A stretch of 64,000 nt of DNA, from positions 124,001 through 188,000 of the forward strand of contig NZ_FNHL01000001.1 in assembly GCF_900103715.1 (NCBI RefSeq). Direction: 5' to 3'. The notes beneath the pieces are model-generated. The model was not told where the DNA came from, searched no databases, and was given only the letters and a program-made list of their open reading frames with translations. A program made the translations under genes and the position numbers. Shown here in pieces: positions 1-64,000 of this stretch. The DNA is from Halogranum gelatinilyticum. GTDB lineage: Archaea; Halobacteriota; Halobacteria; Halobacteriales; Haloferacaceae. Each line of letters opens with the position of its first letter. Position 1 is the stretch's first letter.

Positions 1-2
1 TC

Positions 3-848
3 CTCATCTTCATCTTCCCGGTGTTCTCCGAGCCACTCGGCCCGGCGACCATCGTGAAGGTCGGCCTCATCAGCGAGGCGTTCGGCCTCTCCAGCTCTTC
101 GGTCGCGTTCATCCAGTACGGTCTCGTCGACCGCCGACTGGCGTTGAGCATCGTCGCCGGTGCGGTGCCGTTCGTCGTCGCCGGCGCGCTGCTCTCGTTC
201 GTCATCCCCGAGGTCATCTTCCACGCGCTGCTCGGCCTCGCGCTGCTCGCCGCGTCGTATCTGCTGTTCAAGACCGACCTCAGCCACGGTGAGTCGAGCG
301 GTGACGAAGACGCAGTCGCCGCCGACGGCGGCGTCGCCGCCAACCTCCCGGACGACGCCGGCAAACTCGGTCCCGCGGGCGTCCGCACGGACGAGGACGG
401 GACGGTCACCCGCGTCGACCGTGAGGGCGGTGATTACGAGTACACCCGCCAGGGCTACCTCAAGCGGTTCGCCAACTACAGCATCGGTGGGACGTTCCAA
501 GGGCTCGCCGGCTTCGGTGCAGGCGAACTCGGCATCATCTCGATGCTCTCGACGAAGGTTCCCGTCCGCGTCGCTATCGGCACGAACCACATCGTCGTCG
601 CGCTCACGGCCATCCTGGCCTCGCTCGTCCACGTCTTCGGCGGCGGCCTCGTCGGTGGCCACTCGCTGAGCCTTGCCTCGACGCCGTGGAACATGGTCGT
701 CTTCACCGTCCCCGCGACGGTCATCGGCGGCCAGATCGCGCCGTACGTCTCGAACGCACTCGACACGGACACGCTCAAGAACTTCGTCGGCGTCCTGTTC
801 GCCGTCATCTCGCTCGCGCTGTTCCTGATGGCCGCCGGTATCGCGTAA
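3..848 (+). CDS. TSUP-family (TauE/SafE) anion exporter, C-terminal part
   Basis: The reading frame is open from the window edge, so the N-terminus lies outside. About four hydrophobic helices are followed by an acidic, Gly-rich hydrophilic stretch of roughly 55 residues, then a second hydrophobic block whose start GGTFQGLAGFGAGELGI is typical of the second half of TauE/SafE (TSUP) permeases. This family moves sulfite, sulfonates or other small anions across the membrane. The substrate cannot be read from the sequence. The long polar central loop is probably cytoplasmic and is longer than in most bacterial members. No partner gene lies directly downstream. The family call is fairly safe; the substrate is unknown. 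Confidence 0.75.
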   Translation, partial: LIFIFPVFSEPLGPATIVKVGLISEAFGLSSSSVAFIQYGLVDRRLALSIVAGAVPFVVAGALLSFVIPEVIFHALLGLALLAASYLLFKTDLSHGESSGDEDAVAADGGVAANLPDDAGKLGPAGVRTDEDGTVTRVDREGGDYEYTRQGYLKRFANYSIGGTFQGLAGFGAGELGIISMLSTKVPVRVAIGTNHIVVALTAILASLVHVFGGGLVGGHSLSLASTPWNMVVFTVPATVIGGQIAPYVSNALDTDTLKNFVGVLFAVISLALFLMAAGIA

Positions 849-967
849 CGGCGCGGTTCCGCGGTTCCGCGGTTCACTCCGACGTTTTTCGAAGACTGTC
901 CGACGAGCGTTGTCACCCGTTGCACCGAAACTGTCTTTCGGCCGGTGGCCGACCGTCGGGCCGTCGA

Positions 968-1153
968 ATGAACACCTCCGAACTGATTCAGGCCCTCATC
1001 CTGTTTCTCGTCGCTGTCAACGTCCTCCAAGGCCCGTCGACGGGCATGAACGGTACTGTCGAGACCGCAATCGGACTGCTCTGTATCGCCATCCTCTGGC
1101 TCGTCCCGGTCTATCTCGTGGTCGAGACCGTCACCCACGTGACGAGCGACTGA
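968..1153 (+). CDS. Small two-helix membrane protein, unknown function
   Basis: A 61-residue ORF starting with ATG. Residues about 5-20 and 31-52 are hydrophobic, separated by a short polar turn (GPSTGMNGT), which suggests a helical hairpin in the membrane. The third codon positions are G/C-rich as in neighbouring genes, supporting real coding. It lies alone between the TSUP gene and the nrd promoter region. I recognise no family. Confidence 0.6.
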   Translation: MNTSELIQALILFLVAVNVLQGPSTGMNGTVETAIGLLCIAILWLVPVYLVVETVTHVTSD

Positions 1154-1304
1154 GCCACAACCGCGACAGCCGACGCCGTCGCCGTTCCGTCGGCTGCCCC
1201 CTCCATCACCCGCGACTCCTGTCACGCCGAGCACCGCCGCCACGTCGTCGGCCGGGCTGCCACACAAAACAAGTTCAATTGTACTACTGAAACCAGCGTT
1301 GGAA

Positions 1305-1313
1305 AAATTTATC
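1305..1313 (+). promoter_or_regulatory. TATA-like element upstream of nrdAB
   Basis: AAATTTATC stands out as an A/T island in GC-rich DNA, about 135 nt before the nrdA ATG. An archaeal start site would fall near 1335-1340, giving a leader of about 110 nt, unusually long for a haloarchaeal gene. The 293 nt between 1153 and 1447 contain no other supportable gene. Confidence 0.45.
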
Positions 1314-1446
1314 CCGGTCGGACCGAACAGTTCGGACCACGCCCGACCGACGGATCTGCCGCGTCGACGGCTGAGACCCGTCATCTCCCGTGAGTGGCGA
1401 CGCTGTCGACGCCGACGGTCCGGGTCGGACGACACACCGACACACC

Positions 1447-3900
1447 ATGAGCCAGACTACGACACCACAACGAACGGACGTCCGAGCGGTTCTGGACCGT
1501 GCCCGGACGGGACACGAATCCGTCGTCGACGACGACGCGCTCGACCGACTTGCAGACGAGGTCGAACGGAACCTGTACGACGGGGCAACCCGCGAGGAGA
1601 CGTACGAGGCGGTCGTCGACGCAGCGAGTGCCCGCATCGAGCGCGACCCGGCGTACGACGCCGTCGCCGCCCGCGCCTTCCGCGAAGGCTACGAACACGA
1701 GGTGCTCGGCGACCACGACCGTGAGGACCGCGAGCAGGCCTACCGCGACTCCCTGCACGACCTCGTCGCCCGCGGCGTCGAGGCCGACCTGCTCGACGAG
1801 CGGATGGCCGACTACGACCTCGACCGCCTCGCCGACGCGCTCGTCCTCTCTCGAGACGACGACTTCGACTATCTCGCGATGGAGACGCTCTCCCAGCGGT
1901 ACTTCCTGAAGACGAACGACGGCGAACGCCTCGAACTGCCGCAGGTCTTCTGGATGCGCGTCGCCATGGGCGTCGCCCTCCGCGAGGACCCCGACGAGCG
2001 CGAGGCCTACGCCGAGCAGTTCTACGAGGCCCTGTCGACGCTCCGGTTCGTCCACTCGACGCCGACGCTCTTCCACGCGGGGACGAGCCATCCACAGCTC
2101 TCGTCGTGTTATCTCACGACCGTCGCCGACGATCTCGACGACATCTTCCGCTCCTATCACGAACACGCGAAGCTCTCGAAGTGGTCCGGCGGTCTCGGCA
2201 ACGACTGGACCAACCTCCGTGCCTCGGGCGCGCTCATCGAGTCGACGGGCGTCGAGTCGACGGGCACCGTCCCGTTCCTCAAAATTTCCAACGACGTGAC
2301 CGCCGCCATCAACCGCTCGGGCAAACGCCGCGGGGCCGCCGCGGCCTACCTCGAATGTTGGCATCTCGACTATCCGGACTTCGTCGACCTCCGGCGCAAC
2401 ACCGGCGACGAACGCCGTCGCACCCACGACATGAACACCGCGGCGTGGATTCCGGACCTGTTCATGGAGCGCGTCGAGGCCGACGAGGAGTGGACGCTCT
2501 TCTCGCCGGACGAGGTCCCCGACCTGCACTCGACGTACGGCGAGGAGTTCGAAGAACTGTACCGCGAGTACGAACGGCAGGCCGAGGACGGCGAGCTTCG
2601 ACAGTTCCGCACCGTCGACGCCGCGGACCTCTGGCGGAAGACCCTCACGCGCCTGTTCGAGACGGGCCATCCGTGGATCACGTTCAAAGACCCCTGTAAC
2701 GTTCGCTCGCCGCAGGACCACGCGGGCGTCGTCAACTCCTCGAACCTCTGTACCGAGATCACGCTCAACACCAGCGACGAGGAGACGGCCGTCTGCAACC
2801 TCGGCTCGGTCAACCTCTCGAAGCACGTCGCCGACGGGGAGCTTCAGCGCGACCGGCTCGCCGACACCGTCGAGACGGCGATGCGGATGCTCGACAACGT
2901 CGTCGACCTCAACTTCTACCCGACGGAGAACGCCGAACGCTCCAATATGCGTCACCGACCCGTCGGACTCGGCGTCATGGGCTTTCACGACGCGCTGGTC
3001 GAACAGGACGTCCCGATGGCGAGCGACGACGCGCTCGCCGTCGCCGACGAGCTACAGGAGTTCGTCGCCTACCACGCCATCCTCAACTCCTCGCGGCTCG
3101 CGAAAGAGCGGGGCAGCTACGAGAGCTACGAGGGGTCGAAGTGGGACCGCGACCGCTTCCCGCAGGACACCCTCGACCTGCTCGAAGCCGAACGCGGCCG
3201 CGAGATCGCCGTCGACGCCGAGGAACGCCTCGACTGGGAGCCGGTTCGGGAACACGTCGCCGCCCACGGGATGCGCAACTCCAACACGATGGCGGTCGCG
3301 CCGACGGCGACTATCTCGACCATCGCTGGCACGACGCCCTCCATCGAACCGCGCTACTCGAATCTCTACGTCAAGTCGAATATGTCCGGGGACTTCACCG
3401 TCCTCAACGAGCGACTCGTCGCGGACCTGAAGCGCGAGGGGCTGTGGGGCGACGAGCTACGCGACCGCATCAAATACCACGACGGCTCGATTCAGGAGAT
3501 CCACGAGATTCCCGAGTCCGTCCGCGAACTGCACCGCGGTGCGTTCGAGATCGACCCGCGGCACCAGCTCCGGCTCACAGCGCGCCGGGGCGTCTGGATC
3601 GACCAGAGCCAGTCGCACAACGTCTTCTTCCCGTCGACCGACGGCTCGCTCCTCGACGACGTCTACAAGACGGCGTGGCGGCTCGGTCTCAAGACGACCT
3701 ACTATCTGCGGACGCTCGGCGCGAGCCAGATCGAGAAGTCGACGCTCGATATGCGCGAGTACGACGACACCCAGACGCGGAGCGAGGGTGTCGCTAGCGA
3801 CGACACACATCGAGACGAGACTACGGCCGACGCGGCCGACACGGACGACGCCTGCGACCTCCCGAGCGTCGAAGACCCGACCTGCGAGTCCTGCCAGTAA
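1447..3900 (+). CDS. nrdA: Ribonucleoside-diphosphate reductase, large (R1/alpha) subunit
   Basis: Reduces ribonucleotides to deoxyribonucleotides together with the R2 protein encoded next. The 817-residue protein shows the class I R1 landmarks: redox cysteines C221 (SSCYLTT) and C450 (AVCNLGSVNLS), the active-site triad N433-C435-E437 in SNLCTE, the phosphate-binding PTATIS segment, the radical-transfer pair Y752-Y753 (YYLRTLGA) and a C-terminal shuttle CxxC at 813-816. The N-terminus is short and lacks a convincing complete ATP-cone, so overall activity regulation by dATP may be reduced or absent. The start at ATG 1447 is preferred over an in-frame GTG at 1390 because homology-like sequence begins only after it. 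nrdB follows after 22 nt, so they probably form one operon. Confidence 0.95.
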   Translation: MSQTTTPQRTDVRAVLDRARTGHESVVDDDALDRLADEVERNLYDGATREETYEAVVDAASARIERDPAYDAVAARAFREGYEHEVLGDHDREDREQAYRDSLHDLVARGVEADLLDERMADYDLDRLADALVLSRDDDFDYLAMETLSQRYFLKTNDGERLELPQVFWMRVAMGVALREDPDEREAYAEQFYEALSTLRFVHSTPTLFHAGTSHPQLSSCYLTTVADDLDDIFRSYHEHAKLSKWSGGLGNDWTNLRASGALIESTGVESTGTVPFLKISNDVTAAINRSGKRRGAAAAYLECWHLDYPDFVDLRRNTGDERRRTHDMNTAAWIPDLFMERVEADEEWTLFSPDEVPDLHSTYGEEFEELYREYERQAEDGELRQFRTVDAADLWRKTLTRLFETGHPWITFKDPCNVRSPQDHAGVVNSSNLCTEITLNTSDEETAVCNLGSVNLSKHVADGELQRDRLADTVETAMRMLDNVVDLNFYPTENAERSNMRHRPVGLGVMGFHDALVEQDVPMASDDALAVADELQEFVAYHAILNSSRLAKERGSYESYEGSKWDRDRFPQDTLDLLEAERGREIAVDAEERLDWEPVREHVAAHGMRNSNTMAVAPTATISTIAGTTPSIEPRYSNLYVKSNMSGDFTVLNERLVADLKREGLWGDELRDRIKYHDGSIQEIHEIPESVRELHRGAFEIDPRHQLRLTARRGVWIDQSQSHNVFFPSTDGSLLDDVYKTAWRLGLKTTYYLRTLGASQIEKSTLDMREYDDTQTRSEGVASDDTHRDETTADAADTDDACDLPSVEDPTCESCQ

Positions 3901-3922
3901 CTCCCCCTCCACACGACCATCC

Positions 3923-4915
3923 ATGCCTATCATCGACACCGACAGCCAGCACGACCCGAACAAGATCCTCCCCATCGACTATCCGTGGGCCAGAGAGTAC
4001 TACCGCGACGGCGTCGCCAACAACTGGGTGCCCGAGGAGGTGCCCATGCAGGACGACGTCAGCCAGTGGCAGGGCGACGCCCTTTCGGCCGAAGAGCGAC
4101 AGCTCGTCGAGTGGAACCTCGGCTTCTTCTCGACCGCGGAGTCGCTGACGGCCAACAACATCGTCCTCGCGGTTTACGACTACGTCACCGCCCCCGAGTG
4201 TCGCCAGTATCTGCTCAGACAGGCCTACGAGGAGGCCATCCACACGGACACGTTCATCTACTGCTGTGACTCGCTGGGCTTCGAGCCGGACTACCTCTAC
4301 GGGATGTACGACCGCGTGCCCGCAATCGAGGAGAAGGACGCCTTCGTCGTCGACCTGACCCGCGCCATCGACCGCGACGACTTCACCATCGACACCGACG
4401 AGGACGTCCGGGCGTTCCTCCGGGACCTCGTCGGCTTCTACGTCATCATGGAGGGCATCTTCTTCTATGCGGGCTTCGCGATGATGCTCGCGCTGAAACG
4501 CCGCGGAAAGATGGTCGGCGTCGGCGAGCAGTTCGCCTACATCATGCGCGACGAGTCGCTGCATCTCAACTTCGGCGTCGACCTCATCAACACCATCCGC
4601 GAGGAGAACCCCGGCGTCTGGACCGACGAGTTCGAAGCCGAGGTCGAGTCGCTGATCCGCGAGGCGGTCGACCTCGAAGCCGCCTACGCCCGCGGAGCCT
4701 GTCCCAAGGGCATCCTCGGCATGAGCGCCGACCAGTTCGTCGAGTACGTCGAGTACGTCGCCGACCGGCGGCTCCACCAGCTCGACATGGACGAGGTCTA
4801 CGACACCGACAACCCGTTCCCGTGGCTCGCCGAGCAGGTCGACCTGAACAAGGAGAGCAACTTCTTCGAGCGGACGGTGACCGAGTACCAGTCCGGCGGG
4901 TCGCTGGACTGGTAG
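3923..4915 (+). CDS. nrdB: Ribonucleotide reductase small (R2/beta) subunit, class Ic-like
   Basis: Metal cofactor subunit, 330 residues. Six metal ligands can be placed: E73, E104, H107, E177, E211 and H214. The position of the radical tyrosine is phenylalanine (F111 in HTDTFIYCC), and the first ligand is Glu rather than the Asp of E. coli R2. Both are hallmarks of the class Ic group defined by the Chlamydia enzyme (E89, E120, H123, F127, E193, E227, H230), and the spacing between these residues is identical here. The enzyme therefore probably uses a Mn(IV)/Fe(III) centre instead of a tyrosyl radical. The C-terminal tail has a Tyr (TEYQSGG) suited to radical transfer to R1. A 22-nt gap from nrdA supports cotranscription. 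Confidence 0.94.
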   Translation: MPIIDTDSQHDPNKILPIDYPWAREYYRDGVANNWVPEEVPMQDDVSQWQGDALSAEERQLVEWNLGFFSTAESLTANNIVLAVYDYVTAPECRQYLLRQAYEEAIHTDTFIYCCDSLGFEPDYLYGMYDRVPAIEEKDAFVVDLTRAIDRDDFTIDTDEDVRAFLRDLVGFYVIMEGIFFYAGFAMMLALKRRGKMVGVGEQFAYIMRDESLHLNFGVDLINTIREENPGVWTDEFEAEVESLIREAVDLEAAYARGACPKGILGMSADQFVEYVEYVADRRLHQLDMDEVYDTDNPFPWLAEQVDLNKESNFFERTVTEYQSGGSLDW

Positions 4916-5077
4916 CCCGGCGAACCGCTGAACCGCCCCCCAGGCGAGCCATCCGCTCGGCCCGCACGTGCCGCAGGGCGTCAACTATACCCTCCTTCGG
5001 GACGCGCCTCTCGGTATGCGTCTCAGACACACGACTCCCCGCTCTTTCTCTCCCGGTGACTCTCGGAGGTGTCCCGC

Positions 5078-7096
5078 GTGAGCGACAGAACCGTCGTCGG
5101 CGTCGACGTCGGCGGGACGTTCACCGACGTCGTCCTGCTCCGCGACTCGGAACTCGTCACCGCCAAGGTGCCGAGCACGGCCGACCAGAGCGAGGGCGTC
5201 ATGGCGGGCATCGAGAAGGCCTGCGAGAAGGCGGGCGTCGTCCCGAGCGACATCGACGACTTCGCCCACGCGATGACCGTCTCGGTCAACGCCCTCTTGG
5301 AGGAAGACGGCGCGGAGACGGTGCTCGTCACCACCGAAGGCTTCCGCGACGTCCTCGAGATCGGCCGCCAGGAGCGTCCCTCGCTGTACGACTTCGACGC
5401 CGACAAACCGGCACCGCTGGTCCCGCGCCGTCGCCGGTTCACGGTCGACGAGCGCGCGACGGCCGACGGCGTCACGCAGGCAGTCGACCCCGACGCCGTC
5501 CGCGACGTCGCTGCCTCGATTCGCGAGAGCGACGCCGAGACCGTCGCCGTCTGTCTGCTCCACGCCTACGCCCATCCGGAGAACGAGGAGGCCGTCGCGG
5601 ACGTCCTCGACGCCGAACTCGACCTGCCCGTCTCCGTCTCCCACGAGGTCCTCGCGGAGTTCCGCGAGTACGAGCGGACCTCGACGACCGTCGCCGACGC
5701 CTACGTCACCCCGGCCATCGACCGCTACGTCGGCCGACTGGTCGAACGCGCGGCCGACGCGGGTGTCCCCGAACCGAGCGTGATGCAGGCCAACGGCGGA
5801 ATCACCGACGCGACGACCGTGCGGACCCACGCGGTCCGGACCTGCATGTCCGGCCCGGCCGCGGGCGTCGTCGGTGCTCGCGCGAGCGTCGGCGACGTCG
5901 CCGCCGACCGTGACCTCGCCGGTCTCGTCACCTTCGACATGGGCGGGACGTCGAGCGACGTGAGTCTCGTCCGTGACGGCGCGGTCGAACAGACCACGGA
6001 CGCCGAAATCAACGGCCGGCCCATCAAGACGCCGATGGTCGACGTGACGACCGTCGGAGCCGGTGGCGGCAGCATGGGCTGGGTCGACGCCGGCGGCGCG
6101 CTCCGCGTCGGTCCCGAGTCCGTGGGTGCCGAACCCGGACCGGCCTGTTACGGCCGTGGCGGGACCGAGCCGACCGTCACCGACGCGAACGTCGTCCTCG
6201 GCTACGTCGGCGAGAGCACCAGCCTCGGCGGCGAACTCTCCATCGACGTCGACGCCGCCCGCGACGCGCTCGCCAGTCTCGCCGACGAGGCGGGACTGGA
6301 CGGGCCGCTCGACGCCGCTCGCGGCGTCTACCGCGTCGCCAACGCGACGATGACCCGCGCGATTCGCGCCGTCACGCTCGAACGCGGCTACGACCCGCGG
6401 AACTTCGGCCTCGTCGCCTTCGGCGGCGCGGGCCCGATGCACGCGGCCTCGCTCGCCGACCGCCTCGGCGTCGGCACCGTCGTCGTCCCCCGCGGCTGTG
6501 GGGTCCTCTCGGCGTTCGGCCTGCTCGCGGCCGACGAGAAACACGACGCCGTCCGGACCCGCCGCGAGTCGCTCGCAGACGTCGACGTCGAGGGAGTCGA
6601 ATCGACGTACGCGGAACTCGAAGCTGCCGTCCGCGAGGAGTGTAGCGACCCCGACGCCGCCGTCCTCACGCGCAAAGCGGACCTCCGCTACGCGGGCCAG
6701 AGCTTCGAACAGACCGTCGCCGTCGACCGGCCGTTCGACCCCGAGACCGCCGAATCGCGGTTCCACACGGCCCACGAGGCCAGCTACGGCTACCGGATGG
6801 ACGAGTCGGTCGACCTCGTCAACGTCCGCGTCGAGGCTGTCGTCGAGCGGCCTGACCCGGCCGTCAGCTACGACGCGCCCGGCGACGCCGTCGTCGACGA
6901 GCGCGACGCCTACTTCCCGGACGTCGACGGGCCACAGTCGACCACCGTCTACGCCCGCGAGCGACTTCCGCCGAGTGAGGTGGTCTCCGGCCCGGCGGTC
7001 GTCGAGAGCGACGAGAGTACCGTCGTCGTCCCGCCGACGTGGGAGGCGACGGTCCGTGCCGACGGCGCGCTCGCGCTCACGGGGGTGGACCGATGA
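5078..7096 (+). CDS. hyuA: Hydantoinase/oxoprolinase family, A subunit (HyuA)
   Basis: ATP-dependent amidohydrolase subunit of the N-methylhydantoinase/5-oxoprolinase/acetone carboxylase family, 672 residues. The N-terminal VVGVDVGGTFTDVVLL is the phosphate-binding loop of this actin-like ATPase fold. VTFDMGGTSSDVSLV and LVAFGGAGPMHA are further family motifs. I chose the GTG at 5078 because a GGAGGT Shine-Dalgarno lies 7 nt upstream; another GTG at 5069 overlaps that site. hyuB overlaps the stop by 4 nt, so the two are translationally coupled. The substrate (hydantoin, oxoproline or another cyclic amide) cannot be decided from sequence. Confidence 0.9.
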   Translation: MSDRTVVGVDVGGTFTDVVLLRDSELVTAKVPSTADQSEGVMAGIEKACEKAGVVPSDIDDFAHAMTVSVNALLEEDGAETVLVTTEGFRDVLEIGRQERPSLYDFDADKPAPLVPRRRRFTVDERATADGVTQAVDPDAVRDVAASIRESDAETVAVCLLHAYAHPENEEAVADVLDAELDLPVSVSHEVLAEFREYERTSTTVADAYVTPAIDRYVGRLVERAADAGVPEPSVMQANGGITDATTVRTHAVRTCMSGPAAGVVGARASVGDVAADRDLAGLVTFDMGGTSSDVSLVRDGAVEQTTDAEINGRPIKTPMVDVTTVGAGGGSMGWVDAGGALRVGPESVGAEPGPACYGRGGTEPTVTDANVVLGYVGESTSLGGELSIDVDAARDALASLADEAGLDGPLDAARGVYRVANATMTRAIRAVTLERGYDPRNFGLVAFGGAGPMHAASLADRLGVGTVVVPRGCGVLSAFGLLAADEKHDAVRTRRESLADVDVEGVESTYAELEAAVREECSDPDAAVLTRKADLRYAGQSFEQTVAVDRPFDPETAESRFHTAHEASYGYRMDESVDLVNVRVEAVVERPDPAVSYDAPGDAVVDERDAYFPDVDGPQSTTVYARERLPPSEVVSGPAVVESDESTVVVPPTWEATVRADGALALTGVDR

Positions 7097-8751
7097 CGGG
7101 CTCGGAGTCGGACGACGAGACGGCCATCGACGCCGTCACGCTCGAAATCCTCCGCAACCAGTTCGAGAGCGTCGCCGAGGAGATGGGCCAGGTGCTCATC
7201 ACCGGCTCGTACTCGCCGAACATCAAGGAGCGACAGGACTGTTCGACCGCGCTCTTCGACGCCGAGGGGCGGATGATCGCGCAGGCCGAACACATCCCGG
7301 TCCATCTCGGCGCGATGCCCGAGGCGGTCGAGGCCGTCCGCGACCGCGACCCGGAACCGGGTGACGTCTTCATGCTCAACGACCCCTTCGACGGCGGGAC
7401 CCATCTCCCGGACGTGACGCTCGTCTCGCCGCTCGCACCGAGGGGAGAGATCGTCGGCTACGCCGTCTCCCGCGCCCACCACGCCGACGTCGGCGGGATG
7501 ACGCCCGGCAGTATGCCAGCGGGTGCCCAAGAGATCTACCAGGAGGGACTCCGGCTGCCACCCGTGCGGCTCGTCACCGGCGGCGAGGTCGTCGAAGACG
7601 TCATGTCGCTCGTCCTCGCCAACGTGCGAACGCCCGACGAACGCCGCGCCGACCTCCGTGCACAGCTCGCGGCCAACGACCGCGCGGAGGAGCGGCTCGG
7701 CGACCTGCTCGACGAACACGGCGACCTCGTCCTCGACGCGTTCGACGCGGTCATCGACTACTCCCGCGAGCGCGTCACGGCCGAGATTCGCGACCTCCCC
7801 GACGGGACGTACACGGCGCGCGACGTGTTGGAGGGTGACGGCGTGCTCGAACACCGGTCGGGCGTCGACCCCGCAGACGTCGAAATCCCCATCGAGGCCG
7901 CCGTCACCGTCGACGGCGACGAGATCCACGTCGACTTCGCGGGCACAGCGAGTCAAGTCCCGGGCAACCTCAACGCGCCGCTCGCGGTCGCCAAGAGCGC
8001 GGTCTACTTCGTCGTCCGCGCGGTCACCCACCCGGAGATCCCGCCGAACCAGGGCTGTTACGACCCGGTGACGCTCGACGTGCCGGAGGGGTCGCTGCTC
8101 AACCCCGACCTCCCGGCGGCCGTCGTCGGCGGCAACGTCGAGACGAGCCAACGCGTCACCGACGTGGTGCTCGCGGCCTTCGGGACCGCGGTCCCCGACC
8201 GCGTCCCGGCGGGGAGCCAGGGGACGATGAACAACCTCATCGTCGGCAGTCGGACGGGGTCGTTCACCTACTACGAGACCATCGCGGGCGGCTTCGGCGC
8301 GCGGCCGACGAAAGACGGGATGGACGGCGTGCAGGTCGGTATGACCAACACGCTCAACACGCCCGTCGAGGCGTTGGAGACGGCGTACCCGCTCCACGTC
8401 GAACGCTACGGTCTTCGCCCCGACAGCGGCGGCGACGGCCGCTACCGCGGCGGACTCGGTATCGAACGGTCGGTGACGGTCCTCGAAGACGCGACCGTCT
8501 CGCTACTCACCGAACGGCGGCGCGTCCCCCCGAAGGGTCTCGCCGGTGGCGAGGACGGTGCGGTCGGCCGGAACCTCATCGACGGCGACCCGGTCGCCGC
8601 GAAGACCTCAGTCGACGTCGACGCCGACACCACGGTCACCGTCCTGACGCCCGGCGGTGGCGGCCACGGCGACCCGGCAGACCGGGACCCGACCCTTCGC
8701 GACCGAGACCGCAGCGACGGAAAAGTCGACGACACGGCGGGGGAGCAGTGA
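7093..8751 (+). CDS. hyuB: Hydantoinase/oxoprolinase family, B subunit (HyuB)
   Basis: Partner of HyuA, 552 residues. Motifs include [20 protein letters not shown] at the N-terminus, [31 protein letters not shown] and, near the end, [12 protein letters not shown], all characteristic of the HyuB family. The ATG overlaps the hyuA stop. The C-terminal 25 residues are a charged Asp/Arg-rich tail. The next gene, a maleate-isomerase/racemase-like ORF, starts 2 nt after the stop and would complete a hydantoin- or cyclic-amide-degrading operon. Confidence 0.9.
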
Positions 8752-8752
8752 C

Positions 8753-9455
8753 GTGACGCCGCCCGACCCGACACACCACGGCGAGCGGCTCCGGCTGGGT
8801 GTCGTCGTCCCCTCTTCGAACACGACGGTCGAACCCGAGTTCGCGGGCTGGACGCCCGCGGACGTCTCGGTCCACGCGGCGCGGATGCCGCTCGTCGACG
8901 TGACCGTCGAGGGACTCGACGCGATGGCCGACGACGCGGCCGACGCGGCCGCACGGCTGGGCGACGCCGAGGTCGACGCCGTCGCCTACGCCTGTACGAC
9001 GGGGAGTCTCGTCCACGGCCACGGCTTCGACGCCGAGTTGGAGACCCGACTCGCCGACGCAGCAGGCGTCCCGGCGGTCGCGACGGCACTCTCGGTCCGG
9101 CGGCTGCTCGACGCGTTGGACGCGACGCGCCTCGCCGTGGCGACCCCGTACGTCGCCGAGTTGAACGAACGAGAACGCGAGTATCTGGCAGAAGCCGGGT
9201 TCGACGTCGTCCGCCTGGACGGACGGGGAATCGAGCGCAACACGGACATCGGACGACTCACGCCGAGCGACGCCCGACGTCGACGCCCTGTTCGTCTCGT
9301 GTACGAACTATCCGACGCTCGCCGCTGTCGACGAGCTTCGCGACCGGCGTCCGGTGGTCACGAGCAACCTCGCGACGCTCTGGGACCTCTGTCGGGTGAC
9401 CGGTCTCGATAGCGACGGGCTGCCCGGAGCACTCCCCTCGCCGACGCTCGGCTGA
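8753..9455 (+). pseudogene. Maleate isomerase/Asp-Glu racemase-like gene with an internal frameshift
   Basis: Reading from GTG 8753, the first about 172 residues match the maleate cis-trans isomerase/arylmalonate decarboxylase group: LGVVVPSSNTTVEPEF and a catalytic-type Cys81 in YACTTGSLVHG. Around 9265-9275 this frame degenerates into an Arg-rich sequence ending at 9412. One frame over, the sequence continues as ATPDVDALFVSCTNYPTL, the second catalytic-Cys motif, then a plausible C-terminus stopping at 9455. The span is 703 nt, one base more than a whole number of codons, consistent with a single inserted base. The start has a purine-rich GGGGGAGCAG just upstream. It could be a true inactivating mutation or a sequencing error. 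It follows hyuAB and probably acts, or acted, on the same pathway. Confidence 0.8.
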
Positions 9456-9460
9456 GCGGC

Positions 9461-10591
9461 TCAGTCCACGGACTCGGCGTCGAACGCGTCGAGTTCCTCG
9501 ACCTCCGGCCGTTCGCCGTCCTCGACGTCCAGCCCGTCGGTAATCCGGTCGATGCTCTCCAGGTCGAGCAGTTCGCGCGTCTCTTCGTCGAAGCCCTTGG
9601 ATTCGAGACCGGCACTCTCCTGCACGTCGCTCCCGCTCAGATGTTTGCCGTAGCGGCCGACGAGCGAGGTGAGTTCTTGGGGCAACACGAACGTCGTCGA
9701 CTCGCCCTGGCCGATCTTCTCCAGGGTCTCCATCCCCTTGTCGATGACCGCGCGCTCGCCCATCGACTGGGCGGCTTTGGCGCGAAGCACCGTCGAGATG
9801 GCGTCACCCTGTGCTTCGAGGATCTGCGCCTGTTTCTCACCCTGTGCGCGGATGATGTTCGACTGCTTGGCCCCCTGGGCCTCCTCGACGGCCGAGCGGC
9901 GTTCGCCCTGCGCTTCGAGAATCATCGCGCGGCGACGACGTTCGGCGGAGGTCTGCTGCTCCATCGCGTCCTCGACGCCCGCGCTGGGTTTGACCTCCCG
10001 CACCTCGACCGATTCGACGCGGACGCCCCACGGGTCGGTCGGGCCGTCCAACTGCTCGTGGATGCGGCTGTTGATCTCCGTGCGGCGGCTGAGGGTCTCG
10101 TCGAGTTCCATGTTGCCGATGACGGCCCGGAGCGTCGTCTGTGCGAGATAGGAGACGGCGTTCTTGTAGTCCTCGACTTCGAGGAAGGCCTTCTTCGCGT
10201 CCATCACCTTGACGTAGACGACGGCGTCGGCGGTGACCGGCGAGTTGTCCTCGGTGATGGCCTCCTGTTGGGGGACGTTCAGCGTCTGGGTCCGCATGTC
10301 GAACGCGTAGGTGCGGGAGACGAACGGCGGGATGATGGTGATGCCCGGTTCGAGGACGCGGCGGTACTCGCCGAAGATCGTCAGGACACGCTTCTCGTAA
10401 GCTTGGACGATCTCGACCGCGCTGACGACGGTCGCGACCAGGAGGATGAGGAGGAGGAGACCGACGACCGTGGCGGGCGGGAGGAAGGCCAGGGCGACCA
10501 GGCCGACGAATACCAGCCCCACGGTGAGGGCGGTCAGGGTCGGAAACTCGCCCGCGGTCATGCGGCCGAGTTGGCGGAAGACGCTCGTCAT
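9461..10591 (-). CDS. SPFH/Band 7 (stomatin-prohibitin) membrane protein
   Basis: A 376-residue protein with two N-terminal hydrophobic segments (about residues 20-65), then a Band 7 domain (YEKRVLTIFGEYRRVLEPGI, VPQQEAITEDNSPVTADAVV) and an Ala/Glu/Gln-rich coiled coil (AMILEAQGERRSAVEEAQG). The end is an acidic haloarchaeal tail. Such proteins oligomerise in the membrane and scaffold proteases or microdomains. No NfeD-type partner is adjacent. It converges with the frameshifted gene to its left, leaving only 5 nt between them. Confidence 0.9.
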   Translation of the reverse strand: MTSVFRQLGRMTAGEFPTLTALTVGLVFVGLVALAFLPPATVVGLLLLILLVATVVSAVEIVQAYEKRVLTIFGEYRRVLEPGITIIPPFVSRTYAFDMRTQTLNVPQQEAITEDNSPVTADAVVYVKVMDAKKAFLEVEDYKNAVSYLAQTTLRAVIGNMELDETLSRRTEINSRIHEQLDGPTDPWGVRVESVEVREVKPSAGVEDAMEQQTSAERRRRAMILEAQGERRSAVEEAQGAKQSNIIRAQGEKQAQILEAQGDAISTVLRAKAAQSMGERAVIDKGMETLEKIGQGESTTFVLPQELTSLVGRYGKHLSGSDVQESAGLESKGFDEETRELLDLESIDRITDGLDVEDGERPEVEELDAFDAESVD

Positions 10592-10711
10592 GACAGCCCC
10601 TTCTCGTCGGTGGGTGTTACGTTTTTCTCCGTTGACACTCGTCGGCCGTTCGTGACAAGCCTACGACACGGGGCCATCGGGCTTTTGTCCGTCGGCCGTG
10701 ACATTCCAGAT

Positions 10712-10897
10712 ATGCGTGCAAAAGTCGACGTCGAGGACCTCTTGAAGATCGTCCTCGTCCTGGTCATCGTCTGGTTCGCCCTCGAAATCGTCGGCGGCGT
10801 CCTCGGACTGCTCGGGGATCTGCTCGGCCCGCTGCGGCCGTTGCTCGGCATCCTCATCATCGGTCTCATCGTGCTGTGGTTCTTCGACCGCATCTGA
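10712..10897 (+). CDS. Small haloarchaeal membrane protein (DUF7554-like)
   Basis: A 61-residue ORF that begins with a short charged stretch (MRAKVDVEDLLK) and is then almost entirely hydrophobic, with Leu/Gly-rich segments and a final FFDRI. One or two membrane spans are likely. I recall similar 60-residue proteins annotated DUF7554 in haloarchaea, from memory only. It is divergent from the SPFH gene, 120 nt away, and could share its control region. Confidence 0.7.
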   Translation: MRAKVDVEDLLKIVLVLVIVWFALEIVGGVLGLLGDLLGPLRPLLGILIIGLIVLWFFDRI

Positions 10898-10947
10898 GAT
10901 TGAGACGGAACGCGAACGCTTTCTCCTCGGCGAACGGATAGTCCGAG

Positions 10948-11796
10948 ATGTCCTCTAGACGCACGTTCCTCCGACAGCTCGGCGGTGCTGTCGCCCTCGG
11001 TACGCTCGCGACGACCGCTGGCTGTACGGTTCCGCCGTGGATTCAGGCGGGTGCCTCCGGCAGCGGCTTCGAAACCCGCGAGACTGCACTCTCCCGCGAC
11101 ACGTTCGACGACTACGTCGCTCGCATGGCCGACCGCTACGGCGACGGCGGCGTGTGGGGACTCGGCGACGAACCCGACGACGCCGACACGACGTTCGTCG
11201 GCGCGTGGACGAGACAGCTGACGACCGGCGACGGCCACGACGACGGTACCGGCACGCTGATTCTCGCCGACTTCGCCGTCGTCTGTCACCGCCTCGGACC
11301 GCGAGACGACGCGGACGGCCAGCGTCACCGGTACTGGCTGTGGGCCGCGGCCGCGCCGACCGCGTCGCCGACGGCCGACATCCCGTTCGGTCGTCGCTCC
11401 GTCACGCCCGAACTCCGGACGCTCGGTGTCGGCGTCGCGTTCAGCGACGACAGCATCCGCGCCACCAGCCCCGACCGCCCGGTGACGACGCCGGGCGTGG
11501 TCGACCTCGCGGCCGTCTCGTCCGGCAGCGACGGCCTCGTCGGACGGTTCCCGCTCGCGACCGGGACGGTCCAGCCGGAGGCGTCCGTGACGTGGGACGG
11601 AGATGATGGGGAGACGGACACCGAGGGAGACGACGCGGGGACAGACACTGACGGCTACGCCGTCGAGTGGACGGGCCGTCACCGCGGCAGTCAGTCGCTC
11701 AACGCAGTCTGTCTCACGGTTCGCCCCGCCGACGCCGACCCGGAGACCGTCTCGTTCACGATGGGGAGCCGGCTCGCGGCGGTCGGCTATCTCTGA
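10948..11796 (+). CDS. Tat-exported lipoprotein, unknown function
   Basis: A 282-residue protein with a Tat leader: twin arginine in SSRRTFLRQL, a hydrophobic segment, then a lipobox TTAGC with Cys27 as the likely lipidated residue. The mature part is acidic, with conserved-looking Trp/Tyr motifs (YWLWAAAAP) and an Asp/Glu/Thr-rich segment near residues 215-235. I recognise no catalytic motif. It probably sits on the outer face of the membrane. Unknown function. Confidence 0.75.
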   Translation: MSSRRTFLRQLGGAVALGTLATTAGCTVPPWIQAGASGSGFETRETALSRDTFDDYVARMADRYGDGGVWGLGDEPDDADTTFVGAWTRQLTTGDGHDDGTGTLILADFAVVCHRLGPRDDADGQRHRYWLWAAAAPTASPTADIPFGRRSVTPELRTLGVGVAFSDDSIRATSPDRPVTTPGVVDLAAVSSGSDGLVGRFPLATGTVQPEASVTWDGDDGETDTEGDDAGTDTDGYAVEWTGRHRGSQSLNAVCLTVRPADADPETVSFTMGSRLAAVGYL

Positions 11797-11847
11797 GTCG
11801 ACTGGCGACACCGACAGCTACAAACTGTCGCTCCGGCACCTTCGTCC

Positions 11848-12366
11848 GTGTACAGTCTGAACGTCCCCGTTCCGGGTGCGGTCCAGCGACTCGCCGCGGA
11901 GCTGCATCCGCGGCTCACGGCGTTCGAGACGGTCCGCGAGCGGTACACGCTCGTCGTCAAACGGCTCGGCGACGCCGGTGAACCAACCGCCGCGACCGCG
12001 CTGCCCAGACTCCGCGAACAGCTCCGCGGCCCGCTCGCGGACGTGGCTCCCTTCGACGCCCGAATCACGGGCATCGACTACTTCGAGCGGCCGACCCGCG
12101 GGACCGGCCCGGTCGTCTACCTCGCCGTCGACAGCCCCGCCCTCGCCGCGCTCCACGAGCGGTTGTGCAACGAGTTCGACCCCATCGACGGGCTGGAGGG
12201 CGAGGACTACGTGCCGCACGTGACGCTCGCCCGCGGCGGCTCCGTCGCCGACGCGGAGGCGTTGGCCGCGCTCGACGTCGAGGAGACCACGTGGACCGTC
12301 CGAAAACTGGACCTCTGGACGACCGAATTCAGAGAGTCGGCGGCGACGATTCGCCTCTCGGGCTGA
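11848..12366 (+). CDS. 2'-5' RNA ligase/2H phosphoesterase-like protein
   Basis: A 172-residue protein starting at GTG 11848. The second half contains PHVTLARGG, a good HxT motif of the 2H phosphoesterase (LigT/CPDase) fold. The corresponding first motif is RYTLVVKRL, where His would be expected, so only one of the two catalytic histidines is evident. The family acts on 2',3'-cyclic or 2'-5' linked nucleotides, but activity here is uncertain given the missing His. It converges on the P450 gene with a 3-nt gap. Confidence 0.65.
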   Translation: MYSLNVPVPGAVQRLAAELHPRLTAFETVRERYTLVVKRLGDAGEPTAATALPRLREQLRGPLADVAPFDARITGIDYFERPTRGTGPVVYLAVDSPALAALHERLCNEFDPIDGLEGEDYVPHVTLARGGSVADAEALAALDVEETTWTVRKLDLWTTEFRESAATIRLSG

Positions 12367-12369
12367 GGA

Positions 12370-13722
12370 TTACTGCCGCGACTGCAGCCGCATCCCCATC
12401 GGCTCGCGGGGATGCATCGTCAGGGAGCCGCGCAGCGAGAACGGCTCGTCGCGGAGGTAGTCGAGTTCGAACTCCTGGACCACCGAGGCGACGATGAGTT
12501 TCGCCTCCAGCATCGAGAACTGCTTGCCGATGCAGTGGCGGGGACCGCCGCCGAACGGGAAGTAGGCGAACCGCGGCCGCTCCTTCCGTCGCTCGGGCAG
12601 CCAGCGGTCGGGGTCGAACTTCTCCGGCTCCGTGTACCACCGTTCGGACCGGTGGACGACCCACTGCGGGAGCATGACGCCCGACCCCTCGGGGACGCGG
12701 TAGCCGCCGAGGCGGACGTCGACCTTCGGCTCGCGGAACATCGTGTAGACCGGCGGATAGAGCCGCATCGTCTCCTGGAGCACGCGGTCGGTGTATTCGA
12801 GTTTCCGAGCGTCGGCGGCCGTCGGAGACTTACCACCCAGGACCTCGTCGACCTCCTGTTGGATGCGCGCCTCGGCGTCGGGATGCTGTGAGAGGAGATA
12901 CCAGAAGTACGTCAGTGTCAGCGCGGTCGTGTCGTGGCCCGCGAGCAGCATCGTCATCATCTCGTCGCGGAGCTGTTTGTCGGTCTGCTCGCCGCGGTCC
13001 TGTGCGCGGAGGAGAATCGAGAGCAGGTCCATCGGCTCACCGTCGTCCCGGTCAGTGTGGTCGTACTCCGTCCCGCGACGCTCTTCGACGATGTCGTCGA
13101 TGATGCCCTCGATGGTCGCAATCGCGCCCTTGTAGTCGCGGTTCTCCCGCGTCGGTGCCCAGTCGGGGACGATGACGCGCATCGGGTTCGGCTCGAAGCG
13201 CGCGCCGAGGGGTTCGAGGTTCTCTTGGACCACTTTGATACGCTCTTCGTCGAGCGAGGAGCCGAGCATCGCGTCGACGATAATCTCGACGGTGAGCCGC
13301 GCCATCTCCAGCTGGATGTCGACGACGTCGCCCGCCTGCCAGTCGGCGAGCATCCCTTCGGTCTTTGCGGTCATCATCTCGCCGAGTGTCGAGATACGGG
13401 CGGGGTTGAACGCGGGTTGGGCGAGCTGTCGCTGCTTGCGCCACTCCGCGCCGTCGCTGAGGAGCAGCCCGTTGCCGAGCAGGTCGCCCATCGCCTCGTC
13501 CTGGAAGGAGGGCTTGCTGAACTTCGCGTCCTCGGTCACCAACACCTGCTCGATGTCGTCGGGGTTGGTGAGCATGTAGACGGGCATCGGCCCGAGGTCG
13601 AAGTGGACCACGTCGCCGTAGGCGTCCGCACAGGCCGTCATGAACGAGAAGGGGTCCTTGGAATACTGGTTGCTGTTCCCGAAGACGGGGACACCCTTCG
13701 GTCCAGGGGGCTGGATACTCAT
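12370..13722 (-). CDS. Cytochrome P450
   Basis: A 450-residue haem-thiolate monooxygenase. Visible motifs are the I-helix AGHDTTALTLTYFWYLL, the K-helix ETMR, and the haem loop FGGGPRHCIGKQFSMLEAKL, with Cys397 as the axial ligand. It starts with MSIQPPGPKGVPVFGN, the Pro-rich hinge expected at a P450 N-terminus. An in-frame extension to 13974 is rejected because it looks non-coding and overlaps the next gene. There is no membrane anchor, so it is soluble. No ferredoxin or reductase gene is adjacent, so its redox partner is elsewhere. The substrate is unknown; haloarchaeal P450s of the CYP174 type are the closest that come to mind. Confidence 0.93.
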   Translation of the reverse strand: MSIQPPGPKGVPVFGNSNQYSKDPFSFMTACADAYGDVVHFDLGPMPVYMLTNPDDIEQVLVTEDAKFSKPSFQDEAMGDLLGNGLLLSDGAEWRKQRQLAQPAFNPARISTLGEMMTAKTEGMLADWQAGDVVDIQLEMARLTVEIIVDAMLGSSLDEERIKVVQENLEPLGARFEPNPMRVIVPDWAPTRENRDYKGAIATIEGIIDDIVEERRGTEYDHTDRDDGEPMDLLSILLRAQDRGEQTDKQLRDEMMTMLLAGHDTTALTLTYFWYLLSQHPDAEARIQQEVDEVLGGKSPTAADARKLEYTDRVLQETMRLYPPVYTMFREPKVDVRLGGYRVPEGSGVMLPQWVVHRSERWYTEPEKFDPDRWLPERRKERPRFAYFPFGGGPRHCIGKQFSMLEAKLIVASVVQEFELDYLRDEPFSLRGSLTMHPREPMGMRLQSRQ

Positions 13723-13807
13723 CGACTGTTTGTTGGGCCGCACGACAATGAATGGCTCGTCTGCAGACGTCGTTGCTGGATTCACGCTCACAACGGGTTC
13801 GCCCGGC

Positions 13808-15988
13808 TCACGCACCGCGTACCAAGACGACGTTGCCCGGGACGTCGTGTACGACCCGTTCGGTGACGGTCCCGAAGGGGATTCGAGCCCCCTCGGCTCG
13901 TCCCGAGACGCCGACACAGACGGTGTCGAACTGGCGACTTGCTTCGACGACTGCCCGCCCGACGTCGTCGGCAACGACGACCTGAACGTCGTACTCGCTG
14001 GGGTCGAGTCCCGCCGCCTCGGCGGCGTCGACGACGATAGACCGTCCTCGTTCTTCGGCGTCCGACTCGTCCGTCCCTCGGGACGGTTGGACGTTCAGTA
14101 GGGTCGGGACCGTCCCGTCGACGGCCGCGAACTCGACCGCTTGGTGTGCGACGACCGGCGCGTTGTGGCCCGGGGCGATGAGTGCCACCGGCGTCCCGAC
14201 GGTCTCGCGTCTGAGGTCGACGAGCGAGACGTCACAGCGGGCGTTCCGGACGACCGAGTCGCCCGTCGCGCCGAAGACGTGGCCGTCGCGGTCGAGCGTT
14301 CCGTCCCAGCCGAGGACGACCTCGTCGGCTGCCTCCTCTTCGAGGACGTCGAGTATCGCCTCGCCGACGTCGGGAGCGACCACCGCCCTCGTTCGGAGGG
14401 TGACGTCCATCTGGGCAGCGATGTCGTGGGCGTTTTCGAGCAGGTCACGCTGGTGCTTGGCGCGGTCGGCCTCGACGTTCTGGTACGGTGAGGGGTTGGC
14501 TGGTGTGACGTTGACCGCGACGAGTTCGGGCGTCCCACGGTCCGCGTTGGCGTGCGCGCTGGCCGCCGCCAGACGGAGGAGTCCGTGCTGTGTCGCCGGA
14601 TTCGAAACCGGGACGACCACGCGGAACGGCTCAGCCGGCGTCCCGCGAATCGCCTCGCCGAGGAGCCCTTCGCTCACGACCCGCCCCCGGGTGTAGGTCG
14701 CGTACCAGACGACGCCGAAGGCGACGATGCCCGACCCGATGACGATGACGACGGTCGCCATCTGTGAGACGACGACGAGCGACAGCACCACACCCAGTAT
14801 CGGGACGGCCGGGTAGAGCGGCCGTGGAAGGGCGAACGAAGGGTCGTAGCCGTCCGGGTCTGCCCGCCGGAAGACGACGAGCGAGACGTGGACGAGCGAG
14901 TAGGCGACGAGGAAGCTGAAGCTCGCCGCCTCTGCGAGCAGTGCGATGATCGTCTCCACTTCGAGGCCGGCGAGGATCAGCAGTGTCGTCACGCCGCCGG
15001 TGGCGGCGATCGCTCGGTGGGGCGTGTAGAACCGGGGGTGGCTCACGTTGAACCAGTCGGTCACGACGCCGTCTCTCCCCATAGCGTAGATGACTCGCGA
15101 GGCTGCGAGTATCGAGGAGTTCGAGCTCGATATCGCCGCGATGATGGCGGCGAAGACGATGGCGACCACCCCCGCTGGACCCAGGTAGACGACGGCTACG
15201 TCCGAAACCGGGATGGGCGAGTCGCCGAGCGACTCGAAGGGAATCACCCCCGTACTGACGAGCATGACGAGGACGTAGAGTATCGTCACCAGCACCACCG
15301 AGAGGATCATCGACAGCGGGATGGTTCGACTGGGGTTCTTGATCTCGCCCGCGACGGTGGCGATGATCTCGAAGCCGAGAAAGGAGATGAAGACGATACC
15401 GGTCGTGGCGACGACACCGCCGGCTCCGAAGGGGGCGAACGGTTCGAGGTTTCCGGGGTCGATGAAGAACACGCCGACGGCGACGAAGACGAGGATGATG
15501 GCGGTCTCGACACCGATGGTGACGTTCTGGAAGGCACTCGACTCCTCGGTACCGTAGTAGTTGACCCCGAGGAGGAGGACCAACCCGACGAGCCCCAGAC
15601 CGACGACGAAGAGTCGCCCGTCGAGGAACGGAATCGGTTCGACGAGATACTGCCCGAAGCCGATCATGTAGAACGCACTCGCGAACATGAGTCCCGTCCA
15701 CATGCCCCAGCCGACGACCGACCCGAAGAGCCCGCCGAGGGCGCGGTTGACGTAGTGGTAGCTCCCACCGGCGATGGGCATTCCTGTCGCCAACTCGGAG
15801 AGCGACAGTGCCGCGAGCAGCGCGACAAAGCCGGCGATGGCGTAGGAGAGCGCGCTCGCGGGGCCGGCGGTTTCGGCGGCGATGCCCGGGAGGATGAATA
15901 TCCCCGCACCGATCATCGTCCCGCCGCCGAGCGTCATCGCCTCGACGAAGCCCAGCGTCCGTTCGAGTTCACCGCCCTCGAGGCTCAT
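13808..15988 (-). CDS. APC amino acid permease fused to C-terminal UspA-type domains
   Basis: A 726-residue protein. Residues about 1-430 form a typical APC superfamily permease: GGGTMIGAGIFILPG near the start is the unwound helix 1 substrate-site motif, followed by about 11-12 hydrophobic segments. Residues about 440-726 hold two UspA-like domains (FRVVVPVSNPATQ beginning the first; VALIAPGHNAPVV beginning the second), probably cytosolic nucleotide-binding sensors that could regulate transport. A free UspA gene lies 31 nt upstream in the same orientation, so the pair is probably cotranscribed. The substrate is an amino acid or amine by family; which one is not visible. Confidence 0.88.
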   Translation of the reverse strand: MSLEGGELERTLGFVEAMTLGGGTMIGAGIFILPGIAAETAGPASALSYAIAGFVALLAALSLSELATGMPIAGGSYHYVNRALGGLFGSVVGWGMWTGLMFASAFYMIGFGQYLVEPIPFLDGRLFVVGLGLVGLVLLLGVNYYGTEESSAFQNVTIGVETAIILVFVAVGVFFIDPGNLEPFAPFGAGGVVATTGIVFISFLGFEIIATVAGEIKNPSRTIPLSMILSVVLVTILYVLVMLVSTGVIPFESLGDSPIPVSDVAVVYLGPAGVVAIVFAAIIAAISSSNSSILAASRVIYAMGRDGVVTDWFNVSHPRFYTPHRAIAATGGVTTLLILAGLEVETIIALLAEAASFSFLVAYSLVHVSLVVFRRADPDGYDPSFALPRPLYPAVPILGVVLSLVVVSQMATVVIVIGSGIVAFGVVWYATYTRGRVVSEGLLGEAIRGTPAEPFRVVVPVSNPATQHGLLRLAAASAHANADRGTPELVAVNVTPANPSPYQNVEADRAKHQRDLLENAHDIAAQMDVTLRTRAVVAPDVGEAILDVLEEEAADEVVLGWDGTLDRDGHVFGATGDSVVRNARCDVSLVDLRRETVGTPVALIAPGHNAPVVAHQAVEFAAVDGTVPTLLNVQPSRGTDESDAEERGRSIVVDAAEAAGLDPSEYDVQVVVADDVGRAVVEASRQFDTVCVGVSGRAEGARIPFGTVTERVVHDVPGNVVLVRGA

Positions 15989-16019
15989 CTGTCTCTGCTC
16001 CGTCTCGTGGCGTGTGGGT

Positions 16020-16730
16020 TCATTCGACGTCCCTCACGATGAGCGCCGGTGGTTCGAGCGCGTCGACGATCCCCGAGAGGACGTCTCCGATGATGCGCTC
16101 GCGGAGCGAAGGCTCGCTCTCGCCGAGGACGACGAGGTCGTACTGCACGCCAAGTTCGACGATGTCGGTCTGTGGGTCGCCGCCCTCTGCGAGCCGCCAG
16201 TCGACCCGGTCGCGGTCGACCCCGTACTCGACCAGCCGGTCGACAGCACCCATGAGGAGGAGTTCTCCCTGACTCGGGTCGGCGTCTTCCGCGACCGAGT
16301 GGAACAGGGTGGCAGTCTCGTCGCCCGCCAGCAGCAGGTCGGCGACGACGGCGAGGATTCGGTCGAGGTTCACGTCCCCGCGGAGCGGGACGAGGATGCG
16401 GTCGACGTCCGTCGAACGGCCGGCCGCCAGCACCGCGTCGCAGTCGTACTCCTCGGCGACGCGGTCGATGGTGGCCTCACGGTCGTGTGTAAAGACGAGT
16501 ACCTCGGATAGACCGCCGTGGTCGTCGGCGATGGCGTCCAGGCGGTCTGCGGCCTCGGAGCCGTGCTGGTCTCTGACCAGTGCCGGTTCGGCCTGGTCCG
16601 GCACCGGAAAGTAGCCGAGGAGGACCACCTCGACGGCACCGAGGTGGTCGAGGACGTCGAGGGCGGGCGGTTCCGCCTCCGAGATATCGACCGGGACGAG
16701 GATTGTCAAATTTTCGATACTGACCGTCAT
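16020..16730 (-). CDS. UspA domain protein
   Basis: A 236-residue protein beginning MTVSIENLTILVPVDISE, a UspA-type first strand. The C-terminal half (DLVVLGESEPSLRERIIGDV) has the ligand-loop region, although the usual G-x2-G-x9-G-S/T motif is degraded, so nucleotide binding is uncertain. I chose the ATG at 16730 over one at 16751 because the recognisable strand begins directly after it. It lies immediately upstream of the APC-Usp fusion gene and may regulate it. The 181 nt between it and the helicase gene hold nothing I can assign. Confidence 0.8.
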   Translation of the reverse strand: MTVSIENLTILVPVDISEAEPPALDVLDHLGAVEVVLLGYFPVPDQAEPALVRDQHGSEAADRLDAIADDHGGLSEVLVFTHDREATIDRVAEEYDCDAVLAAGRSTDVDRILVPLRGDVNLDRILAVVADLLLAGDETATLFHSVAEDADPSQGELLLMGAVDRLVEYGVDRDRVDWRLAEGGDPQTDIVELGVQYDLVVLGESEPSLRERIIGDVLSGIVDALEPPALIVRDVE

Positions 16731-16911
16731 GGCTCCACTATTCCCGCCCAAATCGCTTCAATCCTTCGCGGGGTTGCATCCCCGACGAGGCTCGCTCGTA
16801 GTCCAGAACGTGGCGGTTCGGCCGTCGCACGGGATTCGGCCATCAGCCTCGCCGAAGTGTCGCTGTGTCTCCCGGGAGTAACGAAGTCACACGCCGAATC
16901 GAACGACGCCG

Positions 16912-19101
16912 CTACGGCTTCGGCGGCGGCCCGTCGTAGGCAGCGTGGTCGGTGTAGAAGTTCATCATCGCGAACTTCAGCTTGTCCGGGCCGATGTCGA
17001 TGAGTTCCTCGCGCTCCTCGGGCGGGAAACTTCCGCGAACGCTGTACTTGCCCATGTCGTTGTTCGTGTACCGTTTGTCCAGGAGGACGCGAACCCCGAA
17101 GTCGTCGGGCGAGCGAATCACGCGACCGAGTGCCTGTCGCGTCTTGCGAATCGTCGGAATCTCGACGGCGTACCGCCAGCCAGCTTCCTTCGAGCGGTCC
17201 GAGTAGGCGCGGTCGTAGGCGTCCTGCACCGCCTCCATGCGCTCGGAGAGATGCGGATAGGGGACGCCGACGACGGCGACCGTCCGGGCGTCGTCGCCGT
17301 CGAAACTGACCCCTTCCGCGAGCGTCCCCCACAGCGAGGTGAACAGCGCGCCGTTGTCGCTGGTGACGAAGCCCTGCCGCAGGTCTTCGGTGGGCGTCCC
17401 GGCCTCGTCGAGGAAGAACTCCGTTCGCCTGTCGCCGTCGACGAGGCCCTGCCCGCCGCCGAGCCGTTCGTAGTAGCGTTCGGCCTCCGCGTAGGAGGGG
17501 AAGAAGAGCAGCGCGTTGCCCGGCGTAAAGCGGATGACGTCGCGGAGCGTCGCCGTGACGGTCTCTTGGGTCTCCCGCTCGCCGCGGGCGCTGGCGAACA
17601 GTGCCGGGCCCTCGACGGCGTAGGTGCGGCGGTTCTCCTCCGGGTACTCCAGTCCGTAGGCGAGCGTCGCCACGTCGTCGAGACCGAGGACGTCCTCGGT
17701 CACGTCGAACGGGCGGATGGTCGCGCTCATCAGGACGCTGGCGTAGACCTCCTCGAACAGGCCCTTGGTCACTTCTCGGGGGATACAGGTGTAGAGTTCC
17801 GCGCGGCCGTAGATCTCCTCGGTGCCGCCGTCACGACGGACCGAACACATCGGATGCTGGCCGAGTTTGCCGCCGTCGTCCATCCACGCCGCGATGAACG
17901 CCGCGGCCTGCTGGGTCTGACACTCCTTGCGCGTCGTCGTCTCGCCGTCCTTGTACGCCTGCTCGTAGTCCTCGTCGAGCGACTTGCCGAGCTGGAGCGC
18001 GAGTTCGACCTCTTTGTCGATACCGCGGCCCTCGTAGTTCTGGAGGAAGCTCATCGTCAGGTCGTCGCGACGCTCGTCGCTGGCGATACTGACGTCGTGC
18101 CAGTTGTCGCCGACGTCGTCGCGCTCGTAGGACGGGAGGTTCTCCTCGTAGGTCGACTTCAGCGCGCGGCAGAACGCGCCGATGACGTTGCGAGCGAACT
18201 CGGCGCGGGAGTCGTCGACGTCGTCGAGTTCGTCGAGCGCGCTCTCCAGGGTGTTCTCGGTCAGCGTGCGGGTGGCGTGGTCCCGCGCCGCCGACTCGAT
18301 GTTGTGCGCCTCGTCGAAGACGGTGATGACGTCCTCGGGGTCCCGGTCGAGCCACCGGAAGAACTGCTCGCGGATCATCGGGTCGAGTAGATGGTGGTAG
18401 TTACAGACCACGAGGTCGACGCCCTCCATCCCTTCCTTCAGCAACTCGTAGCCACAGAAGCCCTGCTCCTCGGCGTACTCGTAGATGTCGTCCGGGGTGC
18501 GGACGTCCTCGAACAGCCAGTCGAAGAAGTCGCCGGTGTCCTCGACGAGGTTGTTGTAGTAGTAGTCACAGACGTTGCTCGACTCCATGTCCTCCAGCTC
18601 CTGGTCGATGGTGTCGAGTTCGTCCACGACGGCACTGCGGGCCTCCGCAGCGTCCTCGTCGCCGCTGCGCATCCGGTCGAGGAGGGCCTGCTCGCGCTGT
18701 TTCAACTCCGCCTTGTCGGCGCGTTTCTCGACGACGCTGCGGGTCGTATCGCGCAGGGTCTGACACTCCTGGTAGCCCACGTCGATGTGACACATCGAGG
18801 CCTTGCCCTTGAAGACGACCGCGCGAATCGGCTTCTGCTTGGTGATGGCGCGGGCGTCGGCGACGAACTGTCGCATCTGCTGGTGGACGTTGGTCGTGAT
18901 GATGACGGTCTTGTCCTCCTCGCGGGCGTGGTAGAGGGCGGGGACGAGCGCGGAGAGGGTCTTGCCAGTACCGGGCGCACCCTCCAGGAGGACGTCCTGC
19001 TGGCGCGCCAGCGAGTTGGCGATGCGGTCCATCGCCTCCTCCTGGTTCGGGTAGGGCGCGTCGTAGGGGAAATACTGCAGATGTCCGGTCGAGTCAGCCA
19101 C
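16912..19101 (-). CDS. XPD/Rad3 (DinG-like) ATP-dependent DNA helicase with iron-sulfur cysteines
   Basis: A 729-residue superfamily 2 helicase, likely 5'-3', for repair or damage processing. Motif I is GAPGTGKT (41-48) and motif II is DEAH (263-266). The C-terminal RecA domain includes LWGTLAEGVSFDGDDARTV and the late motif QALGRVIRSPDDFG. Between motifs I and II lie four cysteines, C104, C113, C178 and C216, that could bind a 4Fe-4S cluster; a charged, coiled-coil-like insertion of about 60 residues separates the second and third. The GTG at 19101 is preferred because a TATA-like TTTTAC lies about 27 nt upstream, fitting a leaderless transcript; an ATG at 19182 is also in frame. Confidence 0.9.
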   Translation of the reverse strand: MADSTGHLQYFPYDAPYPNQEEAMDRIANSLARQQDVLLEGAPGTGKTLSALVPALYHAREEDKTVIITTNVHQQMRQFVADARAITKQKPIRAVVFKGKASMCHIDVGYQECQTLRDTTRSVVEKRADKAELKQREQALLDRMRSGDEDAAEARSAVVDELDTIDQELEDMESSNVCDYYYNNLVEDTGDFFDWLFEDVRTPDDIYEYAEEQGFCGYELLKEGMEGVDLVVCNYHHLLDPMIREQFFRWLDRDPEDVITVFDEAHNIESAARDHATRTLTENTLESALDELDDVDDSRAEFARNVIGAFCRALKSTYEENLPSYERDDVGDNWHDVSIASDERRDDLTMSFLQNYEGRGIDKEVELALQLGKSLDEDYEQAYKDGETTTRKECQTQQAAAFIAAWMDDGGKLGQHPMCSVRRDGGTEEIYGRAELYTCIPREVTKGLFEEVYASVLMSATIRPFDVTEDVLGLDDVATLAYGLEYPEENRRTYAVEGPALFASARGERETQETVTATLRDVIRFTPGNALLFFPSYAEAERYYERLGGGQGLVDGDRRTEFFLDEAGTPTEDLRQGFVTSDNGALFTSLWGTLAEGVSFDGDDARTVAVVGVPYPHLSERMEAVQDAYDRAYSDRSKEAGWRYAVEIPTIRKTRQALGRVIRSPDDFGVRVLLDKRYTNNDMGKYSVRGSFPPEEREELIDIGPDKLKFAMMNFYTDHAAYDGPPPKP

Positions 19102-19123
19102 TACGCGAGGTTGGTCGTCATCG

Positions 19124-19133
19124 GGGTAAAACC
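19124..19133 (-). promoter_or_regulatory. TATA-like box of the helicase gene
   Basis: On the minus strand this reads GGTTTTACCC, an A/T island about 27 nt before GTG 19101. That spacing puts transcription start at or just before the start codon, typical of leaderless haloarchaeal mRNAs. Confidence 0.5.
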
Positions 19134-19272
19134 CTCGGGAAGCGGGGTGGAAGTGAACCGGCGTTGGAGCAGAGAAGTTCACGCGCTGCCGATATCAAAC
19201 TATCTCCCCGGTGCGTCGCGCCTGCCGTGCCGACCTAGCGTTTTGCCGGTTCTCGGTGAATCGTGGTATACG

Positions 19273-19737
19273 ATGTCAACCAAAACCATGACACCGACTG
19301 TCACACCGACCGAACAGCGTGCTTGGAAAGGCGGTCTCGCGGCCGGACTCGCCGGGGGAGCCGTGATGGGTGTCATGCTCACGACGATGATGACGCCGGT
19401 CATCGAGGTCGCGATTCCCGCGATGTACGGTCTCTCCGGCGGCGCGGCGGGCTGGGTCATCCACATGAGCCACTCGGCGATTCTCGGGGTCGCCTTCGTC
19501 GGACTCGCGAACGCGCTCGGCGTCGGCGAGGGGCTCCCGAAGAGTGTCGGGCTGGGTGTCGCCTACGGGGTCGTCCTCTGGATACTCCTCGCAGCCCTCG
19601 TCATGCCGGTCTGGCTCGGTGCGGTCGGCTTCGCGGGCGCGCCCCCGCTGCCGAACTTCAACCCGACGAGCCTCGTCGGCCATGTCGTCTACGGCGGCGT
19701 CTTGGGCGCCGTGTTCCCGTTCGTTCGGGAGCTGTGA
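19273..19737 (+). CDS. Membrane protein, unknown function
   Basis: A 154-residue protein. After a short polar N-terminus (about 20 residues) come four hydrophobic segments rich in Gly, Ala and Val (for example GGLAAGLAGGAVMGVMLTT), so it is probably a four-helix integral membrane protein. Related haloarchaeal proteins are sometimes named histidine kinase, but no kinase motif is present here. The start ATG follows a GGTATACG A/T-rich patch. It is divergent from the helicase gene. Confidence 0.7.
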   Translation: MSTKTMTPTVTPTEQRAWKGGLAAGLAGGAVMGVMLTTMMTPVIEVAIPAMYGLSGGAAGWVIHMSHSAILGVAFVGLANALGVGEGLPKSVGLGVAYGVVLWILLAALVMPVWLGAVGFAGAPPLPNFNPTSLVGHVVYGGVLGAVFPFVREL

Positions 19738-19763
19738 AACAGCCGACTGTGTAACATCGCGGA

Positions 19764-19768
19764 TTTTT
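19764..19768 (+). terminator. T-tract downstream of the membrane protein gene
   Basis: GGATTTTTCT follows the stop codon by 27 nt. Short T-runs are the usual archaeal transcription stop signal. It is the only T-run in this GC-rich convergent intergenic region. Confidence 0.4.
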
Positions 19769-19785
19769 CTCGCGTTCCATGCCGT

Positions 19786-19839
19786 GCGACTGGAGCGACC
19801 GGAGCGACTGGAGCGACCGGAGCGACCGGAGCGACTGCA
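19786..19839. repeat. Six 9-bp tandem repeats (GCGACTGGA/GCGACCGGA)
   Basis: Six consecutive 9-mers alternate between GCGACTGGA and GCGACCGGA, with the last ending GCA. They lie in the 339-nt convergent intergenic region between the membrane protein and argF (19738-20076). The rest of that region is GC-rich, with more GCGAG-type motifs near 19908-19930, and holds no gene I can support. Confidence 0.85.
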
Positions 19840-20076
19840 CTTCTCCCGGCCACCGACGGCGCGCGCTGGCGTGACCTCCGTGTCACGCCATGTGCGCGAG
19901 GGACGACTGAGCGAGTGAAGCGAGCGAAGGAGTCGGCTGGGGAGGGTGTGGCGTCTCGGAGCGCGAGCAGCCGTCGTCGTCTCGCTACTACTGTTGCTGG
20001 CGGAGCGAGAGACTGCATAGCTACCGCTGACGCTGCGTAGTCCAACGTCAAATAGAAGTGAATCGCCGAAAGGGAC

Positions 20077-20973
20077 CTACTCCATCAACTCGACGAGCAG
20101 CCCCTTCTGGGCGTGCAGGCGGTTCTCTGCCTGGTCCCAGACGAGCACGCGGTCGGACTCCAACACGTCGTCGGTGATCTCCTCGCCGCGGTGGGCGGGG
20201 AGACAGTGCATCACGACCGCGTCGGTCTCGCTCAGCAGGTCCATGTTGACCTGATAGCCGTCGAAGGCGGCCAGCTTCTCCGCGCGCCGGTCCTCCTGAC
20301 CCATGCTGACCCAGACGTCGGTGTAGAGCACATCTGCATCAGAGACGGCCTCGACCGGGTCTTCGACGACTTCGGGAGCATGTCCCAACTCGTCGGCGCG
20401 TTTGAGGACGGCGTCGCTCATGCCGTACTCCGGCGGGGTGCAGACCGTGAGGTCGATGCCCGCCAGCGCGCAGCCGAGGACGAACGACTGGCCGACGTTG
20501 TTGCCGTCGCCGACCCACGTCGCCTGCACGTCGTCGAAGCCGTCGAAGGCCTCTCTGATGGTCAGCAGATCAGCCAGCGTCTGACACGGATGGGCCTCGT
20601 CGGTCAGGCCGTTGACGACGGGCACGTCCGAGTAGGTCGCGATCTCCAGCAGGTCGGCGTGGTCGAACAGCCGTGCCATCACCACGTCGACGTAGCGCGA
20701 GAGGACGCGCGAGGTGTCTTTCAGCGGCTCGCCGTGGCCGAGTTGGATGTCCTCGGGACCGAGGAAGATGGCGTGGCCGCCCAGCTCGGTCATCCCGGTC
20801 TCGAAGGAGATGCGCGTCCGCGTCGAGGGCTTCTCGAAGAGCATCCCCATCGTCGTCTGCGGCAGTTGGGTGTCATCCGCGCCGGATTTCTGTGCCTCCG
20901 CGCGGTCCAAGACGGTCTCCAGGTCCTCGGGCGAGAGCGTGTCGATGTCGACGAGATGGTCGACGTCCAACAT
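20077..20973 (-). CDS. argF: Ornithine carbamoyltransferase
   Basis: Transfers the carbamoyl group of carbamoyl phosphate to ornithine to give citrulline. The 298-residue protein has the carbamoyl-phosphate loop KPSTRTRISFE, the VVNGLTDEAHPCQTLADLLT segment with the HPxQ motif, and the ornithine-side loop MHCLPAHRGEE. The start is ATG 20973, which overlaps the preceding gene stop as TGATG; a GTG one codon earlier is in frame. It is the last gene of the leftward arginine cluster. Confidence 0.96.
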   Translation of the reverse strand: MLDVDHLVDIDTLSPEDLETVLDRAEAQKSGADDTQLPQTTMGMLFEKPSTRTRISFETGMTELGGHAIFLGPEDIQLGHGEPLKDTSRVLSRYVDVVMARLFDHADLLEIATYSDVPVVNGLTDEAHPCQTLADLLTIREAFDGFDDVQATWVGDGNNVGQSFVLGCALAGIDLTVCTPPEYGMSDAVLKRADELGHAPEVVEDPVEAVSDADVLYTDVWVSMGQEDRRAEKLAAFDGYQVNMDLLSETDAVVMHCLPAHRGEEITDDVLESDRVLVWDQAENRLHAQKGLLVELME

Positions 20974-22058
20974 CACTCGTCACCTCCGAGGCGTTCACAC
21001 ACCGAGACGAGGACGTCGATAGAGGTGTCGTACTCGTCGAGCGGGAGATGTTCGTTGGGCGCGTGGTCGAGGTCCGAGTCGCCCGGGCCGTAGGTGACCA
21101 TCGGGCAGTCCCACTCGCCCGCGAAGACGTTCATGTCGCTCGTGCCGGTCTTCCGGAGCAGGCGGGGGTCGCCGCCAGCCTGGCGGATGGCGACGCGGAA
21201 CGCCCGAGCCACGTCGGTCCGGGGGCTCATCATCACCGGCGGCACGGAGTCGTACCAGCGGACGGTCCCGCCGTTGAGTTTCGAGTCCGCGATCTCGCGC
21301 ACTTCGTCGATGGTCATCTCCGGAGGGACGCGGAACTGGATGTCCATCGTCGTCTCGACGGAGAGACCGTCCTCGGTCGTCCCGCCCGACATCGTCACGG
21401 GCTTGCAGGTGACGCGCTCGAAGACGGGCGTCCACTCGTCGGTCTCGAAGGCGTCTTCGACCTTCCGCCACCAGTCCAACCCGTCCTGAATCGCATTGTT
21501 CTCCGGACGGGAGGTGTGTCCCGATTCGCTCGTGGCGACGTAGGTGCCCGCGAGCAGGCCACGGTAGCCGAGCGTGATGCCCTCCCAGCCGCTGGGTTCG
21601 CCGTTGACGACCGCGCCGGGCGCGTCGCGGCCCTCTTCGACGACGTGGAGCGAGCCGCGGGAGTCGACCTCTTCGCCAACAACTCCAATAAAGCTCATGC
21701 CGGTCTCGACGGCCGCGACGGCCATCGCCGCCAGCGGGCCAGTCGCGTCGACGCTGCCGCGACCCCACAGCGACGCCCCGGAATCACCCTCGCCGTCTTT
21801 CACTTCGACGGGGATGTCGCCGGGGACGGTGTCAATGTGAGAGGTCAAGAGGACGCGGTCGTCGGCGGGTGCGCGCACGTTGCCGACGTCGTCGATCCAG
21901 ACCTCGCGGTCGTGAGACTCGAAGTAGTCGACGAGCACCTGCGCTGCCGCCTCCTCCTCGCCCGACACCGACGGCGTCGAGACGAGGTCGAAGAGCAGTT
22001 GGCGCGCCTCGGTGTCGATGGCTTCCTCGGTCTGTTCGGTGAGCTTGACGGTACTCAT
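20973..22058 (-). CDS. lysK: Carrier-protein ornithine hydrolase (LysK/ArgE type)
   Basis: A 361-residue M20-family zinc peptidase that releases ornithine from the LysW-type carrier protein. Metal-site motifs are LLTSHIDTVPG (first His/Asp) and GRGSVDATGPLAAMA (bridging Asp), with the catalytic Glu-Glu in VVGEEVDSRGS. GTSDMNVFAGEWDCPMVTYG and the C-terminal HAPNEHLPLDEY complete the set. Its position between argD and argF, in a cluster with lysW and lysX, supports carrier-ornithine hydrolysis rather than free N-acetylornithine. It overlaps argD by 4 nt. Confidence 0.92.
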   Translation of the reverse strand: MSTVKLTEQTEEAIDTEARQLLFDLVSTPSVSGEEEAAAQVLVDYFESHDREVWIDDVGNVRAPADDRVLLTSHIDTVPGDIPVEVKDGEGDSGASLWGRGSVDATGPLAAMAVAAVETGMSFIGVVGEEVDSRGSLHVVEEGRDAPGAVVNGEPSGWEGITLGYRGLLAGTYVATSESGHTSRPENNAIQDGLDWWRKVEDAFETDEWTPVFERVTCKPVTMSGGTTEDGLSVETTMDIQFRVPPEMTIDEVREIADSKLNGGTVRWYDSVPPVMMSPRTDVARAFRVAIRQAGGDPRLLRKTGTSDMNVFAGEWDCPMVTYGPGDSDLDHAPNEHLPLDEYDTSIDVLVSVCERLGGDE

Positions 22059-23191
22059 TTGAGCACCTCTGTCAGCGCGTCCGTCATGCGGTCGGCGTGG
22101 CTCTCGTCGATGACGAGCGGCGGCAGGAGCCGAAGCACCGACCGACCCGCGGGCAGCGCGAGAATCTGCTCGTTGAGCGCGAGCTGTTTGAGCAGCCTAT
22201 TGGCACCGCGCTTGACCTCGATGCCGACCATCAGGCCCTGGCCGCGCACGTCGCGGACAGGCAGGTCGTGCTCTTCGGCTGCTGTCTGGATATTCTCCAT
22301 CAGATAGTCGCCGAGCTCCCCTGCGTGCGCCGGCAGGTCCTCTTCGACGATGGTGTCGAGGGTCGCGTTCGCCGCGGCGGAGACGACCGGCCCGCCCGAG
22401 AAGGTCGAGCCGTGGTCGCCGAAGTCCTCGGTAATCCAGTCGGCACAGAGCGTCGCTCCCAGCGGGAGGCCGTTGGCGATGCCCTTCGCGGCCGTCAGCA
22501 TATCCGGGACGACACCGGCCTGTTCGCAGGCCCAGAGCGTTCCCGTCCGGCCGACGCCGGTCTGAATCTCGTCGAAGACGAGCGCGGCACCCGCATCTTC
22601 GGTCACTTCGCGGGCGTGTTCGAGATAGTCGACCGTCGCGGGGTGGATTCCACCCTCACCCTGGACGGGTTCGAGGAAGACCGCGGCGGTTTCGTCGTCG
22701 ACGGCCTCGGCCAATTCTTCAGAATCGCCGTAGGTGACGAACTCGATGTCGCCGGCGAGCGGCTCGTAGGGCGCTTTGTACTTCTTCTTCCACGTCATCG
22801 CCAGCGCGCCCATCGTGCGGCCGTGGAAACCGCGCTTCGTAGCGACGATTTTCGAGTTGCCCGTGGCTGCGCGGGCGAACTTCATTGCCGCCTCGTTGGC
22901 CTCCGTCCCGGAGTTACAGAGCCAGACGTTGTCCAAATTCCCTGGCCCGAGCACCGAGAGCTTCTCGTAGAGTTCGGTGCGGACGTCGACGGGGTACGAG
23001 GCCTGCACGTAGGTCAGCTTCTCGGCCTGCTCCTGAATCGCTTCGGTGACTGCGGGATGGGAGTGGCCGAGCGGTGTGACGGCGTAGTTCGCGCCCATGT
23101 CGAGGAACTTCGTGCCCCGGTCGCTGTAGAGATACGGCCCCTCACCGGACTCGATGGTGATGGGCTTCTCGTTGAAGACGAAACCGCTCAT
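22055..23191 (-). CDS. argD: Acetylornithine/carrier-glutamate-semialdehyde aminotransferase
   Basis: A 378-residue class III PLP aminotransferase that converts carrier-bound glutamate semialdehyde to carrier-bound ornithine. Motifs: LCNSGTEANEAAMKFAR, KRGFHGRTMGALAMT, VFDEIQTGVGRTG, and the PLP lysine in MLTAAKGIANGLPLGA. The start codon overlaps the stop of the kinase gene as TAATG. Confidence 0.95.
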   Translation of the reverse strand: MSGFVFNEKPITIESGEGPYLYSDRGTKFLDMGANYAVTPLGHSHPAVTEAIQEQAEKLTYVQASYPVDVRTELYEKLSVLGPGNLDNVWLCNSGTEANEAAMKFARAATGNSKIVATKRGFHGRTMGALAMTWKKKYKAPYEPLAGDIEFVTYGDSEELAEAVDDETAAVFLEPVQGEGGIHPATVDYLEHAREVTEDAGAALVFDEIQTGVGRTGTLWACEQAGVVPDMLTAAKGIANGLPLGATLCADWITEDFGDHGSTFSGGPVVSAAANATLDTIVEEDLPAHAGELGDYLMENIQTAAEEHDLPVRDVRGQGLMVGIEVKRGANRLLKQLALNEQILALPAGRSVLRLLPPLVIDESHADRMTDALTEVLK

Positions 23192-24135
23192 TACTGCTCG
23201 ACCTCCTCTGCATCGACCAGCACGCCGGGTTCGACGTGCGTACCGCCGCCCTGCAGTGCCGTCGTGATGGGGTCACGGACGTTGGCGTCGGCGACGATGA
23301 CCTTCGCGGCCCCGCCTTCGAGTGCCTCCGTGGCCGCCATGACCTTCTTCGTCATGAAGCCCTCGGCGGCGTCTTTGAGTGCATCCAAATCCGCGGGCGT
23401 CGTCGCCGACGAGATGAGGCTCTCGGGGTCGTCGATGTCGGCGTAGACGCCCTCGACGTCGGTGAGGACGACGAGTTCCGCGCCGAGCGCGCCCGCGACG
23501 GCGGCGGCCGCGCGGTCGGCGTCGGCGTTCACGGGAACGCCGTCGTCGGCGAGCATCGGGACGGTCGCGACGGGCGTGTAGCCGTCGTCGAGCAGCGTCT
23601 CGAGGAGTTCGGTGTTGACGTCGGTAATCTTCCCCGAGTGGTCACCGCGCTTGATTTTCTTCTTCCCATCTTCGACGACGCGGACGGCCGACTTGCGCTT
23701 GCCAGTCAGCAGCCCGCCGTCGACGCCGGAGAGGCCGAGCGCGTCGACGCCGGCCTCACGCAGGGTCGCGGTGAGTTCCGTGTTGAGCTTGCCGGGCATC
23801 ACCATCGTGAACACCTCCATCGTACGCTCGTCGGTGAACCGTCCCGAGACGCCCGACGGCGTCTCGACGTAGGTCGGCTCCTCGCCGAGTTCTTCGAGCG
23901 TCTCGTCGACGGCCGTCGACCCGCCGTGGACGACGACGACCTTGCGGCCGTTGGCGACGAGATGCGCGATGTCTCCGACCGCCCCTTCCGGGTTGACGGC
24001 GCGCGCGCCGCCGATCTTCACGACGACTGGCGGCTCTCGCGGCTCGCCCCCGTCCGTGTAGAGGCAATCTTGAGCCTGTGCGTCGATGAGGTCGTCGTGT
24101 GCGGCGAGGAGGTCCTCGCGCGTGTAGTGTGTCAT
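23191..24135 (-). CDS. argB: Carrier-glutamate kinase (ArgB/LysZ family)
   Basis: Amino acid kinase fold, 314 residues, phosphorylating the gamma-carboxylate of carrier-bound glutamate. The glycine-rich N-terminal VVKIGGARAVNPEG and VVVHGGSTAVDETL are phosphate-binding loops; LGLSGVDGGLLTGKRKS and VVLTDVEGVYAD are further family motifs. The N-terminus carries about 35 extra residues before the first strand, some of them possibly regulatory. There is a 21-nt gap from argC. Confidence 0.92.
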   Translation of the reverse strand: MTHYTREDLLAAHDDLIDAQAQDCLYTDGGEPREPPVVVKIGGARAVNPEGAVGDIAHLVANGRKVVVVHGGSTAVDETLEELGEEPTYVETPSGVSGRFTDERTMEVFTMVMPGKLNTELTATLREAGVDALGLSGVDGGLLTGKRKSAVRVVEDGKKKIKRGDHSGKITDVNTELLETLLDDGYTPVATVPMLADDGVPVNADADRAAAAVAGALGAELVVLTDVEGVYADIDDPESLISSATTPADLDALKDAAEGFMTKKVMAATEALEGGAAKVIVADANVRDPITTALQGGGTHVEPGVLVDAEEVEQ

Positions 24136-24156
24136 TGGTGTTCTCCTGTCGTCTGG

Positions 24157-25200
24157 CTAGGGAGCTCCGACAGGGTGGAAGCCGGTGAACTCCAACCCGG
24201 CTGTCTCTTCGAGACCGAGCGCGACGTTGGCGGCGTGGACCGCCTGCCCGGCCGAGCCTTTCATCATGTTGTCGATGGCCGAGAAGACCACGAGCCGCTT
24301 GTTCGACGGGTCGACCTCGAAGCCGACCTCGCCGAAGTTCGTGCCGGCGACGGCCTTCGGCTCGGGGTAGCGGTAGACGCCACCGCCGCCCGAGGCCATC
24401 CGCATGAACGGCTCGTCGTCGTAGCTCTCTCTGTACGCCCCCCACATATCGCCCTTCGAGACGGGGCCGGTGGGGAAGACGTGACAGGTCGCGGACGCAC
24501 CGCGAATCATGTCCACCGCGTGGACGGTGAACGACACCGAGAGGCCGAGGAACTGCTCGATCTCGGCCTCGTGGCGGTGGCCGGTCGGCGCGTACGGACG
24601 GACGACGCCCGAACGCTCGGCGTGGCTCGATGCCTTGCCCGCGCTCGCGCCACCCTCCGAGGAGCCGACCTTCACGTCGACGACGACCTGCTCGTCGCCC
24701 TCGAGGATACCGGCGTCGAAGAGCGGCTTCAGGCCGAGCACCGTCGCCGTCGCGTTACAGCCGCCCGCCGCGATGAGGTCCGCACCGGGCAGGTTCTCGC
24801 GGTTGATCTCGGGAAGTGCGTACTCCGACTTTTCGAGGTATTCGGGACAGCTGTGGCCGTCGTACCACTCGTCGTACTGTTCTTCCGAATCGAGACGGAA
24901 GTCCGCCGAGAGGTCGACGACGGTGTCCGCGGCGTCCTGAAAGGCGTCGATGTGCTGCATCGAGACGCCGTGCGGCGTCGCGGCGAACAGCACGTCCACG
25001 CTTTCGAGGTCGGTGGGGTCGCTGAAGCGCGTGTCCAGATGGCGGAGGTTCGGGTGGACCGAGCCGAGCGTCTTCTTCTCGTACTCCCGAGAGGTCGCCT
25101 GTGCGATCTCGAACTCGGGGTGGCCGTCGAGCAGGCGGAGCAGTTCCCCGCCCGTGAAGCCGGAGCCGCCGACGACGGCGGCCGAGAGTGTGTCCGTCAT
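24157..25200 (-). CDS. argC: Carrier-glutamyl-phosphate reductase (ArgC/LysY)
   Basis: NADPH-dependent reductase making the semialdehyde, 347 residues. The N-terminus AAVVGGSGFTGGELLRLL is a Rossmann dinucleotide loop. IAAGGCNATATVLGLKPL holds the catalytic cysteine. HRHEAEIEQFL contains the conserved active-site His. It overlaps lysX by 4 nt (ATGA), so the order and coupling are typical of a LysW-dependent pathway. Confidence 0.95.
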   Translation of the reverse strand: MTDTLSAAVVGGSGFTGGELLRLLDGHPEFEIAQATSREYEKKTLGSVHPNLRHLDTRFSDPTDLESVDVLFAATPHGVSMQHIDAFQDAADTVVDLSADFRLDSEEQYDEWYDGHSCPEYLEKSEYALPEINRENLPGADLIAAGGCNATATVLGLKPLFDAGILEGDEQVVVDVKVGSSEGGASAGKASSHAERSGVVRPYAPTGHRHEAEIEQFLGLSVSFTVHAVDMIRGASATCHVFPTGPVSKGDMWGAYRESYDDEPFMRMASGGGGVYRYPEPKAVAGTNFGEVGFEVDPSNKRLVVFSAIDNMMKGSAGQAVHAANVALGLEETAGLEFTGFHPVGAP

Positions 25201-26081
25201 GCGGAGACCTCCGTGGCCTCGCCGTTCGCTTCGGCGGCCTTCGCTTCCAGCCAGTCGACGACTGCGGCGGGCACGTCGGCGGTGTCGCCGACGGCGTCGT
25301 TCAGTGCCTTGAACTCCACGGTGTGGTTGACCTCGTGGACGGTGTAGTCGTCACCCGTCTCCATGAGGTCGATCCCGAGCAGACCGCCGCCAACGGCGTC
25401 GCTCGCCTTCTCGACGAGTTCGAGCGCGCGGTCGTCGAGGTCGAACGCTTCGACGGTCGCACCCTTCGCGGCGTTGGTCAGCCAGTGGTCCGACGAGCGG
25501 ACCATCGCGGCGACGGGTTCGCCGTCGGTCGCCAGGACACGAATATCACGGCCCGGCTTCTCGACGAACTCCTGGATGTAGAAGACCTTGTGCTCGTAGT
25601 GGCCGAGCGTGGCCTTGTGCTCCAGGATGGCCTCGGCGGCACTCTCGGAGTCGATCTTGGCCATCAGCCGTCCCCACGAGCCGACGACCGGCTTCAGGAC
25701 ACACGGATAGCCGAAGTTCTCGATGGACTCCATCGCGCTCTCTTTGGTGAACGTGACGTCCGTCTTCGGCGTGGGGACGCCCGCCTTCGCGAGCGCGAGG
25801 CTGTTCTTGGCCTTGTCCGCACAGATGTCGGCCGTCTCGGGGCTGTTGACGACAGTCACGCCGTAGGCGTCGAGGAACTGCGTCGCGTAGAGCGACCGCG
25901 AGGTCGAGAGACAGCGGTCGACGACGATATCGAGGTCGTCGACCGGTGCGGTCGTCCCGTCGAGGCTGAATCGATGCTTGCGGACGTCGATCTTCGTGAC
26001 CTCGTGGCCACGATCGCGAAGCTCCGAGAGGAGAAGCTTCTCGTCCTTGCGAATACGGGAGTAGAGGATACCGACGTTCAC
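25197..26081 (-). CDS. lysX: Carrier protein-glutamate ligase (LysX/ArgX, ATP-grasp)
   Basis: Joins the alpha-amino group of glutamate to the C-terminal Glu of LysW, replacing acetylation in archaea. The 294-residue protein is ATP-grasp: CVLKPVVGSWGRLMAKI is the ATP-binding loop, YIQEFVEKPGRDIRVLA and LLGIDLMETGDDYTVHEVN carry the Mg2+/ATP ligands. I chose GTG 26081, with AGGAG 8 nt upstream, over GTG 26090, which would overlap that site. Since haloarchaea generally make lysine by the DAP route, glutamate (arginine branch) is the likely substrate; this is inference. Confidence 0.93.
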   Translation of the reverse strand: MNVGILYSRIRKDEKLLLSELRDRGHEVTKIDVRKHRFSLDGTTAPVDDLDIVVDRCLSTSRSLYATQFLDAYGVTVVNSPETADICADKAKNSLALAKAGVPTPKTDVTFTKESAMESIENFGYPCVLKPVVGSWGRLMAKIDSESAAEAILEHKATLGHYEHKVFYIQEFVEKPGRDIRVLATDGEPVAAMVRSSDHWLTNAAKGATVEAFDLDDRALELVEKASDAVGGGLLGIDLMETGDDYTVHEVNHTVEFKALNDAVGDTADVPAAVVDWLEAKAAEANGEATEVSA

Positions 26082-26132
26082 GCGGACCACTCCTGTTGGG
26101 TCAGTCGGCGCTGTGAGTTCGTGCCGTGCAAT

Positions 26133-26303
26133 TTACTCCCCCCAGTCCTCTTCGAGCTCCGGGGCTCGGTCGAGGACTGGCGGGTTGACGTCGAGCACTT
26201 CCAGTTCCGCACCGCAGGTCCCACAGTCGATGATCTCTCCTGTCTCCAGGTCGTCTGCGAGGGTGACGTCGGCCCCGCATTCGACGCATTCTGCTTCGGT
26301 CAT
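26133..26303 (-). CDS. lysW: Amino-group carrier protein LysW (ArgW)
   Basis: A 56-residue acidic carrier protein. Two zinc-binding pairs are visible, C6-x2-C9 and C27-x2-C30. The C-terminus is EDWGE, the family signature whose final Glu is the attachment point for the substrate amino group. The ATG lies 7 nt after an AGGAG. lysX starts 51 nt downstream. The carrier shields the amino group of glutamate through the kinase, reductase and transaminase steps. Confidence 0.95.
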   Translation of the reverse strand: MTEAECVECGADVTLADDLETGEIIDCGTCGAELEVLDVNPPVLDRAPELEEDWGE

Positions 26304-26330
26304 GGTGTACTCCTGCGTTCGGTGTTCGAT

Positions 26331-26341
26331 ACCATAAACCC
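26331..26341 (-). promoter_or_regulatory. TATA-like box of the lysW-argF transcription unit
   Basis: On the minus strand this reads GGGTTTATGGT, about 33 nt before the lysW ATG. It predicts a start site about 7 nt before the ATG, so the seven downstream genes may form a unit separate from argGH. Confidence 0.55.
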
Positions 26342-26414
26342 ATCGAAGTTATCAGAAAATTAACAGAAACTGCAGGCTACGCTACGGGGAGTTAGAAGGC
26401 CTGTGTCCGCCGTG

Positions 26415-26439
26415 TCTGAATTTACTGTCGGAATTCAGA
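26415..26439. promoter_or_regulatory. Perfect 8-bp inverted repeat, candidate operator or terminator
   Basis: TCTGAATT at 26415-26422 is matched by AATTCAGA at 26432-26439 with a 9-nt spacer. The A/T content is unusual for this genome. It is upstream of the lysW TATA box and downstream of argH. It resembles in outline the TGAAT/ATTCA half-sites of bacterial ARG boxes, but that is only a visual likeness. Confidence 0.4.
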
Positions 26440-26569
26440 GTGTATTAGATGTCCCCGAACGGGGACGGTGGCTGCGGTCGTGGCGGCCGCGGTCGTCGGC
26501 CACCCACGACAGCGCCGTCCGGTCGTCGGGGTCGGAGTCGTCGAAGTCGTCGAAGAAGGGTCGGCTCAC
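26435..26569 (-). CDS. Possible 44-residue ORF overlapping argH
   Basis: A GTG overlaps the argH stop by 4 nt (GTGA), the same coupling seen elsewhere in this operon. The product starts SRPFFDDFDDSDPDDRTAL, acidic and aromatic as expected of a haloarchaeal protein, and continues with a basic His/Arg-rich half. Its stop falls inside the 26415-26439 inverted repeat. I recognise no family, and it may be chance. Confidence 0.3.
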   Translation of the reverse strand: MSRPFFDDFDDSDPDDRTALSWVADDRGRHDRSHRPRSGTSNTL

Positions 26570-28035
26570 TCATACGTGCTCACCTCGTCGGCCAGCGTCT
26601 CGGCGGCCGCGACGAGCGCGTCCTGCCGGTCGGCGAGTGCCTCCGTGTCGGTGGCGAGGTCCTGTTCCGCCGCGTCGAGGTCTGTGGCGACCGCCGACGG
26701 GGCAGGCCCGCCCTGTGAGTCACGGGACGCGACGCTCTGGGCCGGGTCGAGCGCGGCCTCGACGGCGTCGCGGGTCACGTATTCCCATAGTGAGGCACCT
26801 AATACCTCCTCTGCGACAGCGTCAAGTGTTGCGACGCTCGGATTCTCGCCCTCCGCTTCGGCGGCTGCCTCGGCGACGACCTCGTGGGCCGTCCGGAAGG
26901 GCAGCCCCGCCATCGCCAGCAGGTCGGCGACGCCGGTCGCCGTCGAGAAGCCGTCTGCGGCCTCGTCGGCGAGGGTCTCGTCGTTCCACGTCGCCGTCGC
27001 CACCGCACCGGCCGCGACGTCAGTCGCGTTCGCCACGACGTCGACGGCGTCGAAGGCGTGGCCGTGCGCACGCTGCAGGTCGCGGTTGTACGCACGGGGA
27101 AGCCCCTTCAGCGTCGTGAGCAGCCCGGTGAGGTCGCCGACGACGTCGCCGGCACTGCCCCGGACGAGTTCGAGCGTGTCGGGGTTCTTCTTCTGGGGCA
27201 TGATCGACGAGGTCGACGAGTAGTCGTCCGAGAGGTCGACGTAGCCCTTGTTCGCGAAGATGATCACGTCCTCCGCCAGCCCCGAGAGCGTCGTCGCGTG
27301 CGTCGCAAGCGCGGAGAGGGTCTCCGCGAGGAAGTCGCGTGCGGAGGAGGCGTCCATCGAGTTCGAAAGGACAGAATCGAACCCCAGCAACTCGGCCGTG
27401 CGCTCGCGGTCGACGTCGAACGGCGTGCCTGCAAACGCGGCCGCGCCGAGCGGCGACTGGTTGATGCGGTCGTAGGCGTCCAGCAGCCGAGCGGTGTCGC
27501 GGGCGACCGCCGCCTCGTACGAGAGGAGATAGTGTGCCACGGTCGTCGGCTGGGCGGGCTGGAGATGGGTGTAGCCGGGCATCACCGTCTCGGTGTGCTC
27601 CGCTGCGGTCTCCACCAGTGCCTCACGTAGCGCGAGGGTATCCTCGACGACTTCGAGGACGTCGGCGCGGAGCTGGTAGCGGATACAGGTCGCCACCTCG
27701 TCGTTGCGCGAGCGGGCGGTGTGCATCTTCCCGCCGTCGGGACCGACGCGCTCGATGACCGCGGACTCGATGGCCTCGTGGACGTCCTCCCCGTCGGGGA
27801 GTGCCTCGTGACCAGCGTCTTCCACGTCGTCGAGCGCGGTCAGAATCTCGCCGGCGACGTCGTCGTCGACGATATCCTGCTCGGCGAGCATCACGACGTG
27901 CGCGCGGTCGACCGCCAGGTCGGCGGCGAAGATGCGCTCGTCGGCCGCGAGGCTGGAGAGGAACCCCCGCGCGGGGCCGCCGCTGAAGCGGTCGCGGCGG
28001 ATGACCCCCGAGCCTGCGGATTCCTCGTCACTCAT
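26566..28035 (-). CDS. argH: Argininosuccinate lyase
   Basis: Cleaves argininosuccinate to arginine and fumarate. The 489-residue fumarase/aspartase-superfamily protein has the signature SSTSSIMPQKKNPD with the catalytic Ser loop, HTARSRNDEVAT and GYTHLQPAQPTT. It starts 3 nt after the argG stop. The C-terminus includes acidic additions typical of halophiles. It is the second gene of the cluster. Confidence 0.96.
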   Translation of the reverse strand: MSDEESAGSGVIRRDRFSGGPARGFLSSLAADERIFAADLAVDRAHVVMLAEQDIVDDDVAGEILTALDDVEDAGHEALPDGEDVHEAIESAVIERVGPDGGKMHTARSRNDEVATCIRYQLRADVLEVVEDTLALREALVETAAEHTETVMPGYTHLQPAQPTTVAHYLLSYEAAVARDTARLLDAYDRINQSPLGAAAFAGTPFDVDRERTAELLGFDSVLSNSMDASSARDFLAETLSALATHATTLSGLAEDVIIFANKGYVDLSDDYSSTSSIMPQKKNPDTLELVRGSAGDVVGDLTGLLTTLKGLPRAYNRDLQRAHGHAFDAVDVVANATDVAAGAVATATWNDETLADEAADGFSTATGVADLLAMAGLPFRTAHEVVAEAAAEAEGENPSVATLDAVAEEVLGASLWEYVTRDAVEAALDPAQSVASRDSQGGPAPSAVATDLDAAEQDLATDTEALADRQDALVAAAETLADEVSTYE

Positions 28036-28038
28036 TCG

Positions 28039-29274
28039 TTATTCCTCGCTCTCGCCCTGACCGTCGGCGGCCAGTTCCGGCTTCTCGACGCCCTTGGCGA
28101 CGTCGTTGGCCAGGCGGCCCTGGAAGCCGTGGTATTTGGCGACGCCGGTGGCGTCCTCCTGGGTGATGTCGCCGACCGTCTTCGTGTTGAAGGAGGCGAC
28201 CTCCTCGGAGTAGACGGAGTATGCGGACTCGCGGGCGACGGGGCGGCACTGGCCGCCCTGGAGCTTGACCGTCACTTTGCCGGTGACTTTCGTCTGCGTC
28301 TTCTCGATGAAGCCTTCGAGCGCGCCCACGAGCGGGGCGTCGACGAGACCCTCGTAGCCTTTCTGGGCCCACTGGTTGTCGACCTGCACCTTGAAGTCAC
28401 GCTCCTCCTTCGTCAAGACGAGCTGTTCGAGCCCTTCGTGGGCGGTGAGAAGCACCGTCGCCGCCGGATGTTCGTAGTTCTCGCGGACCTTCAGCCCGAG
28501 CATGCGGTCCTCCATCATGTCCGTGCGGCCGACGCCGAATTTTCCGGCGAGGGCGTTGAGGTGTTCGATGAGGTCGGCGGGAGCCATCTCTTCGCCGTCG
28601 ACGGCGACGGGATAGCCGTTGTCGAACTCGATTTCGACCAGCTTGGCCTCGCTCGCGTTGGCCGGGTCGTCGGTCCACTCGTAGATGTCTTCCGGGGGCA
28701 CGTAGCTCGGATCTTCGAGTTCGCCGCCCTCGATGGAACGGCTCCAGAGGTTGGTGTCGATGCTCCAGACGCCGTCGTTACCGGCCTGGACGGGGAGGTT
28801 CTTCTCGTCGGCGTACTGTTTCTCCCACTCGCGGGTGAGTCCCATCTCGCGGACGGGGGCGATGACGGTCAGGTCCGAGGAGCGCCAGACGGCCTCGAAA
28901 CGGAGCTGGTCGTTGCCCTTTCCCGTACAGCCGTGGGCGATGGCCTCACAGTCCTCTTCTTCGGCGACGTCGAGAATCGCCTTGGCGATGATCGGGCGGG
29001 CGAGTGCCGTCCCGAGCGGGTAGCCCTGGTAGGTCGCGTTCGCGCGGACGGAGTCGAAACAGAGTTCCGCAAACTCGTCTTTGGCGTCGACGACGTGGAT
29101 ATCGAGGCCGTGAGCGTCGGCCGTCTCCTTAGCCTCCTCGAACTCCGACTCGGGCTGGCCGACGTCGACGGTGACGCCGACCACTTCGTCGTAGCCGTAC
29201 TCCTCTTTGAGCAGCGAAACGCAAACTGTTGTGTCGAGTCCTCCGCTGAATGCGAGGGCGACGCGCTTTGTCAT
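28039..29274 (-). CDS. argG: Argininosuccinate synthase
   Basis: ATP-dependent condensation of citrulline and aspartate, 411 residues. ALAFSGGLDTTVC at the N-terminus is the PP-loop ATP-binding motif; YQGYPLGTALARPIIAK and AHGCTGKGNDQLRFE are conserved substrate-binding segments. ATG 29274 is preceded by GAGGT; an upstream in-frame codon at 29283 is less likely. It is the first gene of the arginine cluster. Confidence 0.96.
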   Translation of the reverse strand: MTKRVALAFSGGLDTTVCVSLLKEEYGYDEVVGVTVDVGQPESEFEEAKETADAHGLDIHVVDAKDEFAELCFDSVRANATYQGYPLGTALARPIIAKAILDVAEEEDCEAIAHGCTGKGNDQLRFEAVWRSSDLTVIAPVREMGLTREWEKQYADEKNLPVQAGNDGVWSIDTNLWSRSIEGGELEDPSYVPPEDIYEWTDDPANASEAKLVEIEFDNGYPVAVDGEEMAPADLIEHLNALAGKFGVGRTDMMEDRMLGLKVRENYEHPAATVLLTAHEGLEQLVLTKEERDFKVQVDNQWAQKGYEGLVDAPLVGALEGFIEKTQTKVTGKVTVKLQGGQCRPVARESAYSVYSEEVASFNTKTVGDITQEDATGVAKYHGFQGRLANDVAKGVEKPELAADGQGESEE

Positions 29275-29299
29275 GTACCTCACAGTCCCCCTTTGAGGG

Positions 29300-29308
29300 T
29301 ATTAAATT
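29300..29308 (-). promoter_or_regulatory. TATA-like box of argGH
   Basis: AATTTAATA on the minus strand lies about 30 nt before the argG ATG in a markedly A/T-rich stretch (29300-29340). The predicted transcript would have a leader of only a few nucleotides. Confidence 0.5.
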
Positions 29309-29344
29309 CTTGGTTTTAGATTTATGAAATAAAGGAGCAGAGAT

Positions 29345-29427
29345 GCCTATAGGCGGTACGAAGGCTTGTGAGTCTGTAGTTTCAAACTCGGGGTCGAGGG
29401 GAGAGATAGTAGTGGGCCTAAAGGCCC
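29345..29427. other. Two palindromes in the argG upstream region
   Basis: GCCTATAGGC at 29345-29354 is a perfect 10-bp palindrome, and GGGCCT-AA-AGGCCC occupies 29414-29427. Both lie upstream of the argG promoter in a 330-nt gene-free interval (29310-29638), and could be regulator sites. I see no supportable gene in that interval. Confidence 0.35.
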
Positions 29428-29617
29428 GGTCGTCGGACTCGTCGGGGTCGGAGAAGGGACGGCGCGCTCACGAGGTCGCGAGCGGCGGCGAGACGAGTCC
29501 CTGCCATTGCTCTCTCTTTGTCTGTGGGGGCTATTAAACGCTTTCGGGGCGGCAACTGTTACGCGGCGGTGTCGGGGTGTTGTCGCGTCTGCCGCCGACG
29601 CACGCCCCACTCCATCG

Positions 29618-29624
29618 AAAAAAA
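29618..29624 (-). terminator. T-tract terminator after the antiporter gene
   Basis: Seven consecutive A on the + strand (T on the transcribed minus strand) 15 nt beyond the stop of the antiporter gene, in otherwise GC-rich DNA. It matches the archaeal oligo-T termination signal. Confidence 0.5.
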
Positions 29625-29638
29625 GTGTCTTCGCCCGC

Positions 29639-30826
29639 TCAGGCCGACGTACCGCGCCGCAAGACGAGTCCTTCGAGGCGGTCGGAGTACTGCATCAGCA
29701 CCGACCCGAGGAGGCTCATCACGAGAACGTAGCCGACGGCGAACGCCGGAATCACCTGCGTCATCACCTCGCCGGTCCCCTGCACCGCGGTCGCGGCGAT
29801 GATCAGCGAGAACTCCCCGCGCGTGACCATGGCGACGCCCGTGCGGAACGACCGCCGCTGGTCGAGGTCGAACAGCCGCCCGCCGTAGTAGCCGCTGATG
29901 ACCTTCGCGGGTGCGGTCAGGACGACCGCGATGGCGAGCAGTCCGGCCACCTGCACGACGACACTGGGATCCGTCCCCAGGCCGATCCAGAAGAAGAACG
30001 CCGCGGCGAACACGTCGCGGATGGGCGTCAGCAGCGACTCGATGCGCTCGCGGTGGTGCGTCGTCGAGAAGCCCATGCCGACGAAGAAGGCCGCGACGGC
30101 CTCACTCACCCCGAGTGAGAGCGCGAGGGCGGCGACGGGCACGGCGATGCCGAGCACGCGCAGTACGAACAGCTCCTCGGCGTCGACCTTCAGGACGCGC
30201 TCGAACAGCTGGCCGCCGTAGTAGACGGCGAGGACGAGGACGACGAGGAAGCCGAGCGCGACGCCGACGTTCATCGCCGTCCCGACGAGACCGTCGCCGC
30301 CGACGACGAGCGAGGCGACGACGGCGAGATAGACCGCGACTACGAGGTCCTCGAAGACCAGCGTCCCGAGGATGGGTTCGCTCTCGGGGTTGGCAATCCA
30401 TCCCAGGTCGATGAGCGACTTCGTGATGATGGCCGACGAGGAGATGTAGACGATGCCGCCGAGCAGGAGCGCTTCGACGAACGTCCAGCCGAGGACGAGT
30501 CCGAGGGCGATTCCGAGTGGGAGGTTGATCGCCATGTCGACCGCTCCGGCCGCGGAGATCTGCCGCCGTGCGGACAACAGCCGCGTGATGGAGAACTCCA
30601 GCCCGAGGAAGAAGAGCAGAAGGACGATACCCAGCTCCCCGAAGATGGTCGCCACTTCCCCGTTCGGGACGTGGAAGAACCCGGCCGCGCCGGCGACGTT
30701 CGGCCCGAGAACCACTCCAGCGACGAGGTAGAGCGGGATGACCGACAGCCCGATGCGCGCGGCGACGACACCGGCGACGGCGACGCCGAAGAACAACAGT
30801 CCGATTTCGGCTAGCCCGGCAGCCAT
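29639..30826 (-). CDS. CPA2-family cation/proton antiporter (KhtU/Kef-like)
   Basis: A 395-residue integral membrane protein with about 12 hydrophobic segments. YLVAGVVLGPNVAG and LLFFLGLEFSITRLL are typical of the KefB/CPA2 family, as are VFEDLVVAVYLAV (the ion-site Asp) and VTRGEFSLIIAATAV. It lacks a C-terminal TrkA-N domain; instead the preceding gene encodes a separate TrkA-C-type regulator. That pairing is the KhtT-KhtU arrangement, known for K+ efflux. In a halophile it may balance K+ or Na+. The two genes overlap by one nucleotide. Confidence 0.88.
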   Translation of the reverse strand: MAAGLAEIGLLFFGVAVAGVVAARIGLSVIPLYLVAGVVLGPNVAGAAGFFHVPNGEVATIFGELGIVLLLFFLGLEFSITRLLSARRQISAAGAVDMAINLPLGIALGLVLGWTFVEALLLGGIVYISSSAIITKSLIDLGWIANPESEPILGTLVFEDLVVAVYLAVVASLVVGGDGLVGTAMNVGVALGFLVVLVLAVYYGGQLFERVLKVDAEELFVLRVLGIAVPVAALALSLGVSEAVAAFFVGMGFSTTHHRERIESLLTPIRDVFAAAFFFWIGLGTDPSVVVQVAGLLAIAVVLTAPAKVISGYYGGRLFDLDQRRSFRTGVAMVTRGEFSLIIAATAVQGTGEVMTQVIPAFAVGYVLVMSLLGSVLMQYSDRLEGLVLRRGTSA

Positions 30827-31317
30827 CAGTCCTCGGTGCCCGCGATGTGGCCGATGAACGACCGGCAGCCGTCTCGTGGGCCGAGGACGACCAGCGTGTC
30901 GCCCGTCTCGATGGTCGTGTTACCGCCCGGACTCGGGATGGTGTCCGGCCCGCGCTGGATGGCGATGATGGAGATGCCGAACTGCCGGCGGACGTCCGTT
31001 TCCGCGAGCGTCTTGCCCGCAATCGTCGACCCTTCGTCGACGTCGACCCACTCCAAGACGGTGTTGCCGCCGAGCAGTGTCTCGATCCGCTCGCTCTTCA
31101 CGGGCTGGAAGTACGCGCCTTCGAGGATGGTCCCGACCTGTCGGGCGAGGTCGTCCGACAGCTCGAACAGCCGTTCGGAGTCGTCGTCGGGTGTGGGCCG
31201 CTTGTACACTTCCCGTCGGCCGGTGTTGTGCGTCACGATGACGAGCCGTGATCCGTCACCGAGTTCGATCTCGTGTTTCTTTCCGACGCCGGGAAGGTCG
31301 CTCTCGTAGATAGTCAT
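30826..31317 (-). CDS. TrkA-C domain regulatory subunit (KhtT-like)
   Basis: A 163-residue soluble protein. The N-terminal half (DLPGVGKKHEIELGDGSRLV) matches the KhtT-type N-terminal domain; the C-terminal half (LAETDVRRQFGISIIAIQRG, IETGDTLVVLGPRD) is a TrkA-C (RCK-C) ligand-binding domain. Bacterial KhtT gates KhtU in response to pH or cyclic di-AMP. Which ligand acts here is not visible. It is cotranscribed with the antiporter. Confidence 0.85.
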   Translation of the reverse strand: MTIYESDLPGVGKKHEIELGDGSRLVIVTHNTGRREVYKRPTPDDDSERLFELSDDLARQVGTILEGAYFQPVKSERIETLLGGNTVLEWVDVDEGSTIAGKTLAETDVRRQFGISIIAIQRGPDTIPSPGGNTTIETGDTLVVLGPRDGCRSFIGHIAGTED

Positions 31318-31338
31318 GCCTGTGGCTTCGCTGAGGTG

Positions 31339-31349
31339 ATTAATAAGGG
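31339..31349 (-). promoter_or_regulatory. TATA box of the KhtT-KhtU unit
   Basis: Minus-strand CCCTTATTAAT lies about 25-30 nt before ATG 31317. The position fits a leaderless transcript. Confidence 0.55.
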
Positions 31350-31372
31350 TAGGGCTGCCGTCGCTCGGTCTC

Positions 31373-31963
31373 TTAGGCTCCCAGCGTCAGCACGAGCCAG
31401 ATACCGACCGCCGCGGCCGGCGGAATCGAGAGGTTGTCGTCGACGACGTAGCCCGCGACCACCGGCTTCAGCCCGTCTGCGAGCGTCGCGCCGAGCGCGC
31501 CCAGCCCCGCCGCGGCGACGGCGATAGGGAATGACGACGTCGCGCCGTCGACGAACGGCCACGCCAGCGCGAAACAGACGCCGAACATGGCGAGCAGGAC
31601 GCCCGCCTGCTTGGCCGTCCCGGCGTCGTTCGACCCGAGAATTCCGCTGATGGGGTCGCCGATGGTCAGCATCAACATCCCCGGAATGGCGACGTAGGGG
31701 GCGAAGACGAGCGCGACGGCGGTCATGCTGAAGAAGTACAGCGCGTAGCCCGCGGGGTTGTCCTGCTCGTACTCGCGGGTGAGTTCGCGGTAGATCCACC
31801 AGTCGAGTCCGACCTGCAGCCGCAGCACTTCGAGGACGGCCACGACGAGCGACCCGAAGACGAGCAGGTAGCCGAGCTGCGTCCACGAGACCAAGTCCAG
31901 CAGGTAGAGCCCGGGCAGGGCAGTGCCGCTGACGTGGACGAGCCGCCGACCGATTTCGCTCAC
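31373..31963 (-). CDS. Dolichol kinase/CDP-diacylglycerol-type membrane protein
   Basis: A 196-residue membrane protein with about six hydrophobic segments. RRLVHVSGTALPGLYLLDLV near the start and TIGDPISGILGS in the middle are the motifs seen in SEC59/dolichol kinase and CTP-dependent polyprenol kinase families. In archaea such proteins may phosphorylate dolichol or geranylgeraniol. The product overlaps the GlyRS gene by 4 nt (ATGA), suggesting cotranscription of the two. Confidence 0.75.
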   Translation of the reverse strand: MSEIGRRLVHVSGTALPGLYLLDLVSWTQLGYLLVFGSLVVAVLEVLRLQVGLDWWIYRELTREYEQDNPAGYALYFFSMTAVALVFAPYVAIPGMLMLTIGDPISGILGSNDAGTAKQAGVLLAMFGVCFALAWPFVDGATSSFPIAVAAAGLGALGATLADGLKPVVAGYVVDDNLSIPPAAAVGIWLVLTLGA

Positions 31964-33744
31964 GCTTCGGCGGGTTCGACCGTCTCGTAGGTCTCGCGGA
32001 GGTCCGCAAAGGTCCTGTCGCCGTCGCGGACGGCCGAGAGCTCCTCGACCAACGAGTCGACCGGCAGCCGGAGCTGAGCCGTCGTGTCACGCTCGCGCAG
32101 CGTCACGGTGTCGGGACCGTCGCTCTCGATGCCCTCGTAGTCGACGGTGACGCAGAACGGCGTGCCGACCTCGTCCTGTCGCCGGTAGCGACGGCCGATG
32201 TTCCCCGACTCGTCGTAGGAGACGGAGAGACCGGCCGCCCGCAGGTCGTCGACCACGTCGTGTGCGAGGTCGGTCAGCTCTTCGGCGTTGCTCAGGAGCG
32301 GGAAGACACCGACCGACGTCGGCGCGACGCCCGGTTCGAGCCCGAGGAACGAGCGTTCCTCGCCAGCGACCTCGTCTTCGGTGTAGGCGTGGGCGATGAC
32401 GGTGTAGACGGTGCGGTCGACACCGAAGGAGGGTTCGACCACGTGCGGCGTGATGTGCTCGCCGGACTCGGTCTGCTCCTCGACGCTGAAGTTCGCGAGG
32501 TCGGTGTCGACGGTCACGTCGTCGCCGTCGACCTCGACAGTCACCTCGTCGGCCTCGAAGGCGTCGGGGTTCGTTTCCGCCAACTCTTGCAGGGCCTCGG
32601 CGACGGCCATCGCCTGCCCGCCGAACTCCGGACCCAGCGCGCTCATATCGGGGTCGACGACGGCGCGCTCGACGGTTTTCGGCTCGTCGTACTGCTGGAA
32701 GACGGTGAAGGAGTCGTCGCCGTGCTCGCCGTGTTTCGACAGGTCGTAGTCGCCGCGGTAGGCGAAGCCAGCGATCTCGACCCAGTCGCCGCCCAGCTCT
32801 GCCTCGGCGTCCCAACAGTCGCTCGCGTAGTGGGCGCGCTCGCCGGGGAGATGCTGGCGGAAGCGGAACCGGTCCATGTCGACGCCGACCGACTCGTACC
32901 AACCCTGCGCGACGCCGAGGAAGTAAGCGACCCAGTCGCTGGCGATGATGCCCTCGTCGACTGCCTCGCCAATCGTGACCTCGACGTACTCCGTCGACTC
33001 CTTCTCCTGCTCGGTCGCGGGGTAGAGGACGACCTCCACGTCACGCACGTCTTCGAGCGGCGGCTCATCGGACTCGGGGTCGATGAACTGCTCCAACTCG
33101 GCCTGCGTGAACTCGCGGGTCCGGACGATGCCCTTTCTGGGACTGATCTCGTTGCGGTAGGCGCGGCCGACCTGCGTGATGCCGAAGGGCAGCTGGTTCC
33201 GGGCGTACTCCTTCAGCCGGGGGAACTCCACGAAGATGCCCTGGGCGGTCTCGGGCCGGAGATAGCCCTGCTGGCCCTTGCCGGGACCGATGGAGGTCTC
33301 GAACATGAGGTTGAAGTCGACGACTTCCTGGTCCGCCAGCTCCGCACCGCAGTTCGGACAGACGAGCTCGTGGTCGGCGATGAGCCCCTCCACCTCGTCG
33401 AGCGGCAGCGACTCGGCCTCCTCGATGTCGGTGTTGTCCTCGATGAGATGGTCCGCGCGGTGGGACTCGCCGCAGTCGGGACACTCGACGAGCATGTCGT
33501 CGAAGCCGTCGAGATGGCCCGACGCCTCGAAGACCGGCTCGGGCATGATGGTCGGTGCCTCGATCTCCTCGTTGCCGAGCTTCGTCGTGAACTGCTCGCG
33601 CCACGAGGACTCGACGTTCCGCTTCAGTGCCGCGCCCTCGGGACCGAAGGTGTAGAAGCCGGCGACGCCGCCGTAGGCCTCCGCGGAGCCGAAGAAGAAG
33701 CCCCGACGCTTGGCCAGCTCGGTCAGTTTCTCCGACTCGCTCAT
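31960..33744 (-). CDS. glyS: Glycyl-tRNA synthetase (archaeal alpha2 type)
   Basis: Charges tRNA-Gly; 594 residues, class II. It starts KLTELAKRRGFFFGSAEAYG, the archaeal/eukaryotic type N-terminus. A zinc ribbon is present (CPDCGESH ... CPNCGAEL). Motif 2 region RNEISPRKGIVRTREFTQAE and the late ERSFLGLEPGVAPTSVGVFP (start of the anticodon domain) are clear. It overlaps its neighbours by 4 nt on both sides, so the order CBS protein-glyS-dolichol kinase-like is one operon. Confidence 0.96.
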   Translation of the reverse strand: MSESEKLTELAKRRGFFFGSAEAYGGVAGFYTFGPEGAALKRNVESSWREQFTTKLGNEEIEAPTIMPEPVFEASGHLDGFDDMLVECPDCGESHRADHLIEDNTDIEEAESLPLDEVEGLIADHELVCPNCGAELADQEVVDFNLMFETSIGPGKGQQGYLRPETAQGIFVEFPRLKEYARNQLPFGITQVGRAYRNEISPRKGIVRTREFTQAELEQFIDPESDEPPLEDVRDVEVVLYPATEQEKESTEYVEVTIGEAVDEGIIASDWVAYFLGVAQGWYESVGVDMDRFRFRQHLPGERAHYASDCWDAEAELGGDWVEIAGFAYRGDYDLSKHGEHGDDSFTVFQQYDEPKTVERAVVDPDMSALGPEFGGQAMAVAEALQELAETNPDAFEADEVTVEVDGDDVTVDTDLANFSVEEQTESGEHITPHVVEPSFGVDRTVYTVIAHAYTEDEVAGEERSFLGLEPGVAPTSVGVFPLLSNAEELTDLAHDVVDDLRAAGLSVSYDESGNIGRRYRRQDEVGTPFCVTVDYEGIESDGPDTVTLRERDTTAQLRLPVDSLVEELSAVRDGDRTFADLRETYETVEPAEA

Positions 33745-34601
33745 AGCGCCTCCAAGAGGTCGATGTCGCGGACGATGCCGATGAGCGTGTCGCCGCTGAC
33801 GAGCGGAATCTGCTCGATGTCGTTCGAGATGAGCATCTGAGCGGCCTCCTTCGCCGTCTTGCGCTTCGAGATGGTGACGAGGTCGTCGCTCATGAACTCG
33901 CTGACGGGTTCGGCGGGGATCTCGACGTTACGGGTCGGGAGATAGCGGTTGCCGACGGCCTTGATGCCCTCCCACATCCACTCGTCGTCCTCGTCGGCGA
34001 GGCTCTCGCCGGTCTCCTCCTCGCCCTCGACGACGCGAGCGACGTCGATGATGTCGACCTCGGTCAGGATGCCGGCCATGTCGCCCTCCTCGTCGAGCGC
34101 GATGGCGTAGGGGACGTTCGCGTAGAAGATCTCGCGCTCGGCGACGGTCAGCGGCGCGCCGACGTACGTCGTGTTGATGTCCTTCGTCGCGAGGTCGCCG
34201 ACGCCGGTCTCGCCGTCGATGTCGCCGCGGGCGATGGCGTGGACGACGTCCGTGACGGTGACGATGCCTTCGAGCGTCGGGACGGGACCGCTGTCGTCGA
34301 CGACGGGGACGCGGCGGGCGTTCTCCCGCGCCATCAGGCGGGCGGCGTCCTCCAAGGTGGTGTCTGCGGTCGTCGTCGGCACCTCGCGCATCAGGATGGC
34401 GAGCTGGTCCTCGTCGGGATGCTCGATGAGGTCGTCACGAGAGATGAGTCCGCGGTACTCCTCACCGTCGTCGGTCTCTTTCACCACGGGGACGGAGGAG
34501 AAGCCGCGCTCCTGGAGATACTCCAAAACGTCGTCACGCGTACCCGGAAGTTCGACCGTTACGACCTCCGAGCGGGGTGTCATCGCGTCGGCTACGTGCA
34601 T
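33741..34601 (-). CDS. Four-CBS-domain protein
   Basis: A 286-residue soluble protein composed of two Bateman modules. Repeats are visible as DAMTPRSEVVTVEL, REVPTTTADTTLEDAARLMA, KDINTTYVGAPLTVAE and EFMSDDLVTISKRKTAKEAA, each followed by a predicted strand-helix with a conserved Asp (for example IVRDIDLLEAL). Such proteins bind adenine nucleotides and often report energy state. Its target is unknown. It overlaps glyS and is probably cotranscribed with it. Confidence 0.88.
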   Translation of the reverse strand: MHVADAMTPRSEVVTVELPGTRDDVLEYLQERGFSSVPVVKETDDGEEYRGLISRDDLIEHPDEDQLAILMREVPTTTADTTLEDAARLMARENARRVPVVDDSGPVPTLEGIVTVTDVVHAIARGDIDGETGVGDLATKDINTTYVGAPLTVAEREIFYANVPYAIALDEEGDMAGILTEVDIIDVARVVEGEEETGESLADEDDEWMWEGIKAVGNRYLPTRNVEIPAEPVSEFMSDDLVTISKRKTAKEAAQMLISNDIEQIPLVSGDTLIGIVRDIDLLEAL

Positions 34602-34680
34602 ACCGTCGCTTACTGCCCCGCACCTCTTGTAGCCTGCGAACCTGTGCGAAGGCGTCCCGAAGACGTTCGGCCGGGAGAAA

Positions 34681-35235
34681 TCAGTAGTTCATCGCCGACT
34701 CGTCGACGTCAGCCCAGTCCTCGACGGCGGTGATGCTCGGGAAGAAGTCCTCGTAGTCGGCGTGACGGAACGACCCGAGAAGTGCCCCGTCGAGCGTGTG
34801 GAGATGCGTGTATATCTCGCCCTCGTCGGCAGCCTTCTTCGCACACGCCAGCGAGTTCCGGAGCGCGAAGGTGCCGGCGACGAAGATCGCCGTCTCCGTC
34901 TCGGGGTCGAGCAGTTCGAGCACGAGAAAGACGGTTCCGTCCTGCTCGGCGCGGTAGACCTCGTACTGCGGGAACTCGCCCGCCTCGACCGCGTCGACGA
35001 AGGCGTCGGCCTTGTTGCCCGGCGTCAGGAAGTAGAGTCCGAACGTCCCCCCTTCGTGGTCGCCGCGCGGTGTGGTGTCGCCCGCCTGGATGGTGATCGT
35101 CTCCCAGCCCTGCTCCTCGTACTCCGCGGCCAGCGCGCGCATGTCGTCGAGCGTCGCGGCCCACGCCTCCTTCTCGGCACCCGCGTTGGCGGCGATCCGC
35201 TCGCCGTGGTCCATGTCCTCAGAGATGTCCGGCAT
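34681..35235 (-). CDS. Conserved haloarchaeal protein, unknown function
   Basis: A 184-residue acidic soluble protein. No catalytic motif is visible. It has a Gly/Thr-rich central region (TFGLYFLTPGNKADAFV) and a C-terminal GSFRHADYEDFFPS segment. The codon usage matches its neighbours. I recall haloarchaeal proteins of similar size annotated only as DUFs. It is bounded by 80-nt intergenic gaps on both sides and may be monocistronic. Confidence 0.75.
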   Translation of the reverse strand: MPDISEDMDHGERIAANAGAEKEAWAATLDDMRALAAEYEEQGWETITIQAGDTTPRGDHEGGTFGLYFLTPGNKADAFVDAVEAGEFPQYEVYRAEQDGTVFLVLELLDPETETAIFVAGTFALRNSLACAKKAADEGEIYTHLHTLDGALLGSFRHADYEDFFPSITAVEDWADVDESAMNY

Positions 35236-35317
35236 ATCCGTTCGTGGACGCTCGTCGCGGTAAAACCTGTCGAACGTTCGAGGACGGAACGTGCCGAGAG
35301 AACGCGGAGAGCCCGAC

Positions 35318-35746
35318 TCAGGCGGCGACGGCGACGCCGAAGACCGTCTCCATCAGGAACGATGCGACCAACACGAAGACGCTCGCGACGAACAGCTTCA
35401 GTGCCGCCGAGTGTCGCTCGTCGGCCGGGAGCCGGTAGTCGTCGGGAACGAGTCGGGTGACGGCCGCCTGCAACCCCACCTGCCCGTTGGTGTCGGTGCC
35501 GAGCAGGCCACCGTTTCCGTTTCCACCCTCTTCGTCCTGTTTCCACTTCGGGGTCGGCCGCAGCTGGAACGCCGAGTAGGCGAGCAGGCCGAAGCCGACG
35601 AGGAACATGAACCACTTCGCCCCCACCAGCGGCTGGCGACCGGCGGCCGTTGCCAGCCCCGCACCGACGAGGAACACGACGGCGGTGACGGCGACGGCGT
35701 AGCCGACCGTATCGAGCAGCTGCAGCGGGAGACGACGGCGGTCCAT
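35318..35746 (-). CDS. Membrane protein downstream of the dipeptide transporter, unknown function
   Basis: A 142-residue protein with three likely helices: residues about 11-36, 45-60 and 115-140. Between them is a polar stretch rich in Gly and Asn. Its ATG overlaps the stop of the DppF-like gene by one nucleotide, so it is probably cotranscribed with the ABC importer. Whether it works with the transporter is not known. Confidence 0.7.
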   Translation of the reverse strand: MDRRRLPLQLLDTVGYAVAVTAVVFLVGAGLATAAGRQPLVGAKWFMFLVGFGLLAYSAFQLRPTPKWKQDEEGGNGNGGLLGTDTNGQVGLQAAVTRLVPDDYRLPADERHSAALKLFVASVFVLVASFLMETVFGVAVAA

Positions 35747-37110
35747 CAGTCGTCGGCGAGGACGCCCGAGTAGTCCTCGGTGTAGACGTCGATGGGTTCG
35801 TCGTGTTCGTTGGTGTGACGGTGACAGAGGCTCGTCCGCTCCGTGTCGCCGACGCGGTAGAGGTCGGGTCGCTCGGAGTCACAGACGCTGCCGAACTCCT
35901 CTTTGAGGTAGGCCTGCGCCCGGTCGTCGTCGCCGTTGGCGACGTACTCGACGGCCTCGCTGACGTGTCGCTGCACCTCGTCGGGGACGTCGAGGTCGCC
36001 GAACAGCTCGGTCTCGACGTCGTGGATGTCGGTCAGCCGCGTCTCCTTGCCGAGCAGGTCGCGGACACGGTCGCCGATGGTGAGTTCGACGCGGCTCCGT
36101 TCGCGGAGCACCTCGCGGAGCACCTCGATGGCCTCCCAGACGTCCTCGTCGATGTCGCGGTACTTCGGCGGCCGAATCTTCACGGGACACCGCGTCGAGA
36201 ACGGACAGCCCGTCGGCGGGTCGCGCGGACTCGGCGGCGTCCCACGGAGCGTGATGCGGTTGCGCTCGCTGGTCGGGTCCGGCTCGGGAATCGCCGACAA
36301 CAGCGCGTGGGTGTAGGGGTTCGCCGGGTCGTCGAACAGCGCGTCCGTCGGCCCGATCTCCATGATGTTGCCGAGATACATGACGGCGACGCGGTCACAG
36401 ATGTGGCGGACGACCGAGAGGTCGTGGGCGATGAACAGATACGTCAGCCCGAACTCGTCCTGCAGGTCGTCCAGCAGGTTGAGAATCTTCGCCTGCACCG
36501 AGACGTCGAGCGCGGAGACCGGCTCGTCGAGCACGATGAAATCCGGTTCGAGTGCGAGCGCGCGGGCGATGCCGATGCGCTGCCGCTGCCCGCCGGAGAA
36601 CTGGTGGGGGTAGCGGTAGTAGTGCTGTTCTTGGAGGCCGACGGTCGACAGCAGCTCGCGGACGCGCTGTTTACGCTCCTCGGGCGTGCCGACCTTGTGG
36701 ACGTCGAGCGGCTCGCGGACGATCTCGCCGATGGTCATCCGGTCGTTGAGACTCGACTCGGGGTCCTGAAAGACCATCTGGGTGTTCTTCCGCCAGTCTT
36801 TGAGCTCGTCGCCCGACAGGGTGGTGATGTCGGTGCCGCGGCGGAGGATCTCCCCGTCGGTGGCCTGTTCGAGCCGGACGAGCGTGCGGCCGAGCGTCGA
36901 CTTGCCACAGCCGGACTCACCGACGAGACCCAGCGTCTCGCCCTTCTTGATCTCGAAGTCGACGCCGTCGACGGCCTTCACCGGCTTGCCGCCGAACAGC
37001 GAGTCGTCCTCGTAGTAGGTCTTCAGGTCGTTGACCTCGACGAGCGTCTCGCCGGTCTGTACCTCTTCTCGTGCGGCGTCCGGTGCCGCTCCGTTCGTGT
37101 ACGTGCTCAT
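35746..37110 (-). CDS. dppF: Dipeptide/oligopeptide ABC transporter ATPase (DppF-like) with an extended C-terminus
   Basis: A 454-residue ATPase. Walker A is GESGCGKST, the signature [15 protein letters not shown], and Walker B with switch [15 protein letters not shown]. The oligo/dipeptide C-terminal domain has its first cysteines in [10 protein letters not shown]. It is then interrupted by about 95 acidic residues before the last cysteine segment ([21 protein letters not shown]). The family usually has only about 10-20 residues there. Start and stop overlap the neighbours (4 nt and 1 nt). Gene symbol is by family position. Confidence 0.9.
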
Positions 37111-38177
37111 TCGGAGTCACCTCCGCGCGTGCGGTGGTGCTCCACCGCGTCGGCGGTACTCATCTCCTCGGGATACAACAGACAGGCCGCGGTGTGGTCG
37201 GGGCTCTCCTCGTTGACGGGGACGGACACCGGGTGGACGGCGTCGCATTCGTCGAACGCCTTCGGACAGCGCGGCGCGAACCGACAGTACGTCGGCTTCT
37301 CGTTCGGCGTCGGCACGTCGCCCTCGATGGTGCTCAGTCGGCCGCCGACGGCGTCGACGCCGGGAATCGACTGCAACAGTCCCTGCGTGTAGGGATGTTT
37401 CGGGTCGGCGAACAGGTCTTCGACCGGCGCGGTCTCGACCATCTCACCGGCGTACATGACGTTCACACGGTCGGCGACTTCGGCGATGACACCCATGTCG
37501 TGGGTGATGAACATGATTCCCAGGTCCCGTTCCTCCTGGAGCGTCTCCAGCAGCTCGAGAATCTGCGCCTGGATGGTCACGTCGAGTGCGGTCGTCGGCT
37601 CGTCGCAGATGAGCACTTCGGGGTCGCACGCCAACGCCATCGCGATGACGGCACGCTGGCGCATCCCGCCGGAGAACTCGTGGGGATACTCGCGGAGGCG
37701 ACGGCGCGCGTCGGGAATCCCGACGGCTTCGAGGAGTTCGACGGCCTCGTTGGTCGCCTGCTTGCCGCTCAGGTTCTGGTGGAGGCGCAGTGCCTCTTTG
37801 ATCTGGTTGCCGACGGTGTAGACCGGATTCAGCGACGTCAGCGGGTCCTGGAAGACCATGGCGATGCCGCTGCCGCGGATCTTCCGCCACTGTTTCTGGG
37901 ACTTCTTCGTCAGGTCCTCCCCGTTGAACTCGATGGAACCGCCGTCGATACGGCCGGGCGAGTCGACGAGTCCCATGATGGAGCGGGCGGTGACGGACTT
38001 GCCCGACCCGGACTCGCCGACGATGCCGACCGTCTCGCCGCGGTGGATGTCGAAGCTCACGCCGTCGACGGCGCGGATGACCTCCTTGTCCGTGTAGAAG
38101 GAGGTCTGGAGGTTCTGCACCGAGAGGATCGGCTCCTCGTCGCTGCGGTTTTCCGACTCGGCGGTCTGGGCACTCAT
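37107..38177 (-). CDS. dppD: Dipeptide/oligopeptide ABC transporter ATPase (DppD-like)
   Basis: A 356-residue ATPase with Walker A GESGSGKS, signature [15 protein letters not shown], and Walker [16 protein letters not shown]. The C-terminal oligo/dipeptide domain with [15 protein letters not shown] is normal length. It overlaps the genes on both sides by 4 nt. Works as a heterodimer with the DppF-like protein, on the cytoplasmic face of the importer. Confidence 0.93.
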
Positions 38178-39613
38178 ACGCCCGACCCCCCTGCGGCGGC
38201 AGCTTCAGTGCTCTCGCCGCCCTCGCTCTGCGGGTCGATGGCGTCACGGACGCCGTCACCCAGCGCGTTGAAGCCGGTGACGACGAGCGTGATGAGGACC
38301 CCCGGGATGAGCGAGATATGCCACGAGACGCTCGCGACGTAGGGCTGGCCGTCGGAGACGAGCCGACCCCACTCGGGCGTCGGTGCCGAGATACCCAGGC
38401 CGATGAACGACAGCCCGGCGATGGCGATGATGATGCCACCGAGCGTCATCGACGAGTAGACGAGCAGATAGCCGATGACGTACGGTGCCATGTGTTTCTT
38501 CATCGTGACCAGCGGCCGTTGTCCGAAGCTCTTCGCGGCGTCGATCCACTCCTGGCCCGAGACCTGGAGGGCGGGACCACGGACGGCCCGCCACAGCCCC
38601 GGCCAGTAGATGAGGGTGAAGATACCCACCATCAGTAACGCCCCGTTGTAGATGTCGCCGATCCACGTCCCGTTGAAGACGACGAAGACGATGATGAGCA
38701 ACATGAACAACGGAATCGCCTGAATCGAGTCACTGGTCAGGACGACCGCGAGGTCAGCGAGTCCCTTGTAGTACGCGGTCACCAGCGCGAACAGCAGCGC
38801 GATACCTGCTGCCAGTCCGATAGAGAGCAGCGCGATGGACAGCGACAGCCGTGCTCCGGCTGCCATGTACGTGAAGAGGTCTTTCCCCTCTGTATTGGTC
38901 CCGAACGGATGGAACCGGCCGAACTCGTCGTACTGCATCGGGCCGACGTTACGGTCGGGCGACCCCTTCGAGGAGGAGACGATGTTCGCCTCGCCGACGA
39001 GCGTCGTGCCGACTTCTCCGGCCTCTTCGTCCCAGAACTGTATCTCGTTGGAGTAGGGGTTCTGGATGTTCTGGTCGACCGTCGTCGGCCCGAGTGCGGG
39101 CGCGAAGACGGCCATCACGACGAAGAACGCGACCATGACGAAGCCGAACTTGCCCCAGGTGTGCCGCGAGAAGCGGTTGACGATGTCGTCACGGGGCGTC
39201 CAGTCGGTCTCACGGTAGTGCTCGCGGTAGCGGAAGTAGCCGCTGACGAGCCAGCCGATGACCAGAGCCGAGTAGACGTAGATGAGGCCGACACGGATGC
39301 CCCACGCGACGCCCGGTTCGAGACCGAGGAAGGTGCCTTGCCACGCGGTTCCGTCGTAGTAGCCGCCGTTCGGGATGACGTCGCGCGAGAGCAACGTCGG
39401 GATGGCGTCGCCGAACGCGACGAGCCCTCGGCCCGCTTCGGGCTGGCCGAGGAGGGCCAGCGTGCCGCTGACGAGCGCGCCGACAGCCTGCACGAGCGCG
39501 CCGAACTCGACGCCGACGAGGACGACACCGACGGCGGCCCACACGAGCGCGGGCTGGGGGTTGGCTGCGATACGATCCTTCAACGGGACGTCTGCGGTAG
39601 TTGTCTCACTCAT
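38174..39613 (-). CDS. dppC: Dipeptide/oligopeptide ABC permease (DppC-like), long form
   Basis: A 479-residue permease, considerably longer than bacterial DppC (about 300). Extra N-terminal hydrophobic segments (two to three) precede the usual transmembrane start, and a longer external loop (about residues 175-245) lies before HPFGTNTEGKDLFTYMAAGA, which matches the family motif preceding the permease core. The EAA loop is EWIDAAKSFGQRPLVTMKKH. It overlaps the ATPase gene by 4 nt. Confidence 0.92.
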   Translation of the reverse strand: MSETTTADVPLKDRIAANPQPALVWAAVGVVLVGVEFGALVQAVGALVSGTLALLGQPEAGRGLVAFGDAIPTLLSRDVIPNGGYYDGTAWQGTFLGLEPGVAWGIRVGLIYVYSALVIGWLVSGYFRYREHYRETDWTPRDDIVNRFSRHTWGKFGFVMVAFFVVMAVFAPALGPTTVDQNIQNPYSNEIQFWDEEAGEVGTTLVGEANIVSSSKGSPDRNVGPMQYDEFGRFHPFGTNTEGKDLFTYMAAGARLSLSIALLSIGLAAGIALLFALVTAYYKGLADLAVVLTSDSIQAIPLFMLLIIVFVVFNGTWIGDIYNGALLMVGIFTLIYWPGLWRAVRGPALQVSGQEWIDAAKSFGQRPLVTMKKHMAPYVIGYLLVYSSMTLGGIIIAIAGLSFIGLGISAPTPEWGRLVSDGQPYVASVSWHISLIPGVLITLVVTGFNALGDGVRDAIDPQSEGGESTEAAAAGGSGV

Positions 39614-39616
39614 TGT

Positions 39617-40663
39617 TCAGTTCTGGTCGATGCCGACGCGGGGGTCCACGACGGTGTACAGGATGTCCTGAAGGATGTTCACCGAGACGAGCAGGACGAT
39701 GGTGATGTACATCAGCGCGCCGACGAGCGGGAGGTCACCCTGGAGCGACGCCTGATAGAACAGATAGCCCATCCCGTTGATGGCGAACACCAACTCGACG
39801 AGCACCGAGCCGCTGATGAGGATGAACGCCTCGCTCGTGATGATGGGGATGAGCGGGATGAGCGCGTTCCGGAAGACGTGCTTCCAGACGATGGTGCGCT
39901 CTGGCAGCCCCTTCGCGCGGGCGGTCTCGACGTAGTTCGAGTTGATGGTCTCGAGCACTGCGGTCCGGCCGATACGCATCTCGTTCCCCATCGACGAGGA
40001 GCCGAGGACGAGCGCGGCGGGCGCGATCTGCTTCGTCGCCGCCAACAGCTCCGGCCACGACTCGCCCGGACTCGTGAGGAGGGTGAGCGGCTGCTTGAGG
40101 AAGTCCAACGACGGCGGTGTGACGATGTTCGTCTCGACGAGGAACGTCGCCCACTCGAAGCCCAGCAGGTCCTGTGACTGCGCGAGGATGCTCACGAGGA
40201 TGACCGCGAGCCAGAAGTTCGGCATCGCACGCCAGACGATCCCGCTGAACGAGGCGACGTAGTCGCCGCTCGTGTTGGGGTTCAACCCGGCGTAGAAGCC
40301 GAGCGGGATGCCGACGAACAGCGCGATGAGCACCGACCAGAACCCGAGCCACATCGTCCGCGGGAGGTAGATGAGGATGAGGTCGAAGGAGGGTGTCCCC
40401 GGGCTGATGACCCACGAGTTGGGCATGTTCAGCGTGACGAGATTCCAGATGTACTGGAGATACTGTTCCCAGAGGGGGTCGTTCAAGCCGAGCTGTTCAC
40501 GGATACGCTCTGCCTCGGCCCCACTCGTACTCGTCGGGCCGAGGATCGCTGCGGCGGGATCGATAGGCCCGAGGCGGACGATCAGGAAGGTGATCGTCAC
40601 CCCGAAGAGGACGACCGGAACCGCAAGCAGGATCCGCTTCAGCAGATACTGCCAACGGCTCAT
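39617..40663 (-). CDS. dppB: Dipeptide/oligopeptide ABC permease (DppB-like)
   Basis: A 348-residue permease with six hydrophobic segments. The EAA-loop-like YVETARAKGLPERTIVWKHV and the N-terminal LLKRILLAVPVVLFGVTITF are typical. The ATG follows AGGAG by 7 nt. There are only 3 nt between it and the DppC-like gene. It forms the membrane pore with that protein. Confidence 0.94.
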   Translation of the reverse strand: MSRWQYLLKRILLAVPVVLFGVTITFLIVRLGPIDPAAAILGPTSTSGAEAERIREQLGLNDPLWEQYLQYIWNLVTLNMPNSWVISPGTPSFDLILIYLPRTMWLGFWSVLIALFVGIPLGFYAGLNPNTSGDYVASFSGIVWRAMPNFWLAVILVSILAQSQDLLGFEWATFLVETNIVTPPSLDFLKQPLTLLTSPGESWPELLAATKQIAPAALVLGSSSMGNEMRIGRTAVLETINSNYVETARAKGLPERTIVWKHVFRNALIPLIPIITSEAFILISGSVLVELVFAINGMGYLFYQASLQGDLPLVGALMYITIVLLVSVNILQDILYTVVDPRVGIDQN

Positions 40664-40797
40664 GGTCGACTCCTGTGCCAGTCGGTGTCCGTCATACTAT
40701 GAAATCGTTGGGATACTCTACTCATTATGTCTTGCGTTCTGGTGTCGGAAACACTTACCATGGGAACTGCTCACTCGCACCGCTCTTCGGCCGAACT

Positions 40798-40804
40798 AAA
40801 AAAA
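40798..40804 (-). terminator. T-tract between binding protein and permease genes
   Basis: Seven A on the + strand, so U7 in the leftward transcript, 26 nt beyond the stop of the binding protein gene. It probably ends part of the transcripts there, which would leave the binding protein more abundant than the other subunits. Confidence 0.5.
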
Positions 40805-40829
40805 CGAGACGGTCGCTTAAGTTAGAAAC

Positions 40830-42686
40830 TTACTCGCGCGAACCCGTCAGTTCGATGTCCTTCTCCATCACGTTGGCTGCGCCCATTGCACCCGGCGGCT
40901 GGTAGTCGATCCAGTCGTACCAGAACGACTCACCCTTCGGGTGGTAGAGGTTGATGAAGCCGATGTCCTCCCAGTTGGCCTCTTCCATCGTGACGGCTGC
41001 CTCGGCACGTGCCTCGGCGGCCTCGTCGGTCGGGGCCTTGTTGTTGAGGATCGTCTGCCACGCTTCCGTGGCTTCCTGTGCGGCCGACCCGTTCTCCTCC
41101 GTCCAGTTGAGGTAGGAGATCGGGGCGGTGTCGCCACCGGTGATGGTCTCTTCGGGGTTGAGCAGCTGCAGGAAGTTGTCCGGTGCGGGGTAGTCAGCAC
41201 CCCACCCGAGCGTGTAGACTTCGAGGTTGCCCTGGCGGCCACGCTGCGTCAGCGTCGCGAACGGCGCGCTCTCGATCTGCATGTCGATGTAGGCCGACGC
41301 GAGCTGGTCGCGCAGGATGTTCGCCATCGACTCCCACGTCGAGGACTGGTACTGCGTCCACTGGAGCTCGTAGCGGTTGTCCGGGCCGTAGCCGGCCTCT
41401 TCCATGACGCGGCGTGCTTCGTCGAGCTGCGACTCGTTGACACCGTACGGATACTCGCTTTCGACGTGTTCGTTGTACGCGTTCGCGCCACCGGGGTAGA
41501 TGGCCGGCGGCGTGAGGTGGAACGCGGACTCGCCGCGCTGCTTGAACACTTCGTTGATGATGACGTCACGGTTGACCGCGTAGGCGAACGCCTGGCGGAC
41601 CGGCTTCGGCACGGCGGCCATGTTGAAGCCGATGTAGTAGGTGACGAGCTCCGAGATGCCCGAGTAGTTCAGCGTCGAGTCGTTACGGACCGGACCGTAG
41701 GTACCGAGTTCGCGGCCCTGGTCGTCGGTCTCCTCGACACTGACGAGGCTCGGGTCGTACTTCGAGGTCGGGATACCGAACGCGTCGGCGTTCTTCTCCA
41801 TCGTGTACGTCCACTGTGCGTCGGGGTCCTCGATGATCTGCCAGTGAACGCCGTCGTTCACCGGGCCCTCGCCGTAGTAGTCGTCGAAGGCCGTGATGTC
41901 GACGGAGGTACCCTGTTCCCAGTTTTCGAGCTCGTACGGACCACAGCCGACCGGGTTGCTCGTCGCGAACTCGGTGTACTCCATCGTCCCCTCGTAGCCG
42001 GGGACGTCGCCGACGATGTTCTCCGGGTGGACCGCGAAGGCGTTGTACGCGATCATGCCGAGCGCGGAGGCGAACGGCTGCGAGAGCGTGACCTCGACTT
42101 CGGTCTCGCTGACCGGCTCGATGGCGAGCGTGCCGGGCGCGTACGTCTCGACTTCCTCGCCGTCGCCGTTGGTCGTCGTCTCCGTCTCGTGTTCGACGCC
42201 GAGGACGTCGAGCAGGAAGGAGGAACGACGCGTGTTCTCGGAGGCTGCGAGTCGCTCCCACGAGTACACGAGGTCGTCCGCCGTGACTGCGTCGCCGTTG
42301 TGGAACGTGGCCTCGTTCAGGGTGAACGTGTAGGTCAGGCCGTCCTCGGAGACGCTGTAGTCCGCTGCGAGAAGCGCTTCGGTCTGCGGCTCACCGCGCG
42401 GGTAGTGAACCAGCGTCTGGTGGATGTTGCTGATGACGTTCGCCGACGCCTCGTCGGTCGAAGCGACGGGGTCGAACGTCGTCACCGTCGAGTTGATATA
42501 CTGGAGGTAGTTCTCGTTGCCGCCGTCCGACGGCTCGGAGGTCTCCTGACCACCGTCATCCGCGGTGGTCTCGTCCGTACTACCGCCGTCGCCGCCGTCC
42601 GTACATCCGGCAAGCGCGACCGCAGAAGCTGCACCACCCGTCGCTTGCAAGAAGCGACGGCGTGAAAGGCTGTTACTGTCTGTCAT
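40830..42686 (-). CDS. dppA: Extracytoplasmic peptide-binding lipoprotein (SBP family 5)
   Basis: A 618-residue solute-binding protein. The leader has a Tat motif (SRRRFLQATGG), a hydrophobic stretch and the lipobox ALAGC, so it is exported folded and anchored by lipid. The mature part starts with an Asp/Gly/Thr-rich linker. DDLVYSWERLAASENTRRSS and AFAYAVNRDVIINEVF are SBP_bac_5 signatures. A GGAGG lies shortly before the ATG. It leads the importer operon. Confidence 0.93.
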   Translation of the reverse strand: MTDSNSLSRRRFLQATGGAASAVALAGCTDGGDGGSTDETTADDGGQETSEPSDGGNENYLQYINSTVTTFDPVASTDEASANVISNIHQTLVHYPRGEPQTEALLAADYSVSEDGLTYTFTLNEATFHNGDAVTADDLVYSWERLAASENTRRSSFLLDVLGVEHETETTTNGDGEEVETYAPGTLAIEPVSETEVEVTLSQPFASALGMIAYNAFAVHPENIVGDVPGYEGTMEYTEFATSNPVGCGPYELENWEQGTSVDITAFDDYYGEGPVNDGVHWQIIEDPDAQWTYTMEKNADAFGIPTSKYDPSLVSVEETDDQGRELGTYGPVRNDSTLNYSGISELVTYYIGFNMAAVPKPVRQAFAYAVNRDVIINEVFKQRGESAFHLTPPAIYPGGANAYNEHVESEYPYGVNESQLDEARRVMEEAGYGPDNRYELQWTQYQSSTWESMANILRDQLASAYIDMQIESAPFATLTQRGRQGNLEVYTLGWGADYPAPDNFLQLLNPEETITGGDTAPISYLNWTEENGSAAQEATEAWQTILNNKAPTDEAAEARAEAAVTMEEANWEDIGFINLYHPKGESFWYDWIDYQPPGAMGAANVMEKDIELTGSRE

Positions 42687-42711
42687 CCCACCCTCCCTTT
42701 TTGATGGGCGC

Positions 42712-42724
42712 GGTTAAATTTACC
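42712..42724 (-). promoter_or_regulatory. TATA-like box of the dipeptide importer operon
   Basis: Minus-strand GGTAAATTTAACC lies about 30 nt before ATG 42686. It is a strong A/T island in a 270-nt divergent intergenic region. GTGAACA (42799-42805) and TGTTCAC (42860-42866) further upstream form a distant inverted pair of doubtful value. Confidence 0.5.
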
Positions 42725-42926
42725 GTATTCGAACGATAGTTCACTACGCCGCCTCTTCCGGCGGTTTTCGTGGCAAGACTCGCCATACCTCGGTACTTGT
42801 GAACATGAACTTAAGTAGTCGTCGTAGGCTAAAATCCGGACTTCAGTGTCCTTGGTGTTTGTTCACACACTCGACCTGTCAGCCGACGTTTGATTCACGC
42901 CCCAACCGCTCTGTCGTTTCGACGCG

Positions 42927-42933
42927 TTTATAT
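42927..42933 (+). promoter_or_regulatory. TATA box of the small DUF7556-like gene
   Basis: TTTATAT centred about 27 nt before ATG 42957, the best TATA box in the window. The transcript would be leaderless. Confidence 0.65.
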
Positions 42934-42956
42934 GGATGTGATAGTGAGTCACAGAC

Positions 42957-43121
42957 ATGGCGACAGACACGACCACCGTCGACGTGTCGGCTCCCGAGGT
43001 CATGGCCTCGGTGGACTCCACCTCTCACTCGGAGGAGCTCGTCATCGCGGACATTACTCGCGATGATGCGTGGCTGTCGCTTCGAGCGTCTGACGCCCCC
43101 ACCCTCGACGACTGGCGGTAG
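42957..43121 (+). CDS. Small acidic haloarchaeal protein (DUF7556-like)
   Basis: A 54-residue ORF with the strong TATA box above. It is acidic, with ELVIADITRDDAWLSLRA in the middle and an APTLDDWR end. Similar short proteins recur in haloarchaea as DUF7556, by memory. It has no Cys and no membrane segment. Function unknown. Confidence 0.75.
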   Translation: MATDTTTVDVSAPEVMASVDSTSHSEELVIADITRDDAWLSLRASDAPTLDDWR

Positions 43122-43216
43122 ACGCGACCTCGTTTTCCGTTCTTTCACCCGACGAGCGACAGCCACGACTCGCTGGAACGGTGGGATTTTTGTCGTCGTC
43201 TCCCGTCGCTCGGGCT

Positions 43217-43636
43217 ATGAACTACCGGGAGGTCACGGCGAGTCGCGAGTTCGTCGCGCGGCTCGAACACGGTGCGGACTGGCGCGAGGAGATCGAGGAG
43301 TTCGCCGCCCGCGAAGGCATCGACGCCGCGTGGTTCACCGCGATGGGCGCGGTGCAAGATGCAGAGATCTGGTTCTACGACCAGGACGACCAGGAGTATC
43401 AGTCGGTCTCGTTCGACGAACCGCTCGAAGTCGCCTCCTGCGTCGGCAACATCTCGCTACTGGACGATGGGCACTTCGCACACACTCACGCCGTCCTCTC
43501 GCGTCGGAGCGGGCAGGCACTCGCTGGCCATCTCGACTCGGCGACGGTCTTCGCCGGTGAGGTCTTCCTCCGCGCGTTCGACGAACCCCTGGAACGCGAG
43601 CACGACGACGTGACCGACCTCGACCTGTGGCTGTGA
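43217..43636 (+). CDS. PPC/DUF296 domain protein
   Basis: A 139-residue protein of the PPC (plants and prokaryotes conserved, DUF296) family. Key segment FAHTHAVLSRRSGQALAGH contains the conserved His/Gly region that forms the trimer metal site. The eukaryotic relatives carry AT-hooks, but none is seen here, so DNA binding cannot be assumed. It lies 4 nt upstream of polC and is probably cotranscribed with it. Confidence 0.85.
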   Translation: MNYREVTASREFVARLEHGADWREEIEEFAAREGIDAAWFTAMGAVQDAEIWFYDQDDQEYQSVSFDEPLEVASCVGNISLLDDGHFAHTHAVLSRRSGQALAGHLDSATVFAGEVFLRAFDEPLEREHDDVTDLDLWL

Positions 43637-43640
43637 GCCG

Positions 43641-46600
43641 ATGAGACCGGACGACGAACGCTACTTCGCGCGCATCGAGGACCGGCTGGACGAGGCGTTC
43701 GAGCGCGCCGGGGCTGCCCGCGCACAGGGCCACGACCCCGCGACCGAAATCGAGATTCCCGTCGCGAAGGACATGGCCGACCGCGTCGAGAACATTCTGG
43801 GCATCCCGGACGTCGCCGAACGCGTCCGCGAACTCGAAGGCGAGATGTCCCGTGAGGAAGCCGCTCTCGAACTCGTCACCGACTTCGTCGAGGGCACCGT
43901 CGGCGACTACGACACCAAGGCCGGGAAGGTCGAAGGCGCGGTGCGAACCGCAGTGGCCCTGCTCACCGAGGGTGTCGTCGCCGCCCCTATCGAGGGCATC
44001 GACCGCGTCGAAATCCTCCAGAACGACGACGGCACGGAGTTCGTCAACGTCTACTACGCCGGGCCGATTCGCTCGGCGGGCGGGACCGCACAGGCACTCT
44101 CCGTGCTCGTCGCCGACTACGCTCGATCTCTTCTGGGCATCGACGAGTACAAGGCCAGAACGGAAGAGGTCGAACGCTACGCCGAGGAGGTCGCCCTCTA
44201 CGACAAGGAGACGGGACTCCAGTATTCGCCGAAGGACAAGGAGACGAAGTTCATCGCCGAGCATATGCCCATCATGCTGGACGGGGAGGCCACTGGCGAC
44301 GAGGAGGTCTCTGGCTTCCGCGACCTGGAACGCGTCGACACCAACTCCGCTCGCGGTGGGATGTGTCTCGTCCTCGCCGAGGGGATCGCGCTCAAGGCGC
44401 CGAAGATTCAGCGGTACACCCGCGGCCTCGACGAGGTCGACTGGCCGTGGCTCCAAGACCTCATCGACGGTACCTACTACGACGACGGCGCGGACGCCGA
44501 GGGTGACGCCGCCGACGCCGATGACGGCGACGACACCCAGGACGAGACCGACGAGACCGCCGTCGACGACGCGGACGCGGTCGACCCCGACCTCGGACCA
44601 CAGGGACCGCCGCGCGTCGAACCCGCAAGCAAGTATCTCCGTGACCTCATCGCCGGGCGACCGGTCTTCGGCCATCCGAGCGAGGCGGGCGGCTTCCGCT
44701 TGCGCTACGGCCGCGCCCGCAACCACGGCTTCGCGACTGCTGGCGTCCATCCGGCGACGATGCATCTCGTCGACGACTTCCTCGCGACGGGTACCCAGAT
44801 CAAGACAGAGCGGCCGGGGAAGGCCGGCGGGGTCATCCCCGTCGACTCCATCGAAGGCCCGACCGTGCGCCTCGCCAACGGCGACGTCCGCCGCGTCGAC
44901 GACCCCGAGGAAGCCCTCGAAATCCGCAACGGCGTCGAGGCCATCCTCGATTTGGGCGAGTATCTCGTCAACTTCGGTGAGTTCGTCGAGAACAACCATC
45001 CGCTCGCGCCCGCCTCCTACACCCACGAGTGGTGGATACAGGACCTCGACCACGCGGGAGCGGACGTGCAGGCGATGCGCGACGACCCGCACGTCGACCT
45101 CGAACAGCCCGGCGTCGACGAGGCCCTCCAGTGGGCCGCCGAGTACGACGCGCCGCTGCATCCGGCGTACACCTACCTCTGGCACGACATCACCGTCGAG
45201 CAGTTCGAAGCCTTGGCCGAGACGGTCGCCGACGGCGACGTCGTGGAGGGCGTCCTCGCCATCGAGCGGACGGAGGCGACGACGACGGCGCTCGAAGGCC
45301 TGCTCGTCGAGCACTCCCAGACGCCCGATTCACTCCGAATCCCGGTCTGGCGGCCGTTCGTCCGCTCGCTCGGTCTCACCGACGGGCTCCGCAAGGAGTG
45401 GGACACGCTGTCCGAAGAAGCTCGGACGTGGGACGGCGGCGACAACGCGGTGAAGGCGGTCAACGAGGTCGCCCCGTTCGAGGTCCAAGAGCGTGCACCG
45501 ACCCGCATCGGGGCACGGATGGGTCGCCCCGAGAAGTCCGAGAGCCGCGACCTCTCGCCTGCGGTCCACACGCTCTTCCCCATCAGCGAGGCCGGCGGCA
45601 GCCAGCGCAACGTCGCCGACGCGGCCCGCGTGATGAACGACAAGGGCCAGCGCGGCGTGATGGACCTCCTCGTCGGCGCACGCGAGTGTACCGACTGCGG
45701 GAACCACAGCTACAAGCCCAAATGCCCCGAGTGCGGCGGCCACACGGAACCGCACTACGTCTGCGACGAGTGCGACATCGAGGCCGAACCCGACGAGTCG
45801 GGCCGCGTCGAGTGTCCGCGGTGTGAACGGGAAATCGAGAGCGTCGAGTGGCACACGGTCGACCTCAACAGCGAGTTCCACGGCGCGATGGACACGGTCG
45901 GCGAACGCGAGGCGTCGTTCAAGATTCTGAAGGGCGTGAAGGGGCTGACCTCCGCGCACAAGACGCCCGAAGCCATCGAGAAGGGCGTCCTCCGCGCGAA
46001 GAACGGCGTCACGGCGTTCAAAGACGGCACGGTCCGCTACGACATGACGGACCTGCCCGTCACGTCCGTGCGCCCCGAAGAACTGGACGTCACGGCCGAC
46101 CACTTCCGGCAACTCGGCTACGAGGAGGACATCGACGGCGAACCGCTCCGGTTCGACGACCAGCTGGTCGAACTGAAAGTCCAGGACATCGTCCTCTCGG
46201 ACGGCGCGGCCGAACATATGCTCAAGACGGCAGACTTCGTCGACGACCTCCTGGAGAAGTTCTACGACTTACCGCCGTTCTACGAGGTCAACGAACGCGA
46301 CGACCTCATCGGCGAGCTGGTCTTCGGGATGGCCCCTCACACGTCGGCGGCGACGGTCGGCCGGGTCGTTGGGTTCACGAGTGCCGCTGTCGGGTACGCA
46401 CACCCTTATTTTCATGCAGCAAAACGAAGAAACTGCGACGGTGACGAGGATTGCGTCATGCTCCTCATGGACGGCCTGCTCAACTTCTCGAAGGAGTTTT
46501 TGCCCGACAAGCGCGGCGGGCAGATGGACGCGCCGCTCGTCATGTCCTCGCGCATCGACCCCTCCGAGATCGACGACGAGGCGCACAACATGGACATCGT

Positions 46601-47186
46601 GCGGCAGTATCCCCGCGAGTTCTACGAGGCCACGCGGGAGATGGCCGACCCCGGCGAGGTCGAGGACCTCATCCAGCTCGGCGAGGACACCCTCGGCACC
46701 GACGACGAGTACCGCGGCTTCGACCACACCCACGACACGACCGACATCGCGCTCGGGCCGGACCTCTCGGCGTACAAGACGCTCGGGTCGATGATGGACA
46801 AGATGGACGCGCAGCTGCTCCTCTCGCGGAAGCTCCGCGCCGTCGACGAGACCGACGTCGCCGAGCGCGTCATCGAGGGCCACTTCCTGCCGGACCTCAT
46901 CGGCAACCTCCGCGCCTTCTCCCGACAGGAGACGCGGTGCCTCGACTGCGGAGAGAAGTATCGACGGATGCCGCTGACCGGCGACTGCCGGGAGTGTGGC
47001 GGCCGCGTGAACCTCACTGTCCACCAGGGGTCGGTGAACAAGTACATGGACGTCGCCATCGAGGTGGCCGAGGAGTTCGGCTGCCGCGAGTATACGAAAC
47101 AGCGACTCGCCATCCTCGAACGGTCGCTGGAGAGCGTCTTCGAGAACGACAAGAACAAACAGTCCGGTATTGCGGACTTCATGTAG
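43641..47186 (+). CDS. polC: DNA polymerase D large subunit DP2
   Basis: Catalytic subunit of the euryarchaeal replicative polymerase, 1181 residues. N-terminal ARIEDRLDEAFERA is family-typical. Residues about 285-320 are an acidic insertion (Asp/Glu-rich). Zinc motifs: a first cluster with CTDCGNH, CPECGGH, CDECD and CPRCE, and a second with CLDCGEKY and CRECGGR near the end. The catalytic Asp motif is NCDGDED, with D933 and D935. No intein is present at this motif, although other archaea carry one there. The C-terminus QSGIADFM fits a PCNA-interacting (PIP-like) box. The DP1 subunit is not in this window. Confidence 0.96.
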   Translation: MRPDDERYFARIEDRLDEAFERAGAARAQGHDPATEIEIPVAKDMADRVENILGIPDVAERVRELEGEMSREEAALELVTDFVEGTVGDYDTKAGKVEGAVRTAVALLTEGVVAAPIEGIDRVEILQNDDGTEFVNVYYAGPIRSAGGTAQALSVLVADYARSLLGIDEYKARTEEVERYAEEVALYDKETGLQYSPKDKETKFIAEHMPIMLDGEATGDEEVSGFRDLERVDTNSARGGMCLVLAEGIALKAPKIQRYTRGLDEVDWPWLQDLIDGTYYDDGADAEGDAADADDGDDTQDETDETAVDDADAVDPDLGPQGPPRVEPASKYLRDLIAGRPVFGHPSEAGGFRLRYGRARNHGFATAGVHPATMHLVDDFLATGTQIKTERPGKAGGVIPVDSIEGPTVRLANGDVRRVDDPEEALEIRNGVEAILDLGEYLVNFGEFVENNHPLAPASYTHEWWIQDLDHAGADVQAMRDDPHVDLEQPGVDEALQWAAEYDAPLHPAYTYLWHDITVEQFEALAETVADGDVVEGVLAIERTEATTTALEGLLVEHSQTPDSLRIPVWRPFVRSLGLTDGLRKEWDTLSEEARTWDGGDNAVKAVNEVAPFEVQERAPTRIGARMGRPEKSESRDLSPAVHTLFPISEAGGSQRNVADAARVMNDKGQRGVMDLLVGARECTDCGNHSYKPKCPECGGHTEPHYVCDECDIEAEPDESGRVECPRCEREIESVEWHTVDLNSEFHGAMDTVGEREASFKILKGVKGLTSAHKTPEAIEKGVLRAKNGVTAFKDGTVRYDMTDLPVTSVRPEELDVTADHFRQLGYEEDIDGEPLRFDDQLVELKVQDIVLSDGAAEHMLKTADFVDDLLEKFYDLPPFYEVNERDDLIGELVFGMAPHTSAATVGRVVGFTSAAVGYAHPYFHAAKRRNCDGDEDCVMLLMDGLLNFSKEFLPDKRGGQMDAPLVMSSRIDPSEIDDEAHNMDIVRQYPREFYEATREMADPGEVEDLIQLGEDTLGTDDEYRGFDHTHDTTDIALGPDLSAYKTLGSMMDKMDAQLLLSRKLRAVDETDVAERVIEGHFLPDLIGNLRAFSRQETRCLDCGEKYRRMPLTGDCRECGGRVNLTVHQGSVNKYMDVAIEVAEEFGCREYTKQRLAILERSLESVFENDKNKQSGIADFM
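47144..47185 (+). repeat. Direct repeat copy 1: end of polC
   Basis: The last 13 codons plus stop region of polC. The 42-nt block recurs with one mismatch at 47262-47303, 118 nt downstream. The flanking T-rich segment ending TTTTTCGAGCCGAG is also repeated. A T-tract here (47203-47208) can serve as polC terminator. Confidence 0.9.
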
Positions 47187-47261
47187 CGAGCTTTCGTCTG
47201 CGGTTTTTTGGTCCAGATTTTTCGAGCCGAGTGGCGTGCCCACTCGGCGACGAAAAAGGTG

Positions 47262-47303
47262 GAACGACAAGAACAAGCAGTCCGGTATTGCGGACTTCAT
47301 GTA
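47262..47303 (+). repeat. Direct repeat copy 2: detached duplicate of the polC tail
   Basis: Reads as a 13-residue NDKNKQSGIADFM followed by TAA in the polC-equivalent frame, but without an upstream start. Only one base differs from copy 1, so the duplication is recent or maintained. It is followed by a second T-rich tract (47321-47340) like the one after copy 1. Confidence 0.9.
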
Positions 47304-47399
47304 ACTCACACCCGGTCGCGGCTTTTTCGACCAAGTTTTCGAGCCGAGAGCGGTTCACTCCGACTTTCCAGATGGATCCCCCGGCAACCGCTGCCGACA

Positions 47400-47406
47400 T
47401 TTATCA
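47400..47406 (+). promoter_or_regulatory. TATA box of the rubredoxin-like gene
   Basis: TTTATCA lies about 27 nt before ATG 47431; a leaderless transcript is expected. Confidence 0.55.
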
Positions 47407-47430
47407 CCTTGGCATACGTACACACACCAC

Positions 47431-47724
47431 ATGAGCCAAGAGGCTGCAAAGGCGAGCATCGGCACGACCGTCTACACGGAAGAGGGCGAACCGCTCGGGA
47501 CGATTCGCGGACTCGGCGACGACGGCTTCTTCGTGACGACCCGCGACGGCGCGGCCGGGATGTCCATCGAGCACGAGCGGTCGGGCCACGAGTTCGGCGA
47601 GGCCGAGTTGGCCTGGCGGTGCGGCGACTGCGGCGAGATGGGGAAACTCGACGACGACCTGCCGGACTCGTGCCCGAACTGTGACGCGCCGAAGCAGAAC
47701 CTCTTCTACTATACCGAGGACTGA
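47431..47724 (+). CDS. Rubredoxin-like zinc-ribbon protein (DUF7130-like)
   Basis: A 97-residue protein. The N-terminal half (GTTVYTEEGEPLGTIRGL) looks like a small beta-barrel. The C-terminal half has two CxxC pairs, CGDC and CPNC, separated by 15 residues, as in rubredoxin-like zinc ribbons. I recall haloarchaeal DUF7130 proteins with this layout. A metal-binding or redox function is likely; the partner is unknown. Confidence 0.75.
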   Translation: MSQEAAKASIGTTVYTEEGEPLGTIRGLGDDGFFVTTRDGAAGMSIEHERSGHEFGEAELAWRCGDCGEMGKLDDDLPDSCPNCDAPKQNLFYYTED

Positions 47725-47782
47725 GCCGGTCCGGTCCGATCCGAACAGCCTCGTTTTTGGTCCCACCCCGTGACCGTCGGAT

Positions 47783-48679
47783 ATGGACATCGTCGTCTTC
47801 GGTGCCGGGAGCCTCGGGAGCCTCGTCGGCGGGCTGCTCGCGCGCACACACGAGGTGACACTGGTCGGCCGCGACCCGCACGTCGGCCGGGTGCGCGAGT
47901 CGGGCCTCCGCGTCACCGGCGAACTCGACGCGCACGTCCACCCCGACGCCGTCACCGACGGCCGTAATCTCGCCGCCGACCTCGCGGTCGTGACGGTCAA
48001 GTCGTTCGACACGGCCGCCGCGGCCGACACGCTCGCGACCGGCGACTTCGACGCCGTGCTCTCTTTGCAGAACGGTCTCACCGAGGAACTCCTCACGGAC
48101 CGACTCGACGTCCCGGTCCTCGCCGGGACGGCGACCTACGGTGCTCGTCTGACCGACCCCGGCCACGTCGTCTGCACAGGTGTCGGCGAAGTCGTCCTCG
48201 GCGCGCTCGACGGCGGTCCTTCCCCCGTCGCCGAACGGGTAGGAGATGCCTTCCGCGATGCCGGTATCGAGACGCTCGTCGCGGACGATATGCCTCGGCG
48301 ACGCTGGGAGAAACTCGCGGTCAACGCGGGTATCAACACCGTCACCGCGCTCGCCCGCGTGGAGAACGGCGCGCTCGCCGACGCCGACGCCGCCGACCTC
48401 GCCCACGCGGCCGCCCGCGAGACGGCCCGTGTTGCCCGCGCCGAGGGTGTCCGACTCCCAAACCGGGCCGCCCGCGACGCCATCGACACGGTCGTCGAAC
48501 AGACGGCGAAGAACCGCTCGTCGATGCTGCAGGACGTCGACGCCGAGAAGCGAACCGAGGTCGACGCCATCTCGGGTGTTGTCGTCGACAGGGCGGAGCG
48601 ACACGGGCTCGACGTGCCGACGAACCGGACGCTCGCTTCCCTTCTCCGCGCTTGGGAAGCCGCCCGGGGGCTGCGATGA
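47783..48679 (+). CDS. panE: 2-Dehydropantoate 2-reductase (ketopantoate reductase)
   Basis: NADPH-dependent reduction of ketopantoate to pantoate for coenzyme A synthesis. The 298-residue protein begins with a Rossmann loop VFGAGSLGSLVGGLLA. The catalytic Lys is in RRRWEKLAVNAGINTVTAL. The C-terminal domain has VDAEKRTEVDAISG with the conserved Glu. The SMR transporter gene overlaps its stop by 4 nt. Confidence 0.92.
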   Translation: MDIVVFGAGSLGSLVGGLLARTHEVTLVGRDPHVGRVRESGLRVTGELDAHVHPDAVTDGRNLAADLAVVTVKSFDTAAAADTLATGDFDAVLSLQNGLTEELLTDRLDVPVLAGTATYGARLTDPGHVVCTGVGEVVLGALDGGPSPVAERVGDAFRDAGIETLVADDMPRRRWEKLAVNAGINTVTALARVENGALADADAADLAHAAARETARVARAEGVRLPNRAARDAIDTVVEQTAKNRSSMLQDVDAEKRTEVDAISGVVVDRAERHGLDVPTNRTLASLLRAWEAARGLR

Positions 48680-48999
48680 GCCGCCTCGCGTGGGCGACGC
48701 TGCTCGTCGCCGCGGTCTTCGAAACGGTGTGGGCGGTCAACCTCGAATACGCAGACGGCTTCTCGAACCTCCGCGCCTCGGCCGTCGTCGTGGTCGCGAT
48801 GGCACTCAGCGTCGCGCTCCTCGCAAAAGCCGTCCAGACGCTTCCGGTGGGGACGGCCTACGCCGTCTGGACCGGTATCGGCGCGGTCGGCACCGTCGTC
48901 TGTGGAATCCTTCTCTTCGACGAGCCGGTGACCGGGGTCCGACTGGCCTGCATCGGGACCATCATCGCAGGCATCGTCGGCTTGCAGCTGACCTCGTAA
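48676..48999 (+). CDS. Small multidrug resistance (SMR) family transporter
   Basis: A 107-residue protein with four hydrophobic helices. The essential helix-1 glutamate is E16 in AAVFETVWAVNLE, corresponding to the conserved Glu of EmrE. TLPVGTAYAVWTGIGAVGT is the SMR signature around helix 3. Proteins of this group act as proton-coupled dimers exporting cations, or as guanidinium exporters. Which one is not visible. It is translationally coupled to panE. Confidence 0.9.
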   Translation: MSRLAWATLLVAAVFETVWAVNLEYADGFSNLRASAVVVVAMALSVALLAKAVQTLPVGTAYAVWTGIGAVGTVVCGILLFDEPVTGVRLACIGTIIAGIVGLQLTS

Positions 49000-49018
49000 T
49001 CGGTCTTCTTTCGCTCGA

Positions 49019-50560
49019 TTACTCCATGTAGCCGAGGTCGCGCAGCCGTTCTTGGGCCTCCTCGTCCATCTCCTGGACGGCCTCGTCGGTGACTTCCGCG
49101 TCGTCCGCGCTGTCCCACGCGCCGCCGATTGCGGACTCGAACTCCGCCAGCATCGCTTCGGTCTCCGCGATGATGTCGTCCGTCTCCGTCGCGTCCGCGA
49201 GGTTCTCGGTCTCCTCGGGGTCCTCGTCGAGGCGGTAGGCTTCGTCCTCGATGCGGTCGATGCGGACGTATTTCGCGTCCGTCCGGCGGGCCGCCCGCAT
49301 CCGCGAGTAGAAGCGCGACTGCTCGGAGAGGGTGATACCGGCATCCTTGGCTTTCTCCTCCAGCTGTTTCAGCTCGACCACCGGGCGGGAGTATTCGACG
49401 AAGGCGTAGTCGCCGTCGCCGCGCTGGCCGGGGTCGGTCGGCTCGCTGAACTGCCGGTAGCTCTCCGAGAGCAACGACCGGGTCCGGTCGAGACCGACGG
49501 CCTCGTCGCCCGGCGCGGCCGGGTTGCCGCCGTCGACGCCGAGGGAGTCGAGGACCGTGTGGTAGAGGTCGATGAGTTCGACCTGGTCCTCGCGGCGGTC
49601 GTCGTCGAGGGCGGGATGTTTGACCATCAGCGGGACGTTGATAAGCGGGTCGTAGAGACAGAACTCGTGGCCGTAGAGGTCGTGTTCGCCGTGGAGTTCG
49701 CCGTGGTCCGCACAGACGACGACCATCGTGTCGTCCCATCTTCCGGTTTCCTTCAGGTGGTCGAACAGCCGGGTGAGCTGGGAGTCGATGTGGGCGATTT
49801 CGGCGTCGTAGAGGCCGCGAATGTCCTCCCACTCGTCGTCAGCGATGTCGCGCGCGCCGGAGTTGTACTCCTTCGAGTTCTGACAGACCTCCGTGGAGTC
49901 GACGCCGGGGGCGAACTCGTCGCGGAACTCGTCGGGCGGGTGATAGGGGAGATGGGCGTCCATCAGGTTGACGAACGTGAAGAACTGCTCGGAGTCGTCG
50001 ATGAAGTCCATCGCCTGGTCGATGACGGCGGGGGTCTTCGAGTCAGCGCCCTCGCCACCGGCGAGATACTCGTGGGCGGTGTTGCCGAGGCTGACGAGCT
50101 TGTCCGCGATGGCTCGTAGGGCCTCGTTGTCGTTGAGCGTCTGCCACGCCTTCGCGAGCGGTCCCGAGAGGAAGTCGCCGGGCATGACCTCGAAGAAGTT
50201 GTCTTGGTCGTCGAAGCCGTCGGTCAGATGGGTGTACGGCGTGATCCAGGCGTTCGAGGAGTAACAGGCCGTGTCGTAGCCTTCCGCCGAGAGCGTCTCC
50301 GCGAGCGTCGTCGCCCCGTCGAGGTAGGGGTTCTCCTGGTCGGCGCCGTGCTGACTGGGATACATCCCGGTGAAGAGCGAGGCGTGGACGGGGAGCGTCC
50401 ACGGCGCGGGGGCGACGGCCTGCTCGAAGACGGTCGCCTCGTCGGCGAAGTCCTCCAGTCCGGGCGTCGTCGGTCGGTCGTAGCCGTACGGCGTGAGATG
50501 GTCCTTCCGGACGGTGTCCATGACGACGAAGAGGACGTTCCGGGGGGACTCGCTGGTCAT
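49019..50560 (-). CDS. Sulfatase-fold hydrolase with Thr at the nucleophile position
   Basis: A 513-residue alkaline phosphatase/sulfatase superfamily protein. N-terminal VLFVVMDTVRKDHLTPYGYD carries the first metal ligand (D15). The nucleophile loop is APWTLPVHASLFTG, in which T55 replaces the Cys/Ser of the sulfatase CxPxR motif and H59 replaces Arg. The second metal site DHGELHGEHDLYGHE is intact. Without Cys or Ser it cannot form formylglycine, so a phosphatase, phosphodiesterase or phosphoglycerol-transferase-like activity is more likely than sulfatase activity. No signal peptide is seen, so the protein is probably cytosolic. Confidence 0.88.
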   Translation of the reverse strand: MTSESPRNVLFVVMDTVRKDHLTPYGYDRPTTPGLEDFADEATVFEQAVAPAPWTLPVHASLFTGMYPSQHGADQENPYLDGATTLAETLSAEGYDTACYSSNAWITPYTHLTDGFDDQDNFFEVMPGDFLSGPLAKAWQTLNDNEALRAIADKLVSLGNTAHEYLAGGEGADSKTPAVIDQAMDFIDDSEQFFTFVNLMDAHLPYHPPDEFRDEFAPGVDSTEVCQNSKEYNSGARDIADDEWEDIRGLYDAEIAHIDSQLTRLFDHLKETGRWDDTMVVVCADHGELHGEHDLYGHEFCLYDPLINVPLMVKHPALDDDRREDQVELIDLYHTVLDSLGVDGGNPAAPGDEAVGLDRTRSLLSESYRQFSEPTDPGQRGDGDYAFVEYSRPVVELKQLEEKAKDAGITLSEQSRFYSRMRAARRTDAKYVRIDRIEDEAYRLDEDPEETENLADATETDDIIAETEAMLAEFESAIGGAWDSADDAEVTDEAVQEMDEEAQERLRDLGYME

Positions 50561-50656
50561 ACCCGTGGATGCGCGGGTCGAGAGGTTAAACCTCCTGTTC
50601 TGTCGCGCGACTGGCGCGACCGCTCAGCGGCCGGAAAACGGAGAAAATCCTCGAAA

Positions 50657-51025
50657 TTAGAACGGGGCCTGCGGGCCTTCGTCGCTGCCGTCTTCGTCGT
50701 CGTCGCTGGTCTCGCCGGGGAACGACGGACTCATGCCGCCGCTGCCGCCACCCATGCTGTCGCCGCCCATGCCGGTCTCGGCGTGGACTTCGTTGATCTC
50801 GGGGATCTCCTTGACCATGCGGGTCTTGATGGCCTGGATGGTCATCGGCGAGATACCGCAGCCGGAACAGGCACCACCGAGGAGGATGGTGACCTCGCCC
50901 GTCTCGCGGTCGAGGTTCTGGATGGCCGCACTGCCACCGTGCATCTGAATCTGCGGGAAGTTCCGACGCAGGAAGTTCGTCACGCGGTCTTTGAGGTCGT
51001 CGACGTCCTGACTCTCCGTGCTCAT
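50657..51025 (-). CDS. NifU C-terminal domain iron-sulfur carrier
   Basis: A 122-residue protein. A NifU-C domain spans residues about 8-85 (FPQIQMHGGSAAIQ), with the cluster-binding CxxC at C53-C56 (GGACSGCGISP). A Gly/Met-rich and then acidic tail follows. Such proteins act as 4Fe-4S scaffold or carrier. The ATG at 51025 begins MSTESQDVDD; an in-frame start at 51067 is less likely. Confidence 0.92.
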   Translation of the reverse strand: MSTESQDVDDLKDRVTNFLRRNFPQIQMHGGSAAIQNLDRETGEVTILLGGACSGCGISPMTIQAIKTRMVKEIPEINEVHAETGMGGDSMGGGSGGMSPSFPGETSDDDEDGSDEGPQAPF

Positions 51026-51099
51026 GTACAGGCGTTGGCAGTCAGCGTTCTTAGGCCTTTGGTTCACGCGTGCGCGTGGAAGCGAGAGACGGTGGGGGC

Positions 51100-51423
51100 T
51101 CAGTTCGGACGGTCGACGCCGAACACGCGGTACAGCTCACTTTCAATCTCGTCGACGTACCGCTCCAGCGTCGCTTCCAGCTTCTCGTCGTCGACGACGA
51201 CACCCGTCAGCCGCTCACTCGGGTTTTCGGGCAGGTCGACGAAGAATTCGCCGTCCTCGTAGAACGGCTCGGACTCGTTCAGAATCTGCTGGTCGATGCC
51301 GTGGATGAGCGTCGAGTCGAACTCGTCGTTCATCGTGTTGAAGGCGTTCTTGTACGCGCGCTGGAGCTGCTGGAAGTAGTGGACGTACTTGTCCTCGAAC
51401 TTCTCGGGGTCGAACTCGGCCAT
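51100..51423 (-). CDS. Conserved haloarchaeal protein (DUF5783-like)
   Basis: A 107-residue acidic, alpha-helical soluble protein with many aromatic residues (KYVHYFQQLQRAYKNAFN). I recall it as DUF5783, a family restricted to haloarchaea. No motif suggests catalysis. It is divergent from the VOC gene. The 314-nt gap between them (51424-51737) has a TCTATATCG A/T island at 51481 but no supportable gene. Confidence 0.75.
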   Translation of the reverse strand: MAEFDPEKFEDKYVHYFQQLQRAYKNAFNTMNDEFDSTLIHGIDQQILNESEPFYEDGEFFVDLPENPSERLTGVVVDDEKLEATLERYVDEIESELYRVFGVDRPN

Positions 51424-51737
51424 ATCCGAGAGTTTCCGGGGAGAGAGAAAAGTCGGACGGTTGGTCGCGGCGACGCTGATTCTATATCGCGCAATGTGAT
51501 TTATCGAACGCGCTTGCTCGTCGCTTTGGTATCCTGAATTCGGTAGTCATGGACGCTGAATCGCCGTTTCTCGCGTGTTCGATCCGGTCGCAGCCCGACG
51601 TGCCCTCCGTCCGAGTAATTCCAGACGAGCGAAACCCCGCAGACGAGTGTTGGGGGCGTACGGCTCGCACGCACAACCAACTGGCAAATCGTACCCCGAA
51701 ACCGCGATACTTCCACTTCGCCGACGAGACACGGACC

Positions 51738-52103
51738 ATGAACCCTACTCGTCTCGACCACGTCCAACTCACTGTTCCCCCGGGGACAGAACAAGAGGCA
51801 CGCGAGTTCTACACGGCCGTCCTCGGGTTCGAGGAGATACCCAGACCGGAGTCACTCCGAGAGTACGGGGGGATGTGGCTCGGTGCGGGCGATATTGAAC
51901 TCCACCTCGGCATCGAAGACATCGACTCCGAACCCTCGAAACGGCATCCTGCCTTCGAGGTCGACGACATCGACCACGCACGCGCGATGCTCGAAGAGCG
52001 CGACGTCACACTCTTCGAGGAGCCACCGATTCCGGGTCGCGACCGGTTCTCGTTCCGTGACCCCTTCGGCAACCGGATCGAACTCCTCGAACGGCACGAG
52101 TAA
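51738..52103 (+). CDS. VOC superfamily (glyoxalase/bleomycin-resistance fold) protein
   Basis: A 121-residue protein with a beta-alpha-beta-beta-beta repeat. LDHVQLTVPPG and DPFGNRIELLE are VOC signatures; H8, E54 and the terminal E-L-L-E provide candidate metal ligands. The function could be a lyase, dioxygenase or drug-binding protein. I chose the ATG at 51738, about 30 nt after a GATACTT A/T patch, over an in-frame ATG at 51549 whose extra sequence does not look coding. Confidence 0.85.
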   Translation: MNPTRLDHVQLTVPPGTEQEAREFYTAVLGFEEIPRPESLREYGGMWLGAGDIELHLGIEDIDSEPSKRHPAFEVDDIDHARAMLEERDVTLFEEPPIPGRDRFSFRDPFGNRIELLERHE

Positions 52104-52292
52104 CGGCCGTTCGCTGGCTGTCTGTTCTGCGTTCCGTCTCCTGTGCTAGCCCACGGTCGGCTACGATAAATCAAATACTGCGATATCGAATCGCCTTCAC
52201 TAGCGAGTACAGGAGAGTGCTACCGCTGGTCGTCTGCAATCTCCGAGAAACCCAGGTTTCGGCGTAGCCAACCGTGAGAGGGCCTCGCCCGA

Positions 52293-53705
52293 CTATCCCA
52301 ACTGCTCACCGACGAGACGGTCGGCTTCGGCGACGAACTCCGCTTGCTTGCCCATCGGAATCGTCGCCCCCGCAGCGACGTCGTGGCCGCCGCCGTCGCC
52401 GCCGACGCTCCGAGACGCCTCGCGCATGACAACAGAGAGGTCCAGCCCGTTCTTCGTCAAGAAGTGACTCCCGCGGGCGGAGACCTTCACCTCCTCGTCG
52501 TTCTTCTCGGCGAACGCGAGAATCGGCTTGCGGCGGCTGATGCCGTTCGCGCCGACGGCCATCCCGGCGATGATGCCGACGATGGTCTCGCGGATTCTCG
52601 TGCCCGCGTCGAACCACTGGACGTGCTCTTCGACAGTGACGCCCTCGGTCTTGACCCACTGCAGGCCTTCCGAGAGGTTCCGCCGGTGGTTTCGGAGCAG
52701 GGTGCGGGCGCGGTCGAGCGCGTCTCCCCGATTGCCGAGACAGACGCCGAGACCGACGTCGGCGCGGTCGTATCTGGCCGTTGCGTTCAGGAGTGTCGAG
52801 AACTCACTCACGTCCCGCAACTCCGTCCCTTCCTCTTCGTCGACGAGGGTGTAGGTCGTCCCGATGAGCGTGTTGACTCTGTCCGGTGGGACGCCCTTCG
52901 AGACGGCGCGCTTGATGAGCGCGCTGACGACGGTCTGCCGTTCCTCCTGCGTCAGGTCGACCCACCGCTTCCACTCGCCCCCTTCCTTCAGGTCGAGACC
53001 GAGATCCGAGAGGAAGCGAATCGAGCCGTTCTCGTCGTTCGAGATTCCCGGAATCCGGACTTCGCTGGCGTATTCGAGCAGCTTCGGCAGTGGCCGGGTC
53101 TGTCGCCCGTAGAGTGCGAGGTCCTTCGCGGGGTCGAGGACGCCCGCCTCGACGCCCTCGGCGACGATCCCTTCGTTGGCTCCCGTGAGGCCGCCGTCGG
53201 AGTCCTGCATATCACCGACCGCGCCGACGACCGCGAGCGCGGCGAGGTCACGGTTGTCCGTGTCACCCGATTCGAGCGCGCGAGCGAGGACGTAACTCGC
53301 CCCCGCGCCCGACAGCTCGCTCGCGCCGTCGATGCCGACGAGCAGGGGGTTGAGGTGGAACTCGGTGTCTGCGTCGGCAGGCTGGTGGTGGTCGGCGATG
53401 ACTGGGGTGAAGTCGCCCGCGGTCTCGTGTTCGGCGATGATGTCGAGTTGGCCGCTCCCGAAGTCCGTGAAGAGGACGGTCTCGTGGCCCGTCGCGGCGA
53501 TGGCGGCGACCTCCTCGGCGTCGAGCTGTTTCGAGAAGACGGTGTCGAAGCGGATGCCCGCGCGTTCGAGTGCCGAGGCGGCAACGGCGGCACTCGTCAG
53601 GCCGTCGGCGTCGATGTGTGAGGCGAGCAGTACGGAGTCGGCCTCACGGAGCCGGTCGGCGCACGCCACCGCACGGTCGTGAAGTTCGGGAACGGGACCT
53701 GCCAT
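52293..53705 (-). CDS. DHH-family phosphoesterase (RecJ-like exonuclease)
   Basis: A 470-residue protein. The DHH-type metal motifs are LLASHIDADGLTSAAV and VIADHHQPAD. The DHHA1 domain near the C-terminus has GGDGGGHDVAAGATIP, typical of RecJ/Cdc45-like proteins. It may act as single-strand nuclease or as a GINS-associated nuclease (GAN). The ATG is about 28 nt from a TTTAAA (53731-53736), so it is probably leaderless. Confidence 0.9.
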   Translation of the reverse strand: MAGPVPELHDRAVACADRLREADSVLLASHIDADGLTSAAVAASALERAGIRFDTVFSKQLDAEEVAAIAATGHETVLFTDFGSGQLDIIAEHETAGDFTPVIADHHQPADADTEFHLNPLLVGIDGASELSGAGASYVLARALESGDTDNRDLAALAVVGAVGDMQDSDGGLTGANEGIVAEGVEAGVLDPAKDLALYGRQTRPLPKLLEYASEVRIPGISNDENGSIRFLSDLGLDLKEGGEWKRWVDLTQEERQTVVSALIKRAVSKGVPPDRVNTLIGTTYTLVDEEEGTELRDVSEFSTLLNATARYDRADVGLGVCLGNRGDALDRARTLLRNHRRNLSEGLQWVKTEGVTVEEHVQWFDAGTRIRETIVGIIAGMAVGANGISRRKPILAFAEKNDEEVKVSARGSHFLTKNGLDLSVVMREASRSVGGDGGGHDVAAGATIPMGKQAEFVAEADRLVGEQLG

Positions 53706-53727
53706 GACTCCCGGTTGGGGCGGTTTC

Positions 53728-53738
53728 GGATTTAAAGG
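53728..53738 (-). promoter_or_regulatory. TATA box of the DHH gene
   Basis: GGATTTAAAGG lies between the divergent DHH and DUF2071 genes, about 28 nt before the DHH start. It is nearly symmetrical and might also serve the rightward gene, whose ATG is about 62 nt away. Confidence 0.5.
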
Positions 53739-53794
53739 CTCGTTCTCGCCCACGCCACAACGGTCATCGGCCGCCGAGTCCAAGGCTCGGACAG

Positions 53795-54505
53795 ATGTCG
53801 CTCCCGCGCCCGCCGATGTTGACGATGACCGCAGAGGACTGTCTCCTGCTGCACTGGCCGGTCGACGCCGACGCCCTCCGACCGCGGCTCCCGTCGGCAC
53901 TCACGCTCTCGACGGCCGAAGACAGCGCGTGGCTCTCGGTCGTCGCGTTCCGTGCGACCGGCCTCCGGCTGCGCGGACTCCCTGCCCGGCTCGGCCGTTC
54001 GTTCCCCGAGATCCGTCTCCAGACCTACGTCCGTCACCGCGGGACGCCGGGGCGGTATTTCTTCAGTATCGACGCTGGCGACCGGTTCGTCGCACGCCTC
54101 TTCCGGCTCACCTCGCGGATTCCCTACGTCGCCGCCGACGCGACGGTCGAACGCGTCGGCGACGCGGTTCGCGTCACCAGTCGGCGCGAGCAGGGTGGGA
54201 CGCCACCGGCGACGTTCGCGGCCGAGGCCACTGTCGCCGACGACGGGGGCGCGAGGAGCCTCGCCGACCGCGACCGTGACCGCTGGCTCGCGGGCCACCA
54301 CCGGGCGTTCGGCGCGGCGGGCAAGACGCTCTGGGCACTGAACATCGAGCGCGACCTACCCGACCTCCGACCCGTCGACGTCGACATCGCCGAGAACACG
54401 CTGCTCGAGGCCGCGGGCCTGCCGTCGCCGACGGCCGACCCTGTGGCCCGCTACACCCCCGCGTGGCCGATGCACGCCTCGTTGCCGTGGTGGGTCAGAA
54501 GCTAG
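53795..54505 (+). CDS. DUF2071 (YqjF-like) protein
   Basis: A 236-residue protein. N-terminal EDCLLLHWPVDADALRPRLP matches the first helix and strand of the DUF2071 family, which is related to acetoacetate-decarboxylase-like folds. ALNIERDLPDLRPVDVDIAE is also typical. The active-site Lys of true decarboxylases is not evident. Function is unknown. It converges with the MFS gene with a 4-nt overlap. Confidence 0.82.
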   Translation: MSLPRPPMLTMTAEDCLLLHWPVDADALRPRLPSALTLSTAEDSAWLSVVAFRATGLRLRGLPARLGRSFPEIRLQTYVRHRGTPGRYFFSIDAGDRFVARLFRLTSRIPYVAADATVERVGDAVRVTSRREQGGTPPATFAAEATVADDGGARSLADRDRDRWLAGHHRAFGAAGKTLWALNIERDLPDLRPVDVDIAENTLLEAAGLPSPTADPVARYTPAWPMHASLPWWVRS

Positions 54506-55692
54506 AGCCGCAGGCGAACTCCCGCCAAGAGCAGCGTCCCAACGAGCGTCATACCGGCGAGCAGCCCCCACCCGAGGTCGTAGCCGCCGGTCTCGACCAA
54601 GAGACCGAAGAGCGGCGGCGCGACCAGCCCCCCGGCGTTGATGGCGGTCTGCCCGCCCGCGGTCGCGCCGCCGATGTCGTCGCTGTCGACGAGTTCCGAG
54701 AGACACGAGTAGAAGACGCCCGTCGAGCCGTGGATCGACAGCCCGAGGCCGACGAAGAGCGCGACGGCGACGGGGAGCGACCAGCTGCCGGTCGCCAACA
54801 CGGCGAAGAGGACGACGGCGACCGCCATCTGTCCGAGCGCGACGGTCGCGGCTCCCTTCGCGCCGCCGAGACGGTCGGCGAGACTGCCCGCGCCGATGCG
54901 GCCGACGCTGCCCGTCACCTGCGTCAGCGCGAGGACGATTCCGCCGGCGGCAGCACCTGCGCCCGCGACGTCGTCCTGCACGTAGAGCACCGTATACCCC
55001 AGCATCGAGAAGATGGAGGCACCGACGAACAGGCCGCCCGCGACGAGCAGGACGTACGCGCGGTTCCCCCACAGTCCCGAGAGATCCGGCAGCGAGAACT
55101 CGCCGTCGCCCGTCGAGCCGTCGTAGAGAGCCAGGAATACGACGGCGTACCCCCCGGCGACGACGGCGACGACCCAGAAGCCGACGTACCAGGCGGCGAC
55201 GGCGGCCACGCCCGTGATGACGAGCGACGCCGCGCCGCTCCCCGCGGTCACGCCGACCTGTTTCAGCCCCATCGCCAGCCCTTGTCGCCCCGGCGGGGCA
55301 CTGGCGACGATAGCGCGGTTCGAGGAGGGCATCGCCGTCGAGTAGGCCATTCCGAGCAGTGCCCCGGCGGCGAGCAGCAGGCCGTAGGAGGGCGCGAGCG
55401 ACACGCCGACGGACGCGACGGCCAGCGCGAGGAGGCCGACGACCATCGTCCGCTTCTCGCCGAAGCCGTCGACGGCCGCGCCGCTCGGAAAGAGCATGAC
55501 CGTGTAGCCGAGCAAGGCGGCGGTGAGGAAGACGCCGACCAGCGACTCGGAGACCGAAAACTCGCTGCGGACGAAGCTCGTCGCGGCGAAGATGGTGTAG
55601 TAACAGAGGCTCGCGGCCGTCTGCCAGCCGGCGACCGTCGCGACCGACCGCCAGCTCCGCGTCGGCCCGGTGGTCTGTGCCTCGGATTCCAC
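54502..55692 (-). CDS. Major facilitator superfamily transporter
   Basis: A 396-residue protein with about 12 hydrophobic segments and a GTG start. After helix 2 comes DGFGEKRTMVVGLLAL, a loop 2-3 motif of MFS proteins; AGSLADRLGGAKGAA is the equivalent of the second half. Substrate unknown. It lies downstream of the haem cluster in the same direction, with a 66-nt gap, but no functional link is obvious. Confidence 0.87.
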   Translation of the reverse strand: MESEAQTTGPTRSWRSVATVAGWQTAASLCYYTIFAATSFVRSEFSVSESLVGVFLTAALLGYTVMLFPSGAAVDGFGEKRTMVVGLLALAVASVGVSLAPSYGLLLAAGALLGMAYSTAMPSSNRAIVASAPPGRQGLAMGLKQVGVTAGSGAASLVITGVAAVAAWYVGFWVVAVVAGGYAVVFLALYDGSTGDGEFSLPDLSGLWGNRAYVLLVAGGLFVGASIFSMLGYTVLYVQDDVAGAGAAAGGIVLALTQVTGSVGRIGAGSLADRLGGAKGAATVALGQMAVAVVLFAVLATGSWSLPVAVALFVGLGLSIHGSTGVFYSCLSELVDSDDIGGATAGGQTAINAGGLVAPPLFGLLVETGGYDLGWGLLAGMTLVGTLLLAGVRLRL

Positions 55693-55758
55693 TGGCGAGA
55701 ACTCGGTGACTGCGCCGCATAACCGTGACGAGTCCGGTCGGGATCTCCCCTTACTGGA

Positions 55759-56508
55759 CTACTCGTGGTACGTCGGCGCGGCTGCCTCGACGACCGCACA
55801 CGCCAACTCCTCGAAGTCGGCCACGTCGGGGACGATGTCGACCGTGATGCCGTGAGACTCGGCGGTCTCCTTCGTCGGGTAGCCGATGGTACCGACGACG
55901 GCCTCGTTCAGGCCCGCAAGCGCTTCGTCGCGGACGCCCCGCTCTTCGGCGGCGTCGAGGAAGTGCTCGACCGTCAGCGACGAGGTGAACAGTGCCGCCT
56001 CCAGTTCGCCGTCGGCGGCCATCTCGACGGACGCGCCCGACCCCTCGGGGCGGACGAGCCGGTAGAGCACGGTCTCGTTCACGTCGGCACCAGCGTCCCG
56101 AAGGCCGTCGGTGAGGACCGGACTGCCGTGGTCTGAGCGGGCGACTTCGACGCGCTTGCCGTCGACCTCGTCGCGCAGCATCGCCACCAGCCCGTCGGAG
56201 GAGAACTCCGCGGGCACGCGGTCGACGCGGTAGCCCGCCTCCCGCAGCGCGTCGGCCGTGCTGTCGCCGATGGCGACGACGGTCGTCTCGCCGGGCTCCC
56301 AGCCCGCCTCGGCGGCGAGTTCGACGCCCGTCTTGCTCGTCAGAATCACGTAGTCGGCGTCGTCGGTCTGTGGGGCCGCTCCCGTGGGCTGGACCGCCAG
56401 CATCGGGTCGGCGACGGGCGTCGCACCGAGCGAGTCGAGCAGTTCGACGGCGTTCGCCAGCCGTTCGTCGTCCGGGCGGAAGACGGCGACACGGACCTCC
56501 TGGCTCAT
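55759..56508 (-). CDS. hemD: Uroporphyrinogen-III synthase
   Basis: Cyclises hydroxymethylbilane with ring D inversion. The 249-residue two-domain protein is poorly conserved in sequence, as usual for this family. Its identity is supported by VAVFRPDDERLANAVELLD near the start, AALFTSSLTVEHFLD and VGTIGYPTKETAESHGI, and by direct overlap with sumT and hemC. It is third in the leftward order hemC, sumT, hemD. Confidence 0.9.
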   Translation of the reverse strand: MSQEVRVAVFRPDDERLANAVELLDSLGATPVADPMLAVQPTGAAPQTDDADYVILTSKTGVELAAEAGWEPGETTVVAIGDSTADALREAGYRVDRVPAEFSSDGLVAMLRDEVDGKRVEVARSDHGSPVLTDGLRDAGADVNETVLYRLVRPEGSGASVEMAADGELEAALFTSSLTVEHFLDAAEERGVRDEALAGLNEAVVGTIGYPTKETAESHGITVDIVPDVADFEELACAVVEAAAPTYHE

Positions 56509-57365
56509 TCGTCGCTCGCCTCCGACCCTGCTTCGTCGCTCGCGACGTCGACGGCGTCACCGTCGAACGCGCCCGTCCGGTTGTCGAGGAACTCGACCAC
56601 CTTCTCGCGGGTTCCCGCCACGTCGCCGATGACGGTAAGCGCGGGTGGCTCGATACCCTCCTCGTCGCGGACGTCGACGATACTGTCGAGGGTGCCCATC
56701 GCGACGCGCATATCGGGCCACGTCGCCCGCTCGATGAGCGCGACGGGCGTCTCGGGGTCCATGCCCGCCTCCAAGAGGACCTGCGTGTACTGCGGCAGCT
56801 TGCCGACACCCATCAGGACGACGAGCGTGCCGCCCGTGGCGGCCAGCGCGTGCCAGTCGATGGCCGACTCCTCTTTCGTCGGGTCCTCGTGGCCCGTGAC
56901 GAACGAGACGGAGGAGGTGTGGTCACGGTGCGTGACGGGGATGCCCGCGACGCCGGGGCCGCCGATGGGCGAGGTGATGCCGGGGACGACCTCGAAGGGG
57001 ATTCCGTTGGCCGCGAGATGTTCCATCTCCTCGCCGCCGCGGCCGAAGACGAACGGGTCGCCGCCCTTCAGCCGGACGACCGTCTTGCCCGCCTTCGCGA
57101 GTTCGACCAGCCGGTTGTTGGTGTACTCCTGGGGCGTCCACTCGCCACCGGCGCGTTTGCCGACGTCCTCGCGGCGGTCCTCGGGGACGAGTCCGAGAAT
57201 CTCCGGGCCGGGGAGCTTGTCGTGGAGGACGACGTCGGCCTCGTCGATGAGCCGCCGCGCCTTCACGGTCATCAGTTCGGGGTCGCCGGGACCGCTCCCG
57301 ACGAGATAGACCTTGCCAACCTCGCTGGTGGCGTCCGCGTCGTCCACGTCGGTCGCGTCGGTCAT
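56505..57365 (-). CDS. cobA: Uroporphyrinogen-III C-methyltransferase (SUMT)
   Basis: SAM-dependent methylation at C2 and C7 to precorrin-2, the branch towards sirohaem and B12, and also the archaeal alternative haem route. The 286-residue protein has VYLVGSGPGDPELMTVKA and VVRLKGGDPFVFGRGGEEM, both strong SUMT signatures, and a short acidic C-terminal tail. It overlaps hemD and hemC by 4 nt each. Longer in-frame extension upstream is rejected because it is antisense to hemC. Confidence 0.95.
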   Translation of the reverse strand: MTDATDVDDADATSEVGKVYLVGSGPGDPELMTVKARRLIDEADVVLHDKLPGPEILGLVPEDRREDVGKRAGGEWTPQEYTNNRLVELAKAGKTVVRLKGGDPFVFGRGGEEMEHLAANGIPFEVVPGITSPIGGPGVAGIPVTHRDHTSSVSFVTGHEDPTKEESAIDWHALAATGGTLVVLMGVGKLPQYTQVLLEAGMDPETPVALIERATWPDMRVAMGTLDSIVDVRDEEGIEPPALTVIGDVAGTREKVVEFLDNRTGAFDGDAVDVASDEAGSEASDE

Positions 57366-58474
57366 TCGTCTCGGGTCCCCTCGCTCGGCGTGTCTCGTTT
57401 CGCTGCCTCGATGAGTTCCGCCGCGCCGCGGTCGCGGAGGTCGGCCGCCAGTTCGGCGGCGGCGTTGGCGTGGTTGTCGACCGGCAGGTCGCGCTTCGCC
57501 TCGATGGTCTCTTCGCCGTCCTGGCTCATGACCTGGACCTCGGTGTGGACGTAGGAACCCTGGAGGATGGCGTGGACGCCGATGGGCGCGACACAGCCGC
57601 CGCCGAGTTCGGCGAGGACGGTGCGCTCGGCGGTCGTCTCGACCCGCGACCGCGGATGGTCGAGGGCCTTCTGGAGGACTTCGACGACGTCGCTGTCGGC
57701 GGCCGTGACGGCGAGCGCGCCCTGACCGGGCGCGGGGACGAAGTCGGCCCGCGGCAGCCGCTCGTACTCGACGTGGTGGTGGAGACCGCTCCGCTTCAGA
57801 CCCGCTTCGGCGAGGACGATGGCGTCGTATTCGACGTCGAGGTCGTGTTCGAGGGCACCTCGCTGGAGTTCCGAGAGACTGTCGAACCACTCCTCGACGG
57901 ACTGCTCGTACTCGGCCTCGTAGTCGTCGTCGCCGGCGTGGCCCTTCTTATCGCTCGACGCTTCGAGTCGCTTCTCGTGTTCTTCCTGCATCCCGGCGGC
58001 GAGCAGTTTCTCGACGCGCGTGTCGACGTTGCCGCGGAGGGGCTCGACCTCGAGGTCGGGACGGGCGTTGAGAATCTGTGCCTTCCGACGGAGCGAGGAG
58101 GTGCCCACGGTGGAGCCGACCGGGAGGTCCTCGAAGGCGTAGCCGCTGGGGGAGACGAGGACGTCGAACGCCGACTCACGTTCGGGGATGGCGCCGACGG
58201 TCAGCTCCGGCGGCTGGTCGGTCGGCATGTCCTTCATCGAGTGGACGGCGAGGTCGGCGTCGCCGTCGAGGACGCGCTGGTCGACGTCGCGGACGAACGC
58301 CCCGGTCTTCCCGAGTCGGTGGATGAGTTCGTCCTGCAACTGGTCGCCACGGGTCTCGACTTCCTGTATCTCGACCTCGTAGCGATAGCTTTCGAGCGCC
58401 TCCTGTACACTCGCCGCCTGCCGCAGCGCGAGGTCCGAGCCTCGCGTCGCGATCCGAAGGGTCCCACGGTTCAT
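57362..58474 (-). CDS. hemC: Hydroxymethylbilane synthase (porphobilinogen deaminase)
   Basis: Polymerises four porphobilinogens to hydroxymethylbilane. The 370-residue protein starts RIATRGSDLALRQAASVQE. The dipyrromethane-cofactor cysteine is in ELGGGCVAPIGVHA. A charged insertion of about 60 residues lies between VDTRVEKLL and DAIVLAEAGLKR; most homologues are about 310 residues. It is first gene of the hemC-sumT-hemD operon. Confidence 0.95.
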   Translation of the reverse strand: MNRGTLRIATRGSDLALRQAASVQEALESYRYEVEIQEVETRGDQLQDELIHRLGKTGAFVRDVDQRVLDGDADLAVHSMKDMPTDQPPELTVGAIPERESAFDVLVSPSGYAFEDLPVGSTVGTSSLRRKAQILNARPDLEVEPLRGNVDTRVEKLLAAGMQEEHEKRLEASSDKKGHAGDDDYEAEYEQSVEEWFDSLSELQRGALEHDLDVEYDAIVLAEAGLKRSGLHHHVEYERLPRADFVPAPGQGALAVTAADSDVVEVLQKALDHPRSRVETTAERTVLAELGGGCVAPIGVHAILQGSYVHTEVQVMSQDGEETIEAKRDLPVDNHANAAAELAADLRDRGAAELIEAAKRDTPSEGTRDE

Positions 58475-58583
58475 ACACAGGTCTCTGCGGCCGACCGTGA
58501 AAAGGCCACCAGTTCCCGTCTCCCGCGTGGGGGGCTGTCGCAGACGGCGGAAACGGTCGCGTCGCTTCAGCGAGCCAGACTAT

Positions 58584-59063
58584 TCAGGGCGTCCCGACCG
58601 CCTCGTGACGCCTGTAGAGGTAGTACAACGCCAGCGGGACGGTCACGACGAACGTCGTCGTGATGGCACCCGCGAGCGCGACGAGCCCGTAGAGTGCCGG
58701 GTCGGGCCGCCACTCGGAGGTCTCTGACTCGGCCACTGCTCGGGCGTCGACGTACACCGCGAGCGGGAAGACGAGCGTCAGTAGCCCGCCCACGACGGCG
58801 ACGAACCCGATGGCGACGACGACGGCGAAGAACGGGAGGACGGAGAGGACGCCCGCGTCGAAGCCGAGACCGAGGAAGAAGGCGAGAAAGCCGACGACGG
58901 CGAAGACGACGCCGAGAAGCGTCCCGACCAGCGCGAACAGCGGGACGGCGGCGATCCAGTACCACCACTTGGAGTCGACGCTCGCGTGGGGGAGCAGGTC
59001 ACCGACGGTGCTGTCCGACCCTGTCGTCTCGGCCGCGGTACTCGTGGATGGAGGGCTGTCCAT
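58584..59063 (-). CDS. Membrane protein, unknown function
   Basis: A 159-residue protein with four hydrophobic segments (about residues 33-60, 63-80, 83-100 and 122-150) after a Ser/Thr-rich polar N-terminus. The ATG at 59063 is chosen because a TATA-like AGATTTATGC lies about 28 nt upstream; an ATG at 59090 overlaps that box. No family recognised. It is separated from hemC by 109 nt. Confidence 0.65.
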   Translation of the reverse strand: MDSPPSTSTAAETTGSDSTVGDLLPHASVDSKWWYWIAAVPLFALVGTLLGVVFAVVGFLAFFLGLGFDAGVLSVLPFFAVVVAIGFVAVVGGLLTLVFPLAVYVDARAVAESETSEWRPDPALYGLVALAGAITTTFVVTVPLALYYLYRRHEAVGTP

Positions 59064-59086
59064 ACCGAGAGATGGGCCGTCATCCG

Positions 59087-59096
59087 GCATAAATCT
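59087..59096 (-). promoter_or_regulatory. TATA-like box of the membrane protein gene
   Basis: Minus-strand AGATTTATGC about 28 nt before ATG 59063. It decides between the two candidate starts for that gene. Confidence 0.45.
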
Positions 59097-59213
59097 CCGT
59101 TTCGTGGCGTCGACAGGTCCCGCGGCGTCTGCGCTCGATGGCATCGGACGTCGGCCGCGACTCCCGACTGTCACCGTCCCAGCGTTCTTGTGGCTGGGGC
59201 GAGCGGGACAGGT

Positions 59214-60245
59214 ATGCACGTTTTGCTCGTCGGCGGTACGGGGCTCATCAGCACCGGCATCACCCGCCAACTCGTCGACGCTGGCCACGACGTCACCTGC
59301 TACACACGTGGCGAAAGCGAGGCCCGCGTCCCCGACACGGTCGAGTTCGTCCACGGTGACCGCACCGACTACGACCGCTTCGAGGAACAGGTATCGGACC
59401 TCGACGTCGACGCTGTCGTCGACATGGTCTGTTTCACGCCCGAGGATGCAGAGAGCGCGATTCGCGCGTTCTCCGGCGATGTCGACCGCTACGTCTTCTG
59501 CAGCACTATCGACGTCTACTCGCGGCCCGTCTCGCAAATGCCACTGACCGAGGACACGCCGCGCTCGCCGGCGACGAGCGACTATGGGAAGAACAAGGCC
59601 GAAGCCGAGGACCGCTTCTTCGCGGCTCACGACGAGGACGGCTTCCCCGTCACCGTCCTGCGGCCGTGGCACACCTACGGCGAGGGCGGGACACTGATCC
59701 ACACGCTCGGCGACGCGACGAGCTACATCAGCCGCATCCGCGAGGGCGAGCCGGTCGTCGTCCACGGCGACGGCACCTCCGTCTGGGCACCCTGCCACCG
59801 CGACGACGTCGCCCGCGCCTTCGTGTCTGCAGTGGAAACGGAGGGGGTCGAGGGCGAGGCCTACCACGTCACCGCCGAGGAACATCTGACGTGGAACGAG
59901 TACCACCAGGGCGTCGCCCGCGCGCTCGACGCACCCGAACCCGAACTCGTCCACATCCCGACCGACGTGCTCTTCGACCTCGTTCCCGAGGAGACCGGCG
60001 GGCTTCGGGACCACTTCCAGTACAGCACGGTCTTCGACAACAGCAAAGCGCGTGAGGCACTGGGGCACGAACAGACGATTTCGTGGGAAGAAGGCGTCGA
60101 GCGGACGGTCGCGTGGCTGGACGAACACGACGAAGTAGAGCCGGTCGGGACTGACGAGACGACGGACCGCCTCGTCGAGGCGTGGCTGGCGGCGAGAGAG
60201 GGACTGGCGGAGTCGTTCGCGGAACTGCAGGAACTGCGCGACTGA
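59214..60245 (+). CDS. NAD-dependent epimerase/dehydratase family protein
   Basis: A 343-residue extended short-chain dehydrogenase. N-terminal VLLVGGTGLISTGIT is the NAD loop (GxxGxxx), slightly different from the standard GATGFIG. A Tyr/Lys pair appears as SDYGKNKAEAED (YxxxK). TVLRPWHTYGEGG and DGTSVWAPCHRDDVARAF are family motifs. These features match isoflavone-reductase-like or CSP41-type epimerases more than sugar-nucleotide epimerases. Substrate unknown. It converges with hemL, 9 nt away. Confidence 0.85.
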   Translation: MHVLLVGGTGLISTGITRQLVDAGHDVTCYTRGESEARVPDTVEFVHGDRTDYDRFEEQVSDLDVDAVVDMVCFTPEDAESAIRAFSGDVDRYVFCSTIDVYSRPVSQMPLTEDTPRSPATSDYGKNKAEAEDRFFAAHDEDGFPVTVLRPWHTYGEGGTLIHTLGDATSYISRIREGEPVVVHGDGTSVWAPCHRDDVARAFVSAVETEGVEGEAYHVTAEEHLTWNEYHQGVARALDAPEPELVHIPTDVLFDLVPEETGGLRDHFQYSTVFDNSKAREALGHEQTISWEEGVERTVAWLDEHDEVEPVGTDETTDRLVEAWLAAREGLAESFAELQELRD

Positions 60246-60254
60246 GAGCGAGGG

Positions 60255-61592
60255 TTACAGCGCTTCCTTGTAGGCTTCCAGCGTCCGCTCGATGTCCTCC
60301 TCCGTGTGCGCGTAGGAGACGAACTGCGACTCGAACTGGTTGGCCGTGAGGAAGATCCCCTGCTCTTTCATCTCGTGCCAGAAGATGCGCTCCCAGCGTT
60401 CGGTCTCGGCGTTGGCGACGTCTGCACCGGTCTTCGGACAGTGGTCGTAGCGCGGGCAGTCGACGCGCTGCTGACAGCCGCCCTCGCACTGGCCTTCCAG
60501 CGTGTCCGGCGCGTCACGCGTGAAGACGGTCTTGAACATCGAGTCCGTGCCGACGACGGTGTACTCCGGTGCCTGGTCGGCACAGATGTCGCTGATGCCC
60601 TCGCGGAGCTTCGCGCCGAGGCGGTTGATGTGCTCGTAGACGCCGTTCTCGGCGGCGTAGTTGAGATACTCGTAGCCGGCGGCCATCGTCACCGGATGGC
60701 CGGAGAAGGTGCCGGACTGGAAGACGTCGCCGGCGGGCGTGAAGTGCTCGATAATCTCACTCTTCCCACCGATGGCGCCGACCGGGAAGCCGCCGCCGAT
60801 GATCTTGCCGAAGGTGGTCACGTCGGGCGTGACGCCGAACTTGCCCTGCGCGCACTGGAGGCCGCCGACGCGGAAGCCGGTGATGACCTCGTCGAAGACC
60901 AGCAGCGAGCCGTGGTCGTCACAGAGGTCTCGGAGCGTCTCGTGGTAGCCGTCGACCGGCGAGACGATGCCCATGTTGGCGAGGACCGGTTCGACGAGGA
61001 CGGCCGCGATGTCGTCGCCGTGTTCCTCGAAGACCTCGGTGACGGCGTCGGGGTCGTTGAACGGCACCGGCAGCGTGTGCTGGGCGAACTCCTCGGGGAC
61101 GCCGCTCGTGCTCGGCTGGGGATGCTGGGCGTCGCCCTCGACGAGTGTCGACTCTTGGGCACCGTGGTAGCCGCCCTGCATGATGACGATCTTGTCGCGG
61201 CCGGTGTAGCCGCGGGCGAGGCGGACGGCAGAAACAGTCGCCTCGGTCCCGCTGTTGACGAACCGAATCATCTCGACCGACGGGACGTGCCGGGCGACGA
61301 ACTCGGCGTGTTCGACTTCTATCTCGGTGGGCGCGCCGTACATCGGCCCGGCGGAGGCGTACTTCTGGACGGCCGCCTGCACCGGTTCGGGGGCGTCGTG
61401 GCCGTAGAGCAGCGGGCCGTAGCCCATCACGTAGTCGACGTAGCGGTTGCCGTCGGCGTCGACGACGTGGCCGCCGTCGCCGCGCTCGATGAAGAAGGGA
61501 TACGGTCGGGTCGCTCGGACCGAGGAGTTGACCCCGCCCGGCATGACAGAGAGCGCGCGGTCGTAGAGTTCGCGTGAGCGGTCGTGGTTCAC
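60255..61592 (-). CDS. hemL: Glutamate-1-semialdehyde 2,1-aminomutase
   Basis: PLP enzyme making 5-aminolevulinate, the entry to tetrapyrroles. The 445-residue protein has [32 protein letters not shown] and the PLP lysine in [18 protein letters not shown]. Near the C-terminus there is an unusual Cys-rich insertion, [18 protein letters not shown]. The GTG start follows GGAGGT by 8 nt. hemA is not in the window; hemC-sumT-hemD lie about 1.8 kb downstream. Confidence 0.95.
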
Positions 61593-61744
61593 GCGAGGGC
61601 ACCTCCGAGTGTGAGCGGGCGAGCCAGTGGTGTTCGCTGTCTCGACGGGTTCATGTTCAGACCATCGGACGCCCCCCGGATAGTCGTTACTGGCTCGGCC
61701 GGACGAACCGGTATCCTCTCGAACCCCGACCGACGACCTTCGGT

Positions 61745-62635
61745 GTGACTCGGTACCGAAACGCTGCGGCCTTCCTGCTCCTCGCGGCCCTCTGGGGGGC
61801 GTCGTATCCGGCGGTCAAAGCCGGTCTCGAAGGCTTCCCGCCTCTGCTCTTTGCGGCACTGCGCTTCGATCTCGTCGGCCTGCTCGTCCTCGGCTACGCC
61901 GTCGCCCGCGGCGGGCGGTGGCGGCCGACTCGTGCCGACGCTCCCAGTATCTTCGCCGGCGGGACGCTCTTCATCGCCGTCCACAACGGCCTGCTGTTCA
62001 TCGGCCAGGGCTACGTCACCTCGGCGGTCAGTGCCGTCGTCCTCAGCTCTATTCCGGTGCTCTCGGCCGGGTTCGCTCGCCCCGTCCTCCCCAGCGAACG
62101 GCTCAGCCCCGTCGCACTCGCGGGCGTCCTGCTCGGGCTGGTCGGCGTCGTCGTCGTCGCCAACCCCGACCCGAACGCCGTCAGCTCGCCGAACCCCGTC
62201 GGCGTGGGTATCCTGTTGCTCTCGGCGTCGGCGTTCGCCCTCGGCGGCGTCGCGACACGCCAACTGCGGACGACGCTGCCCGTCGCGGCCTACCAGGGCT
62301 GGCTGATGCTCCTCGGTGGGCTGCTGCTCCACGGAATGAGTCTCGCACGCGCGGAGCCGCAGGCGGTCGACCTCAGTCCCTCGGTGGTCGCCGCCTTCGT
62401 CTATCTCGTCCCCTTTGCGGGAGCCGTCGGCTACCTGTTGTACTTCGACCTACTGGACCGCCTCGGCCCGGTCGAGATCAACCTCGTCGGCTACGTCTCG
62501 CCGGTCTTCGCCGCCGTCGTCGGCTGGGCCGCGCTGAACGAGTCGCTCGCGCCCTCCGTCGCCGTCGGCTTCGCGGTCATCGTCGTCGGCTTCCTCCTGG
62601 TGAAGCGCGACGCGATCCGTGCCGAATTCGCCTGA
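61745..62635 (+). CDS. EamA/DMT-superfamily transporter
   Basis: A 296-residue protein with about 10 hydrophobic helices arranged as two EamA repeats ([18 protein letters not shown] begins the first; [18 protein letters not shown] lies near the end of the second). Drug/metabolite exporter family; substrate unknown. I chose GTG 61745 (start of [12 protein letters not shown]); in-frame sequence upstream does not look coding. It is divergent from hemL. Confidence 0.85.
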
Positions 62636-62683
62636 GTTCGATTGAGTTCGATTGAGTCCGCTTGAGTCCGCCTGAGTTCGCCT
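62624..62683. repeat. Six 10-bp imperfect tandem repeats at the EamA stop codon
   Basis: Units are GAATTCGCCT, GAGTTCGATT twice, GAGTCCGCTT, GAGTCCGCCT and GAGTTCGCCT. The junction of the first two units supplies the TGA stop of the transporter gene. Every junction reads TGA; with a 10-bp period they fall in all three frames. Confidence 0.85.
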
Positions 62684-62691
62684 GATACTGC

Positions 62692-63063
62692 TCAGACCGC
62701 GTCTCTCCCGCGCTCGCCGGTGCGGATCTGGACGGCGTCCTCGACGTCGATGACGAAGACCTTGCCGTCACCGGGTTCGCCGGTCGCCGCCCCCTCCTGA
62801 ATCGCGTCGACGACGTCGTCGGCGGGGATGTCGGAGACGACACACTCGATTTTGACCTTCTGGTGGAGGTCGACCGTATACTCCTCGCCGCGCCACTGGC
62901 CCTTCTTCGCGGGCTGGCTGCCGCGACCGGAGACGTTCGTCACGGTGAGCGAGGGCGCGCCCGTCTCCGCGAGGCTCCGTTTGACGTCGCCGAGCTTGTC
63001 CGGGCGGACGACCGCCATGACGAGTTTGATACCACCGTCGTTCGCCAAGTCCGTGTCTGACAT
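62692..63063 (-). CDS. glnK: PII nitrogen regulatory protein GlnK (first copy)
   Basis: Trimeric sensor of 2-oxoglutarate and ATP/ADP that plugs the ammonium channel. The 123-residue protein has the T-loop [20 protein letters not shown] with the conserved Tyr62, and the C-terminal [20 protein letters not shown] signature. It is nearly identical to the second copy upstream, and 114 nt from it. A CCTAAGTAAC patch about 25 nt before the ATG may be its own promoter. Confidence 0.95.
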
Positions 63064-63083
63064 ACTCACACGGGTAGTGGCCA

Positions 63084-63093
63084 GTTACTTAGG
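63084..63093 (-). promoter_or_regulatory. TATA-like element before the downstream glnK
   Basis: Minus-strand CCTAAGTAAC about 22-30 nt before ATG 63063, consistent with a separate leaderless transcript for this copy. Confidence 0.4.
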
Positions 63094-63133
63094 TCCGTCG
63101 CCGATCGCGCCGCTGGACGTTCGTAATCTCCTG

Positions 63134-63139
63134 AAAAAA
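63134..63139 (-). terminator. T-tract between the two glnK genes
   Basis: Six A on the + strand (T6 in the leftward transcript) about 40 nt beyond the stop of the upstream glnK. Likely ends the amt-glnK transcript. Confidence 0.45.
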
Positions 63140-63177
63140 TGTGTGTTCGTGCGATTCGACCGGGTGGAAGTGACCGT

Positions 63178-63543
63178 TTAGACGGCTCCCCGTCCTTCTT
63201 CGCCGGTGCGGATCTGGACGGCGTCCTCGACGTCGATGACGAAGACCTTGCCGTCGCCGGGTTCGCCGGTCGAGGCGGACTCCTGAATCGCGCCGACGAC
63301 GTCGTCGGCGGGGATATCGGAGACGACACACTCGACTTTGACCTTCTGGTGGAGGTCGACCGTGTACTCCTCGCCGCGCCACTGACCCTTCTTGGCGGGT
63401 TGGTTGCCGCGGCCGGAGACGTTCGTCACGGTGAGCGAGGGCGCGCCGACCTCGGCGAGACCGCGCTTGACGTCGGCGAGCTTGTCCGGGCGGATGACCG
63501 CCATGACGAGCTTGATGCCGCCGTCGTTGGTTTCGTCACTCAT
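63178..63543 (-). CDS. glnK: PII nitrogen regulatory protein GlnK (second copy)
   Basis: A 121-residue PII protein; T-loop Tyr60 in WRGEEYTVD. It differs from the other copy at scattered positions (for example a shorter N-terminus and IQESAS rather than IQEGAA). The ATG overlaps the amt stop by 4 nt, so it is translationally coupled to the channel, the most common amt-glnK arrangement. Confidence 0.96.
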
Positions 63544-64000
63544 TCGTCATCACTCCCGTTGATACCGCCGTCCGTCCGAACCGTCCCGTCGACCGGGACG
63601 CCGGAGCCGTCGGTGAGCGTATCGGGCTTGCCGAACTCGGGGTAGGTGTCGACGCCGTGTTCGGAGGTGTCGAGACCCTCACGCTCGTGTTCGGCACTGA
63701 CGCGAAGTTCGCCCATGGCCTTGATGATGCGGAAGACGACGAAGGTCGCACCGACCGTCCAGGCCGTGATGACCGCGACGCCTGCGATCTGCGGGATGGC
63801 GAGACCAACGAACGATGCACTGCCGTTCCAGAAGCTCGTCGCGAACAGCGGGAACAGCAGCGCGCCGAGGATACCGGCCGAGCCGTGGACCGGGAAGACA
63901 GCACAGACGTCGTCGATCTTCAGGCGCTTCTCGACGAAGCCGAAGACGATGGGCAGCTGCGCACCGGCGAGCAGGCCGACGACGATGGCACCGGGCCAGA
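63540..64000 (-). CDS. amt: Ammonium transporter Amt, C-terminal part
   Basis: Truncated by the window edge; only the C-terminal 152 residues are present. [20 protein letters not shown] contains the conserved His of the ammonium pore in helix 10 of the Amt/Rh family. It continues with [19 protein letters not shown] and ends in an extended acidic cytoplasmic tail of about 65 residues, longer than in E. coli AmtB, where GlnK would dock. The stop TGA overlaps the glnK start. Confidence 0.94.

Follow-up and report, generated by a model that had tools for sequence, protein, structure and literature searches.

The hyu cluster of Halogranum gelatinilyticum

The window, a 64,000-nucleotide stretch of the H. 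gelatinilyticum genome, contains a hyuA-like gene, a hyuB-like gene and, directly downstream, a third gene resembling arylmalonate decarboxylases and maleate isomerases. The features relevant here, all on the forward strand, are:

5069–7096, +: hyuA-like gene, intact, 675 aa (Pfam Hydant_A_N, Hydantoinase_A, Hydant_A_C)
7093–8751, +: hyuB-like gene of 552 aa, intact, sharing 4 nt with hyuA (Pfam Hydantoinase_B, 1–519 of 519)
8753–9455, +: broken third gene (703 nt) of the two-cysteine Amdase/maleate-isomerase-like type
8753–9412, +: frame read from the GTG start of the third gene, 219 aa, of which about 172–174 are homologous and the rest form an out-of-frame tail
8993–8995, +: first active-site cysteine codon, motif YACTTGSL, aligned with PDB enzymes of the Asp/Glu-racemase fold
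9264–9276 (best placement 9272–9276), +: probable deletion junction, with 35 nt fewer than H. rubrum and 41 nt fewer than H. amylolyticum
9277–9455, +: rest of the third gene in the other frame, second cysteine codon at 9300–9302

The hyuA-like gene is 85–86% identical to its Halogranum relatives over its whole length, and the hyuB-like gene is 89–90% identical to its relatives. The GTG start codon of the third gene, at 8753, closely follows the TGA stop of hyuB (8749–8751), and the conserved C-terminal frame closes with the TGA at 9453–9455. Its length is 703 nt (3 × 234 + 1), one base over a whole number of codons, as an earlier sequence-only reading of the window had reported. That reading had also assigned the two cysteine motifs to different frames and the junction between them to 9255–9290, and both points hold: the cysteine codons at 8993 and 9300 (the latter in the motif FVSCTNY) are 307 nt, or 102.33 codons, apart, which leaves the two active-site cysteines in separate frames, and the frames cross at about 9264–9276. 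Translation from the GTG start runs into a stop at 9410–9412. Both pieces score above the gathering cut-off (25.9 bits) of the Pfam family Amdase (PF17645), the first frame matching profile positions 1–157 with 83.7 bits and the second positions 168–219 with 33.3 bits, so that the gene belongs to this fold family, although its match is broken between the pieces, where about 10 profile positions are absent. A search of the H. gelatinilyticum genome found no second member of the family, and the idea of a spare intact copy was rejected.

The same gene order, hyuA-hyuB-Amdase-like, is present in Halogranum amylolyticum (NZ_FODV01000003.1), Halogranum rubrum (NZ_FOTC01000005.1) and Halococcus thailandensis (NZ_AOMF01000136.1), and in the two genus-mates synteny extends to the downstream genes. 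Up to the break, the third gene is 81–86% identical to its Halogranum relatives and 61% identical to that of Halococcus thailandensis. In all three species it is intact, including the 10–16 codons that are gone from H. gelatinilyticum.

A segment missing relative to intact relatives

Comparison with homologues, which the sequence-only reading had named as a check, upholds the broken state of the gene, as it is a single open frame in both H. amylolyticum and H. rubrum. Relative to H. gelatinilyticum, the former has 41 and the latter 35 additional nucleotides, both numbers being of the form 3n + 2, and the break is best placed at 9272–9276. The spacing between the two cysteines is 112–118 codons in 37 of 37 distinct intact haloarchaeal cores, most often 114, against the 102.33 of H. 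gelatinilyticum. In a multiple alignment, the block between the LTPxDA motif and the strand DVDALFVSCTNY is absent when compared with every intact relative, and the lost segment thus amounts to 10–16 codons just ahead of the strand that bears the second active-site cysteine. The simplest assumption is a loss of 35 nt, which agrees with H. rubrum as well as with the most common spacing, 114 codons. The net surplus of one base in the third gene is then due to a 3n + 2 deletion of about 35 nt and not to an extra base. A single-base insertion was rejected, and with it the one-base change that the earlier reading implied, with a 702-nt gene as the corrected form: with one base removed, the distance between the cysteines is still 10–16 codons shorter than in every intact relative.

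Short repeats are found around the break. In H. rubrum, the two gap ends share four nucleotides, CCCG, and in H. gelatinilyticum CGACGCCC occurs at 9268 and 9281, flanking the junction; no long tandem repeat is present at this site in the relatives. Upstream of the junction, dN/dS to the genus-mates is 0.14–0.21, the first 172 residues being well conserved, and downstream, on few codons, it is 0.26–0.38. Protein-level constraint on both sides is near that between the two intact genus-mates, so that the break is of recent date or else artefactual. Set against its intact orthologues, the third gene carries a disabling lesion, a deletion of 35 or 41 nt, which is one of the marks of a pseudogene.

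Identity of the encoded protein

The best Pfam and PDB match of the haloarchaeal proteins is arylmalonate decarboxylase (AMDase; PF17645; PDB 3IXM and 3DG9). However, AMDases of the Bordetella type carry Gly74 together with one cysteine, Cys188 (PMC4996985), whereas in the haloarchaeal proteins both positions are cysteines. The NCBIfam AMDase equivalog NF052327 has a cut-off of 225 bits, and an intact relative scores 120.5 bits and the H. gelatinilyticum third gene 80.8 bits; by score and by active-site residues, these are not arylmalonate decarboxylases in the strict sense. Maleate cis-trans isomerases (PDB 2XED and 4FQ7) belong to the same fold family by sequence, and the intact relatives have two active-site cysteines, C83 and C199, in one reading frame, but the match is distant, the intact relatives matching PDB arylmalonate decarboxylases and maleate isomerases alike with an E-value of about 1e-20, and the H. 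gelatinilyticum copy retains only one cysteine in frame. The intact relatives are best called two-cysteine proteins of the Asp/Glu-racemase superfamily, with no specific reaction assigned. For HyuA and HyuB, the nearest NCBIfam models are caprolactamase subunits, with scores far below cut-off. A literature search for a haloarchaeal hydantoinase together with a maleate isomerase found no paper. The earlier suggestion that the pathway has lost its last step goes past this evidence, as no step order can be assigned to the product of the third gene.

Lesions in other haloarchaeal clusters

In a sample of 391 haloarchaeal genomes, about 80 copies of the third-gene type were found, counting as copies those matches well above the EutA-like group. 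One of them (G042:C37:36800-38000) has lost about 50 codons, the second cysteine motif among them, through an in-frame deletion, and its frame stays open. Another, on the reverse strand (G346:C1:163700-165400), has a frame change ahead of the second cysteine, and its first cysteine is replaced by Phe (ADAFTTGSL). In a third (G087:C2:1500-2500), the frame changes twice within the first half; the hyuB and hyuA genes of this cluster are placed one at each end of contig C2, an arrangement suggestive of a circular replicon. The lesions in at least these three other copies (G042, G087 and G346) are independent. Some of the lesions in other haloarchaea could be assembly errors too. In the 17 genomes in which hyuA and hyuB were checked, internal stops are present in hyuB of G023 (G023:C9:62977-64572) and in one G149 copy (G149:C1:1065110-1066705), and hyuA is split in G064 (G064:C22:18728-20776). 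The notion that decay is limited to the third gene was rejected on account of these hyuA and hyuB lesions in the same genome set. Since other copies of the third gene, as well as hyuA and hyuB, are broken elsewhere, the broken gene of H. gelatinilyticum is regarded as a commonplace instance of decay in an accessory catabolic cluster. This suggests that haloarchaeal hyu clusters decay now and then, in any gene, as expected of accessory catabolic genes.

Origin of the broken gene

In our view, the third gene is very probably a recent pseudogene, produced by a genuine deletion of about 35 nt in the organism's own genome. The proposed deletion (3n + 2) probably took place between short direct repeats rich in G+C, for example CCCG, with slippage or recombination as a reasonable cause. 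It would take out 10–16 codons and shift the frame, and translation from the normal start would yield 219 residues ending in a wrong tail, without the second cysteine and the C-terminal quarter; this product is expected to lack activity and may be unstable. The upstream hyuA and hyuB are still intact. Separate initiation of the second part was rejected, as its frame has no ATG, GTG or TTG before the cysteine and the first such codon, at 9354, falls after it; with no usual start codon ahead of the cysteine, a separate second polypeptide is unlikely. Out-of-frame deletions in an accessory gene with the other cluster genes left intact are likewise seen in ordinary small-deletion pseudogenes of bacteria and archaea, from which the third gene differs in nothing notable.

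That the deletion is present in the organism itself, as against in the assembly alone, is inferred. An assembler might have dropped about 35 nt between the short repeats flanking the junction from a gene that is intact in the strain, and the nearly undiminished protein-level constraint downstream is what such an artefact would give. However, these repeats are 4–8 nt long, far below read or assembly k-mer length, and the relatives offer no long tandem repeat at the junction. The five neighbouring genes (hyuA, hyuB, band-7, LigT-like and P450) each match the genus-mates unbroken, the assembly has 11 contigs with 99.68% completeness and 0.48% contamination, and a loss of 35 nt amid a clean neighbourhood is not typical of base-calling errors. 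We consider an assembly error improbable, though it is the most serious competitor of a genuine deletion.

Other explanations leave the sequence as it is and assign a function to it. Recoding, by a programmed frameshift or otherwise, would join two frames that together keep both cysteines and most of the conserved residues, but even a perfectly joined product would be 10–16 residues short between the cysteines compared with 37 of 37 intact cores. A programmed frameshift could not give a normal protein because these codons are missing. The genus-mates encode the protein in one frame without a shift, and the position of the break is kept in no relative; the conserved shift site and the joined product of normal length expected of a programmed-frameshift gene are both lacking. 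Recoding, which the sequence-only reading had rightly thought the less likely course, is the least credible explanation of all. It is very unlikely that the truncated product of 219 residues retains a function or has acquired one, such as that of a folded N-terminal domain. The conservation of the first 172 residues and the frame that stays open in G042 after loss of the second cysteine segment would fit such a protein, but the frame-shifted tail matches no family in frame, and in the Asp/Glu racemase fold, which is pseudosymmetric, the two halves and the two cysteines are all in use. Just as doubtful is a broader proposal, in which haloarchaeal hyu clusters can repeatedly do without their third gene and the truncated single-cysteine forms of H. 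gelatinilyticum and G042 keep a non-catalytic role, such as binding the HyuA-HyuB product or complex.

Implications

Most likely, the third gene of the H. gelatinilyticum hyu cluster is a commonplace case of a gene broken not long ago, with no unusual decoding at the site. The finding has little import beyond annotation: no metabolic capability should be read from this gene, which should be marked as a pseudogene with an out-of-frame deletion of about 35 nt.
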